DNA from: Rhodoplanes sp. Z2-YC6860
Lineage (GTDB): Bacteria; Pseudomonadota; Alphaproteobacteria; Rhizobiales; Xanthobacteraceae
Assembly (NCBI RefSeq): GCF_001579845.1
Contig: NZ_CP007440.1
Span: forward strand, 2,732,001 to 2,796,000
DNA length: 64,000 bases
Direction: 5' to 3'
In this document: one piece after another, positions 1 to 64,000 of the stretch
How the letters are laid out: each line of letters starts with the position of its first letter
Position numbering within the stretch: the stretch's first letter is position 1
Program-made: the position numbers and the translations under genes
Notes under the pieces: generated by a model
What the model saw: the letters and a program-made list of their open reading frames with translations, nothing else
What the model was told of the DNA's origin: nothing
Databases searched by the model: none

Positions 1-32
1 CGAAGCGACGCCGTTCTTCGAACGGCTATGCC
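1..32. repeat. Palindromic repeat copy, RPE-like
   Basis: This stretch matches 32592-32623 over 32 bases with only two differences. The two differences (positions 15 and 21) face each other in the stem of a small hairpin: T-A here, C-G in the other copy. The stem is therefore conserved by compensatory change. The left edge of the window may cut the element. The second copy lies inside a protein-coding gene. Confidence 0.65.
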
Positions 33-70
33 CGGCCATGACGGTTGCGGGACAGCCGAAACTCAAAGCA

Positions 71-100
71 AAACCGGCGGCGCTTGCGCACCGCCGGTTT
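71..100 (-). terminator. Rho-independent terminator of the 114-aa secreted protein gene
   Basis: A perfect 10-bp stem (AAACCGGCGG paired with CCGCCGGTTT) encloses a 10-base loop. Read on the minus strand it is followed by a T-rich run (TTTTGCTTTG). It lies 24 bases beyond the stop codon of the minus-strand gene at 124-468. Confidence 0.75.
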
Positions 101-123
101 GCATCGAAATCAGATCGATCGGT

Positions 124-468
124 TTAGTAAGCCGGGCAGAAGAAGCGCGGACGGCTCCAACCCACGACATTGCCGTAGCCGTCGCGGATCGGGCGGCGCG
201 CCCAATAGCCATCCGGGCAGCCATAGGCCGGCGCCGCACCGTATGCCGGGTAGGGCTCGTAGCCCGCCACCGGATAGTAGGCGCGTGGATAGCCGTAAGC
301 CGGGCCCGCGCCCGCAATGGCGCTGCCGATGGCCGCGCCGGCAATCAGACCGCCGGCGACACCGAAACCAATGCCGCAGCCGCGGCAACCCGCATCGGCC
401 GTGGTCGGCGCGAGCGTCGAAGCGGCCAGCGTCGCGCTGGTCGCGAGTGCAAGCAAAGTCTTCCTCAT
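124..468 (-). CDS. Small secreted Gly/Tyr-rich protein, unknown function
   Basis: The protein has 114 residues. A Sec-type signal (MRKTLLALATSATLAAS...) ends near A-D-A-G. It is followed by a Cys-containing motif (CRGCGIGFG), a Gly/Ala-rich hydrophobic stretch like a glycine-zipper, and a Tyr/Pro-rich tail ending in FFCPAY. The start at 468 is preferred to the longer frame because GGGAG lies a normal distance upstream and the signal peptide then begins at Met. The next gene (692-1009) has the same layout and is probably a distant paralogue. An outer-membrane or periplasmic location is inferred; I recognise no function. Confidence 0.7.
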   Translation of the reverse strand: MRKTLLALATSATLAASTLAPTTADAGCRGCGIGFGVAGGLIAGAAIGSAIAGAGPAYGYPRAYYPVAGYEPYPAYGAAPAYGCPDGYWARRPIRDGYGNVVGWSRPRFFCPAY

Positions 469-592
469 GATTTTTAATCTCCCATGGCGACCGGCCCCAG
501 CGCCGAGCGCAAAACGCGCGGTCTTCCTGACCCGACCTGCCGAGGCAGAAATACGCATCGCCAATTTGTCGGAAATTTGTTTTAGGCGCCAT

Positions 593-624
593 CAGTGACT
601 TTCCGCTGTGCGAAAAGTCACTGA
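593..624. repeat. 11-bp inverted repeat in the intergenic region
   Basis: TCAGTGACTTT (593-603) and AAAGTCACTGA (614-624) form a perfect stem over a 10-base loop. It lies between two minus-strand genes, 68 bases beyond the stop at 692 and upstream of the gene at 124-468. There is no T-run on either strand, so it may be a factor-dependent terminator, a processing site or an operator. Confidence 0.45.
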
Positions 625-691
625 ACGGCGCTTAAAACTGAACGACGGTTCAGACGACCGTTTATAGGTCAGCGTAAACCTTACAGGGACA

Positions 692-1009
692 TTACGGGCA
701 GACCTGCACCCGCCGCACCCGCCAGCCATAGCCGTCCCAGAACCGCTCGCGGTGCCAGTAACAACTCGGACCTTGATCGTAGGCTTCGTATCCCGGCTCA
801 TAGGCGTAGTAAGGGCCCCCGCCGTAATACGGTCCGCCGTAGCCGTAATAGGGCGCACCCAAAGCGCCACCGACGATGGCTCCTGCGGCGAGACCGCCAA
901 TGACGCCGGCCGCGATGCGGCCGCCGCGCGCTTCGGCGGTGGTTGGAGCGGCGATCGCAGCGGCTGCAATCGCGCCCGCAGCCGCAAGCACAGTGAATGT
1001 CCTTGTCAT
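692..1009 (-). CDS. Small secreted Gly/Tyr-rich protein, unknown function
   Basis: The protein has 105 residues and an Ala-rich signal peptide ending near A-E-A-R. A Gly/Ala glycine-zipper-like segment (GVIGGLAAGAIVGGALGA) follows. Next comes a run of G-x-P-Y-Y repeats and a C-terminal block with CYWHRERFWDGYGW and a final Cys. The two Cys residues may form a disulphide. The layout matches the downstream protein at 124-468, suggesting tandem paralogues. No enzyme motif is visible; an envelope role is inferred only from the signal and zipper. Confidence 0.7.
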   Translation of the reverse strand: MTRTFTVLAAAGAIAAAAIAAPTTAEARGGRIAAGVIGGLAAGAIVGGALGAPYYGYGGPYYGGGPYYAYEPGYEAYDQGPSCYWHRERFWDGYGWRVRRVQVCP

Positions 1010-1135
1010 GGCGTCACCTCAGATTTGATGAGCGTGACAACACAACGCGCGAATATGCATTTCGGTTCCGCCAAACCAACAGTTCGAGCGTGCCAGCTTG
1101 GCGGAATCGGTTTGATTGGTGACGATCTGACGAAC

Positions 1136-1855
1136 TCAGGGAATGGGCAGCAGCGGCTTCTTGCCGGCATGCAGCTGCATGTCGACGGCGGTGAGCAACG
1201 CGGCGGTGCCGGCGTAATTGCCCATCAGCATGACGAGCTCGACGAGCTTGTTCGGACCGAAGATCGTCTTCAGCTTGGCAAAGGTTTCCGGCTTCACCTT
1301 GTGGTCGCGCCACAGCTGCCGGCCGAGCTCGATGATCTGTGCGTCGGTCTCGTCGAGGCCTTCGGTGCTGCGGCGATACTTGATCACGTCGATGACGTTC
1401 TGCGATACGCCTTCCTTCAGCGCCTCCGGCTCGTGTGCCACCCATTCGAACTGGCTGTCCATCTCGCGCGCGGTGGTCAGGATCGCGACCTCGCGCACAT
1501 GCGCCGTGAAGCCGGCCTCGTAGCGCAGATAACGGTTGAGCGCCGACACCATCGCGGCGGTCTTCGGGCTGAACAGTTGAATTCCCGATGGTCCCTGCAG
1601 TCCGGCAATCGAGGCGCCCGGTGTCTTGCCGCGGTCGTAAGCCTTCTTGCCGTCCTCATCGAGGTCTTCACGTTTGGGGAGAGACAGACGCATTCCAGAA
1701 CTCGGGTCGATATCGGAGGGCATTTGAGATCCTGTGCTCTGCGGACTTCCCGCAGATTGGGCGTGAACCGAAGAGGTGATCGAGCAGCCCGCTGCGGAGA
1801 GCAGGCATGCCGCAAAGAATCGAACAAAGAATCGAGCGATGGGCAGACGGCGCAT
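1136..1855 (-). CDS. Exported carboxymuconolactone-decarboxylase-like protein
   Basis: The protein has 239 residues. The start at 1855 has GGGAGG about 7 bases upstream and gives a signal-like N-terminus (MRRLPIARFFVRFFAAC). An A-A-G-C near residue 27 could be a weak lipobox, so this may be a lipoprotein. The mature part matches the all-helical CMD fold: an N-terminal helix pair, a central HVREVAILTTAREM-type helix, and a final LVMLMGNYAGTAALLTAVD helix. The CxxC peroxidatic pair of AhpD-type members is absent, so redox activity is unlikely. It is one of three CMD proteins in the first 7.2 kb. Substrate unknown. Confidence 0.75.
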   Translation of the reverse strand: MRRLPIARFFVRFFAACLLSAAGCSITSSVHAQSAGSPQSTGSQMPSDIDPSSGMRLSLPKREDLDEDGKKAYDRGKTPGASIAGLQGPSGIQLFSPKTAAMVSALNRYLRYEAGFTAHVREVAILTTAREMDSQFEWVAHEPEALKEGVSQNVIDVIKYRRSTEGLDETDAQIIELGRQLWRDHKVKPETFAKLKTIFGPNKLVELVMLMGNYAGTAALLTAVDMQLHAGKKPLLPIP

Positions 1856-2028
1856 GACAATCCTCCCCAAAATCGTTTCTCGTTGTCGCGAGCTTACAGG
1901 TGGTGACGACACTTCATCAACATCCGGTGAGGGCAGGGGTGCTTTACTCCCGCAGATGTTTCAACGTCGTGCCGTCTGCGTTACGTTCGTGCGGGCGGCT
2001 GCTGACAACATATTGCGGGGAAATTCGA

Positions 2029-2487
2029 ATGGATACGCCGATCGACCGGCAGCGCCTGATCGTCAAGGGCATGTCCGGCATTTATGAGAGGTTCGCGCCT
2101 TACTCGTACGCCTTCATGCGCTTTGTCACCGGCGCGATCCTGGTGCCGCACGGCGTCGGCAAGCTGATGTCCGGCGACATCGCGCGCTACACAACGAACA
2201 TCGGCGGCAAGGGACTGCCGGCCGCGGAGTTGCTTTCCTACCTGGTGTTCTTCACCGAGTCGTTCGGCGCGCTGTTTCTCGCCATCGGCCTGTTCACGCG
2301 GGTCGCCGCCGCGATGGTCGGTATCCAGATGCTCGTGATCGCGTTTGTCTGGCAATGGCAGTACGGCTACTTCTGGACCAATCGCGGCTACGAATTCGCG
2401 CTGATGTGGGGGCTGCTCTGCGTCGCGATTTTCTTCCGCGGCGGCGGGCGCTACTCGGTCGACCACTACATCGGCAAGGAATTCTGA
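2029..2487 (+). CDS. DoxX family membrane protein
   Basis: The protein has 152 residues and about four membrane segments. The family signature is visible: FMRFVTGAILVPHGVGKL early, then ESFGALFLAIGLFTR and a Trp/Tyr-rich loop before the last helix. DoxX proteins are poorly characterised inner-membrane proteins often linked with quinone or thiol redox chemistry. The start at 2029 is chosen because GGGG lies about 8 bases upstream and the extra 43 residues of the longer frame look non-native. It is divergent from the CMD gene at 1136-1855. Role here unknown. Confidence 0.8.
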   Translation: MDTPIDRQRLIVKGMSGIYERFAPYSYAFMRFVTGAILVPHGVGKLMSGDIARYTTNIGGKGLPAAELLSYLVFFTESFGALFLAIGLFTRVAAAMVGIQMLVIAFVWQWQYGYFWTNRGYEFALMWGLLCVAIFFRGGGRYSVDHYIGKEF

Positions 2488-2506
2488 GGGCCGGGCGTGG
2501 CAGACG

Positions 2507-2953
2507 CTAGCCCGCCGGCGCCTCGCGCCGGAAACTGATCGCGATGCGGTTCAGCGCGTTCATGTTCGCGGCGATCGCCGTCAGGTCGACGATCTGGCGA
2601 TCGTCGAAATGGCGGCGGAGCTCCGCGAATGCCGCATCGGACGGCACACCGTCGGAAATCTTCGTGACGAGTTCGGCCCAGGCGAGTGCGGCTCGTTCGG
2701 CGTCGCTGAAACATGACGCAGACCGCCAGCGCTCGAGGGCCGCAAGACGCTCTTCCGTTTCGCCGAGCTCCCTGAGTTGCCGCGAATGGGCCCAGATGCA
2801 ATAGCCGCAGCCATTGATCTGGGACACGCGCAATTCGATGTGCCGGCGAAGCAGCGGGGAAACGCCGCAGGCGTCGAAATAGGAGTTCGCGGCGTACATG
2901 CCCTGGACGGCGCCGGGCGCCACCTTTCCGTATTCGATCCGAAGGCCGCTCAT
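2507..2953 (-). CDS. CMD/AhpD-family protein with CxxC
   Basis: The protein has 148 residues. The family motif is clear: ELRVSQINGCGYCIWAHS contains the Cys-x-x-Cys pair and the His three residues after the second Cys, as in AhpD-like peroxidases. Family members reduce peroxides or act as thiol oxidoreductases; the substrate here is unknown. Its ATG overlaps the stop of the upstream pyridoxamine-oxidase-like gene in an ATGA, so the two are translationally coupled. Together they form an operon divergent from a LysR regulator. Confidence 0.85.
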   Translation of the reverse strand: MSGLRIEYGKVAPGAVQGMYAANSYFDACGVSPLLRRHIELRVSQINGCGYCIWAHSRQLRELGETEERLAALERWRSASCFSDAERAALAWAELVTKISDGVPSDAAFAELRRHFDDRQIVDLTAIAANMNALNRIAISFRREAPAG

Positions 2954-3435
2954 TGTGCGTGTGCCTCCGTCGCGAGCGGCGCCATCCCGTATTTGCGGGC
3001 ATAGACCTCGCGGAGCCCCGCCTCCGTCGTGCCTGCAACGTAGGTGTAGGCCGGCGAAAGGATCGGCCTGGCCGACAGCACGGTGACCAGCACCGCGTCG
3101 TGGATCGGGATGGTATCGCCAACCTGGCGCCGGAGATCGGCGACGAACCGCTCGTAGACCGGATCGCCCGCCGAGCGCACGCTGGCCTCGCCCTTGAACC
3201 GGTAGCCGCGCCGCGAAAAGATATCGATGCAATTGATTTCGATGCGCGGATCGCGCCGGACATTGGCAATCGTGCGCGGCGACGCGATGTTGGCGAACAG
3301 CAGATGCTCGTCGTCGTGCACCGTCAACGTGCTCTTCGGCGAAAGATTGGGGCTGCCATCCGCGTTGATGGTTGCGGCGAAACACAGGTTCGTCCGGCGA
3401 ACCACGTCCTTCATGTCGCTATCGAGCTTTGCCAT
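2950..3435 (-). CDS. Pyridoxamine 5'-phosphate oxidase-like flavin-binding protein
   Basis: The protein has 161 residues with the split-barrel FMN-binding layout: LCFAATINADGSPNLSPKS near the N-terminus, then an HLLFANIASPRTIANV strand-loop-strand and RIEINCID. This is typical of general-stress or PNPOx-like proteins that bind FMN or F420. Specific activity cannot be read. The start at 3435 has GAGGA about 9 bases upstream; the longer frame adds 40 residues without family similarity. The gene is first in a two-gene operon with a CMD peroxidase-like gene and diverges from a LysR gene 69 bases away, which probably regulates it. Confidence 0.85.
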   Translation of the reverse strand: MAKLDSDMKDVVRRTNLCFAATINADGSPNLSPKSTLTVHDDEHLLFANIASPRTIANVRRDPRIEINCIDIFSRRGYRFKGEASVRSAGDPVYERFVADLRRQVGDTIPIHDAVLVTVLSARPILSPAYTYVAGTTEAGLREVYARKYGMAPLATEAHAQ

Positions 3436-3504
3436 CGCGGGCGTTCCTCTTCGGTTGCGGAGTTGGAATTTAGGTCTTAAATTTTCGCAACGGAACTGTT
3501 CGAA

Positions 3505-4428
3505 ATGGCAACGCTGCGCGCAAAAATGCAACAGCTCGACTGGGACGATCTGCACAGCCTGATCGCGGTGGCGCGTGCCGGTTCACTTGCCGGTGCAGCG
3601 GCGGCGCTCGGGACGCACCGCTCGACGGTCCTGCGCCGCATCGACCGCCTCGAAGCCCGGCTTGGCATCCGGGTTTTCGATCGCACCCCGCAGGGGCTGG
3701 CTTTGACGGCCGCCGGAGAACGGGTCGCCGCTCAAGTCGAGCGCATGGCCGACGCGGCCGACGAAGTGCTTCAATCCGCCGACGCCGATCACGGCCGGCC
3801 GGTCGGCAACATCCGCCTGGCCGCCACCTTCAATCTTGGATTTGGCCTCCTGCCGAAGGTCATCGGTCGCTTTCGGGCGGCCTATCCGGAAATCACTGTC
3901 GAGGTGATCGGCACGCTGGACGGCTACAGCACGATCCACCCCGATCAATTCGACATCGCGTTGCGGACGCTGGAAGGCGATGTCGCGAAACACGAGCAGA
4001 TGGTCGGGCGCTGCCTCGGCAAGCTTCCGCTCGCGGTCTATGGCGGCAAATCGTATTTCACGAACATGCCGATCCCGAGATCGAAAGGGCTGCGCCAGCA
4101 CAACCTGCTGTTGGGGTGCGGCGCGCTGTCGAACCTGTCGGGATCGCGGTGGTTCGAAGGCAGCCGGAAGTCCAACACCATCGTCTATCGCGCCAGCAGC
4201 ATGCTGCTCCTGCTGGCGGCGGCACGCGAAGGCCTGGGGCTCGCGTGCCTTCCGTCCTACCTGGGCGAGAGCGACAGCAGGCTGGTGCGGGCATTCGAGG
4301 TCCCCAAGGAACACTGCGCGGACCTTTGGGTTCTGCGGCACGCCCACAGCCGCAACAACGCACGGCTGCGCGTGTTCGCCGAGTTTCTGGCCACGGAGCT
4401 TCGGCCCTATGTGCTGGCGACGCGCTAG
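3505..4428 (+). CDS. LysR family transcriptional regulator
   Basis: The protein has 307 residues. The N-terminal winged helix-turn-helix covers residues 8-66 (LHSLIAVARAGSLAGAAAAL, then HRSTVLRRIDRLEARLG). A periplasmic-binding-protein-like effector domain follows from about residue 90. ATG 3526 is an alternative start. It faces the PNPOx/CMD operon across 69 bases, the usual arrangement for a LysR regulator and its target. Its stop overlaps the stop of the convergent cytochrome b561 gene by three bases. Effector unknown. Confidence 0.9.
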   Translation: MATLRAKMQQLDWDDLHSLIAVARAGSLAGAAAALGTHRSTVLRRIDRLEARLGIRVFDRTPQGLALTAAGERVAAQVERMADAADEVLQSADADHGRPVGNIRLAATFNLGFGLLPKVIGRFRAAYPEITVEVIGTLDGYSTIHPDQFDIALRTLEGDVAKHEQMVGRCLGKLPLAVYGGKSYFTNMPIPRSKGLRQHNLLLGCGALSNLSGSRWFEGSRKSNTIVYRASSMLLLLAAAREGLGLACLPSYLGESDSRLVRAFEVPKEHCADLWVLRHAHSRNNARLRVFAEFLATELRPYVLATR

Positions 4429-4982
4429 GCCCAGCCGCTCGGCAGCATCCGGGCCAACACGCCGTCTCTCCGGATGAACCGGTGATAGAGTGCCGCCACG
4501 ACATGCAGATCCGCCAACGGAAGCAGGGCGTAGTAGGACATCAGCATGTGCACGTCGCCGGTCCAGCCAAAGCCTGGCGCCCGCATGCCGATCAGCTTCG
4601 GCATCGTGAACAGCCCGAAGAAACTGACGTCATAGCCGCGAAATGAAGCGTTCATCCAACCCAGCACCGGGATGACGACGAGCAAGGCATACAACGCCCA
4701 GTGCAAGGTGCGCGCGGTGTGAACCTGCCAGGGCGGCAATCCGGCAAAGGGAGTGGGTTCCGGATGCGTGAAGCGCCATCCGAGCCGGATAGCGATCACG
4801 GCTATGATGAGCACGCCCAGGGAAAAATGCAGATTGATGATCGTGTCAGGCACCGTGTTGCGTCCGATGTGCGGCATCCTCCACGCAACGACGTACTGGA
4901 AAACCAGGAGAGCCACGACCAGCCAATGCAGTGCCTTGGCCGTGGGCGTATAGCCCACATCCGTTCTTTGAAATGAATTCAT
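4425..4982 (-). CDS. Cytochrome b561 family di-haem membrane protein
   Basis: The protein has 185 residues and four predicted membrane helices. His residues are placed as in bacterial b561/CybB: ALHW in helix I, NLHFSLG in helix II, RTLHWALYALL in helix III and DLHVVAALYH in helix IV. These would ligate two b-type haems. Family members carry electrons from the quinone pool, and some act as superoxide oxidases. It is monocistronic, convergent with the LysR gene, with stops overlapping. Confidence 0.88.
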   Translation of the reverse strand: MNSFQRTDVGYTPTAKALHWLVVALLVFQYVVAWRMPHIGRNTVPDTIINLHFSLGVLIIAVIAIRLGWRFTHPEPTPFAGLPPWQVHTARTLHWALYALLVVIPVLGWMNASFRGYDVSFFGLFTMPKLIGMRAPGFGWTGDVHMLMSYYALLPLADLHVVAALYHRFIRRDGVLARMLPSGWA

Positions 4983-5011
4983 CTCGATATCCCAAACGCT
5001 GGACTGTCAGC

Positions 5012-5500
5012 TTAGCCCAACTGCTCGGCGAAAATCTCCAGAGCCCGCACCGCAAACGCCTGCATGTTGTTGCGGCGGTCGCTCGATCCGGTACGGAGCG
5101 TCGCCGCCCGCTCGGATGGGCCGGCCACTGCGATGCAGGTGTGGCCGGCCGGGTCGCCATAACGATTTCCGGTCGGTCCCGCGGCGCCGGCCTCGGCGAG
5201 GCCCCAGGTGGTTTCGAGCCGCTCGCGCATGCGGCGCGCCAGGAGCGTGGCGTAGGGCTCGCTGGCCGGCCTGATGCCGAGACTTTTCATCTCGTCGAGC
5301 GTGATGCCGGCCAGCACGCCGCGCGCAGCGCCAGTGTAGACCACCGCGCCGCTGACGAAATAGGCCGAAGCGCCCGGCACTGCGAGCAGCGCCGCCGAGA
5401 TCAATCCGCCCGCCGAGCCTTCGGCAACCGCGACGGTCTCTTTGCGCGCGATCAGGCGCGCCGCGATCTTCTCGGCAAGCGCTTCGGTACGATCATTCAT
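5012..5500 (-). CDS. CinA C-terminal domain protein (nicotinamide-nucleotide amidohydrolase)
   Basis: The protein has 162 residues, the size of a stand-alone PncC. It lacks the N-terminal MoCF-like half of full CinA. The family core is visible: VAVAEGSAGGLISAALLAVPGAS (the catalytic Ser lies in the E-G-S-A-G-G turn, where most members have E-S-C-T-G-G), then AYFVSGAVVYT and AEAGAAGPTG. The enzyme would deamidate nicotinamide mononucleotide in the NAD salvage cycle. It follows the Bug receptor gene on the same strand with a 13-base gap. Confidence 0.82.
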   Translation of the reverse strand: MNDRTEALAEKIAARLIARKETVAVAEGSAGGLISAALLAVPGASAYFVSGAVVYTGAARGVLAGITLDEMKSLGIRPASEPYATLLARRMRERLETTWGLAEAGAAGPTGNRYGDPAGHTCIAVAGPSERAATLRTGSSDRRNNMQAFAVRALEIFAEQLG

Positions 5501-5513
5501 ATGCTTGAGCCCA

Positions 5514-6491
5514 TCAGTTGAACTTCAGCCCGGCGGCCTTCACCAGCGCGATGTTGCTTTGGATTTCCTTGCGGATCAATGCATTGAAATCGGCGGTCGA
5601 CATCGGCATCGGCTCGATGCCCTGCTGCCCAAATTTCTCGATCACGTTCGGGTTCTTCAGCGCCTTTTCGGTCTCGCTGCGCAGCCGCGTGACGATGGCC
5701 TCCGGCGTCTTCGCCGGAACGAACAGACCCATCCAGTAGGTGTAGTCGGAATCGGGAAGCCCCGCCTCGATCGTGGTCGGCACGTCGGGAAGGGCGCTCG
5801 AGCGCTTGGTCGTCGACACCGCGAGCGGCACGAGCTTGCCGTCCTTGATCAGCGGCAACGCGGACGACATGCCCATCGAGGTGAAATCGACGCGACCGGT
5901 CATGACCTCGGTCAGCGCGTCGGGGCCGCCGCGGAACGGCACGTGCGTGCCCTGGAAGCCGCCCGCGACGCGGATGCGCTCCGCGGCCCAGTGCGTGGCG
6001 CTGCCGGTGCCGGCCGATGCGTAGGTGATCGTGCTCGACTTGGCCTTCTCGACGAGCTGCTTCAGCGTCTTGATGCCGCTCGCCGGTGACACCACGGTGA
6101 CGTTCGGCAGCGTGCCGAACGGGATCACCGCGATGAAGTCGTTGGCAACATCGTAGCCGATGTTCGAATAGGCCGCAGGTGCGGCCGAATGCGCCGAGGC
6201 CTGGATCAGGATCGAATAGCCGTCCGGGTCGGACTTGGCGACCAGCGCCGTGCCGATGGTGCCGCCGGCGCCGCCGCGATTCTCGATCACGATCGGCTGG
6301 CCGAGCTGCGCCGACAGCGGGTCCATGACGATCCGCCCGACGATGTCGAGCGAGCTTCCGGCAGCAAACGGAATCATGGCGCGGATCGGCCGCGTCGGCC
6401 AAGCCTGTGCCTGAGCGAAGGCCGCGCCGGGCAGCGTGGCGCCGCCCACAGCGGCTGCGGCGAGTTGAACGAATTGACGGCGGGTGGTCAT
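5514..6491 (-). CDS. Bug/TctC family tripartite tricarboxylate-type substrate-binding protein
   Basis: The protein has 325 residues. The N-terminus MTTRRQFVQLAAAAVGGA carries a twin-arginine-like signal with cleavage near AFA-QA. The mature domain begins WPTRPIRAMIPFAAGSSLD, the usual Bug start, then the conserved G-Q-P-I-V-I-E-N-R-G-G-A-G-G-x-I-G loop and the PDGY motif. The start at 6491 sits 8 bases after GGGAGA; a GTG at 6497 is too close to that site. Bug proteins bind carboxylates such as citrate, malate or aromatic acids for TctAB permeases. No TctA or TctB gene is in this window, so the partner must be elsewhere. Confidence 0.9.
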   Translation of the reverse strand: MTTRRQFVQLAAAAVGGATLPGAAFAQAQAWPTRPIRAMIPFAAGSSLDIVGRIVMDPLSAQLGQPIVIENRGGAGGTIGTALVAKSDPDGYSILIQASAHSAAPAAYSNIGYDVANDFIAVIPFGTLPNVTVVSPASGIKTLKQLVEKAKSSTITYASAGTGSATHWAAERIRVAGGFQGTHVPFRGGPDALTEVMTGRVDFTSMGMSSALPLIKDGKLVPLAVSTTKRSSALPDVPTTIEAGLPDSDYTYWMGLFVPAKTPEAIVTRLRSETEKALKNPNVIEKFGQQGIEPMPMSTADFNALIRKEIQSNIALVKAAGLKFN

Positions 6492-6590
6492 AGGCACTTT
6501 CTCCCGAATGACTTGCTTGTTTTGGTTATGGTCGTTTGGCCGGCCAGCCGGAAGCGGCGCGGCAAGCGGGCAGGGCAGTCCAGCGCCTGA

Positions 6591-7118
6591 CTAGGTCTGC
6601 GGGACCGGCACCTCGTGCACCTTCATGCCGAGCGCGACCGAGGTGTAATAGCCGATCAGCACCAGCACCTCGGCGATGCCGTCGCGGCCGATCGCCTTCT
6701 CGACCTCGGCGAATTCGGCGTCCGAGAGCTTCGCGCCCTTGAGCAACGAGGTGGCGAAGCGATGCACGCCGCGCTCATGCGGATCGGTGAGCTTGGGGTC
6801 TTGCCCCGCCAGCACCGCGTCGATGATCTCCTGGCTTAGACCAACCTGCTTGCCCATCTTGATATGCGCCTGCCGGACGTAGTTGGCGTCCCAGTGCTGC
6901 GCGGTCAGAAGGATTCCAATCTCGACCTCGCGCTCCGACAGCGAACCCTTCTTGTTGAGATAGGTGCCGATATGCTCCATGCCGCCCGCCACGGTCGGCG
7001 AATGGATCCAGATCTTGTACGGCCCGAGAATGCGGCCGCGGCCCGCGACGAGCTGCTCGAAGACTTTCTTCTGTTCTGCGGTCTGTTGCTCCGGCGGCAG
7101 ATCGATCAGGCGGTTCAT
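6591..7118 (-). CDS. Carboxymuconolactone decarboxylase family protein
   Basis: The protein has 175 residues and is all-helical. It carries the CMD core (LSEREVEIGILLTAQHWDANY, then AEVLVLIGYYTSVALGMKV) but no CxxC pair, so it resembles the decarboxylase branch rather than AhpD. The start at 7118 follows AAGGA; the longer frame lacks a ribosome site. It is upstream of the Bug receptor gene on the same strand (100-base gap) and downstream of a nitronate monooxygenase. That suggests a small catabolic unit for an organic acid or aromatic compound. Substrate not readable. Confidence 0.83.
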   Translation of the reverse strand: MNRLIDLPPEQQTAEQKKVFEQLVAGRGRILGPYKIWIHSPTVAGGMEHIGTYLNKKGSLSEREVEIGILLTAQHWDANYVRQAHIKMGKQVGLSQEIIDAVLAGQDPKLTDPHERGVHRFATSLLKGAKLSDAEFAEVEKAIGRDGIAEVLVLIGYYTSVALGMKVHEVPVPQT

Positions 7119-7161
7119 GGCAGGGGTCCTTGCTGAATTTGGCCGCCGGGACACTAACGGC

Positions 7162-8130
7162 TCATTTCGAGGCGCGATAGCGGTTCGAGGCGCCGCCGAT
7201 CAGGGTTTCGGCCTCCCGCGTGATGCGCTCGACGATCTCGGCGGCCGGCGGAATGTCGCCGATCAGGTCGACGACCTCGCCCGCGATCACCGCCGCGGTG
7301 TCGTAGTCGCCGGTCTCGCGCGCCTTGGCGTAACGCTCGGCCTCTTCCGGATGCTGCATCAGCTCGGCCTCGCGGCCGCGCCAGCGTTCGGAGAATGCGT
7401 TGCGCAGCACGCGGCCGCCGAACGGCGCCGGCCAGACGTTGCGCCGCGCGATGTCGAAGAGAATGCCGCGGACGGTGCTGTCGCCATCCGCTTTGACGAT
7501 GCGCTCCTTGGCGCTCTGAAAGCCCGCGGCTTCGATCGAGGCATAGAACCGCGTGCCGACCAGCACGCCGTCGGCGCCGAGCATCAGCGCCGCCGCGAGC
7601 CCCCGGCCATCGGCGACACCGCCCGACGCCGCAACCGGAATGCCGGGCGCCGTGTCGACCACGGCCGGCACCAGCGCGAAGGTGCCGCGCGCGATGCCAT
7701 GGCCGCCGCCTTCCGCGCCATGCGCCACGATCACGTCGGCGTCGTTCGCCACGGCTTCCCTGGCATGCGCGAGGGTCTGCACCTGACAGATCAGCAGCGC
7801 GCCGGACTTCTTGATCCTGGCCGCGTGCGGGGCGAGCGCGCCGAACGACAGCATCACGGCCGCGGGTTTCCGCTCCAGCACGAGATCGAGCACACGCGGC
7901 TGCCGCGCCATGCTCCAGGTGATGAAGCCCACCCCGATCCGGGCGTCGCCGGCCGCGTCCAGCTCGCGCTTGAGCCAGGCTTCGTCGCCGTAGCCGCCGC
8001 CGATGATGCCGAAGCCGCCGGCGCGGCTCACGGTCGCGGCGAGCCGGCCGTCGGCGACCAGGTCCATCGGCGCCAGCATGATCGGATGCTTGATGCGAAG
8101 CCGCTCGGTCAGTCGTGTCGCAATGGCCAT
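7162..8130 (-). CDS. Nitronate monooxygenase (2-nitropropane dioxygenase-like)
   Basis: The protein has 322 residues with an FMN-dependent TIM barrel. The landmarks are: PIMLAPMDLVADGRLAATVS at the N-terminus, AHGAEGGGHG (where nitronate monooxygenases have the catalytic His in QGxEAGGHxG), and the phosphate-binding PVAASGGVADGRGLAAALML followed by GADGVLVGTRF. The enzyme would oxidise alkyl nitronates to carbonyls and nitrite, or a related substrate. It is upstream of the CMD and Bug genes on the same strand (43-base gap to the CMD gene), so it is probably co-transcribed with them. Confidence 0.85.
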   Translation of the reverse strand: MAIATRLTERLRIKHPIMLAPMDLVADGRLAATVSRAGGFGIIGGGYGDEAWLKRELDAAGDARIGVGFITWSMARQPRVLDLVLERKPAAVMLSFGALAPHAARIKKSGALLICQVQTLAHAREAVANDADVIVAHGAEGGGHGIARGTFALVPAVVDTAPGIPVAASGGVADGRGLAAALMLGADGVLVGTRFYASIEAAGFQSAKERIVKADGDSTVRGILFDIARRNVWPAPFGGRVLRNAFSERWRGREAELMQHPEEAERYAKARETGDYDTAAVIAGEVVDLIGDIPPAAEIVERITREAETLIGGASNRYRASK

Positions 8131-8264
8131 GGCGCTCCCCCCTGCAACAGATTTGTGGAAGCCTATCCCGGCTGCGCTGAATGCGCATCAGCAAGAACGT
8201 GTCGGCACTGTACGGTCCGTTTGAATTGGCGTAGCAGACAGCGGGGGAATTCGGACGTTTGTTT

Positions 8265-10049
8265 ATGCACGGTCCATCCGCGTCCCATCACCGGATTCAG
8301 TCCTTCTTTTCCAGTCTCGAAGTGCCGCAGGCCCTGCGCACCCTGGTGCGTGCGCGGGAGTCCGGGCTGATCGTGGTTGCGGCGCTGGTCGGGCTGTTAG
8401 CGGGCCTGATCGTGGCGGCGATGGGTTTCGGCGTCAGCCTGCTGCACATGCTGTTTGGCGTGCCGCTCGGCGAACGGCTGTCCGCCGCAACCAGGCTCAA
8501 TCCGGTCGTCGCGCTCGCGGTGCCGACCCTGGGCGGCATGGCCTTCGGCCTGGGTCTGTGGGCGCTGATGCGCTGGCGGCCGGGCCGCGAGATCGACCCG
8601 ATCGAGGCCAATGCGCTCCATGGCGGCCGCATGTCGCCACGCGGCAGCCTGATTGTCGCCTTGCAGACGGTCTGGTCGAGCGGGGTTGGCGCATCGGTCG
8701 GTCTTGAGGCGGGCTACACCCAATTGGCGAGCGGCGTCGCGTCCTGGCTCGGTCAGGCCTTCCGGCTGCGCCGGCGCGATTTGCGCGTGCTGGTCGGCTG
8801 CGGCGCGGCGGGCGCCATTGCAGGCGCCTTTGGGGCGCCGCTCGCCGGCTCGTTCTATGCCTTCGAACTGGTCATCGCGAGCTATTCGGTCGTCAACCTC
8901 GCGCCGGTCGGCGCGGCGGCGCTGGTCGGCTATCTGGTCGCCTCGGCGTTGGGCGAGACGAGCCTGGGCCTGGGCTCGCTTTACGTCTCGCATGTCCGCA
9001 GCCTCGATCTCATCGTATCGGGGCTTGTGGGTCTTGCGGCCGCAGTGGTCGGCATTCTGCTCATGCGCGGCGTTGCAGCCTGCGAAACCGTGCTGAACGA
9101 GTTGCGCATCCGTCCCATGCTGCGCCCCACGCTCGGCGGCCTGGTGGTGGGGACGATGGCGATCTTCGCGCCCGAGGTGCTCTCGTCGGGGCACGGCGCG
9201 ATCCGTATCTCGTCGGCGATGTCGGAGACGCTATCGTCGATCGCGCTGCTGTTCGTGTTGAAATCGGTCGCATCCATCGTTTCGCTCGGCACCGGGTTTC
9301 GCGGCGGCCTGTTCTTCGCGTCGCTGCTGATCGGGGCGCTCGGCGGGCGGCTGTTCGCCGACACGGCCAACATGTTCTGGCCGGCAGCCGCTCTCGATCC
9401 GCATGTCTATGCCATCATCGGCATGGGAGCGCTTTCGGTCTCGGTGATCGGCGGGCCACTCACCATGACCTTCATCGCGCTCGAAACCACCGGCGACTTC
9501 TGGCTCACCGCGACGGTGCTGATCGCGATCATCGTCTCCGCGCAGGTGACGCGCGAGCAGTTCGGCTATTCGTTCGCGACCTGGCGCTTCCATCTGCGTG
9601 GCGAGGGCATCCGCAGCGCGGCCGATGTCGGCTGGATGCGCGAATTGACGGTGCGGCGCATGATGCGGCCGGACGTTCGCACTGTGCCGGCTCACACCAC
9701 GCTCGGGCGTTTCCGGCGCGTGCATCCGCTTGGCTCGACCGGGCAGGTGGTGGCGATCAACGAAGACAAGACCTACGCCGGCATCGTGCAGGTCGCCGAG
9801 GCGCATTCGGGGGAATACGACGAAGCCATGCAGGTGCGCGAGATCCTACATTTCAAGGATACCGCGCTGCTGCCCATCATGACGGTGAAGCAGGCCGTCA
9901 TGGTGTTTGACCGGGCCGAGGCGGAGGCGCTCGCGGTGGTCGAGGCGGCGGACAACCGCGAGGTGATCGGTCTCCTGACCGAAGCCTATGCGCTGCGCCG
10001 CTATTCCGGCGAGCTCGAGCAGCGGCGCCAGGATATTCTCGGCGAATAG
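8265..10049 (+). CDS. CLC-type chloride channel or antiporter with C-terminal CBS pair
   Basis: The protein has 594 residues from ATG 8265; a TTG at 8259 is also possible. The first about 430 residues form the CLC membrane domain. GASVGLEAGYTQ replaces the classical GREGP and keeps the gating Glu. GAAGAIAGAFGAPLAGSFYAFEL and a GTGFRGGLFFASLLIGA loop follow. The N-terminal GSGIP motif is not recognisable (HGGRMSPRGS at that place). Two CBS domains fill roughly residues 455-594 and may sense adenine nucleotides. It is divergent from the nitronate monooxygenase gene. Confidence 0.87.
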   Translation: MHGPSASHHRIQSFFSSLEVPQALRTLVRARESGLIVVAALVGLLAGLIVAAMGFGVSLLHMLFGVPLGERLSAATRLNPVVALAVPTLGGMAFGLGLWALMRWRPGREIDPIEANALHGGRMSPRGSLIVALQTVWSSGVGASVGLEAGYTQLASGVASWLGQAFRLRRRDLRVLVGCGAAGAIAGAFGAPLAGSFYAFELVIASYSVVNLAPVGAAALVGYLVASALGETSLGLGSLYVSHVRSLDLIVSGLVGLAAAVVGILLMRGVAACETVLNELRIRPMLRPTLGGLVVGTMAIFAPEVLSSGHGAIRISSAMSETLSSIALLFVLKSVASIVSLGTGFRGGLFFASLLIGALGGRLFADTANMFWPAAALDPHVYAIIGMGALSVSVIGGPLTMTFIALETTGDFWLTATVLIAIIVSAQVTREQFGYSFATWRFHLRGEGIRSAADVGWMRELTVRRMMRPDVRTVPAHTTLGRFRRVHPLGSTGQVVAINEDKTYAGIVQVAEAHSGEYDEAMQVREILHFKDTALLPIMTVKQAVMVFDRAEAEALAVVEAADNREVIGLLTEAYALRRYSGELEQRRQDILGE

Positions 10050-10211
10050 GATATTCCCGGCGAGTAGGCAATTCCGCAGGCGGCCGCTACGATGCTGCAT
10101 CCCGAGGCCGTGGGGGGCCGAGAGGACGCTGCGGGAAATTCCAGGTTGACAGGTGGCAAGGCGGCGGTGGTGCGCGGGCACGGCCGGTCGCCTGAACACA
10201 GGGGGATCGAC

Positions 10212-11105
10212 ATGGGGACGAGTGAAATCGTTGGCTCGGTCGCGGAGCTTTGGCGCTTCCCGGTCAAATCCATGGGCGGTGAGCTGCTCCAGGACGCCGA
10301 CATCACCGAACGAGGCGTGCTGGGTGACCGCGCCTACGCACTCGTCGAGCCCGATACCGGGAAGGTGGTCAGCGCGAAAAGCGTGAGGCTCTATCCCGAG
10401 TTGCTGAAGTGCAAGGCGAGCTTCGTCGAGCCGCCGCGTGACGGCGGCAGCATGCCGCCGGTCCGGATGACCTTGCCGGACGGTACAACGCTGAGGAGCG
10501 ATTCATCGGGACTCGATCGGGCGCTGTCGGCCTGCTTCAAGCGCAACGTCGCGCTTCGGCAGTCGGCGCCGGAAGACTTCACCATCGATCAGTATCATCC
10601 GGATGTCGCGGGGGCGGACCCTGGCGGCAACAAGGACACCGTGGTCCAGCAGAAGCTAGGCTCGGCGCTCTTTGCGGCGATCGGGATGGATTCTCCGGTC
10701 CCGGTCGGTTCTTTCCTCGATGTGTTTCCGATGTCGGTCATGACCTCGTCGACGCTCGCACGGTTGACCGAGCTTCGGCCTCGGACACGTTTCGATTCGC
10801 GCCGGTTTCGCATGAACGTCGTCCTGAAAACCCAGCCGGTCGGATTCATCGAGAACGACTGGGTCGGTCGTGCCATCGGGCTGGGCGATGCGGCACGGTT
10901 GAATCTGTCTCTGCTCGATCCGCGATGCGTGATGACGACGCTTGCGCAGGACGATGTGCCCCAGGACATCGAAGTCCTGAAAACGCTGGTTCAGCACAAT
11001 CGAATGCAGCTCGGCGACCTGGGCAAGTTTCCATGCGCCGGGATTTATGCCGTCGTCGCCGCGCCCGGACGGGTGCGGAGCGGCGACCGGGTCGTGCTCA
11101 ACTGA
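10212..11105 (+). CDS. MOSC domain protein, YcbX-like
   Basis: The protein has 297 residues. The N-terminal MOSC beta-barrel begins VAELWRFPVKSMGGE; the C-terminal MOSC domain contains the conserved Cys in DPRCVMTT. Proteins of this layout bind a molybdenum cofactor and, with a reductase, reduce N-hydroxylated compounds. No ferredoxin domain is fused at the C-terminus, unlike E. coli YcbX. The start at 10212 is set by AGGGGG about 6 bases upstream; the earlier in-frame starts add a low-complexity N-terminus. It converges on a Bug gene 16 bases away. Confidence 0.83.
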   Translation: MGTSEIVGSVAELWRFPVKSMGGELLQDADITERGVLGDRAYALVEPDTGKVVSAKSVRLYPELLKCKASFVEPPRDGGSMPPVRMTLPDGTTLRSDSSGLDRALSACFKRNVALRQSAPEDFTIDQYHPDVAGADPGGNKDTVVQQKLGSALFAAIGMDSPVPVGSFLDVFPMSVMTSSTLARLTELRPRTRFDSRRFRMNVVLKTQPVGFIENDWVGRAIGLGDAARLNLSLLDPRCVMTTLAQDDVPQDIEVLKTLVQHNRMQLGDLGKFPCAGIYAVVAAPGRVRSGDRVVLN

Positions 11106-11121
11106 CGCTCCAACCCGCGAA

Positions 11122-12084
11122 CTATTGCAGCGGCTCGCCGGATTCCCTGGCGAGCACCGCCGCCTCGGCACGGGTTTCGCTGATGAACTTCGCGAACTCA
11201 GCCGGCGTGTTCACGCCATATTCGATGGCCCGCTCGACATAGTTCTTCTGCTTGAACTCCGGCGTGCCGGTGATCGCGACCACGTCGGCGTGAACCCGGT
11301 CGATGATCTCCCGCGGTGTGTTGGCCGGCGCAAATAGGCCGAACCATGTCACGGGATAATGCTCTCCCGTCGCTTCCTGCAGCGTCGGGATGTCGGGGAA
11401 CAGCGGCGAGCGCATGTTGGCGCTGAGTGCGATCCCGGTGATGCGGCCGCTTTTCACCTGGGCCAGCATGTTGCTTAGTCCGAGAAGCGCGATGGGCGTG
11501 GTGCCCGACAGCACCGCGGTGACCACTTCATTGCCGCTGCGGAATGGCACCCGCACGATGTCGATGCCGTTGCTCTTGTTCAGCTTGTTCATGAACTGCA
11601 CGAGCGTGAACGAGAAGGTGCCATAGCTCAAGGTTCCCGGCTTCTGCCGGGCGAGCGCGACCAGATCGGGAACGGTCTTCGCTTTGAGATCGGAGTTCGC
11701 GACGAGAGCTTCGAGGTTGAAGAACAGATTGCAGATCGGCGCGAAGTCCTTCTCCGGATTGAACGGTAGGCTGCGGTACAGGAACTGGTTGTAGACCACA
11801 GGCTCGCTCGACATCACGCACAGCGTGTAGCCGTCGGGCGGGGCCTCCGCGCAGGCGCGGGCGCCGATGTTCAGTCCTCCGCCGGGGCGGTTTTCGACCA
11901 CGAAAGGCTGGCCGTATTTCTTCTGCAGTTGGTCGGCGAGAAGCCGGGTAAAGACATCGCCGCCTCCGCCAGCCGCGAGCGGAATGATGATGCGCACGGT
12001 GCGGGACGGCCACGTGTCGGCCCTGGCGGCTGCGGACGCAAAGAGGGTGAAGAAAAGACAGCCGAAAGCGAGCGCTCGCCGCAT
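11122..12084 (-). CDS. Bug/TctC family substrate-binding protein
   Basis: The protein has 320 residues. A Sec signal (MRRALAFGCLFFTLFASAAA) is cleaved near ARA-D. WPSRTVRIIIPLAAGGGGD, the G-Q-P-F-V-V-E-N-R-P-G-G loop and PPDGYTLCV identify the family. The position equivalent to the usual small residue after the loop carries a Cys-containing ARACAEAPP, which is unusual. The start at 12084 follows GGGAGG. It is one of five orphan Bug receptors in the window; ligand unknown, no permease nearby. Confidence 0.9.
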   Translation of the reverse strand: MRRALAFGCLFFTLFASAAARADTWPSRTVRIIIPLAAGGGGDVFTRLLADQLQKKYGQPFVVENRPGGGLNIGARACAEAPPDGYTLCVMSSEPVVYNQFLYRSLPFNPEKDFAPICNLFFNLEALVANSDLKAKTVPDLVALARQKPGTLSYGTFSFTLVQFMNKLNKSNGIDIVRVPFRSGNEVVTAVLSGTTPIALLGLSNMLAQVKSGRITGIALSANMRSPLFPDIPTLQEATGEHYPVTWFGLFAPANTPREIIDRVHADVVAITGTPEFKQKNYVERAIEYGVNTPAEFAKFISETRAEAAVLARESGEPLQ

Positions 12085-12337
12085 GGGTCCTCCCGAATTT
12101 CTGCACGAAGCAGTATTTTTTGAAACCGTGCCGAGCCCGCATTCCAGCATAAGGTCTTCCGGTATCCAATTGGGTGCGATCACTCTCCGGATGCACCGGC
12201 GGGTCCTCCGATAGTCCCATTGCCGGGGCGCGAGAAACCGTCGAGAATCAAGTCGTGAGCGTCATTGCTTGAATTCGGCCGGCGCGCTCAGCCGGCTTTG
12301 GTTCTCACAGATTTTTTTGAAACCGTTGGAGGACGAC

Positions 12338-14179
12338 ATGTCGACCTTCCCACAATCGCGGACGCTTCTCGTTGGTGCCACAGCAGCTTTGCTCGGTGGC
12401 GTCGCTGGGCTGGTTTTGCTCGCCGGCAACGTCGTGACCATCGCCGATGCGGACGCGGCGCCCGCGGATCAGCCGGTTTCGCTGTCCGAGCAGGATGTCC
12501 CGATCTGCCACACGCCCGGTGCGATGAAACGGACGACCATGCTGCTGCGCCTGGCGCAGACCGAAGTGCCACGCGCCGAGATGAGCGCCGCAAGCCCGGC
12601 GCCGACTTTTGCCGACATCGAGCCGCCGCTGTGGCCCGGTCTTGGCCCCATCGCCTACAAGATCACGACTGCGAACGAGCGCGCCCAGGCGTATTTCGAT
12701 CAAGGGCTACGGCTGGCCTACGCGTTCAATCATGCCGAGGCGCAGCGCGCCTTCCGCATCGCGCAGAAGCTCGATCCCAATTGCGCCATGTGCTTCTGGG
12801 GCGAGGCGCTGGTGCTAGGCCCGAACATCAATCTTCCCATGCCGGAAGATGACGTCGCGCCGGCCTACGCGGCGGCACAGAAGGCGAAGGCCCTTTCGTC
12901 CTCGGCGAGTCCGCGGGAGCGGGCGCTGATCGATGCGCTGCTCGCGCGCTACGGCAGCGATCCGAAGGCCGCGCGAGCGCCCTTCGATGCGGCGTATGCA
13001 GCCGAGATGAAAAAGGTCTCTGAGCAGTTTCCCGACGATGACGACATCGACACGCTCTATGCCGAGGCCGTCATGGACGTGAGCCCCTGGGATTACTGGA
13101 AGCCGGGCGGCAAGGAGCCAAATCCGCAAAGCGTCGCCATCGTGCCGACGCTCGAACGGGTGCTGGCCCGCAACCCCAGTCACACCGGCGCGATTCATTT
13201 CTACATCCACGCCGTAGAGGCTTCGGACCGCCCCAAGCGCGCCGAGGCCTATGCCGACCGGCTGCGCGGCGCCATTCCCGGCGCCGGCCATCTCGTCCAC
13301 ATGCCGAGCCACATCTACTACCGGGTTGGCCGCTATCTCGATGCGCTGGCGGACAACAAGACCGCGGTGCAGGTCGATGAGAAATATCTGACCGACACCA
13401 ACGCGCCGATGGGTGTTTATCGGCTCGGCTACTATACGCACAACGTGCACTTCGTCATGGCGTCGGCGCAGATGGCAGGCGACGGCGCAACCGTGATCGC
13501 GGCGGCCGAAAAGCTGCGGCAGCTCATTCCCGACGAGGCCGCACGCGGCATCGCGATGGTGCAGCCCGTGAAAGCTGCGCCATATTTCGCGCACGCGCAG
13601 TTCAGCACGCCCGACACCATCCTGGCGCTGCCCGATCCCGGCGACGCCATTCCGTATGTCAAAGGCATATGGCTCTACGCACGCGGCGTCGCGTTCGCGG
13701 AGCGTCGAGACTTCGCGTCCGCGGAAGCTGCGGCGCAGGCGATCGAGACCCTCGAACGCACCGCGGATTTCAAGCTGCTGAAAGACTCCGGCGTTCCGGC
13801 GCAAGAGGTGCTCCATGTCGCGCGCACGGTTGTCCTCGCGCGCGTCGCGCAGGCGAAAGGCGACAAGCGTGGCGCGGTCTCGCAATTCGAACAGGCGGCC
13901 GCTCTGCAGGAGGCGTTGCCCTACACGGAGCCGCCCTATTGGTACTATCCGGTCCGCCAGTCGCTTGCGGCAGCGCTGCTGCAGGCCGGCCGCTATGCCG
14001 AGGCGGAGCGGCAATTCCAGCGTGCGCTCACCCGCGCGCCGTCGAACGGCTGGTCGTATTACGGGCTCGCGGAGCTGCATAAGAAACAGGGCAACCGGAC
14101 CGCGGCACGCAAGGCCGAAGCTGACTTGGCGCGAACCTGGATCGGCGATCGCAAGCTGCTGCAGATTTCGCGGCTTTGA
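12338..14179 (+). CDS. TPR repeat protein, probably membrane-anchored
   Basis: The protein has 613 residues. An N-terminal hydrophobic segment (LLVGATAALLGGVAGLVLLAG) is either a signal or an anchor. After a Pro-rich linker the chain contains TPR-like helices: AYFDQGLRLAYAFNHAEAQR near residue 120, CAMCFWGEALVLGPNIN, several further pairs in the middle, and a clear C-terminal TPR with AGRYAEAERQFQRAL. A short HIYYRVGRY segment recurs in periplasmic proteins of this layout. The start at 12338 follows GGAGGA. A REP-like palindrome follows the gene. Function unknown. Confidence 0.78.
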   Translation: MSTFPQSRTLLVGATAALLGGVAGLVLLAGNVVTIADADAAPADQPVSLSEQDVPICHTPGAMKRTTMLLRLAQTEVPRAEMSAASPAPTFADIEPPLWPGLGPIAYKITTANERAQAYFDQGLRLAYAFNHAEAQRAFRIAQKLDPNCAMCFWGEALVLGPNINLPMPEDDVAPAYAAAQKAKALSSSASPRERALIDALLARYGSDPKAARAPFDAAYAAEMKKVSEQFPDDDDIDTLYAEAVMDVSPWDYWKPGGKEPNPQSVAIVPTLERVLARNPSHTGAIHFYIHAVEASDRPKRAEAYADRLRGAIPGAGHLVHMPSHIYYRVGRYLDALADNKTAVQVDEKYLTDTNAPMGVYRLGYYTHNVHFVMASAQMAGDGATVIAAAEKLRQLIPDEAARGIAMVQPVKAAPYFAHAQFSTPDTILALPDPGDAIPYVKGIWLYARGVAFAERRDFASAEAAAQAIETLERTADFKLLKDSGVPAQEVLHVARTVVLARVAQAKGDKRGAVSQFEQAAALQEALPYTEPPYWYYPVRQSLAAALLQAGRYAEAERQFQRALTRAPSNGWSYYGLAELHKKQGNRTAARKAEADLARTWIGDRKLLQISRL

Positions 14180-14205
14180 GGAGCACTTGGTTTGACGTCG
14201 CAGCC

Positions 14206-14292
14206 GTCATGGCCGGGCTTGTCCCGGCCATCTCGCTTAGGGACGCATTGTGCCCTCCTAAGCGAGATGCCCGGCACAAGGCCGGGCATGAC
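14206..14292. repeat. REP-like long palindrome between convergent genes
   Basis: Two arms of about 35 bases are inverted copies, with GTCATGGCCGGGCTTG on the left mirrored as AAGGCCGGGCATGAC on the right, and CTCGCTTA mirrored as TAAGCGAG in the inner part. It lies between the stop of the TPR gene and the stop of the DOPA-dioxygenase-like gene. The CATGGCCGGGCTT type is frequent in Bradyrhizobium-like genomes from memory. It could act as a two-way terminator. Confidence 0.8.
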
Positions 14293-14326
14293 AGCGGTGC
14301 TGGCGCAGCGCAGACCGAAAAATACT

Positions 14327-14656
14327 CTACCGAAACTGGTCGAGCTTCAGCGTCTCGGACGGGCCGAGCCAGATCACGTGCTGGGTGTGATCCTTCAGCG
14401 CGTTGCCGGTCTGCGCGTGGGTGAAGATCGTGAACTTGCCGCGGTTGAGCACCAGCCAGGGCAGCACCTCGGCGAGCTTGTCCTGTTCGATCGTGAGCTG
14501 GCAGCTCCCGCGCGGATGCGGGCCGACCGGATTGTCATGCATCCGTCCGACCTTGACGCCGAATGTCTTTCCGGCGGTCTCGCAGAATTTGAGCGCCTCC
14601 GCGTGCTCGGGCGGATCGTAATAGACGTGGGCGTGGAAGTTCTCGATCTCGCTCAT
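14327..14656 (-). CDS. DOPA 4,5-dioxygenase family protein
   Basis: The protein has 109 residues, the full length of small bacterial members. Family motifs are visible: FHAHVYYD at residues 7-14 and GRMHDNPVGPHPRGSCQL with metal-ligand His residues, then TIFTHAQTGNALKDHTQHV. The family performs extradiol ring cleavage of catecholic compounds in plants and fungi; the bacterial substrate is unknown. Its ATG overlaps the stop of the upstream flavin monooxygenase in an ATGA, so the two are coupled. A hydroxylation-then-ring-cleavage pathway would fit. Confidence 0.87.
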   Translation of the reverse strand: MSEIENFHAHVYYDPPEHAEALKFCETAGKTFGVKVGRMHDNPVGPHPRGSCQLTIEQDKLAEVLPWLVLNRGKFTIFTHAQTGNALKDHTQHVIWLGPSETLKLDQFR

Positions 14657-15996
14657 TCGGCGGCGACGGCCTTGTTGTCGAAGAAACGATTGCTCGGGCG
14701 CGGCAGCCCGAGATTTTCGCGCAGCGTCTTGCCCTCGTATTCCTTGCGGAACAGTCCGCGGCGCTGCAATTCCGGGATCACGCCGCGCGCGAAGTCGTCG
14801 AGTCCGCCCGGCAGATACGGGAACATGATGGTGAAACCATCGCTGGCGTTGGTTTCGATCCAGGCTTCCATTTCGTCGGCGATGGTCTTGGGCGTGCCGA
14901 CCATCGCAAGCCCCGAATAGCCGCCCATACGCTGGGCGAGTTGGCGCACTGTAAGGTTGTCGACTTTCGCAGCCTTAATTGCGCGTTCGCGTCCGCTCTT
15001 CGAGGCATTGCTTTCCGGAATCTCGGGCAGCGGCCCGTCCGGATCGAACTTGGAGGCATCGGTGCCGAGCGCGATCGACAGCGAGGCGATGGCGTTTGCA
15101 TAGTTCACGAGACTGTCGAGCTTGGCGCGCTTGGCCTTGGCCTCCTCGACGCTGTCGCCAACGATCACCAGACATGCCGGCTGGATCTTCATGTGCTCCG
15201 GATCACGGCCGAGCTTTTTCATGCGGCCTTTGACGTCGGCATAGAAGGCGCGGCCGGCTTCGATGTTGCTCTGCGCGGTGAACACGGCCTCGGCGGTTTC
15301 GGCGGCAAGCTGCTTGCCCGACTCCGACGCGCCAGCCTGCACGATCAGCGGCCAGCCCTGGATGGGGCGCGCGATGTTGAGCGGGCCTTTTACCGAAAAG
15401 GATTCGCCCTTGTGGTTGAGCACATGCAGCTTGTCGGGATCGAAGAACACACCGCTCTCGACATCGCGGATGAAGGCGTCGTCGGCCCAGGAATCCCACA
15501 GGCCGGTGACCACATCGTAGAATTCGCGCGCGCGATGATAGCGCTCGCCGTGCTCCATGTGCTCGTCCATGCCGAAGTTCAGCGCGGCGTCCGGATTGGA
15601 GGTGGTGACGATGTTCCAGCCGGCGCGGCCGCCCGAGATGTGGTCGAGTGAGGCAAAGCGGCGGGCGATGTGATAGGGCGCGTCGAAGGTGGTCGAGCCG
15701 GTGGCGACGAGGCCGATATGATTGGTCGCCTGCGACAGGGCCGAGAGCAGCGTGAACGGCTCGAACGAGGTCGCGGTGTGGCTCCGCTTCAGCGCGTCCA
15801 TCGGCATGTTCAGCACGGCCATGTGGTCGGCCATAAAGAAGGCGTCGAACTTCGCGGCTTCGAGCTTCTGGATACATTCCTTGAGATGAGCGTAGTTGAA
15901 ATTCATGTCCGGCCAGGCGCCCGGATAGCGCCACGCGCCGGTGTGGATGCTCGCCGGCCGCATGAAGGCGTTGAGCTTGATCTGTCGCGTGGCCAT
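14653..15996 (-). CDS. FMN-dependent monooxygenase of the NtaA/SnaA/DszA family
   Basis: The protein has 447 residues, the usual length. It opens with RQIKLNAFMRPASIHTGAWRY; further landmarks are DHISGGRAGWNIVTTSNPDAALNFG and QAGASESGKQLAAETAEAVF, all typical of this bacterial-luciferase-fold group. These two-component enzymes use FMNH2 supplied by a separate reductase to hydroxylate chelators, sulfur heterocycles or other xenobiotics. It is upstream of and coupled with a DOPA dioxygenase-like gene, and divergent from a Bug receptor at 16244. A flavin reductase is encoded 14 kb away at 30187, but pairing is not shown. Confidence 0.9.
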   Translation of the reverse strand: MATRQIKLNAFMRPASIHTGAWRYPGAWPDMNFNYAHLKECIQKLEAAKFDAFFMADHMAVLNMPMDALKRSHTATSFEPFTLLSALSQATNHIGLVATGSTTFDAPYHIARRFASLDHISGGRAGWNIVTTSNPDAALNFGMDEHMEHGERYHRAREFYDVVTGLWDSWADDAFIRDVESGVFFDPDKLHVLNHKGESFSVKGPLNIARPIQGWPLIVQAGASESGKQLAAETAEAVFTAQSNIEAGRAFYADVKGRMKKLGRDPEHMKIQPACLVIVGDSVEEAKAKRAKLDSLVNYANAIASLSIALGTDASKFDPDGPLPEIPESNASKSGRERAIKAAKVDNLTVRQLAQRMGGYSGLAMVGTPKTIADEMEAWIETNASDGFTIMFPYLPGGLDDFARGVIPELQRRGLFRKEYEGKTLRENLGLPRPSNRFFDNKAVAAE

Positions 15997-16243
15997 CGAG
16001 TGTCACTCCATGCAGGGAAGCATCCGGCACCCGCAATATAGGCCCGCGCCGGCGTTAGAAAAGTCATGTCCCCGTGAGCCGATGGGGAAGAAACCGCCTG
16101 CGAAAATGCGGTCCCGCAACGGTTTCTTGTCTGCGGCCTCTTGACCGAAAGAATAGTTTGCGCCGGAGGTATCCTCAGGCTATCGGAGCGCCAGCAAAGA
16201 CACCCTCAAAGACACCTTGCAAAAACTCCTCCGGAGGAACGCC

Positions 16244-17227
16244 ATGTCGATCTCCCGCCGCTCGCTGCTCACCGCCCTGTCGGCTGCTCCGCTCGTTTCG
16301 CTCCTGCCGCGCGCGGCTTTCGCGGCCTATCCGGACCGGCCGGTCCGGCTGATCTGCCCGTTCGCGGCCGGCGGCAATGCGGACCTGGTGGCGCGGATCG
16401 TGGGCGAGGGGATGGCGGCTTCGCTCGGCCAGGCGGTCGTGATCGAGAACCGCACCGGCGCGGGCGGTGGCATCGGCGCTGGTGTCGTCGCGACGGCGGC
16501 GCCGGACGGCTACACGCTGCTGACCGGCTCGAACGGACCGCTCACCGTCAATCCCTTCGTGCAGGCCAAGCTGCCTTACGATCCGCTGAAGGATTTCGTG
16601 CCGATCGGGCTCGCCAACCTCGCGCCGCACTCGATCGTGCTGAACAACTCGGTGCCGGCGAAGACGGTGGCCGAGCTCGTCGAGCTGTCGAAGAAGCAGC
16701 AGATCACGCTCGCCACCTCGGGCGTCGGCAGCGCCTCGCATATGACGCTGGCGCGCTTCAATGCCGCCACCGGCGCCAAGATCGTGCACGTGCCCTATCG
16801 CGGCGGCGGCGCGCTGGTCGGCGACGTGCTGGCCGGCACGGTGTCAGGCGCGATGACCGAGGTGTCGACGCTGCTCGAGCATCACGGCCAAGGCAAGGTG
16901 CGCATCCTCGCGGTCGCTTCCAGCAAGCGCATTCCCAAGATCGGCGACGTGCCGACCATGATCGAATCCGGCGTCAAGGATTTCACCGCGGCGAGCTATG
17001 TGGGCGTCCTCGCGCCGTCGAAGACGCCGGCCGAGATCGTGGCCCAGCTCGAGAAGGCGCTGATCAAGGCGTTGGCCGACAAGTCGGCGCAGGACAAATT
17101 CCTGGCGAGCGGCGCCGAGCTCGTGTCCGAGGACCTGCAGACCTCGAAGGGCTTCGCCGCCTACATCCAGAAGGAATACGACAACTCGCGCGAGGCCGCG
17201 AAGCTCGCAGGTCTGAAGCCGGAGTAG
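16244..17227 (+). CDS. Bug/TctC family substrate-binding protein
   Basis: The protein has 327 residues. A tandem-arginine signal (SISRRSLLTALSAAP) ends near AFA-A. The mature start YPDRPVRLICPFAAGGNAD, the A-V-V-I-E-N-R-T-G-A-G-G-G loop and APDGYTLL fit the family. The start at 16244 is chosen because GGAGGAACGCC directly precedes it; the upstream Met is nine residues earlier without a site. It is divergent from the monooxygenase/dioxygenase pair across 247 bases, so it may capture the substrate of that pathway (inference). Confidence 0.9.
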   Translation: MSISRRSLLTALSAAPLVSLLPRAAFAAYPDRPVRLICPFAAGGNADLVARIVGEGMAASLGQAVVIENRTGAGGGIGAGVVATAAPDGYTLLTGSNGPLTVNPFVQAKLPYDPLKDFVPIGLANLAPHSIVLNNSVPAKTVAELVELSKKQQITLATSGVGSASHMTLARFNAATGAKIVHVPYRGGGALVGDVLAGTVSGAMTEVSTLLEHHGQGKVRILAVASSKRIPKIGDVPTMIESGVKDFTAASYVGVLAPSKTPAEIVAQLEKALIKALADKSAQDKFLASGAELVSEDLQTSKGFAAYIQKEYDNSREAAKLAGLKPE

Positions 17228-17260
17228 CATTCACGGTTGAGCTCTGTCGGCTTCACCGCG

Positions 17261-17289
17261 TGATCCAACATCGCGTCCGCCCCGTACAA
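17261..17289 (+). promoter_or_regulatory. RpoE-type (ECF) promoter of the DUF2177 gene
   Basis: TGATCC at 17261-17266 is followed after 16 bases by CGTA, with the -10 region at 17285-17289. The spacing and both elements equal those of the two promoters between rpoE and the FAD oxidoreductase. The predicted transcript would start about 22 bases before a GGAGG-led ATG at 17318. The match to known ChrR-controlled RpoE promoters (TGATCC in the -35) is from memory of Rhodobacter work. Confidence 0.75.
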
Positions 17290-17317
17290 GCAGCATCAAT
17301 GTCTCTCAGGAGGCAGC

Positions 17318-17716
17318 ATGCGGCTTGTCGTTTCGTATCTCGTGACGTTCCTGGTTTTTACGGTCGTGGATTTGTCATGGCTCAGCATTATGGGCCCGGC
17401 GCTCTACCGACCGACGCTTGGCGATATTCTGCTGCCTGATTTGCGCCTGGCGCCGGCTGCCGCGTTCTATCTGATCTTTCCGATCGGCATCGTGGCGTTC
17501 GCGGTCAATCCGGCCGTCAATGCGAACTCTATCGCGACGGCGATCGGCTACGGATTCCTATTTGGCGTGCTCGCTTATGCCACATACGACCTGACGAATT
17601 TCGCGACCCTGCGAAACTGGACCTTTCAGATCACGATCCTCGACATGGTGTATGGCGGTTTCGCAAGCGCGTTCGCGGCTGCGTTGACGACACTGGCATT
17701 GCGGCGCCTGCTTTGA
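17318..17716 (+). CDS. DUF2177 family membrane protein
   Basis: The protein has 132 residues with four hydrophobic segments. The DUF2177 pattern is seen: YLVTFLVFTVVDLSWL at the start, LAPAAAFYLIFPIGIVAF, then GVLAYATYDLTNFATLRNW and a last helix with DMVYGGFASAFAA. Biochemical function unknown. It has its own RpoE-type promoter and converges on the rpoE operon, with 22 bases between the stops, so it probably belongs to the same stress response. The start follows GGAGG. Confidence 0.85.
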   Translation: MRLVVSYLVTFLVFTVVDLSWLSIMGPALYRPTLGDILLPDLRLAPAAAFYLIFPIGIVAFAVNPAVNANSIATAIGYGFLFGVLAYATYDLTNFATLRNWTFQITILDMVYGGFASAFAAALTTLALRRLL

Positions 17717-17738
17717 CCGGGATTCGAAAACTCGCCTT

Positions 17739-18548
17739 TCAGCGTGCCGGCCCCGGAAAGAAAACATTGGTTCGCGCCTGATAATCCCGGAAGGCTTGTC
17801 CGCGCGTTTCCATCATGTGTTCTTCAAGCGGTGGAATTCCGGAAACATAGACCAGCAGCCAATACATGCATGCGGGTGCAGCCAAAGCGAGCCAGCCCGC
17901 CGGATAGCTTCCGCTCAACTCCACGGCGATGACCGGATAAGCCAGCCAGGCCAGCCATTCGAAGAAATAGTTGGGATGCCTGGACCACCGCCACAGCCCG
18001 ACATCGCAAACCGCACCACGGTTTTCCTGGTTTCGCGTGAAGGCCCGCAGTTGCGAATCCGCCAAGGTTTCACCGGCGATCGCGATTACAACAATCAGCA
18101 GTCCGGCAAGGTCCTGCGCCCGCAGACCCGGCACAGGGTTGTGCGCGGCGAGCCAAACGGACAAGGCCATGGGAACGGTCACCACCGCTTGCTTCTGAAG
18201 CAGGATCCACATCTGCCATGACGCGCGATCGCCCCATTGGTTGCGGAGCTTTGCGTAGCGCGGATCGTCTGCCCGGCTGGCCGATCTCCGCGCGATATGC
18301 GCTCCGAGACGGAGGGCCCAGGCAAAGGTCATGGCGGCGACCAGCCATTGCCGCGGCGCAATGAATGTCTCGCCCGGCAGGGACAGCAACGCGCTCGCAA
18401 CGCCCGTCCCACCCAGCCCAAATGTCCAGACGGTGTCGATCCATCCGGAATTGCCGGTGCGCTGTTCGACCGCCCAGGCAAGCGACATGATCAGCGACAG
18501 CGATGCCGCTATGGCGATCAGGCCGATGATAAGGGCGAGCGCGGTCAT
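17739..18548 (-). CDS. DUF1295 membrane protein (steroid 5-alpha-reductase-like fold)
   Basis: The protein has 269 residues and about seven membrane helices. The C-terminal signature of the family is present: GLWRWSRHPNYFFEWLAWL, followed by SGIPPLEEHMMETRGQAFRDYQ and R-T-N-V-F-F-P. Relatives reduce double bonds in lipids or methylate them with NADPH or SAM; the substrate here is unknown. The ATG overlaps the stop of the hydrolase gene (ATGA). It is the last gene of the rpoE-chrR operon, so it is probably co-induced with the regulator. A role in altering membrane lipids during oxidative stress is inference. Confidence 0.86.
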   Translation of the reverse strand: MTALALIIGLIAIAASLSLIMSLAWAVEQRTGNSGWIDTVWTFGLGGTGVASALLSLPGETFIAPRQWLVAAMTFAWALRLGAHIARRSASRADDPRYAKLRNQWGDRASWQMWILLQKQAVVTVPMALSVWLAAHNPVPGLRAQDLAGLLIVVIAIAGETLADSQLRAFTRNQENRGAVCDVGLWRWSRHPNYFFEWLAWLAYPVIAVELSGSYPAGWLALAAPACMYWLLVYVSGIPPLEEHMMETRGQAFRDYQARTNVFFPGPAR

Positions 18549-19492
18549 TGCCGCACGACCGCTGCCGTCGGACGGGCGGCGCTCGCGGGCGAAGATTTCG
18601 CACCGCCGACAAAAGCGTCGATCTCGTCCAACGCCGGAAAAAATCGTGACACGAATGGTGCAAAGGCCAGCAGGATCGAGATGTGGCCAAGCTTGGGATA
18701 GACAACTTCGGTCGCCACATTGCCGTTCGCGCGAAGAGCTGCGGCGAGCTTCTCCGAATTGCGAGGGCTGACCGTCGTGTCCGCGGACCCGGTGAGCAGC
18801 AGCGCGGCTGGCTTGTCGCCTTTGGCAGTGGAACTTGCGTCCTTGGCAAAGGTGATGGGTTGCGTCTGCGCGCGATTGTCGCCGCCGAAGATCACCTTCA
18901 GGTTGTCGTCCTTGAGCGGCAGGAAGTCATAGGGGCCGGACACCCCGATCAGGCCGGATATATCGCGCGACGGGCTGAGACCAACGCCCCGCAGCCATTC
19001 GTCGTCGAGCGCGAGCATCGCCGCGATATGCGCCCCGGCCGAATGACCCATGATGAAGATTCGCGAGGGATCACCGCCAAACGCGGTCGCGTTGTCACGC
19101 GTCCATCGAACGGCCTCCGCTCCGTCCTCAAGGAACACCGGAAACTTGACCTCGGGGTAAACCCGGTAATCCGGGACAATCACGACATAGCCCCGTGCGG
19201 CCAGCGTGGAGGCGAGAAACGCGTACATGTCCTTGGACCCGGCCTGCCAGCTTCCGCCATAGAAGAAAACCAGCACCGGCCGTGCCGTCATTCCGTGCGC
19301 CCGATAGACATCGAGGCGATGCCGCTCGCCCTGCGCGTAAGCGATGTTCGTGACGCGATCGTAGCTCTGCAATTTTGCCAAAAGATTAGGAACGAGCGCC
19401 GGGCTGAAAACCGACGCGGCGAGCAGGCCGACCACGCCGGCCGGCAAAAGCCAGGGCCACCGCAATCGCCGGCGCGTTTCGCTTTCCGCCAT
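18545..19492 (-). CDS. Alpha/beta hydrolase, membrane-anchored esterase type
   Basis: The protein has 315 residues. An N-terminal hydrophobic segment (WLLPAGVVGLLAASVF) precedes the hydrolase domain. The landmarks are VLVFFYGGSWQAGSK (oxyanion-hole HGG-type loop with Tyr instead of His), GHSAGAHIAAMLAL (nucleophile elbow G-H-S-A-G), and later LLTGSADTTV (Asp) and KLGHIS (His). This is the carboxylesterase/BD-FAE group. It starts 5 bases after the chrR stop and overlaps the DUF1295 gene by ATGA, so it is in the rpoE operon. It may act on lipids or esters; substrate unknown. Confidence 0.88.
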   Translation of the reverse strand: MAESETRRRLRWPWLLPAGVVGLLAASVFSPALVPNLLAKLQSYDRVTNIAYAQGERHRLDVYRAHGMTARPVLVFFYGGSWQAGSKDMYAFLASTLAARGYVVIVPDYRVYPEVKFPVFLEDGAEAVRWTRDNATAFGGDPSRIFIMGHSAGAHIAAMLALDDEWLRGVGLSPSRDISGLIGVSGPYDFLPLKDDNLKVIFGGDNRAQTQPITFAKDASSTAKGDKPAALLLTGSADTTVSPRNSEKLAAALRANGNVATEVVYPKLGHISILLAFAPFVSRFFPALDEIDAFVGGAKSSPASAARPTAAVVRQ

Positions 19493-19497
19493 TGCTG

Positions 19498-20133
19498 TTA
19501 GATTCTCACGAAGGGCTGCAGCATTCGGCCGATCCAGCCCTGGAACCGAAGCTCTCCTTGCAAGGCGACAAGGCAGATGCACTCGGCTCCATCTTCGATC
19601 ACCGGCGTGTGCTCGATGTCCTCATCGGCTTCATCAAAATCACCCTCGGCATAACGGCCACCTTCGTGCCGGAAGGCGCCTTGAATGATGCAGGTCCACT
19701 CCGTGCCTGTGTGCTTGTGATGCGGCAGCGTGGTGCCGGGCGCAGCCTTCAGCATGAAAACTCGGGTGCCGCCGGCGCCCTTGGTGTGAACGTCACGCCG
19801 ATGGATGCCGGGCCCGATCCAGCGCCAGGGTCCAAGTCCATAAGACGCAAGCGTGCCCGGAACGCCGGGAGCCGCAGCACCGCGGTCCGGTTTTTGCTGC
19901 GGTTGCTCCGAAGCGACGGCCGCCAGCGCGCGTTGCAGTGCGCCTGGCGTCATCGCGGCCGGCTGGATGTCGTCCAGCATTGTGCCGCCGACGCTTTCAA
20001 ACGTGCCCACAGCCTTCCGGCAAGCGGGACAAGTCAGGAGATGGGTCGCAACGGCCATGAGCTTGCCTTCGTCGAGGCCTCCCGCGGCACACGCTGCCAG
20101 CGTCTCGTCAGACGGATGATGCACGATAGTCAT
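19498..20133 (-). CDS. chrR: ChrR-type zinc anti-sigma factor with cupin domain
   Basis: The protein has 211 residues. His6, His31, Cys35 and Cys38 (HLLTCPAC) match the zinc ligands of Rhodobacter sphaeroides ChrR at the same numbers. The C-terminal cupin has His139, His141, Glu145 and His175, matching the second metal site with a two-residue shift. In R. sphaeroides ChrR holds RpoE inactive until singlet oxygen or related stress frees it, the cupin domain being needed for release. Here the gene overlaps rpoE by ATGA, the standard sigma/anti-sigma coupling. An orthologous role is very likely. Confidence 0.95.
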   Translation of the reverse strand: MTIVHHPSDETLAACAAGGLDEGKLMAVATHLLTCPACRKAVGTFESVGGTMLDDIQPAAMTPGALQRALAAVASEQPQQKPDRGAAAPGVPGTLASYGLGPWRWIGPGIHRRDVHTKGAGGTRVFMLKAAPGTTLPHHKHTGTEWTCIIQGAFRHEGGRYAEGDFDEADEDIEHTPVIEDGAECICLVALQGELRFQGWIGRMLQPFVRI

Positions 20134-20735
20134 GACCGTTCCTCGAGCCGCTCCCGCAGCCGCTTCATTGCCAATCGCAGCCGCGACTTGACTGTGCCGA
20201 GCGGCAAGCCCAGCGCAGTGGCAATCTCCGCGTGCGGCTTGTTCTCGAAAAATGACATGCGAACCACGCTGACCTGGTCGCTTGGCAGGTCCTGAAGTGC
20301 GCTTCGGACCCGCTCATCGCGCTCGTCAGCGAGCAGCGTTTCGTCCGGCGGCACAGGCGCCTCCGACGTCAACACGTCGTAGATCGCTTCCACGCTGACG
20401 CCGCTGCCCCGGCGAGCCCGGTCAATGCGAAGATTGCGGGCGATCGTGAATATCCAGGTTCCGACACCGGCTTTGGTTGGATCGAACATGGCCGCCTTGC
20501 GCCAAACCAACAACAGCGTCTCCTGGGCCATCTCTTCGGCGAGACCGGCATCCGATCCCAACCTGATCAGGAAGGCCTTGACCCGGGGGGCGTAGAATTC
20601 AAAGAGCCTCGTGAAGGCTTCCTTGTCAGCATCGCGAGCGATGGCCCGCACCCAATCGGCTGGCTCGCGTACGTCCGGTTGCAATATCGGGCTCTTACCG
20701 TTGATGCCGCCATGCCAGGTGCGGCCACCACCCAT
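20130..20735 (-). CDS. rpoE: ECF sigma factor RpoE of the ChrR-controlled group
   Basis: Region 2 is visible in AFTRLFEFYAPRVKAFLIRLG and ETLLLVWRKAAMFDP, with GTWIFTIARNLRIDRARR as region 2.4. Region 4 is seen in LPSDQVSVVRMSFFENKPHAEIATALGLPLGTVKSRLRLA. The 211-codon frame from 20765 cannot be right, because its ATG lies at or before the predicted transcription start of the promoter at 20771-20799. The start is therefore set at ATG 20735 (201 residues). A TTG at 20684 with a better-spaced purine tract is also possible. It is cotranscribed with chrR, the hydrolase and DUF1295 and probably drives its own promoter. Confidence 0.92.
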   Translation of the reverse strand: MGGGRTWHGGINGKSPILQPDVREPADWVRAIARDADKEAFTRLFEFYAPRVKAFLIRLGSDAGLAEEMAQETLLLVWRKAAMFDPTKAGVGTWIFTIARNLRIDRARRGSGVSVEAIYDVLTSEAPVPPDETLLADERDERVRSALQDLPSDQVSVVRMSFFENKPHAEIATALGLPLGTVKSRLRLAMKRLRERLEERS

Positions 20736-20770
20736 CCTTCTATCTGACTGTGCCGAGGCATGCATGCCCC

Positions 20771-20799
20771 TGATACGAGCAAATTGTCGATCTGGATCA
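20771..20799 (-). promoter_or_regulatory. RpoE-type promoter of the rpoE-chrR operon
   Basis: On the minus strand TGATCC (20799-20794) is followed by 16 bases and CGTA, with the -10 at about 20775-20771. It is back to back with the promoter at 20808-20836, the two -35 boxes being 8 bases apart. The predicted start near 20764 excludes the longest rpoE frame. Autoregulation of rpoE is known for this sigma group. Confidence 0.82.
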
Positions 20800-20807
20800 C
20801 GCCCGAT

Positions 20808-20836
20808 TGATCCAACCCGGGCGGTCGCTCGTATCT
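20808..20836 (+). promoter_or_regulatory. RpoE-type promoter of the oxidoreductase-DUF1365-methylase operon
   Basis: TGATCC at 20808-20813 is followed by 16 bases and CGTA, then TCT, giving the same TGATCC-N16-CGTATC pattern as the divergent rpoE promoter. The predicted start near 20843 leaves a 30-base leader before GTG 20873. This excludes the longer frame whose TTG start (20807) falls inside the -35 box. Confidence 0.82.
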
Positions 20837-20872
20837 CCAGTCAGCAAAACCGTCCGTGTCCAAGGAACTCGC

Positions 20873-22243
20873 GTGACAGAGCGTCATCCGCGCCGTCTCA
20901 AGATCGCCGTCGTCGGTACCGGAATTTCCGGGCTTTCGGCAGCGTGGCTGCTACATCGTGCTCACGACATCACGGTTTTTGAACGGGATGGCCGTATCGG
21001 CGGACATTCCAACACCGTCGACGTCACGACACCGACAGAGACCATCGCCGTCGACACCGGGTTCATCGTCTATAATGAGCCTGCCTATCCCAATCTGACG
21101 GCGATGTTTCGGCATCTTGGCGTGGCTACAGAACGCTCCAACATGTCTTTTGCCGTGTCGCTGGACTGGGGGCGGCTGGAATACGCGGGCACTGATCTCG
21201 CCGGGCTGTTCGCGCAAAAGCGCAATCTTGTCAGTCCGCGGTTCTGGTCGATGCTTTCAGACCTCAGGAAATTCTATCGCCAGGCGCCGCGCGATCTCGT
21301 GTTGCTGAACGATTCACAAGCGACGCTGGGCGAATATCTCAACAGCCGCGGCTATGGCGAAGCCTTCCGCGACGATCATCTTCTGCCGATGGCGGCTGCC
21401 ATCTGGTCGGCTTCGCCGGAAACCATGATGCAGTACCCCGCGGCGTCCTTCATCAGGTTTTACGACAATCACGGCTTGCTTCAGATCAGCGACTGCCCGG
21501 AGTGGCGAACGGTATCGGGTGGGAGCCGCAACTACGTGCGGCGGCTTTCCGCTCCGTTCGCCGAGCGCATCAAACACGGCGTCGGCGTCGCAGCCATCTG
21601 GCGCAGTGAGCATGCGGTGGAAATTCGCGACAGCGCGGGCCGCGCCGAACGATTCGATCACGCCGTCGTGGCGCTTCATGCCGATGACGCGCTGGCGCTG
21701 CTGCACGAGCCATCCCCTGAGGAGCGGGAATTGCTGGGTGCGTTTGCCTATAGCGACAACACCGCCGTCTTGCATTCAGACCCGTCGCTCATGCCTGGGC
21801 GGAAGGCAGCGTGGTCGAGCTGGAACTACATCGGTCCTGCCAGAAGCGATGACGAGAAAAGCTCATGCACCGTCACGTACTGGATGAACCGGCTGCAGAA
21901 CCTCGGCACTGACCAATCGCTGTTCGTCACACTCAATCCGTATCGGCCGCCGGCGCCGCAGCACGTCCTCCGGCTCGAACGCTACCAGCATCCGATTTTC
22001 GGCGTGGCTGCTTTGGCTGCGCAGAAAAGGCTGTGGTCGATCCAGGGACAACGCAACACGTGGTTCTGCGGCTCCTATTTCGGCTCCGGGTTCCACGAGG
22101 ACGGACTCCAATCCGGTCTTGCTGTCGCCGAAGCGCTGGGCGGCGTCCGCAGGCCCTGGGAGGTTGAAGATGAGTCCGGGCGGATTTTTCTTTGTAAGCG
22201 CGCTGCGGTGCCGGGCGCAACGCCGACGGATCGCGCGGCATGA
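20873..22243 (+). CDS. FAD/NAD(P)-dependent oxidoreductase (amine oxidase/desaturase-like)
   Basis: The protein has 456 residues from GTG 20873, which has AAGGA 6-7 bases upstream. The dinucleotide-binding fold is at residues 10-38 (KIAVVGTGISGLSAAWLL, then VFERDGRIGGHSNTVDV). The C-terminal FAD-binding strand holds NTWFCGSYFGSGFHEDGLQS and leads to the final helix. The layout is that of amine oxidases and phytoene-desaturase-type dehydrogenases. It is first in an RpoE-promoted operon with DUF1365 (ATGA overlap) and a SAM methylase of the cyclopropane synthase family. I infer oxidation of a membrane fatty acyl chain; this is not shown. Confidence 0.88.
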   Translation: MTERHPRRLKIAVVGTGISGLSAAWLLHRAHDITVFERDGRIGGHSNTVDVTTPTETIAVDTGFIVYNEPAYPNLTAMFRHLGVATERSNMSFAVSLDWGRLEYAGTDLAGLFAQKRNLVSPRFWSMLSDLRKFYRQAPRDLVLLNDSQATLGEYLNSRGYGEAFRDDHLLPMAAAIWSASPETMMQYPAASFIRFYDNHGLLQISDCPEWRTVSGGSRNYVRRLSAPFAERIKHGVGVAAIWRSEHAVEIRDSAGRAERFDHAVVALHADDALALLHEPSPEERELLGAFAYSDNTAVLHSDPSLMPGRKAAWSSWNYIGPARSDDEKSSCTVTYWMNRLQNLGTDQSLFVTLNPYRPPAPQHVLRLERYQHPIFGVAALAAQKRLWSIQGQRNTWFCGSYFGSGFHEDGLQSGLAVAEALGGVRRPWEVEDESGRIFLCKRAAVPGATPTDRAA

Positions 22244-23016
22244 GCTCGGCGCTTTATGTCGGGTCGGTGATGCACCGCAGGCTCAAGCCGAAGCGGCACC
22301 GGCTGCGTCACACAGTGTTCTGGATGTTGATGGATCTTGACGAGATCGACGTGGCCGACCGGAAACTCCGGCTTTTCTCCCGCAACCGCTTCAACGCCGT
22401 CAGCTTCTTCGACGGCGACCACGGCGAGCAGAGCGCGGAGCCCTTGCGTGCACAAGTGGAGCGCTATCTCGCGGCGGCCGGCATCGCGCTGGACAACGGA
22501 TCGATCCATCTGTTCTGCATGCCGAGAATCTTCGGCTATGGCTTCAATCCTTTGAGCATCTATTTCTGCCGGCGCGCCAACGGCGATCTTGCCGCCGTCC
22601 TCTACGAAGTCCGCAACACCTTTGGCGAGCGCCACAGCTATCTGCTGCCGGTGCAGGACGCCGATCCGGTGATCCGTCAAAGCTGCGACAAGGCCTTCTA
22701 TGTCTCGCCATTCATGGACATGGCGCTGCATTATGATTTTCGCGTTGCGCTTGCCGATGCCGCGATTTCAGTTGCGATCACAGCCTGCGACCAGCACGGC
22801 CCTGTCATCGTGGCTGCCCTGACAGGACGTCGGGCGGCTTTGACCGACTGGACGCTCGCCCGCCTGCTGGTTGGTGTCCCTCTGATGACGATCAAGGTGA
22901 CTGCGGCCATCCTCTGGCATGCCTTGAAAATGTGGCTCAAGGGCTTCGCTTTGAAAACACGACCGCCGCGGCCGGACCTTCCCGTCACAATAGTCAACTC
23001 CGGCAGGCGACAATGA
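22240..23016 (+). CDS. DUF1365 family protein
   Basis: The protein has 258 residues. The family pattern is visible: LYVGSVMHRRLKPKRHRLRH at the start, then NPLSIYFCRR, EVRNTFGERHSYLLP and AFYVSPFMDMALHYDFRV. No cofactor motif is recognised. DUF1365 genes regularly sit between an FAD oxidoreductase and a CFA-synthase-type methylase in proteobacteria. The gene overlaps both neighbours by ATGA, so production of the three proteins is tightly coupled. Function unknown; a role in fatty acyl modification is inferred from context. Confidence 0.88.
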   Translation: MSSALYVGSVMHRRLKPKRHRLRHTVFWMLMDLDEIDVADRKLRLFSRNRFNAVSFFDGDHGEQSAEPLRAQVERYLAAAGIALDNGSIHLFCMPRIFGYGFNPLSIYFCRRANGDLAAVLYEVRNTFGERHSYLLPVQDADPVIRQSCDKAFYVSPFMDMALHYDFRVALADAAISVAITACDQHGPVIVAALTGRRAALTDWTLARLLVGVPLMTIKVTAAILWHALKMWLKGFALKTRPPRPDLPVTIVNSGRRQ

Positions 23017-24236
23017 CCTCTCTCGAAGCCTCGGCGAGTGCACTAGCTCCGTCATCGCGCCTGCCGCTGTGGTCCATTGCCCGCCAGTTAATGGCAGCCC
23101 GGCTGAAAGCCGCTGGCGCGGGCTCGCTGTCCATCGCCTTTCCCGACGGCGGCATCATCCGCCATCAAGGCCGCGAGGCCGGCCCGGCCGCAGAGTTGTC
23201 CTTGCATCGGTGGCGCGCACTGTGGCGGCTTTTCAGCGACGGCGATGTCGGGCTGGCCCGCGCGTATTTGGACGGCGATTGCAGCACCTCCGATCTCAAG
23301 GCTCTGCTCATGTTCGGGGCCGCGAATGCGTCAACACTGTCGCGCGCACTTTCAAGCTCGAAGCTGAGCGTTCTTTGCAGTCGGGTCCGGCACCGCTTGA
23401 AACGCAACACCCGTCGCGGAAGCCGGCGAAACATTGCCGCGCATTACGACCTGGGAAACGAATTCTATAAGCCTTGGCTTGATCGGACGATGAGCTATTC
23501 GTCGGCGCTTTACACTGCGGGCGGCCAGTCGCTGGAGAGCGCGCAGGAGGCCAAGCTTGAGCGGATTGCCGCTCTGCTCGAACTCCAGAACGGCCACAAC
23601 GTGCTGGAAATCGGCTGCGGTTGGGGCGGGTTGGCGAAGCATCTCGCGGCGAAGCGAGACTGTTCGGTGACCGGCATCACGCTGTCCGTCGAGCAACTCC
23701 AGCATGCGCGTTCGTCCCTTGCCGGCTCCGGGACTCGCGTGGATTTCCAGCTTGCGGACTATCGCGACGTCCCAGGACGGTACGACCGCATCGTCTCGGT
23801 CGAAATGCTGGAGGCCGTGGGAGAGCGATATTGGCCTGTCTATTTCCAAAAGTTGCGCGACTCGCTCACCTCGGACGGTGTGGCCGTGCTGCAGGTCATC
23901 ACCATTGCCGACGGTGTTTTCGAAGAGTATCGCCGGCGTCCCGACTTCATCCAGCAGTTCATTTTCCCCGGCGGAATGCTGCCGACGGCGCAGGTCATCC
24001 GCGAACAGGCCGAGCGCGTAGGCCTGCGTCTCGAATTGCACCAGGATTTCGGCCCGAGCTATGCGACGACGCTGCTCGAATGGCGCCAGCGCTTTCTCTC
24101 TGCCTGGCACGGCATCGAGGCTCTTGGATTCGACGAGCGCTTCAGAAGGATGTGGGAGTACTACCTCGCTTATTGCGAGGCCGGATTCGACACCGGCGCG
24201 ATCAGCGTCGGTCTTTTCAAATTCCGTCCCTCATAA
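23013..24236 (+). CDS. SAM-dependent methyltransferase of the cyclopropane-fatty-acid synthase family
   Basis: The protein has 407 residues. The N-terminal 120 residues contain DGDVGLARAYLDGDCSTSDL as in Cfa proteins. The methyltransferase domain has HYDLGNEFYKPWLDRTMSYSSALY and the SAM loop VLEIGCGWGGLAKHLA. It continues with VSVEMLEAVGERYW and FIQQFIFPGGMLPT. The family methylates unsaturated acyl chains within phospholipids. In R. sphaeroides such a gene belongs to the RpoE regulon. The start at 23013 is set by the ATGA overlap with DUF1365. It could make cyclopropane or methylated unsaturated fatty acids; sequence alone does not decide. Confidence 0.9.
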   Translation: MTSLEASASALAPSSRLPLWSIARQLMAARLKAAGAGSLSIAFPDGGIIRHQGREAGPAAELSLHRWRALWRLFSDGDVGLARAYLDGDCSTSDLKALLMFGAANASTLSRALSSSKLSVLCSRVRHRLKRNTRRGSRRNIAAHYDLGNEFYKPWLDRTMSYSSALYTAGGQSLESAQEAKLERIAALLELQNGHNVLEIGCGWGGLAKHLAAKRDCSVTGITLSVEQLQHARSSLAGSGTRVDFQLADYRDVPGRYDRIVSVEMLEAVGERYWPVYFQKLRDSLTSDGVAVLQVITIADGVFEEYRRRPDFIQQFIFPGGMLPTAQVIREQAERVGLRLELHQDFGPSYATTLLEWRQRFLSAWHGIEALGFDERFRRMWEYYLAYCEAGFDTGAISVGLFKFRPS

Positions 24237-24275
24237 GGCCGACATGCCTCGCAGGGTGGCAGGATTCTACGGCTG

Positions 24276-25250
24276 TCAGCGCTGCTCCAGCCCGGCCTTC
24301 TCGCGCACCGCGCTCCACTTCTTGTATTCGGCGGCCACGAACTCGGCCCACGCTTCCGGCGTCGAGCCCTTCACGATCACGCCGGTCTTGGTCAGGCGGG
24401 ACTTCGTCTCGGGCTCTGCGAGAATTTCGTTCAACACCTTGTTGAGCTTTGCGACCACCGGCTTCGGCATGCCCTTCGGTCCGTAGAGGCCGTACCAGGT
24501 GGTGACGTCGTAGTTCGGCACCACGCCCGACTCCACCACGGTCGGAACGTCGGGCGCCGCCGGATCGCGATCCTTGCTGGTCACCGCCAGCGCACGCAAC
24601 TGGCCGGATTGCACCTGGCCGAGCAGCGCCGTCACGGTGTCGAACAGCACGTCGGTGTTCTTCGAGAGCAGCGCCGTGGTCGCCTCCGGCGTGGTGCGGT
24701 AGGGCACGTGCAGCATGTTGACGCCCGCAACCTGCTTGAACAGTTCGGCCGCCAGATGCTGGGTCGCGCCAAAGCCGGGACTGCCGAACACGATCTTGCC
24801 CGGCTCAGCCTTTGCGGCCGCAACCAGCGACTTGATGTCCTTGTAGGGATAGTCCGGCCGCACCACGACCAGCAGGCCCGCCACCGCGATCTCGCCGATC
24901 CACTCGAACGAATCGACCGGCTGGAAGCGGACCACCTTGGTCATCACCGGGGTGATGATCTGGCCCGCGGTCTGCACACCGAGCGTGTAGCCGTCCTTCG
25001 GCGCGCTCGCCACGGCCTCGTTGCCGAGGAGGCCGCCGGCGCCGGGCCGGTTCTCGACCACCACCGGCTGGCCGAGTTTCTCCTGCATGCGCTGCGCGAT
25101 GATGCGGCCGACGATGTCGGAGCCGCCGCCGGCGCCGAACGAGATGATCATCTTGATGGACTGGTTCGGATAGTCCTGCGCCGCGGCGGGCTTTGCGAGC
25201 CCGGCCGCCAACACGCACGCAGCCGCCATCGTGATCGTTCGAAGCCTCAT
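24276..25250 (-). CDS. Bug/TctC family substrate-binding protein
   Basis: The protein has 324 residues. A Sec signal (MRLRTITMAAACVLAAGLA) ends near AAA-Q. YPNQSIKMIISFGAGGGSD, the G-Q-P-V-V-V-E-N-R-P-G-A-G-G loop and PKDGYTLGV define the family. The start at 25250 follows GGGAGG. It converges on the methylase gene and diverges from another Bug gene at 25460 across 209 bases, making a back-to-back receptor pair. Ligand unknown and no permease in the window. Confidence 0.9.
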   Translation of the reverse strand: MRLRTITMAAACVLAAGLAKPAAAQDYPNQSIKMIISFGAGGGSDIVGRIIAQRMQEKLGQPVVVENRPGAGGLLGNEAVASAPKDGYTLGVQTAGQIITPVMTKVVRFQPVDSFEWIGEIAVAGLLVVVRPDYPYKDIKSLVAAAKAEPGKIVFGSPGFGATQHLAAELFKQVAGVNMLHVPYRTTPEATTALLSKNTDVLFDTVTALLGQVQSGQLRALAVTSKDRDPAAPDVPTVVESGVVPNYDVTTWYGLYGPKGMPKPVVAKLNKVLNEILAEPETKSRLTKTGVIVKGSTPEAWAEFVAAEYKKWSAVREKAGLEQR

Positions 25251-25459
25251 GGTTCCTCCCGGCCGGCGATATGGTTTTTGAGAGCGCCGTTGTCCTCATC
25301 CTAAAGGGCGGAACCGGGAGGGGGAATATGTGGCGGCGCGTCGCGGCCCTGCGACGAAAGTGGCACCGGGTCTGACGCGACGCAGCACGGGCCGCGGCTT
25401 TCCCTCCTTCGAACGCGTGATACAGTCCCGCACAACCAGAAAACGAATCCGGGAGTGGA

Positions 25460-26446
25460 ATGCCGATGATTGGGCGCAGAACGTTCATCAAGCGTGCCGC
25501 CGCAGCGGGTGCGCTGGGCAGCGGGCTCATCAGCGCGCCGGCGGTGCGGGCGCAGGCGGCCTATCCGAACAGGCCGGTCCGCTTCATCGTGCCGCTCGCG
25601 GCCGGCGGCGCCATCGACTTCATCGCGCGCGCGGTCGGCGAGCGCATGTCGGCAACCATCGGCCAGCAGGTCGTGGTGGAGAACCGCACCGGCGCCGGCG
25701 GCGTGATCGGCATGGACGCCGCGATGAAGAGCGATCCGGACGGCTACACCGTGCTGATCACCAACGACAACGCCGCGAGCGCGCCGCACATCGCGAACCT
25801 GTCCTACGACTACACGAAGGAGCTTTTGCCGGTCTGCTATCTCGGCCGCCAGTCGCAGTTCCTGGCCGCGCACGAGACGCTTGGCATCAGCACCGTGAAG
25901 GAGCTGGTCGAATACGCCAAGGCCAATCCGGGGCTGGGCTTCGCGTCGTCGGGCGTCGGTTCCAACCAGCATGTGGCCGGCGCATGGTTTGCCAAGGAGG
26001 CAGGCATCAAGCTCGAGCATGTGCCCTATCGCGGCGCCGGGCAGGCGATCAACGATCTGATCGCGACGCATGTGAAGATCGCGTTCCTCGGCCCGACGGC
26101 GCTCGTCCAGCACTACAAGGCCGGCGTGCTCAAGCTTCTCGCCCACACCGGCTCGAAGCGTTCGCCGATCCTGCCGGAGATCCCCACGCTCGATGAATCC
26201 GGATATCCGGTGGTGCTCGACGCCTGGTACGGCGCTTTCGTGCCGCACGGCACGCCTCGGGAACTCGTTCTCCAGCTCAACAGCCACATGAACCACGCGC
26301 TGAAGGACGACAAGCTGCGCGAGACCTTCCTCAAGGGCGTGGTCGAGGTGATCGGCGGAACGCCGGAGGAGTTCGGCAAGCTCGCCCAGGCGGACTCGGC
26401 GAAGTACGCCCGCCTGGTGAAGGAGCTCAAAATCCAGATCAACTGA
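25460..26446 (+). CDS. Bug/TctC family substrate-binding protein
   Basis: The protein has 328 residues. The N-terminal RRTFIKRAAAAGALG carries a tandem-arginine signal ending near VRA-Q. YPNRPVRFIVPLAAGGAID, the V-V-V-E-N-R-T-G-A-G-G loop and PDGYTVL define the family. Either ATG 25460 or 25466 could be used; GGGAG precedes both. A Rho-independent terminator follows at 26472. It is divergent from the Bug gene at 24276-25250. Ligand unknown. Confidence 0.9.
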   Translation: MPMIGRRTFIKRAAAAGALGSGLISAPAVRAQAAYPNRPVRFIVPLAAGGAIDFIARAVGERMSATIGQQVVVENRTGAGGVIGMDAAMKSDPDGYTVLITNDNAASAPHIANLSYDYTKELLPVCYLGRQSQFLAAHETLGISTVKELVEYAKANPGLGFASSGVGSNQHVAGAWFAKEAGIKLEHVPYRGAGQAINDLIATHVKIAFLGPTALVQHYKAGVLKLLAHTGSKRSPILPEIPTLDESGYPVVLDAWYGAFVPHGTPRELVLQLNSHMNHALKDDKLRETFLKGVVEVIGGTPEEFGKLAQADSAKYARLVKELKIQIN

Positions 26447-26471
26447 GTCGCGGTTTTCGGAACATCGAAGC

Positions 26472-26504
26472 GCCGCAGCCCCTCGGCTGCGGCCGTTTCG
26501 TTTG
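26472..26504 (+). terminator. Rho-independent terminator of the Bug gene at 25460
   Basis: The stem GCCGCAGCC/GGCTGCGGC (9 bp) has the loop CCTC and is followed by a T-rich run (CGTTTCGTTTG). It lies 26 bases beyond the stop codon of the receptor gene. Confidence 0.85.
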
Positions 26505-26553
26505 CAAAATCGGCCATTTATCCCCATATGACGGGCAACGCATAGGAGACGAT

Positions 26554-26856
26554 ATGGCGACTGCCCCCAAAAACCCGACCGAAGCCCAGGCCCTGAAGGC
26601 AAAACGGGAAGCGGACGGCAAAAAGGCCATGGCCGAGTACGAGGCCAATGCGGAGGCGGTGCGCGCCAAGACCGAAAAGCTGCGGGCGCTGCGCTTGGCG
26701 CGTGACGCGGCGATGCCGCAGGCTGCGCCGAAGGCCGTCAAGGCCAAATCCTCCACATCCAAATCTGGGGGAAAATCCGCGAAGTCCAAAAAGGCAGATC
26801 CCGGCAAGCTTTCGGACTGGATCAAGAACCAGCAGAACAGCGGCCATAACTATTAA
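26554..26856 (+). CDS. Small Lys/Ala-rich protein, unknown function
   Basis: The protein has 100 residues, strongly basic. A long Ala/Lys/Glu helix covers residues 8-50 (AQALKAKREADGKKAMAEYE and on). A low-complexity Ser/Lys linker and a short tail with LSDWIKNQQNSGHNY follow. AGGAG sits 6 bases upstream of the ATG. Its stop overlaps the stop of the convergent DoxX-like gene. It could bind nucleic acid or another acidic partner, but nothing in the sequence proves it. Confidence 0.7.
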   Translation: MATAPKNPTEAQALKAKREADGKKAMAEYEANAEAVRAKTEKLRALRLARDAAMPQAAPKAVKAKSSTSKSGGKSAKSKKADPGKLSDWIKNQQNSGHNY

Positions 26857-27275
26857 AGGGATTTCCGGTCGCGCGGCGCTGCACGCCCGCGCGGCCAGTC
26901 GATCACCCCCGCGCAGAACAGCGCCCACCAGATCAGCACCGGCTGAAACGCGAGCCGCGGTCCGTGATACCACCAGCTGTCCGGGATCGGCGGCAGGTGA
27001 ACGCCCTCGATCGCATGCTTGATGTTGGCGGGCCAGACGCACAGCGCGTAGAGCGCCAGCATGACGCCCGCGAGCGTGCGCAGCCGGACCGTGAGAAGTG
27101 CTACCGCTCCGGCGAGTTCGCACACGCCGGTTGCGAGGATCATCTCGCGCGGGAAGGGCACCCAGTCCGGCACGATCGGCAGGAACGCATCGGGCCGCAG
27201 CAGATGGCCCGCGCCGGCCACGATATAGAACGCGGCCATCGTCCAGCGCATGACGGTGCGGATGCGTTCCGTCAT
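26853..27275 (-). CDS. DoxX-like small membrane protein
   Basis: The protein has 140 residues with four hydrophobic segments. AFYIVAGAGHLLRPDAFLPIVP, ELAGAVALLTVRLRTLAGVMLALYALCVWPANIKHAIEG and a last Trp-rich helix resemble DoxX-like (DUF417/YphA-type) quinone-linked membrane proteins. The start at 27275 is fixed by the ATGA overlap with the upstream RidA gene. It is the last gene of a cupin-RidA-DoxX-like run on the minus strand. Function unknown. Confidence 0.8.
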   Translation of the reverse strand: MTERIRTVMRWTMAAFYIVAGAGHLLRPDAFLPIVPDWVPFPREMILATGVCELAGAVALLTVRLRTLAGVMLALYALCVWPANIKHAIEGVHLPPIPDSWWYHGPRLAFQPVLIWWALFCAGVIDWPRGRAAPRDRKSL

Positions 27276-27655
27276 TCGCCGAGATACGCCGTCGCGTCGA
27301 TCTCGACGAGGCATTCGGGGCTGCCGAGCCCCGCCACGATGCACGAGACCCGGTGCGGCGGGTCTTCGATGAAATTCGAGAAGTACACCTCGTTCATCGG
27401 CTGCCAGTTGGCGCGCTCGGTGACGTAGACCGTGCATTTGACGATGTCGCGCATGGTGCCGCCGGCCTCCTCGATCAGTGCGCGGATGTTGTCGAGGCAC
27501 TGCTGGGTCTGCTGGCGGACGTCGCCCACCGCGTATTTGCCGGAGCGGTCGAGGCCGACGCAGCACACGAACATGAAGCCGCCCGCGACCGTCGCCGGCG
27601 CAAACGGCAGCGCGCCGCGGAACACCTTGTCGGAATAGATCGCGCGTTTGGGCAT
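27272..27655 (-). CDS. RidA family enamine/imine deaminase
   Basis: The protein has 127 residues, the normal RidA length. The fold is recognised from QTQQCLDNIRALIEEAGGTM, DIVKCTVYVTERANW and the C-terminal HRVSCIVAGLGSPECLVEIDA, where the Arg and Glu match the active-site positions. RidA-type enzymes hydrolyse reactive 2-aminoacrylate; other subgroups act in catabolic pathways. The start at 27655 is the Met of MPKRAIYSD; the longer frame runs into the cupin gene. It is 10 bases downstream of the cupin gene. Confidence 0.87.
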   Translation of the reverse strand: MPKRAIYSDKVFRGALPFAPATVAGGFMFVCCVGLDRSGKYAVGDVRQQTQQCLDNIRALIEEAGGTMRDIVKCTVYVTERANWQPMNEVYFSNFIEDPPHRVSCIVAGLGSPECLVEIDATAYLGE

Positions 27656-27665
27656 GGTGAAAGCC

Positions 27666-28100
27666 TCACTGAACCGGGATGACGTTTTTCGCGCCGTCGG
27701 CGCCGATATAGACCGCGAGAATCCGCGCCGGCTCGCTGCCGGTGTTGGTGCCATAGTGCTCCACGTCCATCGCCTCCATGAAGGCCTCGCCGGCGCGATA
27801 GACGCGCTGGCCCTTGTCGCCATAGTCCACCGTCAGCTCGCCCTGCAGCATGTAGGCGAACAGCGGCACGCCGTGCCGGTGCGCGACGGTGCGCTGGCCC
27901 GGCGGAATGTTGATGATCGATGCCGTGACGTGCGCCGGCGCGCCCGACGGATACGCGATCGGCTCGCCGACGATGCTGGTGCCGGTCGAAAGCAGGGTCG
28001 CGGCCGGATAGCCGTGGTCGTCCGCCACGGTGGGCGCGGCGTTCCCGGTTAAGCCGAAAGCAACCAAGGCGGCGATGGCGGCACGGCGTTGCGTTTTCAT
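27666..28100 (-). CDS. Secreted cupin-domain protein
   Basis: The protein has 144 residues. A signal (MKTQRRAAIAALVAFGLTGNAA) precedes a single cupin. Cupin motif 1 is seen in GQRTVAHRHGVPLFAYMLQGELTV (His-x-His and a Glu), motif 2 in GEAFMEAMDVEHYGTN. The metal and substrate are unknown, and the location is periplasmic by its signal. It heads a small minus-strand operon with RidA and a DoxX-like protein. Confidence 0.82.
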   Translation of the reverse strand: MKTQRRAAIAALVAFGLTGNAAPTVADDHGYPAATLLSTGTSIVGEPIAYPSGAPAHVTASIINIPPGQRTVAHRHGVPLFAYMLQGELTVDYGDKGQRVYRAGEAFMEAMDVEHYGTNTGSEPARILAVYIGADGAKNVIPVQ

Positions 28101-28165
28101 GGGAGCCTTTCAGTTTCCGAAATCGGCTATGGTGTTGTCGGCGGTAGTCAGGGCGGCACCATCTC

Positions 28166-28579
28166 ATGCATCGATTAATTCTCTCTGCAGCTTTTATGGC
28201 AGCCATTGGGACGGCCATGCCGGCCGGCGCGCAACTCGCGAGCGACATGCGGCTCGAGGATGCGGGCTTCGTCATGCGCCGCGCCGATACGCCGGAAAAG
28301 CTCGCGCGGCTCCGTCTCATTCCGCCGCGCCAGTTCGTCAGCCGCACCGGCAAGCGCGGCCGCTACTATCTCTGGGCCGATCCCGACACCTGCCAGTGCG
28401 TGTTCGTCGGCGGGCCGGGCGCGCTGCAGTCGTTCAAGGACATGCGTAGAGGCCTGCCGCAGCCGGACAATGTCAGCCCGAACAGCATCGCGCCTGAGAA
28501 CATGATCGTCCACGACATGGACCAGGACGCCGGCATCAACGTGCCGGACGGCGACGTGCTCGACTACCAGGTGGACTGA
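28166..28579 (+). CDS. Periplasmic protein of unknown function
   Basis: The protein has 137 residues with a signal peptide (LILSAAFMAAIGTAM) and predicted cleavage near AGA-Q. The mature part has no recognised domain. It has a Cys pair (DTCQC) that may form a disulphide and a charged stretch before the end (QDAGINVPDGDVLDYQ). The stop lies 9 bases before the LysE gene, so the two may be cotranscribed. Confidence 0.7.
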   Translation: MHRLILSAAFMAAIGTAMPAGAQLASDMRLEDAGFVMRRADTPEKLARLRLIPPRQFVSRTGKRGRYYLWADPDTCQCVFVGGPGALQSFKDMRRGLPQPDNVSPNSIAPENMIVHDMDQDAGINVPDGDVLDYQVD

Positions 28580-28588
28580 CGCGCCGTC

Positions 28589-29206
28589 ATGAGCCTCGAA
28601 TTCCTCATCACGTCGCTGATCGTCATCGTGTCGCCCGGCACCGGCGTGCTCTACACGCTCGCCGCCGGCCTCTCGCGCGGCGCACGCGCCAGCGTGGTCG
28701 CGGCGTTCGGCTGCACGCTCGGCATCGTGCCGCACATGGCGGCTGCGGTGCTGGGCCTGGCTGCGCTGCTGCACACGAGCGCGCTCGCGTTCCAAACGCT
28801 GAAATGGCTCGGCGTGGCCTATCTGCTCTACATGGCCTGGAGCGCGCTGCGCGAGAAGGGCGCTTTGCGGGTCGAGGCGGGCGAGGGGATCGGCAAGCGT
28901 TCGGCGCTCGCGGTCACCATCGAAGGCATCCTGATCAACATCCTCAATCCGAAGCTCTCGATCTTCTTCTTCGCGTTCCTGCCGCAGTTCGTGAAGGGCG
29001 ACGAGGCGCATCCGCTCGCGCATATGCTGATGCTCAGCATCGTGTTCATGCTGCTGACGTTCGTCGTTTTCGTCGGCTACGGACTGTTCGCCGCGAAGGT
29101 CCGCGAGCATGTGATCTCGCGGCCGCGCGTGCTCACCTGGATGCGGCGCACGTTTGCGGCGGCGTTCGTGGCGCTCGGTCTGAAGCTCGCCTTCGCCGAG
29201 CAATAA
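28589..29206 (+). CDS. LysE/RhtB family amino-acid exporter
   Basis: The protein has 205 residues with six hydrophobic helices. The family signature is clear: IVIVSPGTGVLYTLAAGLSRG in helix I-II, LGVAYLLYMAWSALR, and NPKLSIFFFAFLPQFV. These proteins export amino acids or related metabolites using the proton gradient; the substrate cannot be told. It is followed after 18 bases by an SDR gene with a GGGAGG-type site, so a shared transcript is plausible. Confidence 0.9.
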   Translation: MSLEFLITSLIVIVSPGTGVLYTLAAGLSRGARASVVAAFGCTLGIVPHMAAAVLGLAALLHTSALAFQTLKWLGVAYLLYMAWSALREKGALRVEAGEGIGKRSALAVTIEGILINILNPKLSIFFFAFLPQFVKGDEAHPLAHMLMLSIVFMLLTFVVFVGYGLFAAKVREHVISRPRVLTWMRRTFAAAFVALGLKLAFAEQ

Positions 29207-29224
29207 GACAACGGGAGGATAAGC

Positions 29225-29989
29225 ATGGCCGGGCAACTGCAGGGAAAAATCGCGATCGTCACCGGCGCCAGCAACGGCATCGGCCGCGGCATCGCCGAGC
29301 TGTTTGGTGCCGAAGGCGCCAGGACCGTGCTGGTGGCGCGCAGCGCCGATTTGCTCAACGAGGTCGCGGCCGGGATCAAGGCCAAGGGCGGCGAGGCGCT
29401 GGCGCTGCCGGCCGACCTCACCAAAGAGGACGCGATCACCGCGCTGTTCAGGAAGACGGTCGACACCTTCGGCCGTCTCGACGTGCTGGTGAACAACGCC
29501 GGCATCGCGACCCACAAGAACACCGAGGACATCACGCTCGACTACTGGAACGAGGCGCTCGCCATCAACATCACGGCGCCGTTCCTCTGCGCCCGCGAGG
29601 CGATCCGCATCATGAAGGCGCAGCAGCCGCAGGGTGGGCGGATCATCAACATCGGCAGCGTTTCGGCGAAGACGCCGCGGGCGGATTCGCTGCCCTACAC
29701 GGTGACCAAGTTCGGCCTGCAGGGCATGACGCATCAGCTCACGATGGACGGGCGCAAGCACAACATCGTGTCGTCGATCATCCATCCGGGCGCGACGCTG
29801 TCGTCATTCTCGACCCGGCGCGGCCGCACCAAGTCGGGCTACGGCGACAAGCCCGGCGACGATTACATCATGGCCGCCGAGGACGTGGCGAGGGTCGCAG
29901 TGCTGATGGCGGCGCTGCCGGGCGAGGTGAACCTCTACGAGGCGACGATCCTGCCGAACACGATGAAGAGCTTTATTGGCAGGGGGTAG
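29225..29989 (+). CDS. Short-chain dehydrogenase/reductase
   Basis: The protein has 254 residues. The cofactor loop GASNGIGRG is at residues 15-23 and the NNAG motif near residue 90. The catalytic Ser is in INIGSVSAK, and Tyr-x-x-x-Lys is in PYTVTKFG. The classical SDR fold is complete, with an unusual downstream insertion around RRGRTKSGYGDKPGDDY. Cofactor choice and substrate are not readable. It is last in the LysE-SDR unit and is followed by a 137-bp palindrome. Confidence 0.9.
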   Translation: MAGQLQGKIAIVTGASNGIGRGIAELFGAEGARTVLVARSADLLNEVAAGIKAKGGEALALPADLTKEDAITALFRKTVDTFGRLDVLVNNAGIATHKNTEDITLDYWNEALAINITAPFLCAREAIRIMKAQQPQGGRIINIGSVSAKTPRADSLPYTVTKFGLQGMTHQLTMDGRKHNIVSSIIHPGATLSSFSTRRGRTKSGYGDKPGDDYIMAAEDVARVAVLMAALPGEVNLYEATILPNTMKSFIGRG

Positions 29990-30017
29990 TTCGAGTCGGT
30001 GGCGCAACACGGCACTG

Positions 30018-30154
30018 TCACCCTCCCCTGGAGGGGGAGGGTCGCTCGCGAAGCGAGCGGGGTGGGGTGAACTTCTTTCTGAGAAAGAGTCACCCCACCC
30101 CGTCCGCCTACGCTTCGCTACGGCGGTCGACCCTCCCCCTCCAGGGGAGGGTGA
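30018..30154. repeat. Long REP-like palindrome between convergent genes
   Basis: Arms TCACCCTCCCCTGGAGG and CCAGGGGAGGGTGA are inverted copies, with nested smaller hairpins (GCTCGCGAAGCGAGC, and a GGGGTGGGGTGA arm mirrored as TCACCCCACCCC). It lies between the SDR stop and the flavin reductase stop, which converge. It is the same sequence style as the repeats around the DUF559 gene at 51549-51984. Confidence 0.85.
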
Positions 30155-30186
30155 AGAGTACTGCCGGTGTTGCAGTAGATATTGAT

Positions 30187-30810
30187 CTACCGCGCTTGCC
30201 CGTCTTCGAACTTGCGGTTGAAAATCTCGCCCAGCGTGACGTACTGGAATCCATTCAGCCGTCCGATCGGATCGAGCTTCTTCATGTCGATGTAGCCGCC
30301 GGTCATGCAGGCCGGATCGACGTGCATATACACCACCTCGCCGATCACCAGCGGGTGCCGGTTGGGGCCGAGCTCGATCACCTGATGCAGCGTGCATTCG
30401 AAATGGATCGGCACCTCCTTGACGCGCGGCGGCTTGATCTTGACGCAGGGGATCGGCGTCAGGCCGGTCTTCTCGAATTCGGAATCCTGTTCCGGAATGG
30501 CGTTGGCTGAATCAACCATCTCCTTCCACACCGGCTGCGTCACCACGTTGAAGCAGAATTCGCCGTTCCGCCGCACGTTCTTCAGCGTGTGCTTCTCGCT
30601 GCCGTCGGGATTGCGCGCAACGGTCAGCGAGATCATCGGCGGGATGACGCAGACCACCGTGAAAAAAGAGAACGGCGCGAGGTTTGCGACGCCGTCGTCG
30701 TTCACCGTCGAGGCCCAGCCGATCGGCCGCGGCACCACCGCGCCGGTGAGGAGGCGATAGATCTGGCGCTTGTCGGTCGTGACGGGATCGTATTCCAGAT
30801 AATCCGGCAT
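30187..30810 (-). CDS. Flavin reductase family protein (FMN-binding split barrel)
   Basis: The protein has 207 residues. Family landmarks: TGAVVPRPIGWASTVNDDG, NLAPFSFFTVVCVIPPMISL and DTLKNVRRNGEFCFNVVT-like KHTLKNVRRNGEFCFNVV, as in DIM6/NTAB flavoproteins. Such proteins supply reduced FMN to monooxygenases or act as flavoenzymes themselves. The start at 30810 is preferred over GTG 30819 because GGAGG lies 8 bases upstream. It could serve the monooxygenase at 14653, but nothing links the two directly. Confidence 0.85.
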   Translation of the reverse strand: MPDYLEYDPVTTDKRQIYRLLTGAVVPRPIGWASTVNDDGVANLAPFSFFTVVCVIPPMISLTVARNPDGSEKHTLKNVRRNGEFCFNVVTQPVWKEMVDSANAIPEQDSEFEKTGLTPIPCVKIKPPRVKEVPIHFECTLHQVIELGPNRHPLVIGEVVYMHVDPACMTGGYIDMKKLDPIGRLNGFQYVTLGEIFNRKFEDGQAR

Positions 30811-31019
30811 GGATCGCACCTCCCACTGTCGCGAGCCTAGCTGTTCCCGCGGGAATGCGGAATGCGGTGCAGCGAAGTCGCTGCTCCGACGCGGCGGTTC
30901 CGGGCTGGCATTGGACGCGCCGTCGTGGGACGCTCCCTGCCTCGATTCGTTTCAGGGGCGCGAACCGCCCGGACCGGCGTTTTTCCCGACAAACAGAAAG
31001 CTCAAGGAGACAGAAACCC

Positions 31020-31454
31020 ATGCGAAGTCCAACGTTCTTCCGCAGCGTTCTCGCCGCACTGATCGTGCTGTTCGCCGGCCTCACCCAGGCGCGCGCCGAA
31101 AGCGGCACCGTCACGCTCACGGTCTACAAGGGCGGCTGGATCATCGGCGGCTCGGCCGGCGGCGGCACGCTGAATTTCCGCGGCCGCTCCTATGGACTCT
31201 CGGTCGGCGGCATCGACTACGGCCTGGTGTTCGGCGGCTCGAAGACCACGTTCCGCGGCCGCGTCAGCAACATCAGCCGGCCGTCGGATGTGGCCGGCGT
31301 TTATGGCGCGGCCGGCGCGGGGCTTGCGATCGGCGGCGGCGCCCGCGGCATCGTGCTCACCAATCAGAAGGGCGCGGTGCTCGAGCTCTCCGGCCATCAG
31401 GTCGGTCTGATGGCGAACGCCGACCTGAGCGGCCTTGCGATCACGATGAAATAA
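31020..31454 (+). CDS. Secreted Gly-rich beta-strand protein, unknown function
   Basis: The protein has 144 residues. A signal (FFRSVLAALIVLFAGLTQA) ends near ARA-E. The rest is a run of alternating strands and Gly loops: GGWIIGGSAGGGTLNFRG, GGIDYGLVFGGSKTTFRG and GLAIGGGARGIVLTN. This pattern resembles lipid-binding or barrel-like envelope proteins, but I cannot name a family. The start at 31020 follows AAGGAG; a terminator follows the gene. The frame begins upstream without a start that has a site. Confidence 0.72.
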   Translation: MRSPTFFRSVLAALIVLFAGLTQARAESGTVTLTVYKGGWIIGGSAGGGTLNFRGRSYGLSVGGIDYGLVFGGSKTTFRGRVSNISRPSDVAGVYGAAGAGLAIGGGARGIVLTNQKGAVLELSGHQVGLMANADLSGLAITMK

Positions 31455-31479
31455 TCCGGCGCAAGCCGAACGATGTTGC

Positions 31480-31512
31480 AACGGGCGGGCCGAAAGGCTC
31501 GCCCGTTTTGCT
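31480..31512 (+). terminator. Rho-independent terminator of the secreted Gly-rich protein gene
   Basis: The stem AACGGGCGGGCC (31479-31490) pairs with GGCTCGCCCGTT around a GAAA loop, with one G-T wobble, and ends in TTTTG. It lies 25 bases beyond the stop at 31454. Confidence 0.82.
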
Positions 31513-31536
31513 GTTCCGGTCGAGGAACGTCTTCGC

Positions 31537-32292
31537 TCAGTTGGGCCGGCCCGCCGCCATCAGCGCATCGGGCTTGTTCTCGATGGGCTCGGTGATGGGG
31601 AGCAGCCGCACTCCAAAGAACAGCGCGTCGCCCTTGAGCGTCGCCGAGCTGTCAGCGTCGACACTGAAGCTCGCCTTCGCGAGCTCCTTTTGCAGCTTGA
31701 GTTTGGCAGAAGCGTCGATGTCGGCACTGAACTCGACCCGGACCTCGATGCTGGCTTCGAGAACCTGGGCGACCTGGTAGGCGTTGTGCGGCACGTTCCT
31801 GTTCACGATTTTGGTGCATCTCGGGCCGAGAAAACCGCGAATGGCTTCGAGATCGTCCTGGGCAAACTCATAGATGCGCGCATCGGACACGTTGCCCGTC
31901 ACGGTCATTTTGCCCTTGGTATTCAGCGAGAGGTCCACAATCCGCTTGAGCACCGGCATGCTCCCCGAAATCGCGCCGCCGAATTTGGTGATGCTCAATC
32001 CATTCAACGTGCCGCTCATGATCGGCTGTTTGCCGTAACCGGCGATCGAAAATTCGGGATTGCAAAGAAACCCAAGCTGGACCGCTTTCGGGTCGCGGTC
32101 TCTGGGATTGTAGTTTTGCAGATACACCACGGAGCCCGGCGCATAGAGTCTGCTCGGCGGCACGACGAGTTTGAATCCCCTGTTGTTCACGATGGCCTGC
32201 AATTCATCTTCTGTCACCTGACAGCCGGCCAGGGCTATGAATGCAAACAAAGGCAATGCGAGCTTGCTGAATGACTTCATCATCGTCCCCAT
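31537..32292 (-). CDS. Lipoprotein of unknown function
   Basis: The protein has 251 residues. The signal and lipobox IALAGCQ place the acylated Cys at residue 24. A later Cys pair (FLCNPEFS and PRCTKIVNRN) may form a disulphide. The middle is a mixed strand/helix domain with NTKGKMTVTGNV and DDLEAIRGFLG; no domain is recognised. The ATG at 32292 follows a six-G run 6 bases upstream; the ATGs at 32283 and 32280 are alternatives. It is probably an outer- or inner-membrane lipoprotein. Confidence 0.72.
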   Translation of the reverse strand: MGTMMKSFSKLALPLFAFIALAGCQVTEDELQAIVNNRGFKLVVPPSRLYAPGSVVYLQNYNPRDRDPKAVQLGFLCNPEFSIAGYGKQPIMSGTLNGLSITKFGGAISGSMPVLKRIVDLSLNTKGKMTVTGNVSDARIYEFAQDDLEAIRGFLGPRCTKIVNRNVPHNAYQVAQVLEASIEVRVEFSADIDASAKLKLQKELAKASFSVDADSSATLKGDALFFGVRLLPITEPIENKPDALMAAGRPN

Positions 32293-32462
32293 GAATCGCC
32301 CCCCATGAATCGTCCCATGAAAAATGTCGCTATCGCATAAAGAGCGTACACGCGATATTAAATCGAAGGTAGTGCCCGGTTGAGGTTTGTCACTGCAGAC
32401 GTGACGGCTTTTGGCTGCCGGGGAGCCGCGTTACGATCAATCGATGTAACTTTGGAGGCGCC

Positions 32463-33176
32463 ATGTCGAGCGAAGCACCCGCCGGGTATCTGCCGGGCGA
32501 TCCGCGTTACGGGCTGAGCGGAGAGTCGCTGAAGCAGTACTACCGCACGAAGGCCGCGCAGTGGGCGATCTACTGCTGGGACGTAGGCGAGCGAAGCGAC
32601 GCCGTCCTTCGGACGGCTATGCCGAATGCGTCCGGCACCCGCAACGGCCTGCTGGCGGAGCAGAAGGCCTACGTCAAAAGCTTCGGCGAACGCGTCATCG
32701 GCTACGGCCACTTCCTGTCCGACGACGGCCGCGAGACTTTGGGGACTTCGTTCTTCATGCAGCTCGACGACCGCGTCGCGGCCGACGCGTTCGTCGCCAA
32801 CGAGCCGATGAGCAAGGCCGGCGTCTACCAGAGCGTCGAGATCCACCGCTGGTCGAACAGCTTCCAGAAGCGGGCGGCTGAGTATCCCCGCAAGGGCCTG
32901 CAGCAGTTCCTGTGCTTCGGCCCCAAGACCGGCACGCCGGAGTTCTTCCGCGAGCATCTGCACGCCCACGAGTCTTACTTCGCGTCCTATGGCGACAGCT
33001 TCATCTTCCGCGGCCCGATCCGCTCGGCCGACGGCACCGAAAACATCGGCACGGCGCTGCTGCTGGAGCTTCCCGACCGCGCCGCGGCGGACAAGTTCTG
33101 GAACAACGAGCCGTTCGCGAAGAACGGCGGCTATGGGCGCGACCCCCGCATCGTGCGCTGGATGTTCGGGGATTGA
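32463..33176 (+). CDS. Tandem YCII-domain protein with an in-frame palindromic insert
   Basis: The protein has 237 residues with two YCII-like domains. The first runs from QWAIYCWD (residues 33-40) to SVEIHRWSNSF; the second from KGLQQFLCF to VRWMFGD. Both contain the family pattern G-x-x-L-S/D-G then A-x-x-F-x-x-x-x-P-F/M-x-K-x-G. Between the first strand and the first helix of domain one lies an 11-residue insert, ERSDAVLRTAMP (43-54), encoded by a 32-bp palindromic repeat. Function of YCII proteins is poorly known; some catalyse small-molecule rearrangements. Confidence 0.8.
   Translation: MSSEAPAGYLPGDPRYGLSGESLKQYYRTKAAQWAIYCWDVGERSDAVLRTAMPNASGTRNGLLAEQKAYVKSFGERVIGYGHFLSDDGRETLGTSFFMQLDDRVAADAFVANEPMSKAGVYQSVEIHRWSNSFQKRAAEYPRKGLQQFLCFGPKTGTPEFFREHLHAHESYFASYGDSFIFRGPIRSADGTENIGTALLLELPDRAAADKFWNNEPFAKNGGYGRDPRIVRWMFGD
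32592..32623. repeat. RPE-like palindromic element inside a coding gene
   Basis: The element matches bases 1-32 of the window with two differences that preserve a hairpin stem (CCGTC-C-TTC-G-GACGG). It is a multiple of three in effect, so the frame is open across it and the YCII domain continues after it. It is read as R-S-D-A-V-L-R-T-A-M-P. The insertion point is a surface loop of the fold. Confidence 0.75.
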
Positions 33177-33228
33177 TTCTCGTGTCACCGCTTGATTTCT
33201 AGTGTAGCCGCGCGAGAACTCCCGATCC

Positions 33229-33369
33229 GTCATCCTGAGGCGCGAGCCACCAGCGCGTTTACGCGCGTCTGCGACGCGCTATGGCGAGCCTCGAAGGATG
33301 CGGCCCCGAAATCCCGGGCCGTATCCTTCGAGGCTCGTTCGCTTTCGCTCACTCGCGCCTCAGGATGAC
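33229..33369. repeat. Long palindromic repeat between convergent genes
   Basis: The left arm GTCATCCTGAGGCGCGAG and right arm CTCGCGCCTCAGGATGAC are inverted copies, and inner arms CCTCGAAGGATGCGG/CCGTATCCTTCGAGG continue the stem. It lies between the YCII gene and the DUF3829 gene, which converge. A second copy of the family is at 35971-36097. Confidence 0.85.
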
Positions 33370-33410
33370 GGGGATGGTGCGCCCGAGTGATTCATTCCGA
33401 ACAGCGACAG

Positions 33411-34343
33411 CTAAATATTCGCGCCGCGGTTATACGCATCGACCAACTGATTGTAGTCCCGCAACAGCCGCTGCGGTGAGCCCTCGACCATCCAGCCGCT
33501 GCTGGGGTTGAGCATCATCCGTTCGCCCTGGCTGTACGGCACCTTGTCGCGGATCCGCCGCATCAGCTGCTTCCCCGTCGTCAGAAACGACTTCGCATTG
33601 CTGACGAACATCGAGCCGATCTTGCCGCGGCCATCGTCGTCGGAAAGCTGCTCCATCGCTTTCACGACCGCCTCGTACTCGTTCACCGCCTGCGCGATCG
33701 CCGTGACATCCGGCTTCTCGGTGTCCTCCGCGCGCAGCACGCGCTTGGCGTTGATCATCAGCGCCTCGACATGGTAGCGCGCCTTGCGGCCTTCCTTCTG
33801 CTCGATCTCGGCGAGCTTCTCCAATGCGCGCCGGTCGTTGATGGTCTCGACGCCGCCACGCAGCGCCTTGTCGGCGGCGGCGAAGGCGTTCCAGGCGGCG
33901 ACGAGCTGGGGATGCAGCGCCTTGCCCTTCGCCATCTTGTCGTCCTTGTAGTTCTCCTGGGTGTAGTAGTCGTCGGCCTCCTTCAGCAACGCTTCGAGCT
34001 TCGTCACCGCCGCCGCATAGGCGGAAGCCGCGCCTTCCAGCGTGGCGTCATGCGGCTCGAGCGTGTTGGCCTTGTCGACGCTCTTCCGGCAATCGGCGGT
34101 GTCGTAGATCGTGTAGGTGCCGTAGATGATCCGCTCCCGGCCGGTCGGGCCGTCCTTGCCGACCCAGCTGAAATAGCGGTTGCGGGAATCGTAGGAGCGC
34201 GCCGACAGCCGGTTGATGCAGCCGACATAGGCATTGAGCTTTTCGGTGAGCGAGGAGGGTTGGGCGCTGGCGATATCGGCGAAGGCCGAGGTCAGGAGGG
34301 CGGCTGCGCCACAGGCGAGCACCAATGAACGGAGCGGATTCAT
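33411..34343 (-). CDS. DUF3829/YiiG-like secreted helical protein
   Basis: The protein has 310 residues. A signal (MNPLRSLVLACGAAALLTSA) ends near ASA-Q. The start at 34343 follows GGGGA 7 bases upstream. The mature part is helical and rich in Lys/Glu: LTEKLNAYVGCINRLSARSYDSRNRYFSW, then repeated long helices, and a C-terminal LRDYNQLVDAYNR. Members of the family are lipoproteins or periplasmic proteins of unknown function. Two Cys (VGCI and DCRK) may pair. Confidence 0.82.
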   Translation of the reverse strand: MNPLRSLVLACGAAALLTSAFADIASAQPSSLTEKLNAYVGCINRLSARSYDSRNRYFSWVGKDGPTGRERIIYGTYTIYDTADCRKSVDKANTLEPHDATLEGAASAYAAAVTKLEALLKEADDYYTQENYKDDKMAKGKALHPQLVAAWNAFAAADKALRGGVETINDRRALEKLAEIEQKEGRKARYHVEALMINAKRVLRAEDTEKPDVTAIAQAVNEYEAVVKAMEQLSDDDGRGKIGSMFVSNAKSFLTTGKQLMRRIRDKVPYSQGERMMLNPSSGWMVEGSPQRLLRDYNQLVDAYNRGANI

Positions 34344-34488
34344 GTCTGTATCCCCAAATTCCAACGGCGGCGCGTCTCAAACGGGAACGCCATCCGAAGA
34401 TTGGTCGGACGAGGCCCGCTGCGGGTTCAAGGCGGAACGACAGGTTTCTTGGGAGGCGGCGCAACGTGCGTCTGGCGAGACTGTTGGT

Positions 34489-34776
34489 TCACTCTCGGCT
34501 TTCGCGACCGTGCCAAATCCTGAGAACAATGAGCTCGTCACGCTCCGCATTGTGAGTATAGCGGACGACGTAGTTTGATGAACCAAACGGAACGATCAGT
34601 TCGCGGATGAACGGAATTGGCGATGGCCTACCGCGGTCTGGGAAGAGATCGAGTGAGTCAATAGCGTTGGTTATTGCGGCAACAGCGCGATGCGCTGATT
34701 CAAGATTCACATCGGAAAGGAAAGTGTGAAGTCTTTGCAGGTCCGCTTGCGCGGCTTCCGCAACAAGGAGCTTCAC
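34489..34776 (-). CDS. ParE/RelE superfamily toxin
   Basis: The protein has 95 residues. The fold is recognised from AQADLQRLHTFLSDVNLESAH, FPDRGRPSPIPFIREL, NYVVRYTHNAERDELIVLRIWHGR. The final His-Gly-Arg is typical of ParE. Such toxins poison gyrase or cleave mRNA. The gene starts with GTG overlapping the antitoxin stop (GTGA), so its translation depends on the antitoxin, as is usual for these modules. Confidence 0.9.
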   Translation of the reverse strand: MKLLVAEAAQADLQRLHTFLSDVNLESAHRAVAAITNAIDSLDLFPDRGRPSPIPFIRELIVPFGSSNYVVRYTHNAERDELIVLRIWHGRESRE

Positions 34777-35090
34777 AGCTTACGGGGCTTCGGTACGGGC
34801 AATTCGTTCGCTGTGCCCCAGCTTTGCATCCAAGCCTTGACCTCATCCCACGGCAAACCCACGCGTGTGCGATTGAATTCGGCAAGGCGACGGGTGTCCT
34901 CGGCCAGTACCTCCGGCGACCACGGGCCTTCGCCCTTTTCGCGCATGGCCTCGAGCCAAGGAGCCAGTGGAATGTCAGCAGCCGCGAGATCAGCCAACAG
35001 ATCGGCAACACTCATGCCTCGCGCCGCAGCGCGGGCCTCGAGAAGCTCCGCCGTCTGAGTGTCCACCTCGATTTTGACCTTCGCGTTCAT
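34773..35090 (-). CDS. Ribbon-helix-helix-type antitoxin
   Basis: The protein has 105 residues. The N-terminal strand and helix (KVKIEVDTQTAELLEARAAA) suggest a ribbon-helix-helix DNA-binding part. A longer C-terminal part follows with LAEFNRTRVGLPWDEVKAWM, which fits a toxin-binding tail. It is upstream of and coupled with the ParE-type toxin. The pair would control its own promoter. The C-terminal tail ends in a Lys/Arg/Pro run. Confidence 0.86.
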   Translation of the reverse strand: MNAKVKIEVDTQTAELLEARAAARGMSVADLLADLAAADIPLAPWLEAMREKGEGPWSPEVLAEDTRRLAEFNRTRVGLPWDEVKAWMQSWGTANELPVPKPRKL

Positions 35091-35184
35091 GGGGACAGGA
35101 TAGCACTATGCCAGCGCAGAGCGAAGCGGGACGGAAGCGAAAAACGGCCGGCAATAAACGCCAAACGTGGAAGATGTCTCAGCG

Positions 35185-35793
35185 TCAGTTCGCCCGCCAT
35201 ATACGGCCAACTGCCGCTTGCCAATTTTTCGCTAGCCGTGAGAGGGCATGCCACCGTTGTTGTGGCTTTGTGGCCGGCAGATGGGGCGGTGGGGCGGGTC
35301 GCGGCGGATCCACGAGTTCAGCCACCACCGGCACCGCCTTACCCTGCGCCTCGGGCGTCATCTTCGCACTCGCGCGCGCGTCCTCCACCGCCTTCCGTCC
35401 GACATGGCGCAGAAACGACTGCTCGTGCGGCAGGCTCAGCCGCTCGACCGCGGCCTTCAGCGGCAACCAGTCCACCGCCTTGATGTCGTGCATCAGCTTG
35501 CCGGCGGAGCCGTCGACCGCCTGCATGCGCCAGAAGTGCGCGACCTTGGGGCCGCGATTGCCCACGTAAGAGATCACGCCGAGGAATTCGTGCACGATCA
35601 CGTCGTGACCGGTCTCTTCGCTGGCCTCGCGCTTCGCGGCGGCAAGCGGCGTTTCGTGCGGCTTGAGCTTGCCCTTGGGCAGCACCCAGGCGCCGTCCTT
35701 CCTCCGCTGCACGACCGCGACGAGCGGGCGCAGGCCGTCGCGCAGCACGATGCCGCCAGCCGCCTGAACGGGACGTCGCGCCGATTTTCCCAT
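35185..35793 (-). CDS. Nudix hydrolase
   Basis: The protein has 202 residues. The complete Nudix box is present in residues about 41-63: G-KLKPH-E-TPLAAAK-REASEETG-HD, matching G-x5-E-x7-R-E-x-x-E-E-x-G. It would hydrolyse a nucleoside diphosphate linked to another group; substrate not readable. The C-terminal 60 residues are Pro/Ala/Lys-rich and atypical. The start at 35793 is supported by the residue order; its ribosome site is weak. The region upstream is a long gene-free stretch. Confidence 0.88.
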   Translation of the reverse strand: MGKSARRPVQAAGGIVLRDGLRPLVAVVQRRKDGAWVLPKGKLKPHETPLAAAKREASEETGHDVIVHEFLGVISYVGNRGPKVAHFWRMQAVDGSAGKLMHDIKAVDWLPLKAAVERLSLPHEQSFLRHVGRKAVEDARASAKMTPEAQGKAVPVVAELVDPPRPAPPPHLPATKPQQRWHALSRLAKNWQAAVGRIWRAN

Positions 35794-35970
35794 CTCGCCC
35801 GAACCGGTCCGTTGTCTATGGTTGTGTCGCCAACCGCGCGCGCAAAATGCAGCCGGAGGCCGCGCGTTATAGCGTCTGGTGCGCGAGGCACAAGTGAAAC
35901 GCGAATGGATGTCATGGGAGCGACAATGCACCGCGTCTGTTCGGCAACCGCGCGACGCGTCTCACTCCGC

Positions 35971-36097
35971 CCTCATCCTGAGGAGCGCGAGCGAAGCGAG
36001 TGCGTCTCGAAGGACGAGGGCGGCCCCGGCCGCTTGCATTGTCCGGGCGGCCTCGTGCTTCGAGACGCACGCCTTCGGCGCGCTCCTCAGCATGAGG
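35971..36097. repeat. Palindromic repeat, second copy of the 33229 family
   Basis: The left arm CCTCATCCTGAGGAGCGCG and right arm CGCGCTCCTCAGCATGAGG are inverted. Inner arms GTGCGTCTCGAAGGAC and GTGCTTCGAGACGCAC continue the pairing. It lies in the 925-base gene-free region upstream of the Nudix gene. Confidence 0.82.
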
Positions 36098-36718
36098 CCG
36101 GGAGAGAGCGAGCCACGAGCTCACAACAAATGCAGAAGCGTTCTTGGCGTGAGAAGCGACTGACAGCGAGACGCATTTTTTCGCTTTGCATTCCCGCAAA
36201 TCACGAGTAGACGCGATTCTGCCTTGCTCGTTGAGGGCGTCTTCTAGGGACGTCTGGTTGGCGGAGCAGGGTGTGGCGCCTGCAGGCGTGGTTCGTACCC
36301 ATGTCCCAGGGTGTTCCGCCATCGACCGCCCCCGCTAAAGAGGGGGCCGCCCGCAAGGGCAGGGTGTCCGGATGAAGGGTCATGGCAACATGGCCTGGAT
36401 AAGGGTCCGTCCCTCCGGGGTGCACTCTTTCGATGGCCGCGCAAAAAATCGCCGCGGTGGAGCGCCGGAAGGCGTGCGTGCCGCAAGGCACGCGGGCACC
36501 CCTCGCAAGGGTGCTCAACGTAGGCGTGGCGCTGACCGGCGCTCCGCTCCCTCACCCATGTGAGGGACAAGGAAGAATAGAGGCGCTAGCCCCGCGCCTG
36601 ATCTGAAGGGGCCGATGAATCACGCCTGTATGAATGTTGAGGCAACGCGATAAGGAGCGCGGGCTGTTTGAAATGTGAATCTGAAAACCAGCGGCGGCGG
36701 GTGCACCCCCGGCCGTCC
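36098..36718. other. Gene-free, hairpin-rich stretch
   Basis: I see no convincing gene in this stretch. The open frames are short, overlap each other on both strands and have no ribosome sites. It does contain several short perfect hairpins, such as GCGTGCC-GCAA-GGCACGC (36476-36493) and GCACCC-...-GGGTGC (36496-36514), and a CCCCC/GGGGG stem near 36329. The base pattern of the stretch around 36290-36560 looks like a further interspersed repeat of this bacterial group; I cannot rule out a structured RNA. Confidence 0.5.
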
Positions 36719-37411
36719 TCATCCCGCTTTGGTGCCGAAGGCGATGTGGCCGGCTTCCATGAGGCAGATCGTGCCCGGGATGTCGCTTGGCTGGTGCGGG
36801 CCTTGCGGCGCAAGCTCGACCCAGGCCATCGGCATGCTGACCCCGGCGCGCATCTGCGAAAACAGCCGATGGAAGAACCGGCCGAAATGATCGCCGTTCC
36901 GGTTGAGCGTGATGACGATGTTGGCGGGCCATTCGCGCGACGCGGCGAGCGCCTTGCCGAACTCCTGGTTGGACATCAGGTCGCCCGGAAGCTCGGACGC
37001 CATCACCGCGATACGCGCGTGGGCCCCCTGGATCATGTCGCGAAACGAAAACTTCTGGCCCGCGACACGCGCGGACGCGTCGAGCGCGCCGTAGAAGAAC
37101 AGCACGTTGCAGACCGGCACTTCGTTGTCGGCGATCCTGATGTTGTTCTGGAAGATGTCAGTGAGTGTGGTGCGGTCGCGTTCGAGCAGGGCAGCGCCGG
37201 CCGTGCCTGCGAGGTTCACGAAGCCGAGCGTCGGGTTCGCGATGACGTAGGGGTTGTCGGCCGATATCGGCCGCCGCTCGGTCTGGGCCATCTGGAAGCC
37301 TTCGGCATGAGCTTCGAGACCGGCTCCAAGGTTCGGCAACACGACGTCGCCGAACGCGGTTGCAAGGCCGGTGGCCGCACATGATGCAAGCGCATTTCTA
37401 CGGTTGATCAT
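36719..37411 (-). CDS. Exported protein of unknown function with Tat-like signal
   Basis: The protein has 230 residues. The N-terminus INRRNALASCAATGLATAF has a twin arginine and a hydrophobic stretch. The mature part has RTTLTDIFQNNIRIADNEVP and NVLFFYGALDASARV. Further motifs are AMVA-like ARIAVMASELPGDLMSNQEFG and a C-terminal IPGTICLMEAGHIAFG. I recognise no family. It lies 43 bases beyond the thiC stop on the same strand, so it may share the thiC transcript. Confidence 0.68.
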   Translation of the reverse strand: MINRRNALASCAATGLATAFGDVVLPNLGAGLEAHAEGFQMAQTERRPISADNPYVIANPTLGFVNLAGTAGAALLERDRTTLTDIFQNNIRIADNEVPVCNVLFFYGALDASARVAGQKFSFRDMIQGAHARIAVMASELPGDLMSNQEFGKALAASREWPANIVITLNRNGDHFGRFFHRLFSQMRAGVSMPMAWVELAPQGPHQPSDIPGTICLMEAGHIAFGTKAG

Positions 37412-37454
37412 GGGCGGCCTTGATTGCGGGTGCCCTTGGGTCAGAAGCGAAGGA

Positions 37455-39401
<1,947 letters not shown>

Positions 39402-39427
39402 TCAGGCTTCAGGTGGGGGAATAACTG

Positions 39428-39518
39428 GTCCCTGTCCCTTCGCCGGCATGACCCGGATCAGGTTCAAAGGGTCGCCGCTTCGCGGCATCTCAGCTCCTTG
39501 CGGAACACCCCTCGGAAC
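39428..39518 (-). promoter_or_regulatory. TPP riboswitch (THI element) upstream of thiC
   Basis: Read on the minus strand the conserved blocks appear in order: GGGGTG, GCTGAGA, then CCCTTTGAACCTGATCCGGG, and TCATGCCGGCGAAGGGA. These are the classical THI-box pieces, and the element ends about 75 bases before thiC. It should repress thiC when thiamine pyrophosphate is present. Confidence 0.95.
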
Positions 39519-39584
39519 GGTCCTAATCTAGGCCCCTACGCCGGGGTGTCAACGTGGTAGTCTCGCGTCAGGGAGGCGGCGGCC

Positions 39585-41093
39585 ATGCAGAACCCACAAC
39601 ACGCATGCAGGCTCGCCCGGCGGGCGTTCCTTCTCGGCAGCGCAGCAACGCTCGCCGGGCTGCCGGAGTTGGCGCAGGCTCAGGGACAGGCGCAAAGTCA
39701 GGCACCCGACGCGCGACCGGTTTCGCCGATTCGGACCGCGCCGCTGTCGCCGCGCATCGCAGGCTTTGTCACGAGTTTCGACCTCAAGCAGGCGCCGGCG
39801 GAAGCGATCCAGCGGGCGCGCACCGCGTTCGTCGACACGGTCGGCGTGACGCTCGCGGGCTCCACCGAGACGTCGGCCGAGATCGTCCGCGACATGGTGA
39901 AGGAGGAGGGCGCCGCTCCCGCTGTATCGGTGATCGGCTCGACGCTGAAAACGTCGCCGCAGCTTGCGGCGCTGGCGAATGGCGTCGCCTCGCACGCGCT
40001 GGATTTCGATTTCACGTTCCAGCAGGGCCAGATGATGGCGCCGGTCATTCCCGCGCTGTTGCCGCTCGCCGAGAAGTTCGATGCGTCGCCAAGCGAGGTG
40101 CTGGCGGCCTTCATGGTCGGTTTCGAGGTCTGCTCGCGGCTCGGGCGCGCCAATCCGACGCAAGCCGGCGAGGGCGCCTGGCACGCCACCTCGACCATCG
40201 GCGCGATCAGCGCCGCGGTCGCCTGCGCGCGGCTGATGAAGCTTCCGGCGTCGAAGATCCTGGACGTGATCGGCATCGCGGTGTCGCTCGCCTCGGGCGT
40301 CAACGCCAACTACGGCACCATGACCAAGCCGTTGCATGCCGGCCACGCGGCGAAGAACGGCATGATGGCGGCGGTGCTGGGCGGCAAGGGCTTCACGTCG
40401 AACCACGCGGCGCTCGAAGGCCGCGGCGGGTTCTTCGCGACCTTTGGGCGCGGCATGGCCATCAGCACCGAGCCGTTCAACGATCTCGGCAAGCAGTTCG
40501 ATCTCGTCGAGATCGGCTACCGGCCGAAGCGCTATCCGTGCGGCGGCGTGATCCACACCGGCATCGACGCGGCGCTGATGATCCGCGACGAGCTCGGCCC
40601 GCGCGTGTCGGATATTGCGAGCATCAAGGCCGGCATCTCGAAATACGCCGCGAGCCGCGCCAAGCCGGAGTATCCGACCGACATGGAGGCCGCGAAGTTC
40701 AATCTGCAATATGTCGTCGGCTATTCGCTGGTGCATGGCGCGCCGCATCTGGCGTCCTTCGAGCCCGACGCGATAAAAGACGAACGGACCAGGGCCATGG
40801 CGCAGAAGGTCGCCGTCGCACTCGATCCCGAATTCGACAATGCGCACGAGGACTATCCGACGCGGGTCGCGGTCACCCTCAAGGACGGCCGCACCATCGA
40901 AAAGCTCGTGGTCTACGCCAGCGGCACGCCGAAGAACCCGATGTCGGCGGCGCAACTCCGCGACAAGTTCTTCGATTGCGCCGATCATGCGAAAGTCGCG
41001 CGAGGCAACGCCGAGAAGATCGCCGCGATCCTCGACAAGCTCGGCGATCAATCTTCGTTCGGCGAACTCTGGCCGCTGCTTCGCAAAACGTAG
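39585..41093 (+). CDS. MmgE/PrpD family protein with an N-terminal export signal
   Basis: The protein has 502 residues. The family domain runs from residue about 55. Motifs: ATSTIGAISAAVACARL, MTKPLHAGHAAKNGMMAAVL and YPCGGVIHTGIDAALM. The family includes 2-methylcitrate dehydratase and cis-aconitate-type enzymes, normally cytosolic. The first 33 residues (RLARRAFLLGSAATLAGLPE, then A-Q-A-Q) look like a Tat signal with cleavage near AQA. A periplasmic location would be unusual. The GGGAGG-type site is 8 bases upstream. Confidence 0.85.
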   Translation: MQNPQHACRLARRAFLLGSAATLAGLPELAQAQGQAQSQAPDARPVSPIRTAPLSPRIAGFVTSFDLKQAPAEAIQRARTAFVDTVGVTLAGSTETSAEIVRDMVKEEGAAPAVSVIGSTLKTSPQLAALANGVASHALDFDFTFQQGQMMAPVIPALLPLAEKFDASPSEVLAAFMVGFEVCSRLGRANPTQAGEGAWHATSTIGAISAAVACARLMKLPASKILDVIGIAVSLASGVNANYGTMTKPLHAGHAAKNGMMAAVLGGKGFTSNHAALEGRGGFFATFGRGMAISTEPFNDLGKQFDLVEIGYRPKRYPCGGVIHTGIDAALMIRDELGPRVSDIASIKAGISKYAASRAKPEYPTDMEAAKFNLQYVVGYSLVHGAPHLASFEPDAIKDERTRAMAQKVAVALDPEFDNAHEDYPTRVAVTLKDGRTIEKLVVYASGTPKNPMSAAQLRDKFFDCADHAKVARGNAEKIAAILDKLGDQSSFGELWPLLRKT

Positions 41094-41098
41094 GAGGT

Positions 41099-41761
41099 TT
41101 ATCGCTTGAGGATCGTCACCGGTGCGCGGCTTTCCCAACCGTCGGTCTCGAGCGTCGGCGTGTCGCTGTCGTTTTGCGGATAACCAACACAGAAATATCC
41201 GATGAAAGACCACTCCGACGGCACGTCGAGCACGCTCTTCACTTCGTTCGGATCGAGGATCGACACCCAGCCCATGCCGATGCCTTCGGCGCGCGCCGCG
41301 AGCCAGATCAGATTCACCGCCGCCACCGCCGAATACTCGATCGTCATCGGCATGGTCATGCGGCCGAGCCCGTGTCCTTGCGGTGTCTTGGGATCGGCGA
41401 ACACCGCGAGCTGGCAGGGCGCTTCGCTCAGACCTTCGAGCTTCAGCCGTGCATAGAGCGCGGCGCGCTCGCCCGCGTAGCCGCGCAAGGCCTCTTGGTT
41501 GCTGCTGTCGAAGCAGGCGCGGATGGATTGGCGGTTGCCTTCGGTCGCGACAATCACGAAGCGCCACGGCTCGCTCAAGCCGACCGACGGCGCGAGCGAC
41601 GCGACCGACAGAAGCCGCTCCAAGGTGCCGGGCGGCAGCGGATCGCGCTTGAATTTGCGGACATCGCGCCGCCACCGGAACAGCTCCAGGAGCTTTCCGC
41701 GAAAGTCCGCGCCAAAGTCCGGTGCGCGGTCCTGTTTCCGGGTGACGTCGTCCATGCCCAT
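41099..41761 (-). CDS. bluB: 5,6-Dimethylbenzimidazole synthase BluB
   Basis: The protein has 220 residues. BluB belongs to the nitroreductase-like flavin fold but breaks FMNH2 with oxygen to make the lower ligand of vitamin B12. The BluB signature is here: FRWRRDVRKFKRDPLPPG, LLSVASLAPSVGLSEPWRFV, and GMGWVSILDPNEVKSVLDVP. The start at 41761 or 41755 is chosen over longer forms because those run into the ompA terminator. metH, a B12 enzyme, is 10 kb away. Confidence 0.9.
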   Translation of the reverse strand: MGMDDVTRKQDRAPDFGADFRGKLLELFRWRRDVRKFKRDPLPPGTLERLLSVASLAPSVGLSEPWRFVIVATEGNRQSIRACFDSSNQEALRGYAGERAALYARLKLEGLSEAPCQLAVFADPKTPQGHGLGRMTMPMTIEYSAVAAVNLIWLAARAEGIGMGWVSILDPNEVKSVLDVPSEWSFIGYFCVGYPQNDSDTPTLETDGWESRAPVTILKR

Positions 41762-41801
41762 CGCATAGTCGGTGGCACGCCAAAAGTCACCCGAAAGGCA
41801 G

Positions 41802-41838
41802 CAAAAAGCCGGGCGGATGCAGCGCACCCGCCCGGCTT
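41802..41838 (-). terminator. Rho-independent terminator of the OmpA-family gene
   Basis: On the minus strand AGCCGGGCGG pairs with CCGCCCGGCT over a 10-base loop and is followed by TTTTTG. It lies 14 bases beyond the stop at 41852 and just upstream of bluB, so bluB should have its own promoter. Confidence 0.88.
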
Positions 41839-41851
41839 GCCTGGTTCAGAA

Positions 41852-43648
41852 TCAGCGTGCGGCCTGCTGGCCGTCGATCAGCGGCGTGATGCGGCGCACC
41901 GCGACGCGGCGGTTGGCTTCCTCAGGTCCCGGGCTGTTGATCTTGAGGAACTGCGCACCGTAGCCCTGCGTCACGAGGTTCTCCGGCGGCACGTTGAACT
42001 GCTCGGTGAGCGCCACCGCAACAGACTCGGCTCGGCGGTCGGACAGCGAGAGATTGTCCTCCGGCGCGCCGGTCGCGTCGGTGTAGCCCTCGACCATGAA
42101 CACCTCGCGCGGATTGCGCTGCAGCGCCCGGTTGATGCCGTCGGCGATCACCGAGAGCTTGTCGATCTGGTCGGGGCCAAGCTGCCAGGAGCTGGTCTCG
42201 AACGTGACGTCGAGGTCAACCCGGGGCATGCGGTCGCGCAGCGGCGCGCTGAAGCGGACCTGGTCGAGCGTGTAGCGCTCGGCGAGCGGCTCGATCGGCG
42301 GTGCCATGAACACGCCGTAGATGTCGTCCGGCCGCGCGCGGCCCATCTCGACGATGTAGCGCTCGCGCGGGATGCGGATCACCGGCTCCGGCAGCTGCAC
42401 GAACATATTGACCGGACGCGTGCCGACGAAGCTGTTGTCGATGATCACGATCTCGCGCCCGCTCGGATCGCGGCGGACGCGGCGGAGCAACTGTCCGTTC
42501 GGATCGGTGATGTTGACGATGTTATAGCCACCGTTCCGCTGGACGATCGTCTCGGTGTTGCCGCCACGCTGCTCGGTGCGGACGTTCGCTGCGTTGATCA
42601 CGAAGCGGTTGGTCTCGCTGTGGCGGATGATGGTGGTGTTGTTCTCGCGGATGATCGTGCGATCACCCTCACGGATGAAGGTGCGGTCGCCCTCGCGGAC
42701 CTCCTGACGGTTTTTGCGGATGTCGTCGATCCTCGGCGCCGGTCCTCCCTGGGCATCGCGGCGGATGAACTCACGCGCATCACGCGGTTGCGTGGGCGTC
42801 GCGATCGCGGCTGGATTGCGCTGGAGCACTGCCGCAGGAACCTGCTGCTGCGCGGGCTGTTGCGCGGTCGGCCTGGCATTGCCCGGCGGCTGCTGCGCGG
42901 CGGCGGGCACCTGCGGTTGCGGTTGTTGCGCAGTCGGAGCCTGCGGCGGCTGGCCAGGGCGACGCTGATCTCGGCGTTCGTCTCGGCGTTCCTGCACCGT
43001 CGGCGCGGGCGTGCCTTGCGGCTGCTGAGCGGTGGCCGGTGCTTGAGGTTGCGGCCGCTGCGCGGCGGGAGGCACCTGCGGATGCTGCTGTTGTTGGGCA
43101 GCTGGAGCTTGGGGGGCGGGCTGCTGCGCGGCGGGAGCTTGCTGCGGCGGCTGGCCTGGGCGGCGCTGATCGCGGCGTTCCTGCGCCGTCGGCGCGGGAG
43201 TGCCTTGCGGCTGTTGGGCGGCGGCGGGCGCTTGCGGCTGCGGTCGCTGCGCGGCGGGAGGCGTCGCTGGCCGCGGTTGCTGTGCAGCCGGTGCCTGCGG
43301 AGGCGGGCCCGGCCGGCGCTGTTCACGCTGCTCCTGCGCGGCCGGTGCGGGAGGCCGTTGCGGCTGCTGAGCTGTTGGAGGCGCAGCGGGGTGCGGCTGT
43401 TGCGCCGCCGGCGGTTGCGGATGGGGCGGGGCCGCAGGTGCCGCCGGCCGCTGTTGCGGTGGGCGCTGCGGTGGCTTGCCGCGCTCTTCGGGCTTCTGCG
43501 GACTTTCAGCGGCCTGCGCAACGACGATCGCGTCGCTTCGGTTCTGCCCGGTCCCTGCGAAAGACGCATGCGGCAACGCCGTCATCGTGGCCAGCGCGGT
43601 CCCGGCGAGGACGCGCGACAGACCGTGCGGGCGGATGCGAGAGATCAT
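41852..43648 (-). CDS. OmpA-family protein with long Pro/Gln/Ala region
   Basis: The protein has 598 residues. A signal (SRVLAGTALATMTALPHAS) precedes a low-complexity Pro/Gln/Ala region, residues 45-300. This contains two near-identical repeats of about 63-67 residues with PQGTPAPTAQERRDQRRPGQ in each. Residues 320-390 have degenerate REGDRTFIREGDRTIIREN-type repeats. The last about 130 residues are an OmpA C-terminal domain with VEGYTDATGAPEDNLSLSDR, which binds peptidoglycan. The protein probably links the outer membrane to peptidoglycan with a long spacer. A terminator follows it. Confidence 0.9.
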   Translation of the reverse strand: MISRIRPHGLSRVLAGTALATMTALPHASFAGTGQNRSDAIVVAQAAESPQKPEERGKPPQRPPQQRPAAPAAPPHPQPPAAQQPHPAAPPTAQQPQRPPAPAAQEQREQRRPGPPPQAPAAQQPRPATPPAAQRPQPQAPAAAQQPQGTPAPTAQERRDQRRPGQPPQQAPAAQQPAPQAPAAQQQQHPQVPPAAQRPQPQAPATAQQPQGTPAPTVQERRDERRDQRRPGQPPQAPTAQQPQPQVPAAAQQPPGNARPTAQQPAQQQVPAAVLQRNPAAIATPTQPRDAREFIRRDAQGGPAPRIDDIRKNRQEVREGDRTFIREGDRTIIRENNTTIIRHSETNRFVINAANVRTEQRGGNTETIVQRNGGYNIVNITDPNGQLLRRVRRDPSGREIVIIDNSFVGTRPVNMFVQLPEPVIRIPRERYIVEMGRARPDDIYGVFMAPPIEPLAERYTLDQVRFSAPLRDRMPRVDLDVTFETSSWQLGPDQIDKLSVIADGINRALQRNPREVFMVEGYTDATGAPEDNLSLSDRRAESVAVALTEQFNVPPENLVTQGYGAQFLKINSPGPEEANRRVAVRRITPLIDGQQAAR

Positions 43649-43890
43649 TCGTGGATGCTCCTGATGAATCTTCAGCGGAATTTACGTGACCGATTGCAAC
43701 GATTCTGTGTTCGGTCAAAGACGCAAGTGCGACAGCGTGTGTGCGGCGCAAAGCGCCGAACTTCGAAAACAGCAGAGCGTCGAAATTGGTTCCGGGATTT
43801 GCTGAAAATATCCATCGGGCGGCCGATTTCTGAACGCGCCTTTATCACGGCTTCTTCGCACTCAGGTTGTCGGATTTTTCCTGACGTCGC

Positions 43891-45471
43891 TTATTGAAGC
43901 ACGATCTTGCGCACCAGCGCGCGGGCGGTGCCTTGCGCTTCGGCGATCACGCGAAGCGTGTTCGAATCGAACTCGATGCCGATCAGCCGCAGGTCCTTGA
44001 CCGAGGCTTCGACCTCGACACCATCGATCGGTTCCTGGAAATCTTTGATCGCACTCTCGATGCTCTTCTTGGCGTTCTCGGACAGCGGCTTGAGGTCGAC
44101 CACGGCATTGTCGGCAAGCGACTTCTGCAGATAAGGGATCGCGGCGCGCGCCGCGGCGCCGAGGATGCCGAATGCAGCGTCCGACTTCACGTCGAGCGAA
44201 ATGTCAGTGAGCCGCATCATCTGCTTTTCGGTGTCGAGCACCGGCTTGCCCCAGACATGGACGGTTGCTTCGGCGCCGAGGCCGAACCAGCTCTTGGTCT
44301 CTTTCGCTTTCACGCGCAGCGAGATGAGGAGACGATCGCCGGAGGCCGCCATGCTCGAACCCAGAACCGTGACCTGGCCCGGCGAATTGCCGCTCTCCGG
44401 AAAGGTCCTGCCCTTGAGCTGTGCTTCCATGATGCGATTGAGCTCGGTGAACGGCACGTCGATCGGCACAGCGATCTTGACGTCGCCCTGATCGAGCTGC
44501 TGCACGAAGTCGAGTTGCGCCGGGAATGGGCATTCGGGCTTGGTCGCTGCAGGCACGATACGCGTCTCGGCCTGCACGCCGAGCGTGAGGATCACCCAGT
44601 CCTGCATGATGCGCGGCTGGGCCGCAAACGCCTTGGTCGGCCGCACCTCCAGCCACAGCGCCGGCGCGTTGGCCGAGGCCTGGCCGAGCGGGATCGAGCG
44701 GCACATCTGCGTCCATTCCTTGCGCGCCGCGGTCTCGAGGGTGCGGTCACTGCGCAGCCGGCCCGAAAGGTTGCCGATCTGCTCGCGGACGGTCTGGTCG
44801 AGCAGCGGCTTCACCTGATCGGAAACGTTGAGCTTGATGCCGGCGATCTGCATGCCGCCGTCGCCGATCGAGACGCTGCCGGAGAGATTGGGCTCGATCC
44901 GCCAGTTCGACTGCAACTGCGGCCGCGATGTCACGAACACGTTGCCGCGGATGTCGGCGCGCTGGTCGAGCATGCGGCCAGTGAGCTGGCCCATATTGCG
45001 GCCGAGGCTGTCACCGAGAAGGCCGCCGATCGCGCCCGCGATGTTGCCGCCCTGGTTCGAGAGCTGACCGGTGACGCGAAGCGAACCGTTGAGCGTGGTC
45101 GAGATGTTGAGCGAGCCGTTGGTGCCTGTCACCGCGATCGGTCCGCGCGCGATGTTCCAGCCGATGTCGGCTTTGCCCAGGAGATCGGCAAGCGGATTGT
45201 CGTTCTTGCCGTTGAGGCCACGCGGCGCATTGGCCTCCATGATGTCGCGCAAGGCAAGATTGGCGACGGCGACAGGCGCGGTGATCACGGAGGTTCGCGT
45301 GACCGGCGCCAACGGATGCAGTTGCACGAGTGCGGGCCGGCTCTCCTGCATCGGGTCGGCAGGGAAGAAGGTGTTGAGCGCCCACAGCGTGCCGGTGAAA
45401 AACACGGCAATGATCACCGCGCCGAGCAGGATCGCGCGCAACGACAGTCCGAAGGGAAGCTTTCTGGTCAT
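43891..45471 (-). CDS. DUF4403 family protein
   Basis: The protein has 526 residues. One N-terminal transmembrane segment (AILLGAVIIAVFFTGTLWAL) is followed by a large periplasmic domain of repeated beta-strands with two lipid-binding-like halves. Markers: GSLRVTGQLSNQGGNIAG, LWLEVRPTKAFAAQPRI, and FTELNRIMEAQLKGRTF. DUF4403 proteins have an SMP/TULIP-like fold by similarity from memory; function unknown. The upstream ompA and this gene are on the same strand, 242 bases apart, so they are probably separate units. Confidence 0.83.
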   Translation of the reverse strand: MTRKLPFGLSLRAILLGAVIIAVFFTGTLWALNTFFPADPMQESRPALVQLHPLAPVTRTSVITAPVAVANLALRDIMEANAPRGLNGKNDNPLADLLGKADIGWNIARGPIAVTGTNGSLNISTTLNGSLRVTGQLSNQGGNIAGAIGGLLGDSLGRNMGQLTGRMLDQRADIRGNVFVTSRPQLQSNWRIEPNLSGSVSIGDGGMQIAGIKLNVSDQVKPLLDQTVREQIGNLSGRLRSDRTLETAARKEWTQMCRSIPLGQASANAPALWLEVRPTKAFAAQPRIMQDWVILTLGVQAETRIVPAATKPECPFPAQLDFVQQLDQGDVKIAVPIDVPFTELNRIMEAQLKGRTFPESGNSPGQVTVLGSSMAASGDRLLISLRVKAKETKSWFGLGAEATVHVWGKPVLDTEKQMMRLTDISLDVKSDAAFGILGAAARAAIPYLQKSLADNAVVDLKPLSENAKKSIESAIKDFQEPIDGVEVEASVKDLRLIGIEFDSNTLRVIAEAQGTARALVRKIVLQ

Positions 45472-45615
45472 CGGTTACGAATGTTACTGGGCCTCTGGCT
45501 CGGACGCCAGCGATACAACCGCGAGGCGTTCCCCGACAACCGCATGCGGGCCCTGCCACAATTGACCGGGCCGGATATGGGCGGTTTCATAGCCGCGCGT
45601 GCGGCCTGCGGATGT

Positions 45616-46536
45616 TTACTGCTTGCCCATCCGATGCAGCTTCACCGCCGCATAGACCGCATCGCTCGCGGGTGTCGGCACGCCGAGCTCGCGTCCGAGC
45701 GCCACCACTTTGCCGGTCAGCCAGTCGAGCTCCAGGCGGTTGCCGGCTTCGAGATCGTGGAACATCGAGGCCTTCATGCCGGGCGGTGCGTTTTCCGAAA
45801 AAGTCATGCGGTCGTCGACCCAGCTCGATGGCACCTTGGCACCGGCCTTCTGGCCGACTGCGAGGCACTCTTCCATCAGCTTGCGATAGAAAGCGCGCGT
45901 GTCAGGGTCGCCGAGGATCTTGCCGATCGGCTCGCGTGTCATGCAGTTCGCGCCGGCCATCGAGGAGAGGAAGATGAACTTCTGCCAGCGCTCGCGGTTC
46001 ATGTCGTCCTGCGGCTGGATGTCGATGTTGGCGGCCTTCGCGGCCTCGACGAAGGCCGCGAGCTTCGGATCGGGCGTGCCCTCCATGCGGCCGCAGCGAA
46101 TGGTGGCGAACTTCGAGGTGTGCTTCATCACGCCGGGGCCGCCGAGCACGGCCGCGATATAGGCGGTGCCGGGAACGGTCTGCTCCTTGCCGAGCACCCC
46201 CGAGACGCGCTCGTAGCTGTCGACGCCGTTCTGCAAGGTGATGACGCGCGTGTTGGGACCGACCAATGGCTTGGCCAGTTCGGCCGCGATCTCGGTGTCC
46301 CAGAGTTTGACCGCAAACAGCACGATGTCGACGACGCCCACGTCCTTCGGATTGTCGGTGGCGTTGACCTTCGGCACATGCAGATCGCCGTGAACGCTTT
46401 CCAGTTTCAAGCCGTCCTTGCGCAATGCTTCGAGATGGGCCCGGCGCGCGATGAAGAACACGTCGTGGCCCGCGGCTGCGAGCCGTCCGCCGAAGTAAGA
46501 GCCGACCGCGCCGGCGGCCATCGCTGCGATACGCAT
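45616..46536 (-). CDS. panE: 2-Dehydropantoate 2-reductase (ketopantoate reductase)
   Basis: The protein has 306 residues. The NADPH-binding start MRIAAMAAGAVGSYFGGRLA has GxGxxG replaced by G-A-V-G-S-Y-F-G-G. KLWDTEIAAELAKPLVGPNT and LQNGVDSYERV are typical, and the C-terminal ELDWLTGKVVALGRELGVPTP is a strong family marker. It reduces ketopantoate to pantoate for coenzyme A. The family also includes other oxidoreductases, so the gene name is likely but not certain. The start at 46536 follows GGGAGG. Confidence 0.85.
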   Translation of the reverse strand: MRIAAMAAGAVGSYFGGRLAAAGHDVFFIARRAHLEALRKDGLKLESVHGDLHVPKVNATDNPKDVGVVDIVLFAVKLWDTEIAAELAKPLVGPNTRVITLQNGVDSYERVSGVLGKEQTVPGTAYIAAVLGGPGVMKHTSKFATIRCGRMEGTPDPKLAAFVEAAKAANIDIQPQDDMNRERWQKFIFLSSMAGANCMTREPIGKILGDPDTRAFYRKLMEECLAVGQKAGAKVPSSWVDDRMTFSENAPPGMKASMFHDLEAGNRLELDWLTGKVVALGRELGVPTPASDAVYAAVKLHRMGKQ

Positions 46537-46590
46537 ATTGCTTCCTCCCGATTGCGCGGCACCATACGGCTTGCGTCGACCGCAAAGCAA

Positions 46591-46617
46591 ATGGGCGAGG
46601 CCATTGGCCTCGCCCAT
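46591..46617 (-). terminator. Rho-independent terminator of the L,D-transpeptidase gene
   Basis: ATGGGCGAGGCC pairs with GGCCTCGCCCAT across a 3-base loop and is followed on the minus strand by TTTGCTTTGC. It lies 22 bases beyond the stop at 46639 and before panE. Confidence 0.82.
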
Positions 46618-46638
46618 CCGTCAGACATAAAGAGTGGA

Positions 46639-47409
46639 TCAGTATATTCGCGAAGCCGACGCGCCGCCGAATCGGGACTGAGTGACTGGCGTGCGCACGT
46701 TCATCGGGACAGGACGCGGCTCGGCGCTCGCGACCGGCTCCGCGCGATGGCCGCGATCCGGCAGCACAACCACCTTGCTGCCGACCGTCACGCGGTTGAA
46801 TAGGTCGGTCACGTCCTCGTTGGTCAGACGGATGCAGCCCGACGAAACGCGCTGGCCGATGGTGTCCGGCGCATTGGTGCCGTGAATGCGGTAGAGGGAA
46901 TTGCCGAGATACATCGCGCGTGCGCCGAGCGGATTACCCGGACCGCCGGCCATCATGCGCGGCAGGTAAGGCTGGCGCGCGATCATCTCCGCCGGCGGAT
47001 GCCAGTCCGGCCATTCCTGCTTGCGGGCGATGGTTTGCGTGCCCGACCAGGTGAAGCCCTCTCGGCCGACGCCGATGCCGTAGCGGATCGCGCGGCCGCC
47101 GCCGAGCACGTAGTAGAGATAGGTGTGCGGCGTATCGATGATGATCGTGCCGGGCTGCTCATTGGTGTTGTAGGCGACCATCTGACGGCGGAAGCGCTCC
47201 GGGACGGCGCGCGGCTGTGCGACGTCGTCATCCGGTACGCCCTCCGGCACGGCCTGCTCGGACTCAGGCATCACGTCCTGAAAGAACGAGTTGGGCGGAT
47301 AGCTCTGAGGATCGTTCCAGGCCAGCGGCTGAGCCGTGGCGCTAGCACTGCAAAGGATGACTGCGGCCAACGCCGGAATGGCGCGGCGCAATTGTGCGGC
47401 AGGACTCAT
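46639..47409 (-). CDS. L,D-transpeptidase (YkuD family)
   Basis: The protein has 256 residues. A signal (AAQLRRAIPALAAVILCSAS) precedes a linker. The YkuD domain begins about residue 85 (GTIIIDTPHTYLYYVLGGG). The active-site motifs are YRIHGTN with the His and SSGCIRL with the catalytic Cys. The enzyme cross-links peptidoglycan stem peptides or attaches proteins to it. The start at 47409 follows a GGAGGG run. A terminator follows. Confidence 0.92.
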   Translation of the reverse strand: MSPAAQLRRAIPALAAVILCSASATAQPLAWNDPQSYPPNSFFQDVMPESEQAVPEGVPDDDVAQPRAVPERFRRQMVAYNTNEQPGTIIIDTPHTYLYYVLGGGRAIRYGIGVGREGFTWSGTQTIARKQEWPDWHPPAEMIARQPYLPRMMAGGPGNPLGARAMYLGNSLYRIHGTNAPDTIGQRVSSGCIRLTNEDVTDLFNRVTVGSKVVVLPDRGHRAEPVASAEPRPVPMNVRTPVTQSRFGGASASRIY

Positions 47410-47654
47410 TGTACCCTCCCTCCGCTCACACGATGATTGCTGGCCCAATAACTGCGGAGCCCCGATGTGGTTCCCGGCAAAAGTGGGTGTTCGCAGCCGG
47501 TCGGCAATCGCCTTCAAGGACAAGTGATGAAAATCCAGAGGTATTGGCGCCGGTTGCCCGAGGACAGCCGCTGCCAAAAATCATCGTAGGCCGCGGGCAC
47601 ATTGAAATTGGTTCGTGCTGCAACCGGTACGCTTCTCTGGCCGCTTGGACTGCT

Positions 47655-48875
47655 TCAGGACGCGACCGGTGCGGCCGCTGCCTGATCCTTGGGGAAAGGC
47701 CGGAACGTCATGGCGATCAGCACGGCGCCGATGCCCATGCCCCATGACATGACATAGAGCCACGTGTAGCTCGCGAAGGTGTCGTAGATCAGGCCTCCGG
47801 CGAGCGGACCGGTCGCCATGCCGAGGCTGCCCGCCATCGCGGTGCCGCCGATGACCGTTCCCATCATTCGCAGCGGGAAGTTCTCGCGCGCGATCGCGGC
47901 GTAGAGCGGCATGGTGCCGGCATAGATGAATCCGAACACTGCGGCCGCCGCGTAGAACACGCTGAGATCGCGCGCCATGACGAAGCCGAGCGCGCCGAAG
48001 GCCTGGCACAGGAGGCCAAACACGAGCATCCGCTTCGCGCCAAAGCGATCACCGAGAATGCCGAAGGCGATGCGGCCGCCCATGCCGGCAAACCCTTCGA
48101 CGCTGTAGATCGTGACCGCGGCAATCAGCGGAATGCCACAGCTCACGGCGTAGCTCACGGTGTGGAAGATCGGGCCGGAATGCGTGGCGCAGCAGAAGAA
48201 GTTGGTCGCCAGCAGGGTGATGAACTGGGGCGATTTCACCGCCTGCGCCAAGGTCATTGCCGACTGCGGCTCGCCTTCGATCGTGGCCGCGGCCTTGCGG
48301 TCGGCCAAGGCGGGTGGGCGGCGAACGAGCAATGCCGTCGGGATCATCACGACGGCGGCGATGCCGGCGATGATGAGCATGGAGGTTCTCCAGGGGTGGG
48401 TGGAGATGATCCATGCGGCGAGAGGCGACATCGTCATCGGCGCCAGCCCCATGCCGGCCGACACGAGCGAAACCGCGAGGCTGCGGTGCGTATCGAACCA
48501 GCCGGTGACGCAGGCCATCATCGGCGCGAAGATCGCCGCTATCGAGCCTCCAACGATCAGGCCGAAGACGAGTTGGAACCAGATCAGCGATGTCGCCTGG
48601 CTCGCCAGGGCGATGCCCGCTGCAATCAGCACCGCTCCGATCAGCACCACAGGACGCGTGCCGATGCGGTCGGCCAGCGTGCCCCAGGCGATGCTGCCAA
48701 CGGCCATCGCGATGAATGCCATTGTCATCGCGCTCGAGATGCCGGCGACCGACCATCCGGTGTCGTGCGAAATCGGCAGCAGGAAAACCGGAAGCGAGAA
48801 CATCGAGCCGATCGCCACGCAGCTGATCAAGCCGCCGGCGGCGACGATGACCCAACGGTATCGTTCATTGCTCAT
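47655..48875 (-). CDS. MFS transporter, OFA-like
   Basis: The protein has 406 residues and twelve hydrophobic helices. The loop 2-3 motif GTLADRIGTRPVVLIG and the matching GILGDRFGAKRMLVFG in the second half are the MFS signatures. The overall pattern (SYAVSCGIPLIAAVTIY and the N-terminal VAAGGLISCVAIG) is close to oxalate/formate-type transporters. Substrate unknown. Alternative start at 48887. It is divergent to nothing within 130 bases and stands alone. Confidence 0.9.
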   Translation of the reverse strand: MSNERYRWVIVAAGGLISCVAIGSMFSLPVFLLPISHDTGWSVAGISSAMTMAFIAMAVGSIAWGTLADRIGTRPVVLIGAVLIAAGIALASQATSLIWFQLVFGLIVGGSIAAIFAPMMACVTGWFDTHRSLAVSLVSAGMGLAPMTMSPLAAWIISTHPWRTSMLIIAGIAAVVMIPTALLVRRPPALADRKAAATIEGEPQSAMTLAQAVKSPQFITLLATNFFCCATHSGPIFHTVSYAVSCGIPLIAAVTIYSVEGFAGMGGRIAFGILGDRFGAKRMLVFGLLCQAFGALGFVMARDLSVFYAAAAVFGFIYAGTMPLYAAIARENFPLRMMGTVIGGTAMAGSLGMATGPLAGGLIYDTFASYTWLYVMSWGMGIGAVLIAMTFRPFPKDQAAAAPVAS

Positions 48876-49013
48876 GGCACGTCTCATGCTGCAATTGCGG
48901 TTTCAACCAGCCAGCAACTTCGAACATAAAAGTGCGAGCACGAAAGTCAACCGATTGGTTAAGTAATCAGTCCGCATAAAACGGCCAGCGGAGCTGCACC
49001 GAAAGCGCGCATC

Positions 49014-49517
49014 CTAAGCGCCGGTCATGGCGTCTGGGATTGAATCGGTCGAAGCGTAGTAAGGCTTGATATCGAGGAGCGGGGTACCGTCGATGCAATC
49101 GAGCGCGATGACCTCGAGCTTGGTGCCGTCGACCTTCACGAGTTTCACCACGCTCATTGCGATCGGATTGGGCCGCACCGGCGAGCGCAGCGCAAAGGTG
49201 CCGCGGCCCTTGCCGAGATGGCCCGGCACCTGGACCACAAGGTCGCGCCGCGCCTTGTCCATCCAGTACAGCACCACGAGATGACTGCAGCGCTCGATGT
49301 CGAGAAGGCCGGCCGCAAAGCGCGGATCGAGTTCGAGGGTGCAGACCGCGCCGGTCTCGCGGGCCGCACGGGCGTTCTTCGGGCAGTCCTTGCGGGTCTT
49401 CCAGGGGGTCCGGATCCGGCCGATGAAATAGACCGAGGCGTCGGAGTGATCGGGCAGGGCAATGACGACCTCACCCTCGCGCAGGTCGTTCGGCTTGGAA
49501 TCGAGGATGGAACTCAT
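49014..49517 (-). CDS. trmO: tRNA (t6A37) N6-methyltransferase TrmO/TsaA family
   Basis: The protein has 167 residues. The family signature is visible: YFIGRIRTPWKTRKDCPKN, then GRGTFALRSPVRPNPIAMS and LDCIDGTPLLDIKPY. TrmO methylates the t6A at position 37 of tRNAs using SAM. The start at 49517 removes 20 unrelated residues from the longer frame. It is divergent from the ArsR-methyltransferase gene, 155 bases apart, with an 18-bp palindrome between. Confidence 0.88.
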   Translation of the reverse strand: MSSILDSKPNDLREGEVVIALPDHSDASVYFIGRIRTPWKTRKDCPKNARAARETGAVCTLELDPRFAAGLLDIERCSHLVVLYWMDKARRDLVVQVPGHLGKGRGTFALRSPVRPNPIAMSVVKLVKVDGTKLEVIALDCIDGTPLLDIKPYYASTDSIPDAMTGA

Positions 49518-49638
49518 CGGTATTCCGACAGATGTTGCGGATCGCCTCTTTATAGGCACGGCGGGGGAGCAGTTCACCTGGGCTGCTCACCCGGGGCTGC
49601 GCGGCGGAGACTGGAACTTGATTTTGCCGGTTTCAACG

Positions 49639-49656
49639 TATAAAGATATCTTTATA
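49639..49656. promoter_or_regulatory. Perfect 18-bp palindrome, likely operator of the ArsR-methyltransferase/metF operon
   Basis: TATAAAGATATCTTTATA is a perfect palindrome ending 17 bases before the ATG at 49673. It overlaps the expected promoter region. The AT-rich sequence stands out in GC-rich DNA. ArsR-type regulators of methionine genes that sense S-adenosylhomocysteine bind similar AT-rich palindromes (SahR, from memory). The operator role is inferred. Confidence 0.75.
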
Positions 49657-49672
49657 TGGTGGGATACTTCCC

Positions 49673-50677
49673 ATGACCCAGGCTGGCCATCTGCGATTCG
49701 ACGCCCTCAACGCCGCTCTGAAAGCGGCGGGTGAGGACACGCGCCTGCGCGTCCTGGTGCTCTTGTCCGAGGCCGAACTGACGGTTTCCGACCTCACTCA
49801 GATATTGCGGCAGTCCCAGCCCCGCATCTCGCGACACCTCAAGCTGCTGGTCGAGGCCGGCCTGATCGAGCGCTTCCGCGAGGGCGCCTGGGCGTTCTTC
49901 CGGCTGGCCGAGCAGGGCGGCGGCGCCGAACTGGCGCGGATGCTGATCGCGCGGCTCGATCCGAAAGACCCGATCATCGACCGCGACCGCGACCGGCTGT
50001 CGGCGGTCCGTGCCGCACGCGCCGCCGCCGCGCAGGATTACTTCCGGGCCCACGCCGCCGAATGGGATCGCATCCGCAAGCTCCACGTGCCGGATGAAGC
50101 AGTGGAGCAGGCGATCTGCGATGCACTTGCCGACCGGCCGTTCCGCTCGCTGCTTGATCTCGGCACGGGCACCGGCCGCATCCTCGAAATGTTCGGGGGG
50201 CAGCTCGAACGCGGCCTCGGCATCGATCTGTCGCTCGACATGCTGCTCCTTGCACGCGCGCGCATCGAGCGGGCGGGCTTGCGCCATTGCAGCGTGCGGC
50301 AGGGCGACATCTACGATCTAGCGGTGCCGGCAGGCTCTTTCGAGGTCGTCATCATCCACCAGGTGCTGCACTTCCTCGACGACGGCGCCCGCGCGATCCG
50401 CGAGGCCGCACGCGTGCTCGCGCCGTCAGGCCGGCTCCTGGTGATCGACTTCGCGCCGCACGATCTGGAATTCCTGCGCGAGGAGCACGCGCATCGCCGT
50501 CTGGGCTTTGCGCCTGAGACCGTGGCGCAATGGATGAGCGCGGCCGGTCTCGACATGACCATGCATCGCAGCCTTGCGCCGGAGCCCGGCTCCGACGGCA
50601 AGGTCGCGGTCTCGCTCTGGCTCGCGCGCGATCCGCGCGTTCAGTTGGCCAACAGCAATGTACGAGAGGTGGCGTGA
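49673..50677 (+). CDS. ArsR-type regulator fused to a SAM-dependent methyltransferase domain
   Basis: The protein has 334 residues. Residues 10-90 are an ArsR winged helix: DTRLRVLVLLSEAELTVSDL, then QSQPRISRHLKLLVEAGLIE. Residues 125-300 are a class I methyltransferase with SLLDLGTGTGRILEMFG and an IDLSLDMLLLAR loop. No metal-binding Cys motif is present, so metal sensing is unlikely. The location directly before metF (stop and start overlap as TGATG) and an 18-bp palindrome upstream suggest a methionine-cycle regulator that senses SAM or SAH. Confidence 0.9.
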   Translation: MTQAGHLRFDALNAALKAAGEDTRLRVLVLLSEAELTVSDLTQILRQSQPRISRHLKLLVEAGLIERFREGAWAFFRLAEQGGGAELARMLIARLDPKDPIIDRDRDRLSAVRAARAAAAQDYFRAHAAEWDRIRKLHVPDEAVEQAICDALADRPFRSLLDLGTGTGRILEMFGGQLERGLGIDLSLDMLLLARARIERAGLRHCSVRQGDIYDLAVPAGSFEVVIIHQVLHFLDDGARAIREAARVLAPSGRLLVIDFAPHDLEFLREEHAHRRLGFAPETVAQWMSAAGLDMTMHRSLAPEPGSDGKVAVSLWLARDPRVQLANSNVREVA

Positions 50678-51597
50678 TGGCTGCGCCGATCCGGGTTTCG
50701 TTCGAGTTCTTTCCGCCCAAGTCCGAGGAGATGGAGAAGAGCCTCTGGGAGGCGATCGGTCGTCTCGCGCCGCTCAGCCCGAACTTCGTCTCGGTGACGT
50801 ATGGGGCAGGCGGCTCGACGCGCGAGCGCACCCATTCGACCGTGAAGCGCATCGTCAACGAGACGGCGCTGACGCCGGCCGCGCATCTGACCTGTGTCGC
50901 CGCGACCAAGGATGAAATCGACAACGTGATCCAGGCCTATCGCGATGCAGGCGTGCGCCACATCGTGGCGTTGCGCGGCGATCCGACCAGCGGCATCGGC
51001 GCCAAATACGCGCCGCATCCGGGTGGCTATCAGCACGCGGCCGATCTCGTATCCGGCATCAAGCGGATCGCCGACCTCGAAGTGTCGGTTTCGGCCTACC
51101 CAGAAAAGCATCCGGACAGCCCGAGCGTGCAGGCCGACATCGACATGCTGCAGGCCAAGGTCGATGCCGGCGCGACACGAGCGATGACTCAATTTTTCTT
51201 CGAGAACGACCGCTATTTCGATTATCTCGACAAGGTGCGGGCGCGCGGCATCGACATCCCGATCGTGCCGGGCATCCTGCCGGTGCAGAACTTCAAGCAG
51301 ATGAAAAGCTTTGCCGAGCGCTGCGGCACGAGCGTGCCGCGCTGGCTCGCCGAGCGCTTCGACGGCCTCGACGATGATGTCGCGACCCGCAAGCTGATCG
51401 CCGCGGCCGTCGCCGCCGAACAGGTGCTCGATCTCGTCGACCGCGGCGTCACCGATTTTCATTTTTACACCATGAACCGCGCCGATCTTGTGTACGCGAT
51501 CTGTCATCTGCTGGGGCTGCGGCCTGCTCGGGCGGAAGTGCCGCTTTCTTCCCTCTCCCAGGGGGCGAGGGTGCCCGCGCGAAGCGCGGGCGGGTGA
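50677..51597 (+). CDS. metF: Methylenetetrahydrofolate reductase MetF with repeat-encoded tail
   Basis: The protein has 306 residues. The TIM-barrel FAD enzyme is clear: VSFEFFPPKSEEMEKSLWEA, SVTYGAGGSTRERTHSTV, HIVALRGDPTSG and AYPEKHPDSPS. It makes 5-methyltetrahydrofolate for methionine synthesis. A normal MetF would end close to CHLLGLRP. Here about 15 further residues (SSLSQGARVPARSAGG) are encoded by a REP-like repeat, and the stop codon lies within it. The start overlaps the regulator stop (TGATG). Confidence 0.94.
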   Translation: MAAPIRVSFEFFPPKSEEMEKSLWEAIGRLAPLSPNFVSVTYGAGGSTRERTHSTVKRIVNETALTPAAHLTCVAATKDEIDNVIQAYRDAGVRHIVALRGDPTSGIGAKYAPHPGGYQHAADLVSGIKRIADLEVSVSAYPEKHPDSPSVQADIDMLQAKVDAGATRAMTQFFFENDRYFDYLDKVRARGIDIPIVPGILPVQNFKQMKSFAERCGTSVPRWLAERFDGLDDDVATRKLIAAAVAAEQVLDLVDRGVTDFHFYTMNRADLVYAICHLLGLRPARAEVPLSSLSQGARVPARSAGG

Positions 51598-51602
51598 GGG
51601 TG
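51549..51602. repeat. Left inverted repeat flanking the DUF559 gene
   Basis: The sequence begins TTCCCTCTCC and ends GGGTGAGGG, with an inner GCCCGCGCGAAGCGCGGGC hairpin. The same blocks occur in inverted order and orientation at 51945-51984. The metF tail and stop codon are encoded in it. Confidence 0.82.
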
Positions 51603-51606
51603 TACG

Positions 51607-51993
51607 GTGCCAATTGTATCCACAGTTCGACGACTGAGGCGCGATCAAACCGACGCCGAGCGTAAGCTTTGGTTCCGGTTGCGCGACCGCCGTTTGAATG
51701 GTTTGAAATTTCGCAGGCAGGTCACAATCGGTCACTACATCGCGGACTTCTGCTGCGAGTCTGCGCGTTTAATCCTTGAACTCGATGGCGGCCAGCATGC
51801 CACGCAACAAGATCGGGATGCTGAGAGGACTGCTGCTCTCGAAGCGCAAGGCTATCTTGTCCTTCGCTTTTGGAACAACGACGTACTCCAGAACATGGAC
51901 GGCGTTCTGGAAAGCATTCTGAACACATTGAGACCTGTTCCCCCTCCCCCTCACCCTAGCCCTCTCCCCGAAGGGGAGAGGGAACAGACCTGA
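51607..51993 (+). CDS. DUF559 endonuclease-like protein
   Basis: The protein has 128 residues. The family layout is clear: [37 protein letters not shown], and [19 protein letters not shown] with the E-x-D-G-x-x-H core, then [12 protein letters not shown]. This is a Vsr/restriction-endonuclease-like nuclease fold. It begins with GTG just after the left repeat, and its last 18 residues ([17 protein letters not shown]) are encoded by the right repeat. It sits between metF and metH with no metabolic link. DNA cleavage activity is not known for the family. Confidence 0.85.
51945..51984. repeat. Right inverted repeat flanking the DUF559 gene
   Basis: CCCTCACCC at its inner end and GGAGAGGGAA at its outer end mirror the left copy at 51549-51602. 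A short hairpin CTCTCCCCGAAGGGGAGAG lies between. The stop codon of the DUF559 gene is 9 bases beyond. Confidence 0.82.
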
Positions 51994-52009
51994 GCAAGTG
52001 GCTCGTGCA

Positions 52010-55741
<3,732 letters not shown>

Positions 55742-55782
55742 CCCAAAATAAGACAGCCGCTTAAGAGGTCTCGCAAAACGAA

Positions 55783-55809
55783 ACACCGGAGGGTGAAGCC
55801 CTCCGGTGT
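55783..55809. terminator. Hairpin terminator between metH and the 27-residue gene
   Basis: ACACCGGAGGG and CCCTCCGGTGT form a perfect 11-bp stem over a 5-base loop. The minus strand continues with TTTCGTTTTGC, so it is best as terminator of the small gene at 55865; it could also end metH transcripts. Confidence 0.75.
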
Positions 55810-55864
55810 GCACCTTATGCCGCTTTATTACGGATTGGTCTTGAGCGAACCGTCCGACCTCAAC

Positions 55865-55948
55865 TCAGAACATGATCAGGATGGCGCCGACGAAAGCGAT
55901 CGCTGCGCAAACGGCGAGCACGTTCAGTCGCAAAGCCAAGTCCACCAT
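55865..55948 (-). CDS. 27-residue single-helix membrane protein
   Basis: The frame MVDLALRLNVLAVCAAIAF... encodes 27 residues, almost wholly a hydrophobic helix with two charged residues (Asp3 and Arg7) near the N-terminus and a Phe end. An AGGAGG site sits three bases before the ATG, unusually strong for a short frame. A hairpin terminator follows on the same strand. I recall near-identical small proteins from Bradyrhizobium annotations. Function unknown; it probably lies in the inner membrane. Confidence 0.75.
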   Translation of the reverse strand: MVDLALRLNVLAVCAAIAFVGAILIMF

Positions 55949-56166
55949 CGACCTCCTCGGTTGAACTGGGAGTGAGTCTACCCAGGCGCCCAGCGGGCTC
56001 CAAATGACAAACATACTGCATTGCAGTACCGTTCCGAGCGGTCCGAAATAGGATCAAGTATCTGAAGTTGAATATGTATTCATCCGTGGCATAGCGAATA
56101 ATCTGCGGCTATGCCGCTCGCGTCAGAATAGGGTCAGGAATAATACAACCTGCCTGGAGTATCGGG

Positions 56167-57471
56167 CTACGCGGGCTGGCTGCGTCGGGCGATCGCCGAC
56201 TCGACAAACGAAGCCGCCTCGAGCGTCGCCCGGTCAGCACCGAACCGGCCGATCACCTGGATGCCGAGCGGCAGTCCATTGTTATCGGTGAGGCCCGGCA
56301 CGTTCACGCAGGGCGTGCCCATCAGGGTCCAGAGCCGGTTGAAGGTCGAGTTGCCCGTCGAGGTCAGTCCCTTGGGCGGCGCGCCGGGCGCTGACGGCGA
56401 CAGGATCACGTCGAAGTCGGTCATCAGGTCGTTGATGGCCTTGCGGGCCTGATGCGAGGTGCGCCGGGCATCGTCATAGGCCTCGGCCGTGACCTTCATG
56501 CCCTGTTCGATCAGTTCGCGGGTGCCCTTGCCGATCGGATCGATCGCATTCTTGCCCGTGCCTTTGAGCTCATTGGCGCGGTCGTATTCGGCGGCGAGCG
56601 AGCGTGCGGCCTCGTAACTGTGAATGGTGCCATGCGCCCGGAATGCGGCCGCGAGCACCGGCGGCAGCAGCACATCCTTGACGCGGGCCATGGCCGAGGA
56701 GGCGGCCCGCGCCGCCGCATCGAGCGCGGCTGCCATTTCGTCCGACGCTGCCGGCCACGGTTGATGTCGCAGCACGCCGATCCGTGGCGTCACCGGTGTG
56801 CGCTGATCGATGCGCAGATCGCGCTCGCCCATCACCGCCGCCGCAAAGGCCACGTCGGCGACCGAGGCTCCGAACAAGCCCGCAGTGTCGAGATGCCAGG
56901 ACACGCATTTCATGCCGATCGTCGGCAGCATCCGGTAGGACGGCTTGTAACCCGCAACGCCGCAGTAGCTCGCGGGCCGGATCACCGAGCCGCCGGTCTG
57001 GCTGCCGGTCGCAATCGGGATGAAGCCCGCCGCGACCGCCGCGGCGGAGCCCGACGACGAGCCGCCCGGCGTGTAAGCGAGATTGTGCGGGTTGCGAGTC
57101 TTGCCCGGATCGGAATGGGCGAATTCGGTGGTGACGGTCTTGCCAAGAATGATGCCGCCGAAGCGCCGCGTCAGCGCCACCAGCGATGCATCGGCTTTCG
57201 GCTTGTAGTTGGCATAGAGCTTCGAGCCGTACTCGGTCGGCATGTCGGAGGTGTCGAAGATGTCTTTCAGCGCCACCGGAATGCCGCGCAGCGGTTTGCT
57301 CGTCAGCGTCTCGGACTGCGCGACCTTGCGGGCGCCGTCGAGATCGAGCGTGACGAAAGCGCCGACTTCGGCCTCACGCTTGGCGATGGCCTCGGCGCAG
57401 ATCTCCAGCATCCGCGCGGGTGTCAGTTCGCCGCTTTCGACGCGGCGGGCGAAGTCGAGTGCGGAGAGCAT
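56167..57471 (-). CDS. Amidase signature family protein
   Basis: The protein has 434 residues. The Ser-cisSer-Lys triad regions are present: ALKDIFDTSDMPTEYGSK (Lys), PGGSSSGSAAAVAAG (cis-Ser), and TGSQTGGSVIRPA (nucleophile Ser). It hydrolyses amide bonds in a substrate that cannot be read. It overlaps the stop of the DUF2798 gene by one base (TGATG), so the two are coupled. The start at 57471 discards 39 residues without amidase similarity. Confidence 0.9.
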   Translation of the reverse strand: MLSALDFARRVESGELTPARMLEICAEAIAKREAEVGAFVTLDLDGARKVAQSETLTSKPLRGIPVALKDIFDTSDMPTEYGSKLYANYKPKADASLVALTRRFGGIILGKTVTTEFAHSDPGKTRNPHNLAYTPGGSSSGSAAAVAAGFIPIATGSQTGGSVIRPASYCGVAGYKPSYRMLPTIGMKCVSWHLDTAGLFGASVADVAFAAAVMGERDLRIDQRTPVTPRIGVLRHQPWPAASDEMAAALDAAARAASSAMARVKDVLLPPVLAAAFRAHGTIHSYEAARSLAAEYDRANELKGTGKNAIDPIGKGTRELIEQGMKVTAEAYDDARRTSHQARKAINDLMTDFDVILSPSAPGAPPKGLTSTGNSTFNRLWTLMGTPCVNVPGLTDNNGLPLGIQVIGRFGADRATLEAASFVESAIARRSQPA

Positions 57472-57704
57472 CAGGCGGTGCCGTCGATCAGGCTCACGAC
57501 CCGCGTCGTGACGCGTCGTGCGGCTGGCATGAAGAAATAACCGGTGACGGCCGCGATCGGCCAGCCGATCAGGTAGGCCTTGATCCACTGGAATAGAAAA
57601 TCGTGCCGCAGGCCGATGTTGAGGAGAGTGGCAACCAGCGTGACCATCAGAACCATGACCGACGTCATGGTGGTCACCAGGATAAACCGCGCCTTGCCGT
57701 CCAT
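57471..57704 (-). CDS. DUF2798 family membrane protein
   Basis: The protein has 77 residues with two hydrophobic helices: LVTTMTSVMVLMVTLVATLLN and WIKAYLIGWPIAAVTGYFF. The family pattern also shows PAARRVTTRVV near the end. Function unknown. The start at 57704 follows GGGGGAA. It overlaps the amidase start by one base. Confidence 0.8.
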   Translation of the reverse strand: MDGKARFILVTTMTSVMVLMVTLVATLLNIGLRHDFLFQWIKAYLIGWPIAAVTGYFFMPAARRVTTRVVSLIDGTA

Positions 57705-57854
57705 CAGAGTTCCCCCGAGGCGCAATCTGCCCCGCCGATGGAGGTTTTCACCCGAAAAGCTTCCGCGGATCAAGGCCGCGTCAACCGATCGTTCACCATG
57801 ATCTTTCCGGCATCGCTAATGGGTCCTTAAGGGAATTGCTCACATTGTCGGCCC

Positions 57855-59249
57855 ATGTCGCGTGGCGTGAGTTGGATTCTTGCTGGCAGCATCATTCTGG
57901 TCGCGCTTGCGGGCTGCGGCCGGAGTTTTTTCAGCTACGAGCAGCGCGCCCCCTGGCGCAAGGAAGCCGAGCTCGCCTGCCTGAACTCCGGAACCGTGCG
58001 CGAAGGCCCGGGCGTCGTCCGCATCTCGCCGATCGACGGACCCGGCATGTGCGGCGCGGATTTCCCGCTCAAGATCTCGGCGCTCGGAGAAAGCTCTGCG
58101 ATGGGCTATCTCGACGAGGCGGTACGGCCGCCCGGTGCGATCCCCGGTGCACCGCAAGCCGCGCAACCGCGCTGGCCGATCTCGCGGCAGTCTTACGACG
58201 CCCAGCCATCGCCGCCGGGCGCGCCGATGTCGATCGAAGCGCCGGGCAGCGCGCAGCAGGGCGGCTATCAGCAGCTCGGCGCGCCGCCTTCGAACTTGCG
58301 CGCGCCATCGGACTGGCAGCGCGTGCAGCCCGGCTATCAGCAGCAGCCCTCATACAATCCGCCGCCGCAGCAGACCTACAGCCAGCCGCAATACCGTCAG
58401 GCGCCGCCGCCTCCGCCGGAGGCCGAAGAGGAACTGCCCGACTACGCGCAGCCCGGCGCGCCGCCGACCGTGCGGTCGCAGCCGTCGCGTCCACTCCCGC
58501 CGCTTGGTCCGCCACGGCCGCAGCAGGTCGCGGCTTCGCAACCGGTTGAGGTGAAGCCTGCCGCAACGCTCGCATGTCCGATCGTGTCAGCGCTTGATCA
58601 CTGGATCGCGAATTCGGTGCAGCCCGCGGCCAACAAATGGTTTCGCCAGCCGGTCGCCGAGATCAAGCAGATCTCCGCCTATTCGTGCCGCGGCATGAAT
58701 GGCCAGCCGGGCGCGAAGATCTCGGAGCACGCCTTCGGCAACGCGCTCGACGTTGCGGCCTTCGTGCTCGCCGACGGCCGGCGCATCACCGTCAAGGACG
58801 GCTGGAAAGGCTCGCCGGAAGAGCAGGGCTTTCTGCGCGATGTGCAGGGCGCGGCGTGCGATCAGTTCACCACCGTGCTGGCGCCGGGCTCCAACGCCTT
58901 CCACTATGACCACATCCATGTCGATCTGATGCGGCGCGCGAGCGGCCGGCGCATCTGCCAGCCGGGCGCGGTCGACGGCGATGTCGTGGCAGCGCGGGCG
59001 CGGCAGAATCCCGTGTACGCATCGCGGCGTGTGTACGAGGCGCCTCCGACACGGCGCTACGATCCGCCGACCGATCAGGCCAGCGATCCGTTCGCCTGGC
59101 GTGGCGATCGCCGCGATCCAGGTGTCACCGGCTCGGTTGCGCGGCATCCGGCGCCGAACAACCCGGCTGCGGATGATAACGACTGGGTCGAGGAGCCGGG
59201 CCCGCGGCCCGCGATCGACTGGACCGCCAAGCGGCACCAGGTCAACTAG
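57855..59249 (+). CDS. Extensin-like family lipoprotein
   Basis: The protein has 464 residues. The lipobox VALAGC puts the acylated Cys near residue 21. Residues 95-215 are Pro/Gln-rich. The extensin-like C-terminal domain spans about 235-360 (CPIVSALDHWIANSVQPA, ISEHAFGNALDVAAF, NAFHYDHIHVDLMRR). Its His, Asp and His-x-His resemble zinc D,D-peptidases of the VanY/MepA type, so peptidoglycan cleavage is plausible. A further 90-residue charged tail follows. It stands alone on the plus strand. Confidence 0.85.
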   Translation: MSRGVSWILAGSIILVALAGCGRSFFSYEQRAPWRKEAELACLNSGTVREGPGVVRISPIDGPGMCGADFPLKISALGESSAMGYLDEAVRPPGAIPGAPQAAQPRWPISRQSYDAQPSPPGAPMSIEAPGSAQQGGYQQLGAPPSNLRAPSDWQRVQPGYQQQPSYNPPPQQTYSQPQYRQAPPPPPEAEEELPDYAQPGAPPTVRSQPSRPLPPLGPPRPQQVAASQPVEVKPAATLACPIVSALDHWIANSVQPAANKWFRQPVAEIKQISAYSCRGMNGQPGAKISEHAFGNALDVAAFVLADGRRITVKDGWKGSPEEQGFLRDVQGAACDQFTTVLAPGSNAFHYDHIHVDLMRRASGRRICQPGAVDGDVVAARARQNPVYASRRVYEAPPTRRYDPPTDQASDPFAWRGDRRDPGVTGSVARHPAPNNPAADDNDWVEEPGPRPAIDWTAKRHQVN

Positions 59250-59382
59250 CGGCGTCAACGAGCGGGGCTGGCCGGCTTCATCGGTCATCCGTCCGCCGTT
59301 TCATGAAAAATGTATCGCCTGTATCGGTCGCCTGAACCCGGCGGGCCGTCCGGACGTCTGATGCGTATCAGGGGAGTTAACC

Positions 59383-59937
59383 ATGATCCGCACCGTTCTC
59401 CTTGCCGTGGCCGCCATCGCCGCAACCGCCGCGGTGACCGACGTCGCCGCTCAATCCGGCGCGCCGGTTCGCAAGCTCGACACTGCGTCCGGCACCTGGA
59501 TCGCAGTCCGTGGCGGCGAGCAGCACGTGAGCCATTGCATCATGGGGCCGCGCTCGGAGGCATCGAACCCGCAGCCCGGCAAGCCGCAGTTCATGATCGC
59601 GGCCGACCGGGAGATCGTGCTGCTTCGCGTGCGCGCCGCAGACTGGTCGTTCTCGGGTGCGCGCGACATCGCCGTGACGCTCGTGACCGGCGATGGCGCC
59701 GAGTTCAAGCCGGCCGCGGCCGTGCATGGCAGGGATTTGATCGACATCGACCTGGGCACTGACGCCCGAAAGGTGATGGGGTTCGCAGCACAAACGTATG
59801 TTGAGATCCGAACCGAAGGCACGATTGTGCGTTTGCCATTGAACGGGGTGGCCGAGGTGCTGCCGGCCTATCGGGCCTGCCTCACCAGCATCGGAAACTC
59901 CATCAATCCAGAGTTTCGTGATATTGCAGTGCAATAA
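59383..59937 (+). CDS. Exported protein of unknown function
   Basis: The protein has 184 residues. A signal (VLLAVAAIAATAAVTDVA) ends near AAQ-S. The body has strands with a Cys (HVSHCIMGP) and the C-terminal PAYRACLTSIG with a second Cys, which may pair. The pattern recalls invasion-protein IalB-type folds only loosely; I do not assign a family. The start follows GGGGAG. Confidence 0.68.
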   Translation: MIRTVLLAVAAIAATAAVTDVAAQSGAPVRKLDTASGTWIAVRGGEQHVSHCIMGPRSEASNPQPGKPQFMIAADREIVLLRVRAADWSFSGARDIAVTLVTGDGAEFKPAAAVHGRDLIDIDLGTDARKVMGFAAQTYVEIRTEGTIVRLPLNGVAEVLPAYRACLTSIGNSINPEFRDIAVQ

Positions 59938-60062
59938 AGCGAGGGAAACCAAGGCATTAATGACGCTGCGGCACTATGCTGCGCCTCTACCCCAATGCCA
60001 TTTCCCTCACGATATAATGCGTCGATAGAAGCCGATTATCGGCTCATCAAGAGGGACGACCC

Positions 60063-61031
60063 ATGTTTCGCAACTCCCGCCGGTTGTTAGCTCTCGCGGC
60101 GATGTTCGCCGCACTGTCTTTCACCGTCGTCACCGCGGATGCGCGGCCGTCGTCGAGTTTCGGCAGCCGTGGCAGCCGCACCTACTCGGCGCCAGCGCCG
60201 ACTGCGACGGCACCAAACGCGGCGCGTCCGATGGATCGCACCATGACGCAGCCGTCGGCCGCTCGCCCCGGTACCCCGGCCACCGCGCCGCGTCCCGGCC
60301 TGTTCGGCGGCATGTTTGGCGGTGGAATGCTCGGCGGCTTGGCCGCGGGCTTCCTCGGTGCCGGCCTGTTCGGCATGCTGTTCGGCCACGGCTTCCTCGG
60401 CGGCATGGGCGGCTTCGCCTCGTTCATCGGCCTTCTCTTCCAGATCATCCTTGTGGTGATTGTCGCCCGCTTGGCCTGGGCCTGGTGGCAGCGCCGCAAC
60501 GAGCCCGCGACCGCAGGCGGCCCGTCGTATCGTCAGGGCCTGAACGGCGGCGATGGCCGTCCGCAGCAGCAGTCGATGCTGGGCGGTCTGTTCGGCGGCG
60601 GCTCGCAGGCGAACGAAGCGCCACAGGGCCAGCCGATCGAATTGCAGCCCGACGACTTCAACACGTTCGAGAAGATGCTCGGCGACATCCAGACGGCCTA
60701 CGGCCGCGAGGATCTCTCCGCGCTGCGCTCGCGTGTGACGCCGGAGATGCTGTCCTATTACTCCGACGAGATGGCGCACAACGCCAGCAATGGCGACGTG
60801 AACCAGATCAGCGACGTGAAGCTGCTGCAGGGCGACCTGTCGGAAGCCTGGCGCGAGGGCAGCGATGAATACGCCACCGTGTCGATGCGCTACTCGCTCA
60901 AGGACCGCATCGTTGCGCGCGACGACGGCAAGCTGATCGAACAGCTTCCGTCGGAAGCCAAAGAGCTGTGGACGTTCCGGCGCACCCGCGGCGGCCACTG
61001 GCTGCTCTCGGGCATTCAGCAGACCAGCTAA
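60063..61031 (+). CDS. TIM44-like domain protein
   Basis: The protein has 322 residues. A signal (LLALAAMFAALSFTVVTA) is followed by a Pro/Ala/Thr linker. A Gly/Phe/Leu membrane part (GLFGGMFGGGMLGGLAAGF and a second helix with FIGLLFQIILVVIVARLAW) precedes the C-terminal domain. That domain, from about residue 200, matches the TIM44 fold: FEKMLGDIQTAYGREDLSAL, YYSDEMAHNASNG and a final TFRRTRGGHWLLSGIQQ. Bacterial members are thought to be membrane-anchored; their partners are unknown. A strong terminator follows. Confidence 0.87.
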   Translation: MFRNSRRLLALAAMFAALSFTVVTADARPSSSFGSRGSRTYSAPAPTATAPNAARPMDRTMTQPSAARPGTPATAPRPGLFGGMFGGGMLGGLAAGFLGAGLFGMLFGHGFLGGMGGFASFIGLLFQIILVVIVARLAWAWWQRRNEPATAGGPSYRQGLNGGDGRPQQQSMLGGLFGGGSQANEAPQGQPIELQPDDFNTFEKMLGDIQTAYGREDLSALRSRVTPEMLSYYSDEMAHNASNGDVNQISDVKLLQGDLSEAWREGSDEYATVSMRYSLKDRIVARDDGKLIEQLPSEAKELWTFRRTRGGHWLLSGIQQTS

Positions 61032-61060
61032 CTGATCAAGGTGCGTTCAGGCGACGCGCC

Positions 61061-61093
61061 GGCCGGGCCGCAAGGCCCGGCCATTTTCTTTTG
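61061..61093 (+). terminator. Rho-independent terminator of the TIM44-like gene
   Basis: GGCCGGGCC pairs with GGCCCGGCC around GCAA, a stable tetraloop, and is followed by ATTTTCTTTT. It lies 30 bases beyond the stop and directly before the convergent TetR gene. Confidence 0.92.
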
Positions 61094-61109
61094 AAGAGCG
61101 TGGCCGCGG

Positions 61110-61754
61110 TTACTTCGCGCCGTAAGCCGCCATGAACATGCGCACCGCGATGTCGACGACGTGTTTCACCCGCTCGGGACTCGGGGGAGGGGCGAAGTTG
61201 AACAGCACCGGCTTGAACAGCGTGCCGTGACCGCTCTCCATGAACTGCGAGGCCGCAACCTCATAATCGTCAACAGTGAGCACGCCGGCCTCGGTCTGGG
61301 CTTTGAGATAGGCAGCAAGCTTGGCGATGCCTTTTGACGGACCGGTCTCATAGAACACCTGGCCGATCGATGGCATCCGGTCGGCGATCGCGATCACCGT
61401 CCGCAACGCGGAGGCTTTTTCCGGCCTGCAGAGGAAGCTGACATAGGCGTTTCCGAGGCGGGTGAGGACGCCGGCGACGTCATGGTCGTTATGGTCGAGG
61501 TCGAAGATGCCCTCCGCCTGGGAGGCACACTCCAATAGGACAATGGCGCGGAACAACTCCTCCTTGTCCTTGAAGTAGACATAGAGAGTGCCCTTGGAGA
61601 CGCCGGCCGCTTTGGCGATGTCTGCCATGCTGGCGGCATCGAAGCCGTGGGACAGAAACATCTGGCGCGCGCCTTCGACGATCTGACGACGCTTGGCGCT
61701 GTCTTCGCCGGTTTCCGGCGGCCGATCCAGGACGGCAATCGCTGCAGCATTCAT
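61110..61754 (-). CDS. TetR/AcrR family regulator of the adjacent efflux genes
   Basis: The protein has 214 residues. The helix-turn-helix is at about residues 38-68 (DAASMADIAKAAGVSKGTLY, then VYFKDKEELF). The C-terminal ligand domain is less conserved (AFxxYLKAQTEAG region). The start at 61754 follows GGGAGA. It is divergent from the emrA-type gene, and two identical 19-bp operators lie between, so it represses the efflux pair and probably itself. Confidence 0.93.
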   Translation of the reverse strand: MNAAAIAVLDRPPETGEDSAKRRQIVEGARQMFLSHGFDAASMADIAKAAGVSKGTLYVYFKDKEELFRAIVLLECASQAEGIFDLDHNDHDVAGVLTRLGNAYVSFLCRPEKASALRTVIAIADRMPSIGQVFYETGPSKGIAKLAAYLKAQTEAGVLTVDDYEVAASQFMESGHGTLFKPVLFNFAPPPSPERVKHVVDIAVRMFMAAYGAK

Positions 61755-61866
61755 GGCATCTCTCCCGAGCTTGGCTCGTGATTGGGGCCTTTTGGGCCGG
61801 GACCGCCCGATTCGGGGTGGTTTCGAGCCTTGCCCTTCATATGGCGCAGGCTGTGCGAAAAGGCAA

Positions 61867-61885
61867 TGACCGAACGGTTCGGTCA
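61867..61885. promoter_or_regulatory. TetR operator, first copy
   Basis: TGACCGAACGGTTCGGTCA is an odd-length palindrome, identical to the second copy at 61922-61940. It lies on the TetR side of the gap. Confidence 0.9.
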
Positions 61886-61921
61886 TATTGACTTCTCCTG
61901 AGGGCGGGCGTATTTCCACAT

Positions 61922-61940
61922 TGACCGAACGGTTCGGTCA
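61922..61940. promoter_or_regulatory. TetR operator, second copy
   Basis: It is an exact copy of the 19-bp palindrome at 61867-61885. The centres are 55 bases apart, a little over five helical turns. It ends 15 bases before the ATG of the efflux gene, so bound repressor would block initiation. Confidence 0.9.
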
Positions 61941-61955
61941 CATGTGGAGGCGGTC

Positions 61956-63173
61956 ATGTTGCAGCGCAAAAGCCGAGAGGCCTCAAGTCTGAGCGTTGTT
62001 CCTGCCGATGGACAGCTCGCCGAGCTGAAGGGGCCATCCCCTGAAGCGGCGCCGCAGGCCGACACCACACCGACGGAGGCCAAGGCGGCTAGTGGCATCA
62101 AGGCCAAGCGGAAGCTTCTGCTTGGCGGCGCGGCCGCCTTGGCGCTCGCCGCGGCCGCGTGGTTCGGCACCAACTACGTGACCGTCGGACGCTTCCAGGT
62201 GTCGACCGATGACGCTTATGTGCGGGCCAACAACACCACGCTCGGCGCCAAGGTGTCGGGCTATGTTTCCGAACTCGCCTTCGACGACAACACGCCGGTG
62301 CGCGCCGGCGAGGTGATCGCCCGGATCGACGACGGCGACTACAAGCTCGCGGTCGACTCCGCGCGCGACAAGGTCACGACGCAGCAGGCCACCGTCGAGC
62401 GCTTCGACCGCCAGATCACGGCGCAGCAGGCGGTGGTCGAGCAGGCCAGGGCGCAGCTCGTCTCCGCCAAGGCCGCGCAGGTCCGGATGCAATCCGAATA
62501 CGAGCGCCAGCAGGCGCTGAACGGCAAGGACTTCGCCAGCAAGCAGACCCTGGAGCAGGCGATCGCCAACCGCGATCAGGCGGTGGCATCAGTGAAAAGC
62601 GCCGATGCTGCCATCGAGGGCGCAGTCGCCAACGTCGCCGTGCTCGAGGCGCAGAAGCGCGAGGCCTCAGGCACGCTCGCCGAGCTCAAGACGGCGCTCG
62701 CCAAAGCGGAGCGCGATCTGAGCTTCACCGAAATCAAAGCGCCGGTCGACGGCGTGATCGGCAACCGCGCGGTGCAGCCCGGCGATTTCGTGCAGACCGG
62801 ACAGCGGATCGCCGCGCTGGTGCCGCTCTCCGACGTCTATATCGACGCGAACTTCAAGGAGACGCAGCTCGGACGGCTGCGCCCCGGCCAGCCGGTGTCG
62901 ATCAAGGTCGACGCGCTGCCCGGCCAGAAGATCGAAGGCGTGGTGCAGAGCGTGGCGCCGGCCTCGGGCGCAGTGTTCTCGCTACTGCCGCCCGACAACG
63001 CCACCGGCAACTTCACCAAGATCGTGCAGCGCGTTCCGGTGCGCGTCCGCGTGCCGGCCGCCGTCGCGGGCCGCAACGAGTTGCGCCCCGGCATGTCGGT
63101 GATCGTCGACATCAACACCAAGCCTGGCGCGGTCGCTTCGCTCGCGCCGCAGACCCGCACCGCGACGAACTGA
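61956..63173 (+). CDS. emrA: HlyD/EmrA family efflux adaptor protein
   Basis: The protein has 405 residues. A membrane anchor covers residues 48-68 (LLLGGAAALALAAAAW). Next comes the biotinyl-lipoyl-like beta part with VSTDDAYVRANNTTLGAKV. A coiled coil about residues 120-240 (AQQAVVEQARAQLVSAKAAQ and on) joins the second lipoyl half with FTEIKAPVDGVIGNRAVQPG. It links an inner-membrane pump to an outer channel. The start at 61956 follows GGAGG. It is repressed by the TetR protein and is followed by the emrB-type pump. Confidence 0.93.
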   Translation: MLQRKSREASSLSVVPADGQLAELKGPSPEAAPQADTTPTEAKAASGIKAKRKLLLGGAAALALAAAAWFGTNYVTVGRFQVSTDDAYVRANNTTLGAKVSGYVSELAFDDNTPVRAGEVIARIDDGDYKLAVDSARDKVTTQQATVERFDRQITAQQAVVEQARAQLVSAKAAQVRMQSEYERQQALNGKDFASKQTLEQAIANRDQAVASVKSADAAIEGAVANVAVLEAQKREASGTLAELKTALAKAERDLSFTEIKAPVDGVIGNRAVQPGDFVQTGQRIAALVPLSDVYIDANFKETQLGRLRPGQPVSIKVDALPGQKIEGVVQSVAPASGAVFSLLPPDNATGNFTKIVQRVPVRVRVPAAVAGRNELRPGMSVIVDINTKPGAVASLAPQTRTATN

Positions 63174-63201
63174 ATTCACTCGTCAATTTCAGGAGCGTGT
63201 C

Positions 63202-64000
63202 ATGGACGCTCAAGTCAGTGCCGCAAATGCCGACCGCATCGATCCGAGAAGGATGCTCGCCTTCATCGCGATGTGTTTCGGCATGTTCATGGCGTTCCTC
63301 GACATCCAGATCGTGTCGGCGTCGCTCAACGAGATCCAGGCGGGTCTTGCGGCCTCGGGCGATGAAATTCCGTGGGTGCAGACCTCTTATCTGGTCGCCG
63401 AGGTGATCTCGATCCCGCTGTCAGGCTTCCTCGCCCGCGCGCTCGGCACGCGGACGCTGTTCGCGGTGTCGGCTGCCGGCTTCACGGCAGCGAGCTTCGC
63501 CTGCGGCTTTGCCACCGACATCAACAGCATGATCGTCTGGCGCGCCCTGCAGGGCTTCATCGGCGGCGGCATGGTGCCGACCGTGTTCGCCGGCATCTAC
63601 ACCATGTTCCCGAAGTCGAAGCAGGCCACGATCGTGCCGCTGGTCGGCCTCGTCGCGACGCTCGCGCCGACCATCGGGCCTACGGTCGGCGGCTATCTGA
63701 CCGACGCGCTGTCGTGGCACTGGCTGTTCTTCATCAACGTCGTGCCGGGCATCGTGGTGACGGTCGCGGCGCTGGTGCTGATCGACTTCGACAAGCCGGA
63801 CTACGGCCTGCTCGACTACTTCGACTGGATCGGCCTGATCACGATGGCGGGTTTCCTTGGCACGCTCGAATACGTGCTGGAGGAGGGGCCGCGCAAGGAC
63901 TGGTTCCAGGAGGACGCGGTCTTCTATGCGGCCATCGTCTCGGCGCTGTCGGCCATCGCCTTCTTCTGGCGCGTCCTCACGGCGAAGCAGCCGATCGTCG
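63202..64000 (+). CDS. emrB: EmrB/QacA-type MFS drug exporter, truncated by the window edge
   Basis: The first 266 residues are seen; the frame is open to the end of the window with no stop. DHA2 family features: FGMFMAFLDIQIVSASLNEI in helix I, WVQTSYLVAEVISIPLSGFL, and ARALGTRTLFAVSAAGF, then LVATLAPTIGPTVGGYLTD. It exports drugs or toxic compounds together with the adaptor upstream. The ATG at 63202 has AGGAG 7 bases upstream and lies 28 bases after the emrA stop. Confidence 0.93.
   Translation, partial: MDAQVSAANADRIDPRRMLAFIAMCFGMFMAFLDIQIVSASLNEIQAGLAASGDEIPWVQTSYLVAEVISIPLSGFLARALGTRTLFAVSAAGFTAASFACGFATDINSMIVWRALQGFIGGGMVPTVFAGIYTMFPKSKQATIVPLVGLVATLAPTIGPTVGGYLTDALSWHWLFFINVVPGIVVTVAALVLIDFDKPDYGLLDYFDWIGLITMAGFLGTLEYVLEEGPRKDWFQEDAVFYAAIVSALSAIAFFWRVLTAKQPIV

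Follow-up and report, generated by a model that had tools for sequence, protein, structure and literature searches.

A probable ECF11-type RpoE-ChrR regulon beside furan fatty acid genes in Rhodoplanes sp. Z2-YC6860, and comparative evidence on the membrane protein DUF2177

Introduction

Among the described systems closest to the locus reported here is the RpoE-ChrR pair (ECF11) of R. sphaeroides, for which both the sigma/anti-sigma mechanism and the enzymology of the Ufa proteins are known, as set out in the relevant passages of three papers (PMC6852236, PMC7380195, PMC5036791). The two systems have in common the sigma factor, a zinc-binding anti-sigma factor whose eight ligands agree, the promoter boxes and the targets ufaD, ufaO and ufaM. 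A further likeness, in family type and gene order, exists to the furan fatty acid genes RPA2571-2569 of R. palustris, as they appear in the pertinent section of PMC7380195.

In P. syringae, the ECF11 consensus TGATCC-N16-CGTA was obtained by ChIP-seq, and some of the targets were followed further by qRT-PCR and reporters. This consensus of PSPTO_1043/1042 is identical to the sites described below, but the targets are dispersed genome-wide, and DUF2177 does not appear in the passages describing them (PMC5507510). The rpoEc-chrR-chrA system of S. maltophilia likewise has divergent lipid-modification genes under an RpoE-ChrR pair. However, according to the passages on that system, these form a nine-gene lipid cluster with two cfa genes, and singlet-oxygen tolerance is unaffected (PMC11832516). 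Finally, among the SAK1-dependent singlet-oxygen genes of Chlamydomonas, the table of induced genes contains CFA1, CFA2, DUF1365, DUF2177, DUF1295, SOUL1 and SOUL2, although the regulator there is eukaryotic and furan fatty acid is absent from the relevant passages (PMC4067076).

Here, we describe an RpoE-ChrR regulon of approximately 7 kb in Rhodoplanes sp. Z2-YC6860 that lies beside genes for a protective furan-containing membrane lipid. Coordinates refer to the window, the 64-kb stretch of DNA that was analysed.

Results

The sigma factor, its anti-sigma factor and the ufa operon

The rpoE gene (20130..20735, minus strand) encodes an ECF11-type sigma factor like RpoE of R. sphaeroides, its best PDB match being 2q1z_A, the RpoE of the RpoE-ChrR structure (E 7.8e-39). 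It overlaps by 4 bp with chrR (19498..20133, minus strand), which encodes a zinc-binding anti-sigma factor with a cupin domain (2z2s, E 8e-40). Each of the two proteins has its best PDB match in one chain of the R. sphaeroides complex. ChrR scores 201 bits with TIGR02451, above the cut-off of 124.5, and 226 bits with NF051881, below the cut-off of 300. When aligned to 2z2s, with the reference zinc and metal ligands taken from the corresponding passages of PMC6852236, it retains both the HHCC zinc site (H6, H31, C35, C38) and the cupin metal site (H-x-H, E, H), in agreement with the earlier claim that all eight metal-ligand positions are kept. The operon continues, after a gap of 5 bp, with an alpha/beta hydrolase of the BD-FAE/Abhydrolase_3 type by Pfam (18545..19492, minus strand) and, with another 4-bp overlap, a DUF1295 membrane protein (17739..18548, minus strand).

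Divergent from rpoE lies an operon in which an FAD amine-oxidase-type fatty acyl desaturase (20873..22243, plus strand; PF01593), a DUF1365 protein (22240..23016, plus strand; PF07103, E 8e-78) and a SAM-dependent acyl methylase of the CMAS family (23013..24236, plus strand; PF02353, E 2e-80) follow each other with 4-bp overlaps. UfaO, the predicted furan-ring-forming oxygenase, belongs to DUF1365, and RSP1091 and RPA2571 agree with the first gene here in family type and gene order (relevant passages of PMC7380195). Judged by Pfam families and gene order, the operon is ufaD-ufaO-ufaM, that is, the furan fatty acid pathway and a known core target of RpoE. The sequence-only reading had seen in it merely an FAD oxidoreductase, a DUF1365 protein and a methylase, and so overlooked this identity, because of which the core of the regulon is of an already known kind. 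In contrast to R. sphaeroides, all three ufa genes here form one operon directly divergent from rpoE, the hydrolase and DUF1295 lie within the rpoE operon, DUF2177 constitutes a third unit, and the photolyase and folE loci carry no TGATCC-N16-CGTA site.

Three promoter sites

An exact search of the window on both strands gave precisely three matches to TGATCC-N16-CGTA where 0.09 were expected, and none of 100 shuffles of the window reached at least three. This bears out the earlier claims that three units start with this pattern and that three accidental matches are improbable. The sites precede DUF2177 (17261..17286, plus strand), the rpoE-chrR-hydrolase-DUF1295 operon, which would thus be autoregulated (20774..20799, minus strand), and ufaD-ufaO-ufaM (20808..20833, plus strand). 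From the end of CGTA, the distance is 31 bp to the DUF2177 ATG (17318), 38 bp to the rpoE ATG (20735) and 39 bp to the likely ufaD start codon, a GTG (20873). The longest rpoE reading frame begins 8 bp past the -10 box, too close for a normal leader, and ATG 20735 is therefore the preferred start. The rpoE and ufaD promoters stand back to back, with their -35 boxes 8 bp apart. The three promoters had been called identical, which holds for the hexamer and the tetramer; the spacers vary. All three match an R. sphaeroides RpoE promoter, and TGATCC-N16-CGTA at rpoE and at the core targets is the ECF11 arrangement.

The same reading had proposed to search the genome for this pattern. Across 8.19 Mb, the search returned eight exact matches, five of them outside the cluster, while the shuffle rate of the window extrapolates to about 11; for this reason the count by itself is uninformative, and genome-wide matching was dropped as a predictor of the regulon. 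Two of the outside sites (L001, L006) lie inside likely coding reading frames and two (L005, L008) antisense inside likely genes. The fifth (L007) is about 97 bp upstream of an ATG in frame with what may be a small exported protein, and is possibly one further promoter-placed site. Allowing up to one mismatch, no promoter-placed site was found at the only over-cut-off photolyase, the three folE loci or the second cfa locus of this genome, which, as far as these loci go, fits the earlier description of the regulon as self-contained. The description does not hold as a general rule: in relatives the regulon also takes in folE and, in a single operon, photolyase.

The extrapolated count could be taken to mean that the three sites are chance matches, or are read by another sigma factor, with the cluster constitutive or under a general stress sigma. 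However, the pattern read backwards does not occur in the genome, all three cluster matches lie 31-39 bp before starts, and conservation in relatives argues for function. A weight-matrix threshold set at the 99.9% quantile of the background was abandoned, as true sites sat in background windows, and motif conservation was assessed by plain pattern counts instead. In the family, the DUF2177 gene has the motif upstream at 17 of 25 chrR-linked loci, and at 5 others it is part of an operon that the motif leads, as compared to 1/19 unlinked loci with the motif. Across 11 genera the boxes are conserved and the spacers divergent; at 18 DUF2177 sites, identity is 95% in the boxes and 32% in the spacers. 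Chance or a different sigma factor is thus a very improbable explanation.

The divergent rpoE/ufaD site pair was found again in relatives. The motif stands upstream of ufaD in 21/24 family loci, whereas the operon-internal control genes in these loci lack it (DUF1295 0/23, UfaO 0/24, UfaM 0/24). For rpoE, it was present in the stretch examined in 11/20 family and 30/46 named loci, figures that are low partly owing to approximate start positions. In the named set, 22 of 48 chrR-linked DUF2177 genes have their own motif, one lies in a motif-led operon and 25 have neither; ten of these 25 lie on the same strand behind a ufaM match, more than 220 bp off, and five have a TGAACC box instead. Taken together, the published ECF11 consensus and the conservation in relatives back the RpoE-ChrR assignment along with its three promoters and three target units, and RpoE presumably uses these promoters in Rhodoplanes sp. 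Z2-YC6860.

DUF2177 and the furan fatty acid genes

DUF2177 (17318..17716, plus strand; PF09945, E 1e-39) is a membrane protein of 132 aa, modelled by AlphaFold as four long helices (pLDDT 93.8). Neither a fold search (best E 2.5) nor a profile search of the PDB gave a match. At E < 0.001, two viral models matched it: a Klosneuvirus KNV1 membrane protein and a Tetraselmis virus 1 protein of the DUF2177 family. A role as potassium channel was set aside, as a chlorovirus DUF2177 protein failed to rescue potassium uptake in yeast, according to the passage concerned (PMC6163359).

DUF2177 had been drawn into the response by promoter evidence alone, which understates the case. In 100 genomes of the family, 48 hold both DUF2177 and DUF1365/UfaO, one DUF2177 only, three DUF1365 only and 48 neither, so that both are present or both absent in 96/100 (Fisher p 1e-23, a value that ignores shared ancestry). 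DUF1365 is thus found in 48/49 genomes with DUF2177. A control genome, that of Caulobacter vibrioides, contains DUF2177, DUF1365 and ChrR. In some relatives, DUF2177 sits in rpoE-led or folE operons, and in 4/11 Planctomycetota loci it lies beside DUF1295 and ufa genes; at the loci with DUF2177 beside ufa genes, rpoE and chrR gave no match.

It is possible, though we think it rather doubtful, that DUF2177 is a bystander with a real promoter, co-regulated for a separate photo-oxidative role, for instance in repair or transport, and without a link to furan fatty acid. Some unlinked DUF2177 genes adjoin photolyase-like and peroxiredoxin-like genes, in keeping with such a role. Furthermore, in a sample of the phylum, 35/41 DUF2177 genomes hold DUF1365 (6/41 do not), but only 35/94 DUF1365 genomes hold DUF2177; since 59/94 are without it, the furan pathway can do without DUF2177. 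Against a bystander role, the co-occurrence in the 100 family genomes is independent of ChrR: of 17 DUF2177 genomes without an over-cut-off ChrR, 16 hold DUF1365, such that DUF2177 tracks DUF1365 and not ChrR. At one locus (L197), DUF2177 heads a series of overlapping or closely spaced genes that also includes DUF1295, UfaD, a UfaO-UfaM fusion and SOUL. Moreover, DUF2177 has the motif of the ufa operon in both regulatory groups: in 15/15 genomes without an ECF11 pair beside the ufa operon, a promoter-like motif, G(A/C)AAC-N15/16-CGTA, is common to the ufa operon and a separate DUF2177 gene. EcfQ/EcfF of Bradyrhizobium were considered as owners of GAAAC-N16-CGTA and found no match in the literature passages, which mention GAAAC repeats upstream of ecfQ and not such a promoter.

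DUF1295

DUF1295 is a probable member of the superfamily of steroid 5-alpha-reductases, sterol reductases and ICMT (PF06966 and PF02544, both above cut-off). Its C-terminal HPNY-type motif, SRHPNYFF, is invariant in 24 sequences, and its PDB matches to reductases and a methyltransferase are weak. Furan fatty acid that traps singlet oxygen yields an ene-dione. This would allow a cycle of scavenging and clearance in which DUF1295 reduces the ene-dione, oxidised chains are cleared away by the hydrolase, and DUF2177 serves as a membrane partner. Such a cycle would suit the PF02544 match, the profile match to 7c83 (E 6e-4), the fold match to the sterol reductase 4quv (E 4e-3) and the proximity of DUF1295 to ufa genes in many loci. 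However, Foldseek gave weak matches only (4quv as the best, also 7bw1; none below E 0.001), and as the superfamily includes methyltransferases (ICMT, PEMT), reductase activity is a tentative assignment. We consider the complete cycle quite unlikely.

Discussion

In our reading, the locus is an ECF11 RpoE-ChrR regulon that responds to singlet oxygen and directs a furan fatty acid defence, with DUF2177 and DUF1295 as membrane proteins of that defence; we put the probability of this reading at roughly 85%. In unstressed cells, ChrR would hold RpoE via its zinc-bound N-terminal domain. Singlet oxygen or organic peroxides would lead to the loss of ChrR, and the freed RpoE would transcribe from the three promoters its own operon (a positive feedback), ufaD-ufaO-ufaM and DUF2177. 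UfaM, UfaD and UfaO would then turn the vaccenyl chains of phospholipids, by methylation, desaturation and oxygenation, into furan fatty acid, which singlet oxygen would consume, and DUF2177 and DUF1295 would act on the furan phospholipid or at a later step. The inducing signal may differ here, given that the S. maltophilia system has no effect on singlet-oxygen tolerance.

The regulon itself adds one more clear-cut case to a known type. The new part is the comparative evidence, which would tie the uncharacterised membrane protein DUF2177 to the furan-lipid pathway, and we infer that DUF2177 and DUF1295 serve furan-lipid defence. With moderate confidence, we extend this to a conserved, hitherto unrecognised component of furan-fatty-acid singlet-oxygen defence in Proteobacteria, Planctomycetota and green algae, in which DUF2177, with DUF1295, would follow the ufa genes through changes of master regulator: ECF11 (TGATCC-N16-CGTA) in some genomes and another ECF-type factor (GAAAC-N16-CGTA) in others, neither being recognised in Planctomycetota.

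What is gained is that two uncharacterised membrane families become linkable to one specific chemical defence. The comparison also connects bacterial operons with the singlet-oxygen gene list of a green alga, and it hints at a naturally occurring switch of sigma factor in a pathway whose gene set is retained.

The predicted RpoE-ChrR regulon of the window

The three TGATCC-N16-CGTA sites of the sequence-only reading are confirmed by an exact search, which found no others in the window: they lie at 17261 (+), 20799 (-) and 20808 (+), where chance would yield 0.09. They stand 31 bp before the DUF2177 start (ATG 17318), 38 bp before that of rpoE (ATG 20735) and 39 bp before that of the FAD oxidoreductase (GTG 20873). 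The promoters had been called identical, which holds for their boxes and not for the rest of the site. The Pfam families present are DUF2177, DUF1295, alpha/beta hydrolase, ChrR cupin, ECF sigma factor, flavin amine oxidase, DUF1365 and cyclopropane-synthase-type methylase, and both long operons are compact, with 4-bp overlaps between most genes. Alignment with the solved R. sphaeroides ChrR bears out that all eight metal ligands (as named in PMC6852236) are kept. The observation itself is confirmed, and its interpretation, a self-contained regulon into which DUF2177 is drawn, is supported in part.

These boxes are the ECF11 sigma factor consensus of P. syringae, obtained by ChIP-seq and for some targets also by qRT-PCR and reporters (PMC5507510), and they recur in an R. 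sphaeroides RpoE promoter (PMC5036791). The core ECF11 regulon counts rpoE-chrR and furan fatty acid genes among its members (PMC6852236). In R. sphaeroides, ufaD (FAD, RSP1091), ufaO (DUF1365, RSP1090) and ufaM (methylase, RSP2144) lead to 9M5-furan fatty acid, and R. palustris RPA2571-2569 have the same function (PMC7380195); the divergent operon of the window has the same three families, a likeness at family level. Since both consensus and ufa targets are known, the window's regulon is a further example of an already known type.

Genome-wide, the exact motif occurs eight times (the reversed pattern never). This does not exceed what the shuffle rate predicts for the whole genome, so that the placement of the sites weighs more than their number. 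One of the five matches outside the cluster (6026247-6026272 of the genome) lies about 97 bp upstream of an in-frame ATG that may belong to a small exported protein; it may be a fourth promoter of the regulon or a chance match. A second ChrR-like match (4979378-4979704) covers the cupin part only and falls below the family cut-off; its 3.3-kb locus has no ECF11 site at up to one mismatch. Genes for TctC, the tripartite tricarboxylate receptor, flank the cluster on both sides (16217-17227 and 24276-25250 by PF03401, 25460-26446 judged from sequence only).

Conservation of the DUF2177 promoter

Within the window's family, 49 of 100 genomes, the window's own among them, have DUF2177; 48 regions were fetched and 46 classified, L085 and L086 being left out. 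Where chrR lies in the same stretch, TGATCY-N16-CGTW stands just upstream of DUF2177 in 17 of 25 loci (11 genera). In five more, DUF2177 sits in operons behind folE or rpoE-chrR-DUF1295-folE, with the motif directly ahead of the operon segment in four and ahead of rpoE in the fifth (L045). The last three have neither an own motif nor a motif-led operon, one of them (L084) being cut by a contig end. The motif was found at 1/19 unlinked loci (L055), and two of the 46 carry ufa genes with neither chrR in the stretch nor the motif. When a somewhat shorter upstream interval is taken, it precedes DUF2177 in 16/24 cases (shuffle rate 0.0005), ufaD in 21/24 and rpoE in 11/20, and the operon-internal genes DUF1295, UfaO and UfaM in 0/23, 0/24 and 0/24. 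Across 18 DUF2177 sites, the window's included, boxes are 95% and spacers 32% identical.

A second, named set of 80 loci, from which three duplicates were dropped, contains 48 chrR-linked loci: 22 with an own motif, one with a motif-led operon and 25 without. Ten of these 25 have DUF2177 on the same strand after a ufaM match, more than 220 bp away (e.g., Rhizobium, Brucella/Ochrobactrum), and five, including three of five Bosea loci, have a TGAACC box. The other 29 divide into 15 loci whose stretch has ufa genes without chrR (two with the motif) and 14 lacking both (one with the motif).

The rpoE and ufaD promoters of the window stand back to back (20774-20833), with 8 bp between the -35 boxes, and the two sets of relatives' loci contain 49 divergent site pairs with spacings of 1-58 bp. 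Because of this arrangement, we speculate that the two promoters may compete for polymerase, setting autoregulation against target expression.

DUF2177 follows UfaO

Among the 100 family genomes, 48 have both DUF2177 and DUF1365, one has DUF2177 alone (a weak match), three have DUF1365 alone and 48 have neither (Fisher p 1e-23, shared ancestry ignored). ChrR exceeds its cut-off in 35 genomes, with some match in 60; against DUF2177 the split is 32 with both, 17 with DUF2177 alone, three with ChrR alone and 48 with neither, and 16 of those 17 have DUF1365. In a phylum sample of 299 genomes, DUF1365 is found in 35 of 41 DUF2177 genomes versus 94 overall, 59 DUF1365 genomes being without DUF2177. 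In the family, the presence of DUF2177 follows that of UfaO.

A second shared promoter-like motif

Upstream of DUF2177, G(A/C)AAC-N15/16-CGTA occurs in 15 of 21 loci without chrR in the stretch (L064, L066-L068, L070, L072-L075, L077-L082) versus 0 of 24 chrR-linked ones (shuffle rate 0.001), though the 15/21 is no independent test, as the motif was first spotted in that set. The DUF2177 proteins of these 15 loci share 34-40% identity with that of the window. When the ufa operons of these genomes (10 genera) were fetched afterwards (L207-L221), GAAAC-N15/16-CGTA lay 25-36 bp before the ufaD match in 15 of 15; these stretches hold no rpoE or chrR match and no TGATCC site before ufaD. A full-length ChrR lies elsewhere in the genome in three of the 15 (G028, G064, G089). 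Five other ufa loci fetched alongside have, directly before ufaD, TGATCC in two and neither motif in three; in one of the latter (L226) a TGATCC site stands ahead of a photolyase gene that precedes ufaD. Over the 30 loci the second motif occurs 38 times, 30 of them the DUF2177 and ufaD sites (two DUF2177 sites being taken from a separate upstream scan), versus 18 times in all in a Markov shuffle control, one per locus. It reads as a second ECF-like promoter motif. With TGATCC shared in one group and G(A/C)AAC in the other, DUF2177 and ufaDOM share a promoter type in both.

Neighbouring genes

Genes resembling folE (GTP cyclohydrolase I), called by sequence and tblastn, precede DUF2177 in ECF11-led operons or are divergent with their own motif (L045:6782-11667; L061:9024-10109; L049; L053; L057; L060:10285; L063:10362), and one such operon continues with a photolyase-like gene. 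A folate antenna for photolyase might account for the pairing. Unlinked DUF2177 genes in L067, L068 and L075 adjoin what read as photolyase-like and/or peroxiredoxin-like genes. In nine relatives' loci (L040, L042, L054, L056, L060, L063, L065, L071, L083), DUF1295 is followed, before DUF2177, by another CMAS-type methylase with 26-33% identity to UfaM; the window leaves no space for such a gene at that point.

Planctomycetota, algae and plants

DUF2177 occurs in 12 of 392 Planctomycetota genomes, 11 over the cut-off, and 11 loci were examined (10 fetched, plus L153). Four have ufaD and ufaO beside DUF2177 and DUF1295, two more have DUF1295 with or without a methylase, and five have none, one being a 3.8-kb contig. 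Searching them with the window's RpoE and ChrR at E 1e-5 gave no match, though a distant ECF gene could escape such a search. In L197 (4778-10041), a single strand carries genes that overlap or lie close together and encode DUF2177, DUF1295, UfaD, a natural DUF1365-CMAS (UfaO-UfaM) fusion and the heme-binding protein SOUL. These families recur in L153 (298-6231), part of a metagenome-assembled genome, where DUF2878 is added and DUF2177 points towards the other genes. The same families appear in a Chlamydomonas table of SAK1-dependent singlet-oxygen genes, which lists CFA1, CFA2, SOUL1, SOUL2, DUF1365, DUF2177 and DUF1295 (PMC4067076). Ufa-like enzymes are present in Arabidopsis (PMC10940516), and the accessible text of a Chlamydomonas review remarks only on the CFA parallel (PMC8491031). 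Among the matches listed in our literature search, no paper ties DUF2177 to furan fatty acids.

Possible roles and meaning

On the reading favoured here, loss of ChrR would free RpoE, the three promoters would fire, and the output would be more RpoE and ChrR, furan lipid and DUF2177. The 9M5-furan fatty acid vanishes under singlet oxygen, which kills cells that cannot produce this lipid. However, in S. maltophilia the homologous system had no effect on singlet-oxygen tolerance (PMC11832516), which counts against a simple reading. DUF2177, with a conserved YxTYDLTNxAT motif, is predicted to be a four-helix protein (pLDDT 93.8), and PDB fold and profile searches found no solved relative. The weak resemblance of DUF1295 to sterol and steroid reductases (Pfam, profile and fold comparison) suggests that it may reduce oxidised furan products. 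While the regulon itself is known, what is gained is the link of DUF2177 with the furan fatty acid pathway.
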